DNA of 7,105 nucleotides. Source: Candidatus Eiseniibacteriota bacterium. Lineage in GTDB: Bacteria; Arandabacterota; Arandabacteria; JAGLYR01. The notes beneath the pieces are model-generated. The model saw only the letters and a program-made list of their open reading frames with translations. It searched no databases and was not told where the DNA came from. Position 1 is the first letter of the stretch. Every line of letters starts with the position of its first letter. Positions 1 through 7,105 of this stretch are shown here, piece after piece. The translations under genes and the position numbers were made by a program. Where the stretch lies: contig JAGLYR010000305.1 in NCBI GenBank assembly GCA_023132135.1, positions 1 through 7,105 on the forward strand. The letters run 5' to 3'.

Positions 1-80
1 GCCAGTTGCCGGAGTCAGAATCCTTACCCTTCGACCCGACACCGTGTTCATCCCGCGGGGCCCTCAATACCATGGACAAC

Positions 81-109
81 TCGACTTTCCGTCTCATTTG
101 TGGTATCAT
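81..109 (+). promoter_or_regulatory. Putative sigma70-like promoter of the propeller/Ig protein gene
   Basis: TCGACT (81-86, four of six matches to TTGACA) is followed after 17 bases by TATCAT (104-109, five of six matches to TATAAT). A TG at 101-102 makes it an extended -10. Transcription would start near 116 and leave a leader of about 70 bases before the ATG at 188. The match is by eye, and the sigma factor preferences of the organism are unknown. Confidence 0.4.
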
Positions 110-174
110 TTTACGAAGTGAGCTTTGCTGAACAACTTCCTTGCTTCTCCGCTTGCACGCTTCACTTTCGAGCC

Positions 175-181
175 AAGGAGG
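175..181 (+). promoter_or_regulatory. Shine-Dalgarno site fixing the start at 188
   Basis: AAGGAGG lies six bases before the ATG at 188. The reading frame is open further upstream, to a TTG at 125, but that codon has no comparable site. The protein from 188 also begins directly with a signal peptide, so 188 is the preferred start. Confidence 0.8.
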
Positions 182-187
182 CATCCG

Positions 188-3115
188 ATGAGTACGAGAA
201 TGCCGACCCTGATCATTGCCGCAGCGCTTCTCGCAACAGGCATCATTCCGAACCCGGCCGCGGCCGAAGTCATCCTCAAGAGCTTCGAAGCACCGTATGG
301 GTATCGCTCCTACGGTCTGACCTGGGATGGGCAATACCTGTGGTGCGGGGACGACTACCACGGGGCGATCGCGAAAATTGATACGTCCGACGGTCACATC
401 ATCACCGAGATTCCAGGCGCGTACGAATCCAACCACGGACTCGCGTGGGACGGGACGCACCTCTGGGTTGCCGGCGACTACCACACCGACTACATCTACA
501 AAATCACGACGGCCGGTGCGCGCGTGGATTCGATCCTGAACCCCGGGGGAGACTACTCCGGGGGAATGACCTACGACGGCCGCAACCTGTGGGTGACACG
601 ATACTACCCCAACACGCAGCCGAACCTGTTCAGCGTCGAGCCCACCTCGGGAGCGATCCAGGACACGATTCCTTCCCAGGGTCTTCAGCCGCAAGGCATG
701 GCCTGGGACGGCGAATACCTCTGGAATGTCATGGATGACAACGACGGGGACGAAGAACGAGTCTGGCAGATCCACCCCCTGACGGGCGATACGTTGATGT
801 CCTTCCCTGTCCCCTACACGGGGACTGCGTCGGGTGAATCCCCCCGAGGCCTCGCCTGGGACGGCCAGTACCTTTGGCTGGTTTCTCGATACCCGGGTTC
901 CCCGACTATGAACCATATCTACAAGATCGATCCCTTCGGAGGCGGCACGCCCCAGATCTCTCTCTCCCACTCCGACTACGACTATGGCCACACGATCATC
1001 GGGGATCCCGGGGTCTTCCTTCTCGGGATTTCCAACCTGGGGACCGGCAATCTGGTCGTGGACAGCGTATGTTGCGCGGACCCGGCGTTCTCCTTCCCGG
1101 GTGTCTTCCCCCAGACAGTGGAACCCGACTCGACCTTCTACCTCCCCGTCACCTTCTCCCCCGCAATGTGGGGGCCGGCAGGGACAACACTCACGGTCTA
1201 CAGCAACGATCCGGTGGGCGCTCCGCCGCAGGTAGCTCTGGCTGGATGGGGTGTCTGGCCCGACCAGGAGATCGGCATAAGTGAGAATTCCCACGACTAC
1301 GGCCTAATCCGGGTGAATGCCGACAAGCGTTGGCTGCTGAGGGTCCAGAATGAGGGCGCGCAGCCTCTCATCCTGTATTCGGCCACAACGTCGAGGTCCA
1401 TCTTCAGTGTGCGGAACACACAGTTCCCGGTCCAGATTGACTCGACCGAGGCTTTCGATCTGGACGTCTGGTTCAACCCTCCTTCTCATTCCACGTACGG
1501 CGACACCCTTGAGATCGCGTGCAACGACGCGGATGAGCCCATCCTGCGCGTTCCCCTAGCGGGAACCGGCGACGGCTCAGGACATGGTCCGGGCGCCCTG
1601 TTGTGGAGCTACCAGGTCACGGGTTCCTACTCGGACAAGGTCACCAGCATCCGCGCTCTCCGGGATGTGAACGGTGATGGGTTCGAGGACGTCATCGCAT
1701 GCGCGGAGAACTACCGTACGTACTGCTTCAACGGAAACGGATCGGGAGTGGCCGATACCCTCTGGAGTTTCGACACATCCATCGATCCTTACCGGACCGG
1801 ATCGGTCTACCAGGATCGCGGCATGACGCCCGTCGAGGATCTGGACGGCGACGGGATCCAGGATGTGGTGATCGGCACCGCCGGGGGATCGAGATCGGTC
1901 TTCGCCATCTCCGGGGCCGATGGATCTCAGATCTGGAGCTACGACTCTCACGAGTATGGTGATGGGGGATGGATCTACGAGGTGGCCCCCATCGAGGATG
2001 TAGACGGGGACGGGGTAGAGGACGTCCTGGCAGCGGCCGGAGATGATGGCAGCCTGACAGGACCGAGGCGGGCCTACTGCCTGAGCGGAGCGACAGGGGC
2101 CAAGATCTGGGCGCGGTTCCTGAGTGCCTCGGTCTTCTGCGTACGGGCCATCGACGATGTCAACGGGGACGGGAAGGATGAAGTGGCGGCCGCGACGACG
2201 GACGGTATCCTCTATATCCTTGACGCAGCGGCCGGAACCGTTCTGGACCAGTACGACGCAGGGTCAACCATCTGGACAGTTGCCGCGATCGAGGACATCA
2301 CCGGCGACGGGAAAAAGGACATCGTACTGGGGACCAGCAACGGTTTGGTCCACGCTGTGGATTCATCGGACGGGACAACGGCGTGGCCCGGGACCGTCAA
2401 CGTCGGCAGCATCATCACCGACATCAGCGTCATCCGGGACCAGAACGGCGATAGCGTCGGGGAGATCACGGTGGCCGGCGTGATGTACGATTACTTCGTG
2501 ATCGATGGAGCAGCGGGGAGCATTCTCTGGAGCCGACCCTCCGATCACAAGGCCTTTGCGACCTCCGGCGTGCCCGATCTTTCGGGCAACGGGCTGGAGG
2601 ATGTGATCGGCGGCTCGGGTTACAACGTGAACCGTGTCACCATCATGGAAGGATCCAGCGGCGACACTGTGTGGACCCGCTACACGGCCGGTCCCGTGGA
2701 GACCGTCTCCCCCTTCAAGAACATCGATTGGGATCCATCAGCCGAGGTTCTTGTGGGCACGCGGGCGGGCGAGATTCTCTGCCTCGCAGGCGGCGGGGCG
2801 GTGACGGATGTCGTCGCATCGGAAGATATTGACAGGGCGAGGTCGATTCGCATGCGGATCTATCCCAATCCCTTCAACCCGGTGACGACGATCGCCTTCA
2901 ATGTACCGTTGGAAGGGAAGACGACACTGGCGATTTTCGATGTCCGCGGCCGATGTGTGAAGACGCTCATCGACGGCGCTATCACCGCAGGGGAGCATTC
3001 CGCGGTCTGGGATGGAAGGAACCGGAGCGGAGTTGCATCCGCTCCCGGGGTGTATTTCGCCCGGCTGGAGTCGGCGTCCGAAGTCCTGACCAGGAAGATG
3101 ATTCTGGCGAAGTAG
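188..3115 (+). CDS. Secreted multidomain beta-propeller / Ig-like protein with FlgD-like (type IX-like) C-terminal sorting domain
   Basis: The 975-residue protein begins with a signal peptide (hydrophobic 6-20, likely cleavage after AAA at 26). Residues 43-235 carry five repeats of the form G[LM]xxDGxxLW (at 43, 84, 126, 170, 221), a propeller-like fold. Residues about 255-360 and 362-461 are two tandem Ig-like domains of the choice-of-anchor D/ASPM-SPD-2-Hydin style, each closing with a V/P-x-L-A-G pattern. Residues 471-870 form an FG-GAP/PQQ-like propeller: Ca-binding-type DxDGDG loops start at 493, 551, 604 and 657, with weaker versions at 703, 751, 797 and 845. Residues 885-975 are a FlgD-Ig-like domain with YPNPFNP at 892-898 and a GVYFARL strand, the usual C-terminal sorting signal in FCB bacteria. 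The protein is therefore probably exported and surface-attached or released; the ligand is unknown. It has its own promoter and terminator, so it is probably monocistronic. The architecture is clear, but the biological role is not. Confidence 0.93.
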   Translation: MSTRMPTLIIAAALLATGIIPNPAAAEVILKSFEAPYGYRSYGLTWDGQYLWCGDDYHGAIAKIDTSDGHIITEIPGAYESNHGLAWDGTHLWVAGDYHTDYIYKITTAGARVDSILNPGGDYSGGMTYDGRNLWVTRYYPNTQPNLFSVEPTSGAIQDTIPSQGLQPQGMAWDGEYLWNVMDDNDGDEERVWQIHPLTGDTLMSFPVPYTGTASGESPRGLAWDGQYLWLVSRYPGSPTMNHIYKIDPFGGGTPQISLSHSDYDYGHTIIGDPGVFLLGISNLGTGNLVVDSVCCADPAFSFPGVFPQTVEPDSTFYLPVTFSPAMWGPAGTTLTVYSNDPVGAPPQVALAGWGVWPDQEIGISENSHDYGLIRVNADKRWLLRVQNEGAQPLILYSATTSRSIFSVRNTQFPVQIDSTEAFDLDVWFNPPSHSTYGDTLEIACNDADEPILRVPLAGTGDGSGHGPGALLWSYQVTGSYSDKVTSIRALRDVNGDGFEDVIACAENYRTYCFNGNGSGVADTLWSFDTSIDPYRTGSVYQDRGMTPVEDLDGDGIQDVVIGTAGGSRSVFAISGADGSQIWSYDSHEYGDGGWIYEVAPIEDVDGDGVEDVLAAAGDDGSLTGPRRAYCLSGATGAKIWARFLSASVFCVRAIDDVNGDGKDEVAAATTDGILYILDAAAGTVLDQYDAGSTIWTVAAIEDITGDGKKDIVLGTSNGLVHAVDSSDGTTAWPGTVNVGSIITDISVIRDQNGDSVGEITVAGVMYDYFVIDGAAGSILWSRPSDHKAFATSGVPDLSGNGLEDVIGGSGYNVNRVTIMEGSSGDTVWTRYTAGPVETVSPFKNIDWDPSAEVLVGTRAGEILCLAGGGAVTDVVASEDIDRARSIRMRIYPNPFNPVTTIAFNVPLEGKTTLAIFDVRGRCVKTLIDGAITAGEHSAVWDGRNRSGVASAPGVYFARLESASEVLTRKMILAK

Positions 3116-3138
3116 CAACTAGCCCAAAGCTTCAAGAG

Positions 3139-3164
3139 GGGGCGGGTCTCAGCAGACCCGCCCC
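3139..3164 (+). terminator. Strong hairpin between convergent genes, probable terminator
   Basis: An 11-bp perfect GC-rich stem (3139-3149 pairing with 3154-3164) with a CAGC loop begins 24 bases after the stop at 3115. It is followed by TGTTTGT, a weak U-rich tract. It best serves the + strand gene. Because the converging gene stops at 3199, it may also stop transcription from the other side, although no U tract follows it on the minus strand. Confidence 0.7.
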
Positions 3165-3173
3165 TGTTTGTCG

Positions 3174-3196
3174 CGCCCTCACGCCCTCGCGCCCTC
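3174..3196. repeat. Three tandem CGCCCTC units
   Basis: CGCCCTC occurs at 3174-3180, 3182-3188 and 3190-3196 with a strict 8-base period, in the gap between the hairpin and the stop codon of the minus-strand gene. It is a short tandem repeat with no evident function. Confidence 0.6.
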
Positions 3197-3198
3197 GA

Positions 3199-4341
3199 CT
3201 AGAAAGGGCCTCCGACACCATGGCCCGGGCCGTGTCCAAACCTCGGACCATGGTGCGGAAGAAGATTGGTCAGCGCATCGAACATTTCCTGCTGCTCAGA
3301 AGTCAGCAGATCCCGGATCGCAGCAACCGCTTCCTCGTGAATCTCGCCCACTCGATCTTGGGCATCCTCGAATTCAATCTCGCCGCTGCGCACACTCTCT
3401 CTCAACGTCTGGTGTTGCTGCATCGCAGCCTCGGTGATGTCTCTTACCTGCTGAGCCTGCGACTCATCCAGATCCAGGACCCGGGTCAGGAATTCGATCC
3501 GCTGTTCCATCCGCTGTTCGTGACGCGCCTCGCGCCGCTCCATCATCTCGGACTGGCGCTCCGCCCTGTGTTCCTCCATCTGCGCAATCTGCTCGGGCGT
3601 AAGAATGGTCTCCAGCTGCGCCCGGAACGCCTCGCGCATCTCCCGGGCCTGTTCCCGCACGGCCTCGCGATCACAGTCCCCACTCCGGCACTGCTCGCGG
3701 AAATCCCGCATCCGCTCGTGCATGGCCTCGGCTGCTTCCCGGACCTGCGCGCTCTGTTCTTCTGTCAGATTCAGATCACCGGCCATTTGCTCAAACCGCT
3801 CGCCGCAACTCTCCCCCGGACCGAAGTGACGCCCGTGGAATCCTCCGCGCCCGCCGCGCCCGCGATCCCGACCGCCTCTCCCAAGGCCTGCCATTTCGCT
3901 CCGATGGGCCTCATGACGCTCGGCCAGAAACCCCGTGAACTGCACGAACTGCCGGGGTCCCAGGATGTCCGCGCACTCCCCGATAAACGCCAGGAACGGC
4001 CGCTCGTGATCGGGCATGTCCCCCGCTTCACCAAAGCGGGCCCGCTGACCGTGGGCGCCATGACGGCCCCGTTCTCCGCGCTGCGGACGGTCCGCCACTG
4101 CGGCAGCAAACGTCTCGCGAAAGCGCCCCGCGGCGGCCTCCATTGCAACTCGCTGCTCGGGAGTCAGCTCCACGGCCGATTCGATATCGGAGACACTGGG
4201 CATCCACGCCGTGTCGCTGGTCGACTGCGGCGATGTCAGGCCCATCATCCCCGGATCGGTCTCGTTTTCACTACACCCCGCGCCAATCATGAGCAGACCT
4301 GCGATTGCCAGAGCACTCACCAACAACGTTCTTGCCTTCAT
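3199..4341 (-). CDS. Spy/CpxP-like (LTxxQ) lipoprotein with RG-rich linker and His-rich tail
   Basis: The 380-residue protein starts at the ATG at 4341, where AGGAGG sits six bases upstream. A codon six triplets earlier (4359) lies within that site and is unlikely to be used. Residues 1-22 are a lipoprotein signal peptide ending GAG-C23, an atypical lipobox; Ser24 at +2 would favour the outer membrane by the proteobacterial rule. Helical LTxxQ-type motifs occur at 59 (LTPEQ), 192 (LTEEQ), 247 (LTPEQ), 291 (LDESQ) and 346 (LTSEQ), with a degenerate LGPRQ at 127. Spy, CpxP and ZraP carry such motifs and act as periplasmic chaperones or metal-stress sensors, but are usually about 140-170 residues, so this looks like an internally multiplied version. 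Residues 152-176 are rich in Arg/Gly, and 363-375 contain five His, which may bind metal (inference). No two-component system or metal pump is adjacent. The exact function is unproven. Confidence 0.85.
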   Translation of the reverse strand: MKARTLLVSALAIAGLLMIGAGCSENETDPGMMGLTSPQSTSDTAWMPSVSDIESAVELTPEQRVAMEAAAGRFRETFAAAVADRPQRGERGRHGAHGQRARFGEAGDMPDHERPFLAFIGECADILGPRQFVQFTGFLAERHEAHRSEMAGLGRGGRDRGRGGRGGFHGRHFGPGESCGERFEQMAGDLNLTEEQSAQVREAAEAMHERMRDFREQCRSGDCDREAVREQAREMREAFRAQLETILTPEQIAQMEEHRAERQSEMMERREARHEQRMEQRIEFLTRVLDLDESQAQQVRDITEAAMQQHQTLRESVRSGEIEFEDAQDRVGEIHEEAVAAIRDLLTSEQQEMFDALTNLLPHHGPRFGHGPGHGVGGPF

Positions 4342-4346
4342 CTTCG

Positions 4347-4355
4347 TCCTCCTTT
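4347..4355 (-). promoter_or_regulatory. Shine-Dalgarno site fixing the start at 4341
   Basis: On the minus strand this reads AAAGGAGGA, with its AGGAGG core six bases before the ATG at 4341. An in-frame ATG at 4359 overlaps the site itself, so the downstream ATG is chosen. Confidence 0.8.
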
Positions 4356-4389
4356 GCAAGAGCCTGTTTCCTTCCCGCCTTCACTCCTA

Positions 4390-4395
4390 ATTATA
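4390..4395 (-). promoter_or_regulatory. Putative -10 box for the LTxxQ lipoprotein gene
   Basis: The minus strand reads a perfect TATAAT here, 48 bases before the ATG at 4341, in a locally AT-rich stretch. No good TTGACA-like -35 is seen at 16-18 bases; the candidate at 17 is ACATTT. Recognition might depend on an activator or another sigma factor. Just upstream on the same strand lies an imperfect inverted repeat, TGTCACA-TT-TGTGcaACA, which could be an activator site but may be chance. Confidence 0.4.
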
Positions 4396-4453
4396 CGCAG
4401 GGAATGTTGCACAAATGTGACAGGCAAGTGGTAATTCGCGGCAGATTGGGGGG

Positions 4454-4481
4454 TTCCGGGGACACGCGGGCTGTTGAAAAA
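4454..4481 (+). repeat. Left arm of an imperfect inverted repeat enclosing the beta-helix gene
   Basis: The arm contains TTCCGGGGACA (4454-4464), GGG (4468-4470) and CTGTTGAAAAA (4471-4481). The same blocks in the same order occur on the minus strand at 6107-6082 (TTCGGGACA, GGG, CTGTTGAAAAA), with only one- or two-base differences in spacing. The 11-base inner block is identical. CTGTTGAAAAA-type sequences are, from memory, common at transposon ends and in dispersed repeats near transposases. It lies between the lipoprotein promoter and the end of the beta-helix gene. Confidence 0.6.
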
Positions 4482-4561
4482 GTGGTCCCGATTTTACAGG
4501 TGGAAGATCTCTTGGGCCATCTGGCAGTCCAGGTGGTACGGCGACGTGTGGTGGTCTGGGT

Positions 4562-5659
4562 TCATGGCGTCTTCTGCCGGTATAGTGCCTTCACTCCTCC
4601 CCAGGTTGTGCGATTGGCTGCGGAACTATCACACCCTGTGTCGCGGGCACCGATCAGTCCGCAGGGATGCCCACTCGGATGGTGGTCGGGTGCACACGGT
4701 GAGTCGGATTGTATCCCCAAATCTCCGTTCTCTGGATCGCAGAAATGGGGATCCGCAGAGATATTGCCGTTGATACCCAGCTGACCGCTGATGCATCCGA
4801 CCCAATCACCGCCCGCGTTCCCGAAAACGTCGCAGCATTCCAGAGTCACCTGGGAGCTTCCGTCTCTGCACAGGATGGCTTCTCCATGGCTGCTGAACGC
4901 TATGATAGTGTTTTGGACAAGAAGGGTATTGTCGGAGGCCAGGTAAATAGCCGCGCCTCCAAGGACTCCGGTATTCGCATAGAAAGTGCAATTCGTAAGC
5001 ACCGACGAGGAGCGGTTAAGTGTCAAGCCCCCACCAGGATCCCAGGACCAGTTGTCGGAGAATACGCACCCTACAAGTGTTGCCGAGGATGAGGAGCAAT
5101 ACATTGCACCTTCGCCGTTGTCGATGAAATTGCAGTTGACAAGAGTGGCCGGGGAGTCGCTGCAGTACAGTCCTCCCGGACCGAAATCTCCGTAGTTGTC
5201 GATGAAACTGCAGTCTATCAATGTGGGGTAAGAATCTAAACAAGCCATTCCGCCGCCATGGTAGGCTTGGTTCGAACGTAGCATGCAACTCTCAAGCGTG
5301 AGTGTGGATGAGAAGCATCCCACGCCACCCCCCCCGTCGTGGAAGCCTCCCATGATTGTGAAACCCTCAACGACCGTCATGATATCCAGGTTCTGACCGA
5401 CGAATACCCTGCCTTGCCACTCTGCATCAATAGTGACGCAGCTGGCGTCTCCGGTATCGCTCTGAAGATGAACCCCGGATTTCAGGACGATATCATGTTC
5501 GTGGTATGTCCCACACGCCACCGACACCGTGTCCCCGGCACTCGCTGAGTCGATACCCGCCTGAACCGTGGGGCATTGCGATGGCACTTGCCAGACGGTG
5601 GCGTAGCTACACCAAGGGATCAGAAGACCGTATGCAGTCAGAATGACCAGTCTCTTCAT
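4562..5659 (-). CDS. Secreted right-handed parallel beta-helix repeat protein
   Basis: The 365-residue protein starts at the ATG at 5659, six bases after GAGG; a TTG four codons upstream is a weaker alternative. Residues 1-20 are a signal peptide (KR, hydrophobic core, likely cleavage after SYA). Residues 30-67 (PTVQAGIDSASAGDTVxV..GTY) are the standard opening of pectate-lyase-like/DUF1565 beta-helix proteins. Successive coils of about 22-26 residues follow the pattern TLxxCxFxxN....GGxxYC, with stacked Cys at 125, 150, 176, 198 and 224 and a matching Asn at 250. Residues 318-343 (SPCAPDHHP...CGLIGARDTGC) are the usual closing segment. The family includes polysaccharide-active enzymes and adhesins, but no catalytic residues can be identified. 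There is no FlgD/YPNPFNP domain; a short tail, TTWGGVKALYR at 351-361, ends the protein. Base composition is visibly less GC-rich than the neighbouring genes, and the gene lies between inverted repeats, so it may have been acquired or moved. Confidence 0.88.
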   Translation of the reverse strand: MKRLVILTAYGLLIPWCSYATVWQVPSQCPTVQAGIDSASAGDTVSVACGTYHEHDIVLKSGVHLQSDTGDASCVTIDAEWQGRVFVGQNLDIMTVVEGFTIMGGFHDGGGGVGCFSSTLTLESCMLRSNQAYHGGGMACLDSYPTLIDCSFIDNYGDFGPGGLYCSDSPATLVNCNFIDNGEGAMYCSSSSATLVGCVFSDNWSWDPGGGLTLNRSSSVLTNCTFYANTGVLGGAAIYLASDNTLLVQNTIIAFSSHGEAILCRDGSSQVTLECCDVFGNAGGDWVGCISGQLGINGNISADPHFCDPENGDLGIQSDSPCAPDHHPSGHPCGLIGARDTGCDSSAANRTTWGGVKALYRQKTP

Positions 5660-5665
5660 GATAAT

Positions 5666-5669
5666 CCTC
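5666..5669 (-). promoter_or_regulatory. Short Shine-Dalgarno site for the beta-helix gene
   Basis: The minus strand reads GAGG six bases before the ATG at 5659. The frame also opens at a TTG at 5671 that overlaps this site, so the ATG is preferred. No convincing promoter was found further upstream, where transposase scraps begin. Confidence 0.6.
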
Positions 5670-5804
5670 AATTCGGCCGAATGCCTCAGAAGCTTGATAA
5701 TCAGCGAGAATCTCCTGCCCTATCTAATCATGACCATCTTCCTCGTTGTGCTGAACGCCGACCCATCGATTCTACGGTCACCCAACCACCAAGGGTACCG
5801 GGAA

Positions 5805-5906
5805 ATGATCGGAAAGCAAGACCGGAGTCAGGAGACGCTGTTCATACCGGGTTTGTTGTATCAGTTGATGCCGCACTATTTTGGGACAGACTACTCATTA
5901 GCATAA
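5805..5906 (+). pseudogene. N-terminal remnant of an IS1182-like (DUF772-type) transposase
   Basis: From the ATG at 5805 the frame reads MIGKQDRSQETLFIPG followed by LLYQLMP. This resembles the N-terminus of IS1182-type DDE transposases, which begin M-x-GKQDRxQ-x-LF-x-x-G-x-L-x-x-L-x-P. The resemblance stops at about residue 23 (around 5873), and the frame ends at a TAA at 5904-5906 after 33 codons, against more than 400 residues in an intact transposase. No catalytic DDE residues remain. The frame is open further upstream, to 5643, across the start of the beta-helix gene, but that part resembles nothing known. Identification rests on remembered family pattern, not a search. Confidence 0.5.
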
Positions 5907-6089
5907 CTACTTGCTTGACTTTGGCTTAGGGCCTCGCCTCTGTGGGCGAAGCGGCCTTCCAAGCAGCGCCTCCAACCGGTCGACGAATTCCTTCCCTCCG
6001 CAGGGCCAGCCGATGTGTGTGTGCCGACGAATGGTCTTGAGCATCTGCTTGTCCGGAACGGGAAGGGTGCCAACGAAGGGGTTTTTCAA
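5907..6089 (-). pseudogene. C-terminal remnant of an IS200/RAYT-like (Y1_Tnp) transposase
   Basis: The 60-residue reading frame contains IRRHTHIGWPCGGKEFVDRL at 20-39, followed by EALLGRPLRP and a basic RRGPKPK tail. This matches the usual C-terminus of REP-associated tyrosine transposases (IRRHTRTGRPLGxxxFxxRLExLxGRxLRPxxxGPxxK). Those proteins normally have about 200-250 residues with an HUH motif and a catalytic Tyr, none of which is present. Upstream, an in-frame TAG at 6098-6096 and the inverted-repeat arm replace the rest of the gene, so it is truncated exactly at the repeat. It starts only with a TTG and has no ribosome binding site, so it is probably not expressed. Confidence 0.65.
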
Positions 6090-6107
6090 CAGACCCTATG
6101 TCCCGAA
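6082..6107 (-). repeat. Right arm of the imperfect inverted repeat
   Basis: Read on the minus strand, 6107-6099 is TTCGGGACA, 6096-6094 is GGG and 6092-6082 is CTGTTGAAAAA. These match the left arm at 4454-4481 block by block. The RAYT-like remnant begins inside this arm. The two arms face each other across about 1.6 kb. Confidence 0.6.
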
Positions 6108-6132
6108 TTACTCTCGAATTACTCGAATCACT
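6104..6132. repeat. Short tandem repeat CGAATTACTC
   Basis: CGAATTACTC occurs at 6104-6113 and 6115-6124, and a degenerate third copy, CGAATCACT, lies at 6124-6132. The first copy overlaps the outer end of the right inverted-repeat arm, so the array may have formed when the repeat arm was duplicated or cut. No function is evident. Confidence 0.5.
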
Positions 6133-6183
6133 AAACACCCAGAGCCACACCTTCGCTGTCCAAGACGCGCTCTAAAACGGCTC

Positions 6184-6211
6184 TTGACATACAAACGGAT
6201 TTCGTTACAAT
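6184..6211 (+). promoter_or_regulatory. Sigma70-type promoter of the nucleotidyltransferase gene
   Basis: A perfect TTGACA at 6184-6189 is followed after 16 bases by TACAAT at 6206-6211 (five of six matches to TATAAT). Transcription would start near 6218 with a leader of about 65 bases before the GTG at 6283. The -10 box lies inside the first palindrome (6200-6218), so a protein bound there should block RNA polymerase. Confidence 0.65.
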
Positions 6212-6218
6212 AACGAAA
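6200..6218. promoter_or_regulatory. Palindromic operator 1 over the -10 box
   Basis: TTTCGTTA-CAA-TAACGAAA is a perfect palindrome with two 8-base arms and a 3-base centre. It covers the -10 box and the predicted transcription start. Its close copy at 6239-6257 makes chance unlikely. The likely role is autorepression by a dimeric DNA-binding protein; the regulator may be the protein encoded just downstream (inference). Confidence 0.7.
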
Positions 6219-6238
6219 CGGGGTGAAAATCGGGCTAA

Positions 6239-6257
6239 TTTCGTTATCATAACGAAC
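6239..6257. promoter_or_regulatory. Palindromic operator 2 in the leader
   Basis: TTTCGTTA-TCA-TAACGAAC repeats operator 1 with one arm mismatch at the last base and a different 3-base centre. It starts 39 bases after operator 1, which is between 3.5 and 4 helical turns. It lies between the predicted transcription start and the gene, so bound protein could act as a roadblock or pair with operator 1. The RNA copy could also form a 7-bp hairpin. Confidence 0.7.
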
Positions 6258-6282
6258 CGATGGGAGGGGTGCGGTCGATTCG

Positions 6283-6870
6283 GTGAGAAGATTGAGCCAA
6301 AAGCGGAACCTTAGGAGGATCGTCAGAGCGCTGGCTTCGGTGGCCGGGGTCAAGGCGGTCTTTCTGTACGGAAGCTTCGCCAGGGGGGATTTCGGTCCGC
6401 GATCGGATCTCGATCTCTTCATCATCACAGACAAGCGCGGGGTGCGCGAGGAAGTCCTGGAGATTCTGGCAGGACTCGATCTGGACAAGTCCATTCAACC
6501 GACCGTCCGCTCAGAAGCCGAGCTCAGGCACACCGACTCCGGTCTTCTCCAGAATATCTTCAAAGAAGGTCTGGTTCTCTACCTCCGTGAGCCGATGGAG
6601 ATTCCCGTTGATTCGCTGCTGAGCCTCAAGCCGTACTCGATCTTCACCTTCGAGCTACCGCGCCTGGATCAGAGGATGAAAGCGAAGTTCAATCGGGACA
6701 TGTACGAGAGAACAAAGGGCAAGTACCAATACAGTGGTCTGCTCGGAGAACTCGGAGGAGAGAAGCTATCCAGAGGAAGTGTGATCGTGCCTTTCGATGG
6801 CAGGGAGAAACTTCTCAGGCTTCTCAAGAAGTACGATGCTGAATTCGACGAGGTCAGGGTCTGGCGGTGA
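6283..6870 (+). CDS. Nucleotidyltransferase-fold (MNT-like) protein with unrecognised C-terminal domain
   Basis: The 195-residue protein uses a GTG start; no other start exists between it and the in-frame stop at 6250. A GGGAGGGG at 6262-6269 is unusually far upstream (13 bases). Residues 24-48 hold the pol-beta/MNT signature: LYGSFARGDFG with Gly30-Ser31, then SDLDLFI with Asp42 and Asp44, the metal-binding pair. The third acidic residue expected on a later strand is not obvious, with IQPTV at 71-75 in that region, so catalysis is uncertain. QNIFKEG at 90-96 is typical of this group. Residues about 115-195 are basic and contain FNRDMYERTKGKYQYSGLLG at 136-155 and RGSVIVP at 164-170; I do not recognise this domain and suggest DNA binding only as inference. 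MNT proteins commonly pair with HEPN toxins as antitoxins that AMPylate them, but no HEPN gene follows. Two matching palindromes in the promoter suggest tight autoregulation. Confidence 0.85.
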   Translation: MRRLSQKRNLRRIVRALASVAGVKAVFLYGSFARGDFGPRSDLDLFIITDKRGVREEVLEILAGLDLDKSIQPTVRSEAELRHTDSGLLQNIFKEGLVLYLREPMEIPVDSLLSLKPYSIFTFELPRLDQRMKAKFNRDMYERTKGKYQYSGLLGELGGEKLSRGSVIVPFDGREKLLRLLKKYDAEFDEVRVWR

Positions 6871-6917
6871 AAGCCTCACGGCCTGTACAGGATGGACAGT
6901 GCTGGACCTACATCCGT

Positions 6918-6933
6918 TGGGGGACCCATTTTT
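6918..6933 (+). terminator. Weak candidate terminator after the nucleotidyltransferase gene
   Basis: TGGG-GGA-CCCA forms a 4-bp stem with a 3-base loop followed directly by TTTTT. The position, 48 bases after the stop at 6870, fits, but the stem is short, so this is only a possibility. Confidence 0.25.
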
Positions 6934-6966
6934 CATATGCACGCTGTCCCAGCAAGGTCAAGATGG

Positions 6967-6986
6967 ATCCCCGCGTGCGCGGGGAT
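6967..6986. repeat. REP-like palindrome
   Basis: ATCCCCGCG-TG-CGCGGGGAT is a perfect palindrome with two 9-base arms, set in the context AAGATGG...GACGA. It belongs to the widespread dispersed type seen as GATTCCCGCxxxCGCGGGAATGACG in many bacterial genomes, which in this variant has C/G in place of T/A. Such elements are often multicopy and are sometimes mobilised by RAYT transposases. The region 6871-7105 otherwise holds no gene; it ends in a pyrimidine-rich tract from 7070 on. Confidence 0.65.
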
Positions 6987-7105
6987 GACGATTGGCTTTG
7001 CCCCGCGCCGCTTTCGACGGTGGAGCGGAGCGGAACCGTGGGACAAGAAGACGACCCCATACCAATATGATCTTCCCTTCCTCTTCTTCCTTCCCCCCGG
7101 GTTCC

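Follow-up and report, generated by a model that had tools for sequence, protein, structure and literature searches.

Introduction

The closest described relatives of the locus analyzed here are HEPN-MNT modules. The SO_3165/SO_3166 pair of Shewanella oneidensis corresponds to MntA/HepT, a type VII toxin-antitoxin (TA) system (PMC4621449, PMC7641770). SO_3165 is an MNT antitoxin without a recognized DNA-binding domain; it binds to its own promoter and represses it, and this promoter contains two dissimilar palindromes (PMC4621449). SO_3165 is the only experimental precedent for MNT autorepression that we found. An HEPN-MNT pair of Legionella pneumophila is likewise a type VII TA system (PMC11586414). 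According to that article, the canonical RX4HXY motif is present in class I HEPN proteins only; its text contains the word "promoter" once and the terms "operator" and "palindrom" zero times. Here, we compare these systems with a locus from a Candidatus Eiseniibacteriota bacterium. The entire contig of 7,105 nucleotides is referred to as the window.

Results

Two identical palindromes surround the predicted transcription start of an MNT gene. Operator 1 (positions 6201 to 6217, TTCGTTA-CAA-TAACGAA) and operator 2 (positions 6240 to 6256, TTCGTTA-TCA-TAACGAA), neither of which is assigned to a strand, share the 7+3+7 core TTCGTTA-N3-TAACGAA and lie 39 bp apart from start to start. In its extended form, operator 1 reads TTTCGTTACAATAACGAAA (6200 to 6218, no mismatch) and operator 2 reads TTTCGTTATCATAACGAAC (6239 to 6257, one mismatch at the outermost base). 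The number of such palindromes expected by chance was 0 (200 dinucleotide shuffles), and none of 5,000 shuffles equaled the score of the operator region in a repeat-and-palindrome test. Furthermore, the 3.4-Mb genome contains no exact copies other than these two. On the plus strand, a TTGACA -35 box (6184 to 6189) and a TACAAT -10 box (6206 to 6211), spaced by 16 nt, match 11 of the 12 sigma-70 positions, and the -10 box is located inside operator 1. The predicted transcription start (~6217 to 6219) coincides with the end of operator 1, whereas operator 2 is situated in the predicted leader, ~20 to 40 nt past this start and only 26 bp from the start of the nucleotidyltransferase gene. An initial annotation of this DNA had described two matching palindromes at this distance that flank the predicted start, the first containing the -10 box of a promoter with a perfect -35 box, and each of these points was reproduced. 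The arrangement is that of autorepressing TA loci, in which palindromic sites overlap the promoter core and are conserved along with the gene.

The gene (positions 6283 to 6870, plus strand, GTG start) encodes an MNT-type nucleotidyltransferase of 195 amino acids, as indicated by Pfam (Polbeta, 2.5e-12; NTP_transf_2, 9e-11), by its fold, and by an intact GSX10DXD active-site motif at residues 30 to 44, GSFARGDFGPRSDLD (GS, 10 residues, DLD). The NCBIfam equivalog model for the MntA antitoxin gave 33.9 bits, below its cutoff of 60. In the AF2 model, the N-terminal nucleotidyltransferase domain (residues 1 to 103; positions 6283 to 6591) is MntA-like and superimposes on 8xeh_E with an rmsd of 2.1 over 99 aligned residues. 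It is followed by a C-terminal domain of ~80 residues (residues 115 to 195; positions 6625 to 6867) that is predicted to be ferredoxin-like with a basic helix at residues 130 to 140. This domain matched no Pfam family, and its structural matches were weak (Z of ~7, rmsd of ~2), a level that common arrangements also reach, and do not point to a function. It was found 10 times in 386 genomes, always in an open frame of MNT size. The initial annotation had noted the lack of a familiar helix-turn-helix, and we agree, since neither a winged helix nor a helix-turn-helix was detected by Pfam, by NCBIfam, or in the structure model. The C-terminal domain, which has no recognized DNA-binding fold, is the candidate reader of the operators, although SO_3165 binds DNA without such a domain and the DNA-reading part therefore need not reside there. 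No homologues of the MNT protein were found in plasmids, and its viral relatives amounted to a single 32-residue match.

When 386 whole genomes were searched for the paired-site pattern, it was identified at 5 loci in 4 genomes, all directly upstream of a member of this MNT family, whereas the reversed pattern, used as a control, produced 0 matches. These 5 loci are those of the five closest full-length MNT homologues, which are 46 to 52% identical and belong to three phylum-level groups. Such homologues are rare, with 52% identity in genomes G190 and G045 and 46 to 48% in the two copies of G224. Two further genomes of the G224 group also carry the pair, resulting in a total of seven loci. The answer to the question raised by the initial annotation, whether the palindrome accompanies homologues of the protein, is thus positive for all seven close homologous loci, and the pair occurs nowhere else in the 386 genomes.

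The spacing is 39 bp in the window and the G224-group loci and 40 bp in G190 and G045. The arms of operator 1 are identical at 14 of 14 positions to the site in other phylum-level groups; changes elsewhere comprise one arm position of site 2 in G190 and G045 (TATCGAA) and the outer bases of site 1 in three G224-group loci. When group representatives were compared, 13 to 14 of the 14 arm positions were identical, as opposed to 27 to 55% of the spacer and 12 to 28% of the 40 bp upstream, indicating that the sites have been retained as the sequence around them diverged. Read by eye, every group has a sigma-70-like promoter that overlaps an operator or lies immediately next to it, at a position relative to the pair that varies: in G224, the -35 box lies between the sites and the -10 box in site 2, and in G190 and G045 site 1 is immediately preceded by a TTGACT-TATAAT promoter. 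The sites thus appear to track the gene rather than one fixed promoter. Flanking genes vary among the loci, and the HEPN-like and MNT genes are all that they share. Taken together, these sequence comparisons identify the operator pair as a conserved element.

Five distant MNT loci that encode the same C-terminal domain (G143 C11, C21, and C55; G045 C64; G372) do not have the exact pair. Inspection of the upstream regions of the first four for palindromes revealed a diverged pair only at G143 C55, whose MNT protein is 33% identical. There, TTCGTAA-N7-TTACGAA is positioned over a TATAAT box and a second TTCGTAA half-site lies 40 bp downstream, an arrangement that 6 of 5,000 shuffles equaled. Compared with the exact pair, the outer TTCG...CGAA and the spacing are kept and the inner bases are changed, as would be expected if site and protein had co-evolved, although this is a single case. 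A scan of viral contigs for the paired pattern matched two, L064 and L065, and both were discarded. The match in L065 is coincidental, as the palindromes are part of a reading frame in which they encode a RYNNE peptide that recurs after 13 codons (39 bp). The L064 contig is short, has a poor second site, and does not contain a related protein.

In every relative, the operators are followed by a two-gene operon consisting of an HEPN-like gene (115 to 130 amino acids) and the MNT gene, whose start either overlaps the HEPN-like gene or directly adjoins it. These HEPN-like partners have no Pfam match; the model of a partner (pLDDT of 88) matches HEPN structures, namely, 2hsb (Z of 15.4) and HepT (Z of ~9.5). 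The RX4-6H motif is absent from 7 of the 8 aligned partners, with a nonconserved match in the remaining one, and partners of the close group conserve HxxxH and YDGxNG. Given the lack of RX4-6H, their toxicity is putative, and in the class scheme of PMC11586414 they fit the class II side. No partner homologues were found in plasmids or phages. A second HEPN-like subfamily (HLDTHVGLPR ... GRWYGSxxNG), for which the partners scanned had no Pfam family either, is present in L055, L056, L054, and L077, next to MNT proteins with the same C-terminal domain. In L056, two TTTGTCAC-rich palindromes ~41 bp apart (positions 2119 to 2179) are found just downstream of a distant HEPN-MNT pair.

The HEPN-MNT operon, present in all intact relatives, is lacking in the window, and no HEPN homologue was detected in the window or in the rest of its genome. 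Positions 6273 to 6314 (plus strand), overlapping the MNT start, probably preserve an out-of-frame segment from the 3' end of the lost gene. In the HEPN frame, this segment reads GRFGEKIEPKAEP followed by a stop codon, compared with ERFNEKIEPEINI and KRFGEKINEENT, each followed by a stop, in G045 and G224, respectively; the position of the stop is the same as in G045. The p value of this resemblance was ~7e-4 when the MNT protein was held fixed and the rest shuffled, and the sequence probably represents the scar of an HEPN gene deletion. An ATGGGAG at position 6260 resembles the start of the partner gene, but we do not count it as an HEPN start, as it follows operator 2 by only 3 nt and has no ribosome site.

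As for the surroundings, a 23-nt inverted repeat (83%; GGGACACGCGGGCTGTTGAAAAA at 4459 to 4481 and TTTTTCAACAGACCCTATGTCCC at 6082 to 6104) flanks a 1.6-kb segment with the gene of a right-handed beta-helix protein (4562 to 5671, minus strand); it ends ~80 bp before the MNT promoter and is perhaps an element boundary. A short open reading frame (5907 to 6089, minus strand) ending in LRPQRRGPKPKSSK had no Pfam match. We take it to resemble the C-terminal end of a REP-associated transposase. The segment from 6955 to 6990, GGATCCCCGCGTGCGCGGGGATGACG, is palindromic and like dispersed genomic repeats (VIPAHAGIH when read on the minus strand). Two further genes, at 125 to 3115 and 3199 to 4359 (minus strand), are ordinary and encode a large FG-GAP/beta-propeller protein whose C-terminal tail is of the FlgD-like/Por secretion type, as well as a Spy-like protein of the LTXXQ family.

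Discussion

We consider it probable that the two palindromes serve as a pair of operators for an HEPN-MNT (type VII-like) module under autoregulation, of which the window would hold an MNT-only derivative that still represses itself. That the sites are autoregulatory operators of a TA-like gene is well supported by the comparative data, because all seven close loci carry the pair and it was encountered nowhere else in the 386 genomes. DNA binding by MNT, repression, cooperativity, and an antitoxin role are inferred. In intact relatives, a single transcript would encode the HEPN-fold protein and then the overlapping nucleotidyltransferase. The latter is the best candidate for reading the sites, as it is the sole component present at all loci, including the window. 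It may bind the two sites 39 to 40 bp apart, probably via its extra C-terminal domain, and might do so as an oligomer or together with HEPN acting as a co-repressor; one dimer per site could bridge both, as 39 bp correspond to ~3.7 helical turns. Bound MNT would block RNA polymerase at the promoter embedded in the sites. With the HEPN-like gene deleted, the operators of the window would directly control a solitary nucleotidyltransferase, an orphan antitoxin-type gene that most likely still represses itself. TA-like autoregulation, as proposed in the initial annotation, is thus upheld by the exclusive pairing of the operators with MNT loci, but a one-gene unit is not, given that an HEPN-like gene precedes MNT in the relatives. 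Nor does the description as a compact, undescribed unit apply, because the locus is probably what is left of a two-gene HEPN-MNT module and because binding of an MNT protein to its own palindromic promoter has been published for SO_3165 (PMC4621449).

Among the other explanations, the one that survives best is that DNA is bound by the HEPN-like protein or solely by its complex with MNT, in which case the operators of the window would be unread relics and MNT would be constitutive after the loss of HEPN. The HEPN-like gene adjoins the operators in all intact relatives, a DNA-binding antitoxin with an HEPN domain is mentioned in PMC4621449 (cited there to Dy et al. 2014), and the still recognizable 3' end makes the deletion look recent, so that unselected operators could remain intact. 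We nevertheless judge this unlikely, since the operators of the window retain perfect arms and the exact 39-bp register in a genome without HEPN, and the known HEPN-MNT autorepressor is the MNT protein (PMC4621449). Less likely still is that the organism has the usual two-gene operon and that the loss of HEPN is a misassembly. In principle, an assembly error could account for the deletion, as the window is a 7.1-kb contig of a fragmented, 345-contig assembly; however, a single contig spans the junction, no boundary sequence appeared to be duplicated, and no HEPN start is in frame with the remnant.

Alternatively, a trans-acting regulator encoded elsewhere might recognize the sites and control the module. 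No known DNA-binding domain was recognized in the MNT protein, whose link to the sites is positional only. We regard such a regulator as quite improbable, because just two exact sites in a genome would be unusual for a general regulator, and the pair travels with the module across three phylum-level groups with differing neighbors and is absent elsewhere in 386 genomes. Control at the RNA level, with the palindromes acting as hairpins of the leader mRNA, is hardly credible: a hairpin with a 7-bp stem and a loop of 3 nt is conceivable for each site, and operator 2 falls in the predicted leader, but the best promoter of the G224 group lies between the sites and would leave the conserved site 1 untranscribed, and the arms recur at fixed spacing on either side of promoters.

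Returning to autorepression by MNT, a broader proposal can be made tentatively, and we hold it with less than even confidence: these loci may represent a class of HEPN-MNT modules that has spread horizontally and whose MNT acts as a sequence-specific repressor, using a previously undescribed ferredoxin-like C-terminal domain on two palindromes 39 to 40 bp apart; in the window, MNT would have shed HEPN to become a free-standing autorepressor. The family offers a defined, conserved operator pair together with a candidate DNA-binding domain that is absent from Pfam. The locus of the window would be a naturally occurring "toxin-less" derivative, in which autoregulation is uncoupled from neutralization of the partner, and it is a tractable case in Escherichia coli, requiring just one short promoter and a single small protein.

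The locus belongs to a known kind of system, HEPN-MNT, of which it is a variant characterized by a C-terminal domain without Pfam entry, identical paired operators, and a lost partner. We know of no comparable operator pair for HI0073/HI0074 and class II HEPN-MNT modules. The "class II" pair HI0073/HI0074 is similar in its MNT fold (1no5, Z of 10.6), but its MNT is minimal and does not have the C-terminal domain. The relatives of the window share with SO_3165/SO_3166 an MNT nucleotidyltransferase and an HEPN-fold partner in one operon. However, SO_3165 has 139 amino acids (PDB 5yep) and precedes HEPN, whereas the MNT of these loci follows it, adds the C-terminal domain of ~80 amino acids, and is accompanied by two identical palindromes 39 bp apart; the HEPN-like partner of the relatives is devoid of RX4-6H, and in the window it is gone. 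The L. pneumophila system (PDB 8xeh, PMC11586414) provided the best structural match to the N-terminal domain (Z of 13.0), but its HEPN protein contains RX4HXY and its MNT has 108 amino acids. In contig L004 (positions 230 to 1214), an MNT domain behind a predicted winged-helix-like N terminus is followed by an HEPN-like open reading frame. This fusion differs from the window in that the DNA-binding-like region, recognized by eye, is N-terminal and no such palindrome pair is present, yet the attachment of such a region to the MNT protein of an MNT/HEPN pair is possibly the same solution to autoregulation.

Follow-up and report, generated by a model that had tools for sequence, protein, structure and literature searches.

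The 195-residue protein encoded near the end of the 7,105-bp stretch of DNA analyzed here (the window) is best explained, with a probability of roughly 0.7, as an orphan antitoxin of the HEPN/MNT type, left without its toxin gene by a loss in this genome, whose C-terminal half, a ferredoxin-like DNA-binding domain, would repress the protein's own promoter. The initial annotation had offered operator binding as one possible role of that half, and we now regard it as the most likely one: an operator pair precedes the gene at every locus with readable upstream DNA, is retained where HEPN is missing, and varies at one base in step with residue 138.

Domain organization of the MNT protein

The gene and its parts are laid out in the window as follows:

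6283..6870 (+): MNT-type nucleotidyltransferase gene with a C-terminal extension (195 aa, GTG start, stop included)
6283..6591 (+): minimal nucleotidyltransferase domain, residues 1-103 (PF18765 and PF01909)
6592..6867 (+): C-terminal ferredoxin-like domain, residues 104-195, proposed to bind the operator (AlphaFold2, Foldseek)
6670..6702 (+): first long helix, residues 130-140 (helix 30-40 of the model), proposed recognition helix (AlphaFold2)
6694-6696 (+): R138 codon, on the first long helix (model; conservation of R138)

The GTG start corresponds in the alignment to the ATG of two close relatives, L019 and L020 (also listed as L004 and L005). Pfam matches to Polbeta (PF18765, E 2.5e-12) and NTP_transf_2 (PF01909, E 9.4e-11) cover residues 9-103 only, and both these matches and the alignment show a complete GSx10DxD motif (G30-S31, D42-x-D44). 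Judged by its sequence, the protein is probably a nucleotide-transferring antitoxin enzyme. It stays below the cut-off of the NCBIfam MntA model NF047752 (33.9 bits vs. 60) and of the Hailong HalB model (24.9 bits vs. 190, with 30 residues aligned).

As initially described, an uncharacterized half of about 92 residues, outside Pfam, follows the intact MNT domain. Residues 104-195 retrieved nothing from Pfam, NCBIfam or PADLOC, which recognized the NTase domain alone in the window protein; residues 101-195 had no Pfam match in the window protein and scattered chance matches only across 18 relatives, and sequence searches of solved structures, Cas2 included, gave no credible match to this half. 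The KYQYSGLLGELGG...RGSVIVP stretch singled out earlier is present in it, whereas the label "basic" applies in a mild sense only (19 Lys/Arg vs. 15 Asp/Glu in residues 101-195, by direct count).

An AlphaFold2 model of residues 101-195, built from 18 sequences, reached a mean pLDDT of 89 (about 95 in the core) with the element order H E H E E H E E H E, a predicted ferredoxin-like order with an inserted hairpin and a short helix. Foldseek placed Cas2 chains first, as weak matches (E 0.024-0.06, TM 0.45-0.54), VIA-align ranked generic ferredoxin-like folds, with Z reaching at most 8.1, and a viral fold library gave no significant match; no solved sequence-specific DNA-binding ferredoxin-like domain was prominent among these weak and generic matches. 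The predicted fold thus departs from the wHTH, AbrB or RHH folds suggested in the initial annotation, which were absent among the fold matches listed, an absence that does not by itself exclude those families.

Distribution of the C-terminal half

A search with the C-terminal half alone, as originally proposed, located it in relatives and placed it in no Pfam family. Among 386 genomes, strong matches turned up in three more, at 42-53% identity, and a distant match in another (L007), and a scan of 84,980 species genomes yielded 17 loci spanning Omnitrophota, Desantisbacteria, Atribacterota, Elusimicrobia, Calescamantes and others. The half is common to 19 close relatives, chiefly from candidate bacterial phyla, in which the NTase domain always precedes it and a conserved (V/I)W(K/R) closes it. 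Nothing related to the C-terminal half was found in the plasmid and phage records searched; in the viral collections, protein patterns picked up no relative, and no tandem operator was seen. Another candidate, L008, was rejected as a spurious match with stops within the matched stretch.

Three distant MNT proteins (L007, L018 and L059), all encoded downstream of a HEPN-like gene, have C-terminal halves related to this one, which suggests a wider family of the same architecture; in L007, identity is 29-31% for MNT and about 20% for HEPN. Defense genes adjoin relatives, as with a type I restriction HsdM gene in L006 (L006:2-1435), and the neighbors in L023 (L023:6699-8334) and L007 (L007:2-1447) resemble a restriction-modification gene and a CRISPR-associated gene, respectively.

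A HEPN-fold partner in relatives and its loss

At 14 of the 19 close relatives (L006, L009, L019-L022, L025-L028, L030, L032, L034 and L035), an intact upstream gene of 118-130 codons overlaps the start of the MNT gene. Its product matched neither PF05168 nor any other Pfam HEPN family, and sequence searches of solved structures gave no credible match. Its predicted structure (pLDDT 85) aligned by VIA-align with AF_0298 (2hsb; Z 15.7), ST0689 (13.7) and TM0613 (12.9), all of them HEPN proteins, and the partner is accordingly predicted to adopt the HEPN fold. Across all 16 partners, RX4HXY is missing and no Rx4-6H is conserved; each of the 16 has HxxxHxxR(H/Q)xY.

No HEPN gene lies beside the window gene, as the initial annotation had noted: none was found among the window ORFs, tblastn detected no HEPN remnant in the window, and a profile of the relatives' partner retrieved nothing from the window's own genome at E<=10, an empty result that is weak on its own. 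About 235 noncoding bases do follow the gene; they run to the end of the contig (C230, of which the 7105-bp window is the whole) and are therefore silent on downstream genes. The partner is missing or broken elsewhere as well. The HEPN gene is deleted in L031, leaving a stub, and in L023 and L024 it is otherwise intact but interrupted by single nonsense codons (TGA at a conserved Trp and TAG at a conserved Gln, respectively), which come from metagenome assemblies and could be assembly errors; TGA serves as an ordinary stop elsewhere in L023. In L029 and L033, contig ends cut the HEPN region. The MNT gene is intact in the window and in all five of these loci.

Because relatives carry a HEPN-fold gene that was lost or broken in some lineages, the solo state of the window gene is derived. 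The idea of a single-gene design in itself is not supported, since in the neighborhood survey an upstream HEPN-fold gene proved routine among close relatives, a finding that the initial annotation had named as speaking against a partnerless protein. On a toxin-antitoxin reading, one would predict that the antitoxin outlasts the toxin, and a HEPN protein that is the costly (toxic) part would be expected to be lost repeatedly while MNT is kept; the HEPN proteins of the relatives are presumably toxic.

Paired operators at the MNT promoter

Upstream of the window gene, the 17-bp palindrome TTCGTTANNNTAACGAA occurs in two copies 39 bp apart, among the following features:

6184..6211 (+): sigma-70-type promoter TTGACA-16-TACAAT (11/12 matches; -10 hexamer inside operator 1)
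6201..6217 (no strand): putative operator 1, TTCGTTACAATAACGAA (perfect 7-bp arms, 3-bp center; conserved in relatives)
6240..6256 (no strand): putative operator 2, TTCGTTATCATAACGAA (39 bp downstream of operator 1; conserved in relatives)
6262..6269 (+): purine-rich GGGAGGGG, likely ribosome-binding site (inferred from sequence)

The pair, the most telling feature of the locus, was overlooked in the initial annotation. Both copies are perfect palindromes, near-identical to each other, where shuffled windows give an expectation of 0.00 palindromes with 2 mismatches allowed, and they are the only two exact sites in the 3.4-Mb genome. Because TTGACA-16-TACAAT ends within operator 1, the center of that palindrome is the -10 box; operator 2 overlaps a second, weak -10-like hexamer, TATCAT. 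With site 1 covering the -10 box and site 2 lying between promoter and start codon, the protein would be expected to repress its own gene.

All 18 loci whose upstream DNA can be read, the window among them, have the pair ahead of the gene or operon, with a spacing of 39-40 bp. Identity to the window is 24-32 of 34 positions in the operators and 10-26 of 57 in the flanks, which have diverged to chance level in relatives. Fourteen carrier genomes contain 16 exact sites, 15 of them at the MNT locus (the reversed pattern gives 2), and the one stray exact site outside it, in G190, is asymmetric. The operators are retained in the window, which has no HEPN gene, in L031, where HEPN is deleted, and in L023 and L024, where it is interrupted by a stop; they track the MNT gene and not HEPN. 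Among the distant homologs, L007 has TTCGTAA-N7-TTACGAA with a second TTCGTAA 40 bp further, and L018 and L059, with their HEPN-like partners, show no clear pair, so the operator may be confined to the closer family and L007.

Joint change of residue 138 and the operator half-site

Four loci (L024, L032, L034 and L035), which form one MNT clade with support 100/100, have TTCCTTA in the first site where the others have TTCGTTA. Two alignment columns are fixed within both operator groups and differ between them: position 7 and R138. Residue 138 is Asn in these four and Arg in 16 of 16 other close sequences and in L007. Being confined to a single clade, the TTCC/R138N change probably reflects one evolutionary event and is suggestive only. 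The HEPN protein of L024 is 85% identical to that of L026, from the TTCG group, and 63-69% identical to those of L032, L034 and L035. Its MNT protein and operator are of the TTCC type, so the operator seems to go with the MNT gene. A tree that keeps the L024 HEPN with its own MNT clade is not rejected (p-AU 0.166), and a HEPN swap in this locus is suggestive only.

The DNA-binding domain of papillomavirus E2 is ferredoxin-like, and the C-terminal half presumably resembles it and the C-terminal ferredoxin-like domain of PaaX. As predicted, its fold would be of the ferredoxin-like kind seen in Cas2, PaaX and E2; no sequence relationship to them was found. E2 binds as a dimer and reads its palindrome with the first helix (PMC11784461); the varying half-site bases of our operators are 10 bp apart, one turn of DNA, which by analogy would fit an E2-like dimer. 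On the orphan-antitoxin reading, a dimer of the C-terminal domain would recognize TTCGTTA-N3-TAACGAA and probably use its first helix and R138 to read the G in either half-site, and two dimers would occupy the two sites 39-40 bp apart, while in relatives the N-terminal NTase would neutralize HEPN, perhaps by nucleotidylation as in HepT/MntA. In this family, a plausible dedicated domain comes together with a defined 17-bp operator and a natural change of specificity. We put at even odds the more specific proposal that the half represents an undescribed ferredoxin-like family of sequence-specific DNA-binding domains with E2-like reading by the first helix, fused to an MNT antitoxin so that one protein would be both enzyme and repressor of a HEPN/MNT module, with a switch between R138-G and N138-C at half-site position 4.

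Alternative readers of the operator

Ferredoxin-like domains often act as dimerization domains, and the NTase domain or the whole MNT dimer might bind the operator, leaving the C-terminal half to dimerization or HEPN docking. Position 7, the other fixed difference between the operator groups, falls in the N-terminal half, so either the NTase or both domains might contact DNA, and SO_3165, an MNT protein in which a DNA-binding domain is not predicted, binds and represses its own promoter (PMC4621449). Against this, the otherwise invariant R138 belongs to the C-terminal domain, where it sits on the first long helix, and retention of the C-terminal half in proteins without HEPN argues that it is not kept for HEPN docking only. 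We consider this division of labor unlikely, though it fares best among the alternatives.

Somewhat less likely again, the C-terminal half would be a Cas2-like module binding a nucleic acid or another substrate, a role also raised in the initial annotation, and the solo protein would be an enzyme in its own right and not an orphan antitoxin. The Cas2 chains among the best Foldseek matches, the C-terminal substrate-binding domains of many Pol-beta family NTases and the complete NTase motif of the solo window protein all agree with such a module, which nevertheless explains neither the conserved operator pair nor its joint change with R138; moreover, the known C-terminal substrate-binding domains of the superfamily are HEPN-like, not ferredoxin-like (PMC3710099).

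The HEPN protein, or the HEPN-MNT complex only, could instead read the operator, given that the complex is the stronger repressor in many toxin-antitoxin modules; we think this improbable, as the operators persist where HEPN is absent (the window, L031) or interrupted (L023, L024), and L024 pairs a TTCG-type HEPN with a TTCC operator. Operator binding by the encoded MNT protein is something we infer, which leaves room for another regulator, encoded at some other place in each genome, but this is very improbable when the sites are nearly confined to the MNT locus, their carriers belong to unrelated phyla and the type of operator is correlated with the sequence of the MNT protein.

Comparison with known systems

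Read as an orphan antitoxin, the window protein is close in design to the type VII HepT/MntA system (SO_3166/SO_3165; PMC4621449, PMC7641770): both have a GSx10DxD MNT domain, relatives of the window protein have a co-directional, overlapping HEPN-fold gene, and palindromes lie near the -10 box, with the antitoxin binding its own promoter in the characterized case, SO_3165, the closest precedent for the self-repression proposed for the window protein. In contrast to HepT/MntA, the window protein adds a ferredoxin-like C-terminal domain of ~92 residues, the relatives' partner is without RX4HXY, and the window is without HEPN. The gene order in relatives is HEPN then MNT, whereas MNT usually comes first (PMC3710099). 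In Class II HEPN/MNT pairs (PF05168/PF01909), RX4H is absent and a conserved tyrosine is kept (PMC7641770), as in the relatives' partner, whose structure is closest to AF_0298, ST0689 and TM0613; unlike that class, the partner lies outside PF05168 and the MNT protein has a C-terminal domain and a two-operator promoter. Together, the dedicated domain, the reversed gene order and the paired operators set the family apart as a variant of the HEPN/MNT pairs described in the open-access literature.

The wHTH-MNT fusions (PADLOC PDC-M05A) likewise combine MNT with a putative DNA-binding domain in one HEPN-paired protein, but their extra domain is N-terminal and wHTH-like, whereas that of the window protein is C-terminal and ferredoxin-like. 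The AbiEi/AbiEii type IV system (PMC3985639, PMC7319586) is also an autoregulated toxin-antitoxin operon with an NTase, in which the antitoxin binds promoter inverted repeats; there, however, the NTase acts as the toxin and DNA binding falls to a separate antitoxin, whereas the window protein unites the NTase and the proposed DNA-binding part. The window's own genome has a second nucleotidyltransferase system on another contig (L002:1180-2239, G000:C79), where a gene for a wHTH-MNT fusion (214 aa) lies directly ahead of one for a HEPN protein (150 aa; PF05168 E 1.5e-4), and a wHTH protein resembling AbiEi adjoins this pair.

Additional features of the window

Near the contig end, an imperfect inverted repeat (6952-7001; 24-nt arms, 71% complementary) has the look of a dispersed repeat and is not followed by a T run. 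The rest of the window encodes a long secreted protein (188-3115, +) that combines beta-propeller-like and FG-GAP-like DxNGDG repeats with the sorting-type motif YPNPFNPVTTI at its C terminus, a 386-aa protein (3199-4359, -) that is lipoprotein-like and Spy/CpxP-like and has a high content of Met, Arg, Glu and Gln, and a 369-aa secreted protein with parallel-beta-helix-like repeats (4562-5671, -).
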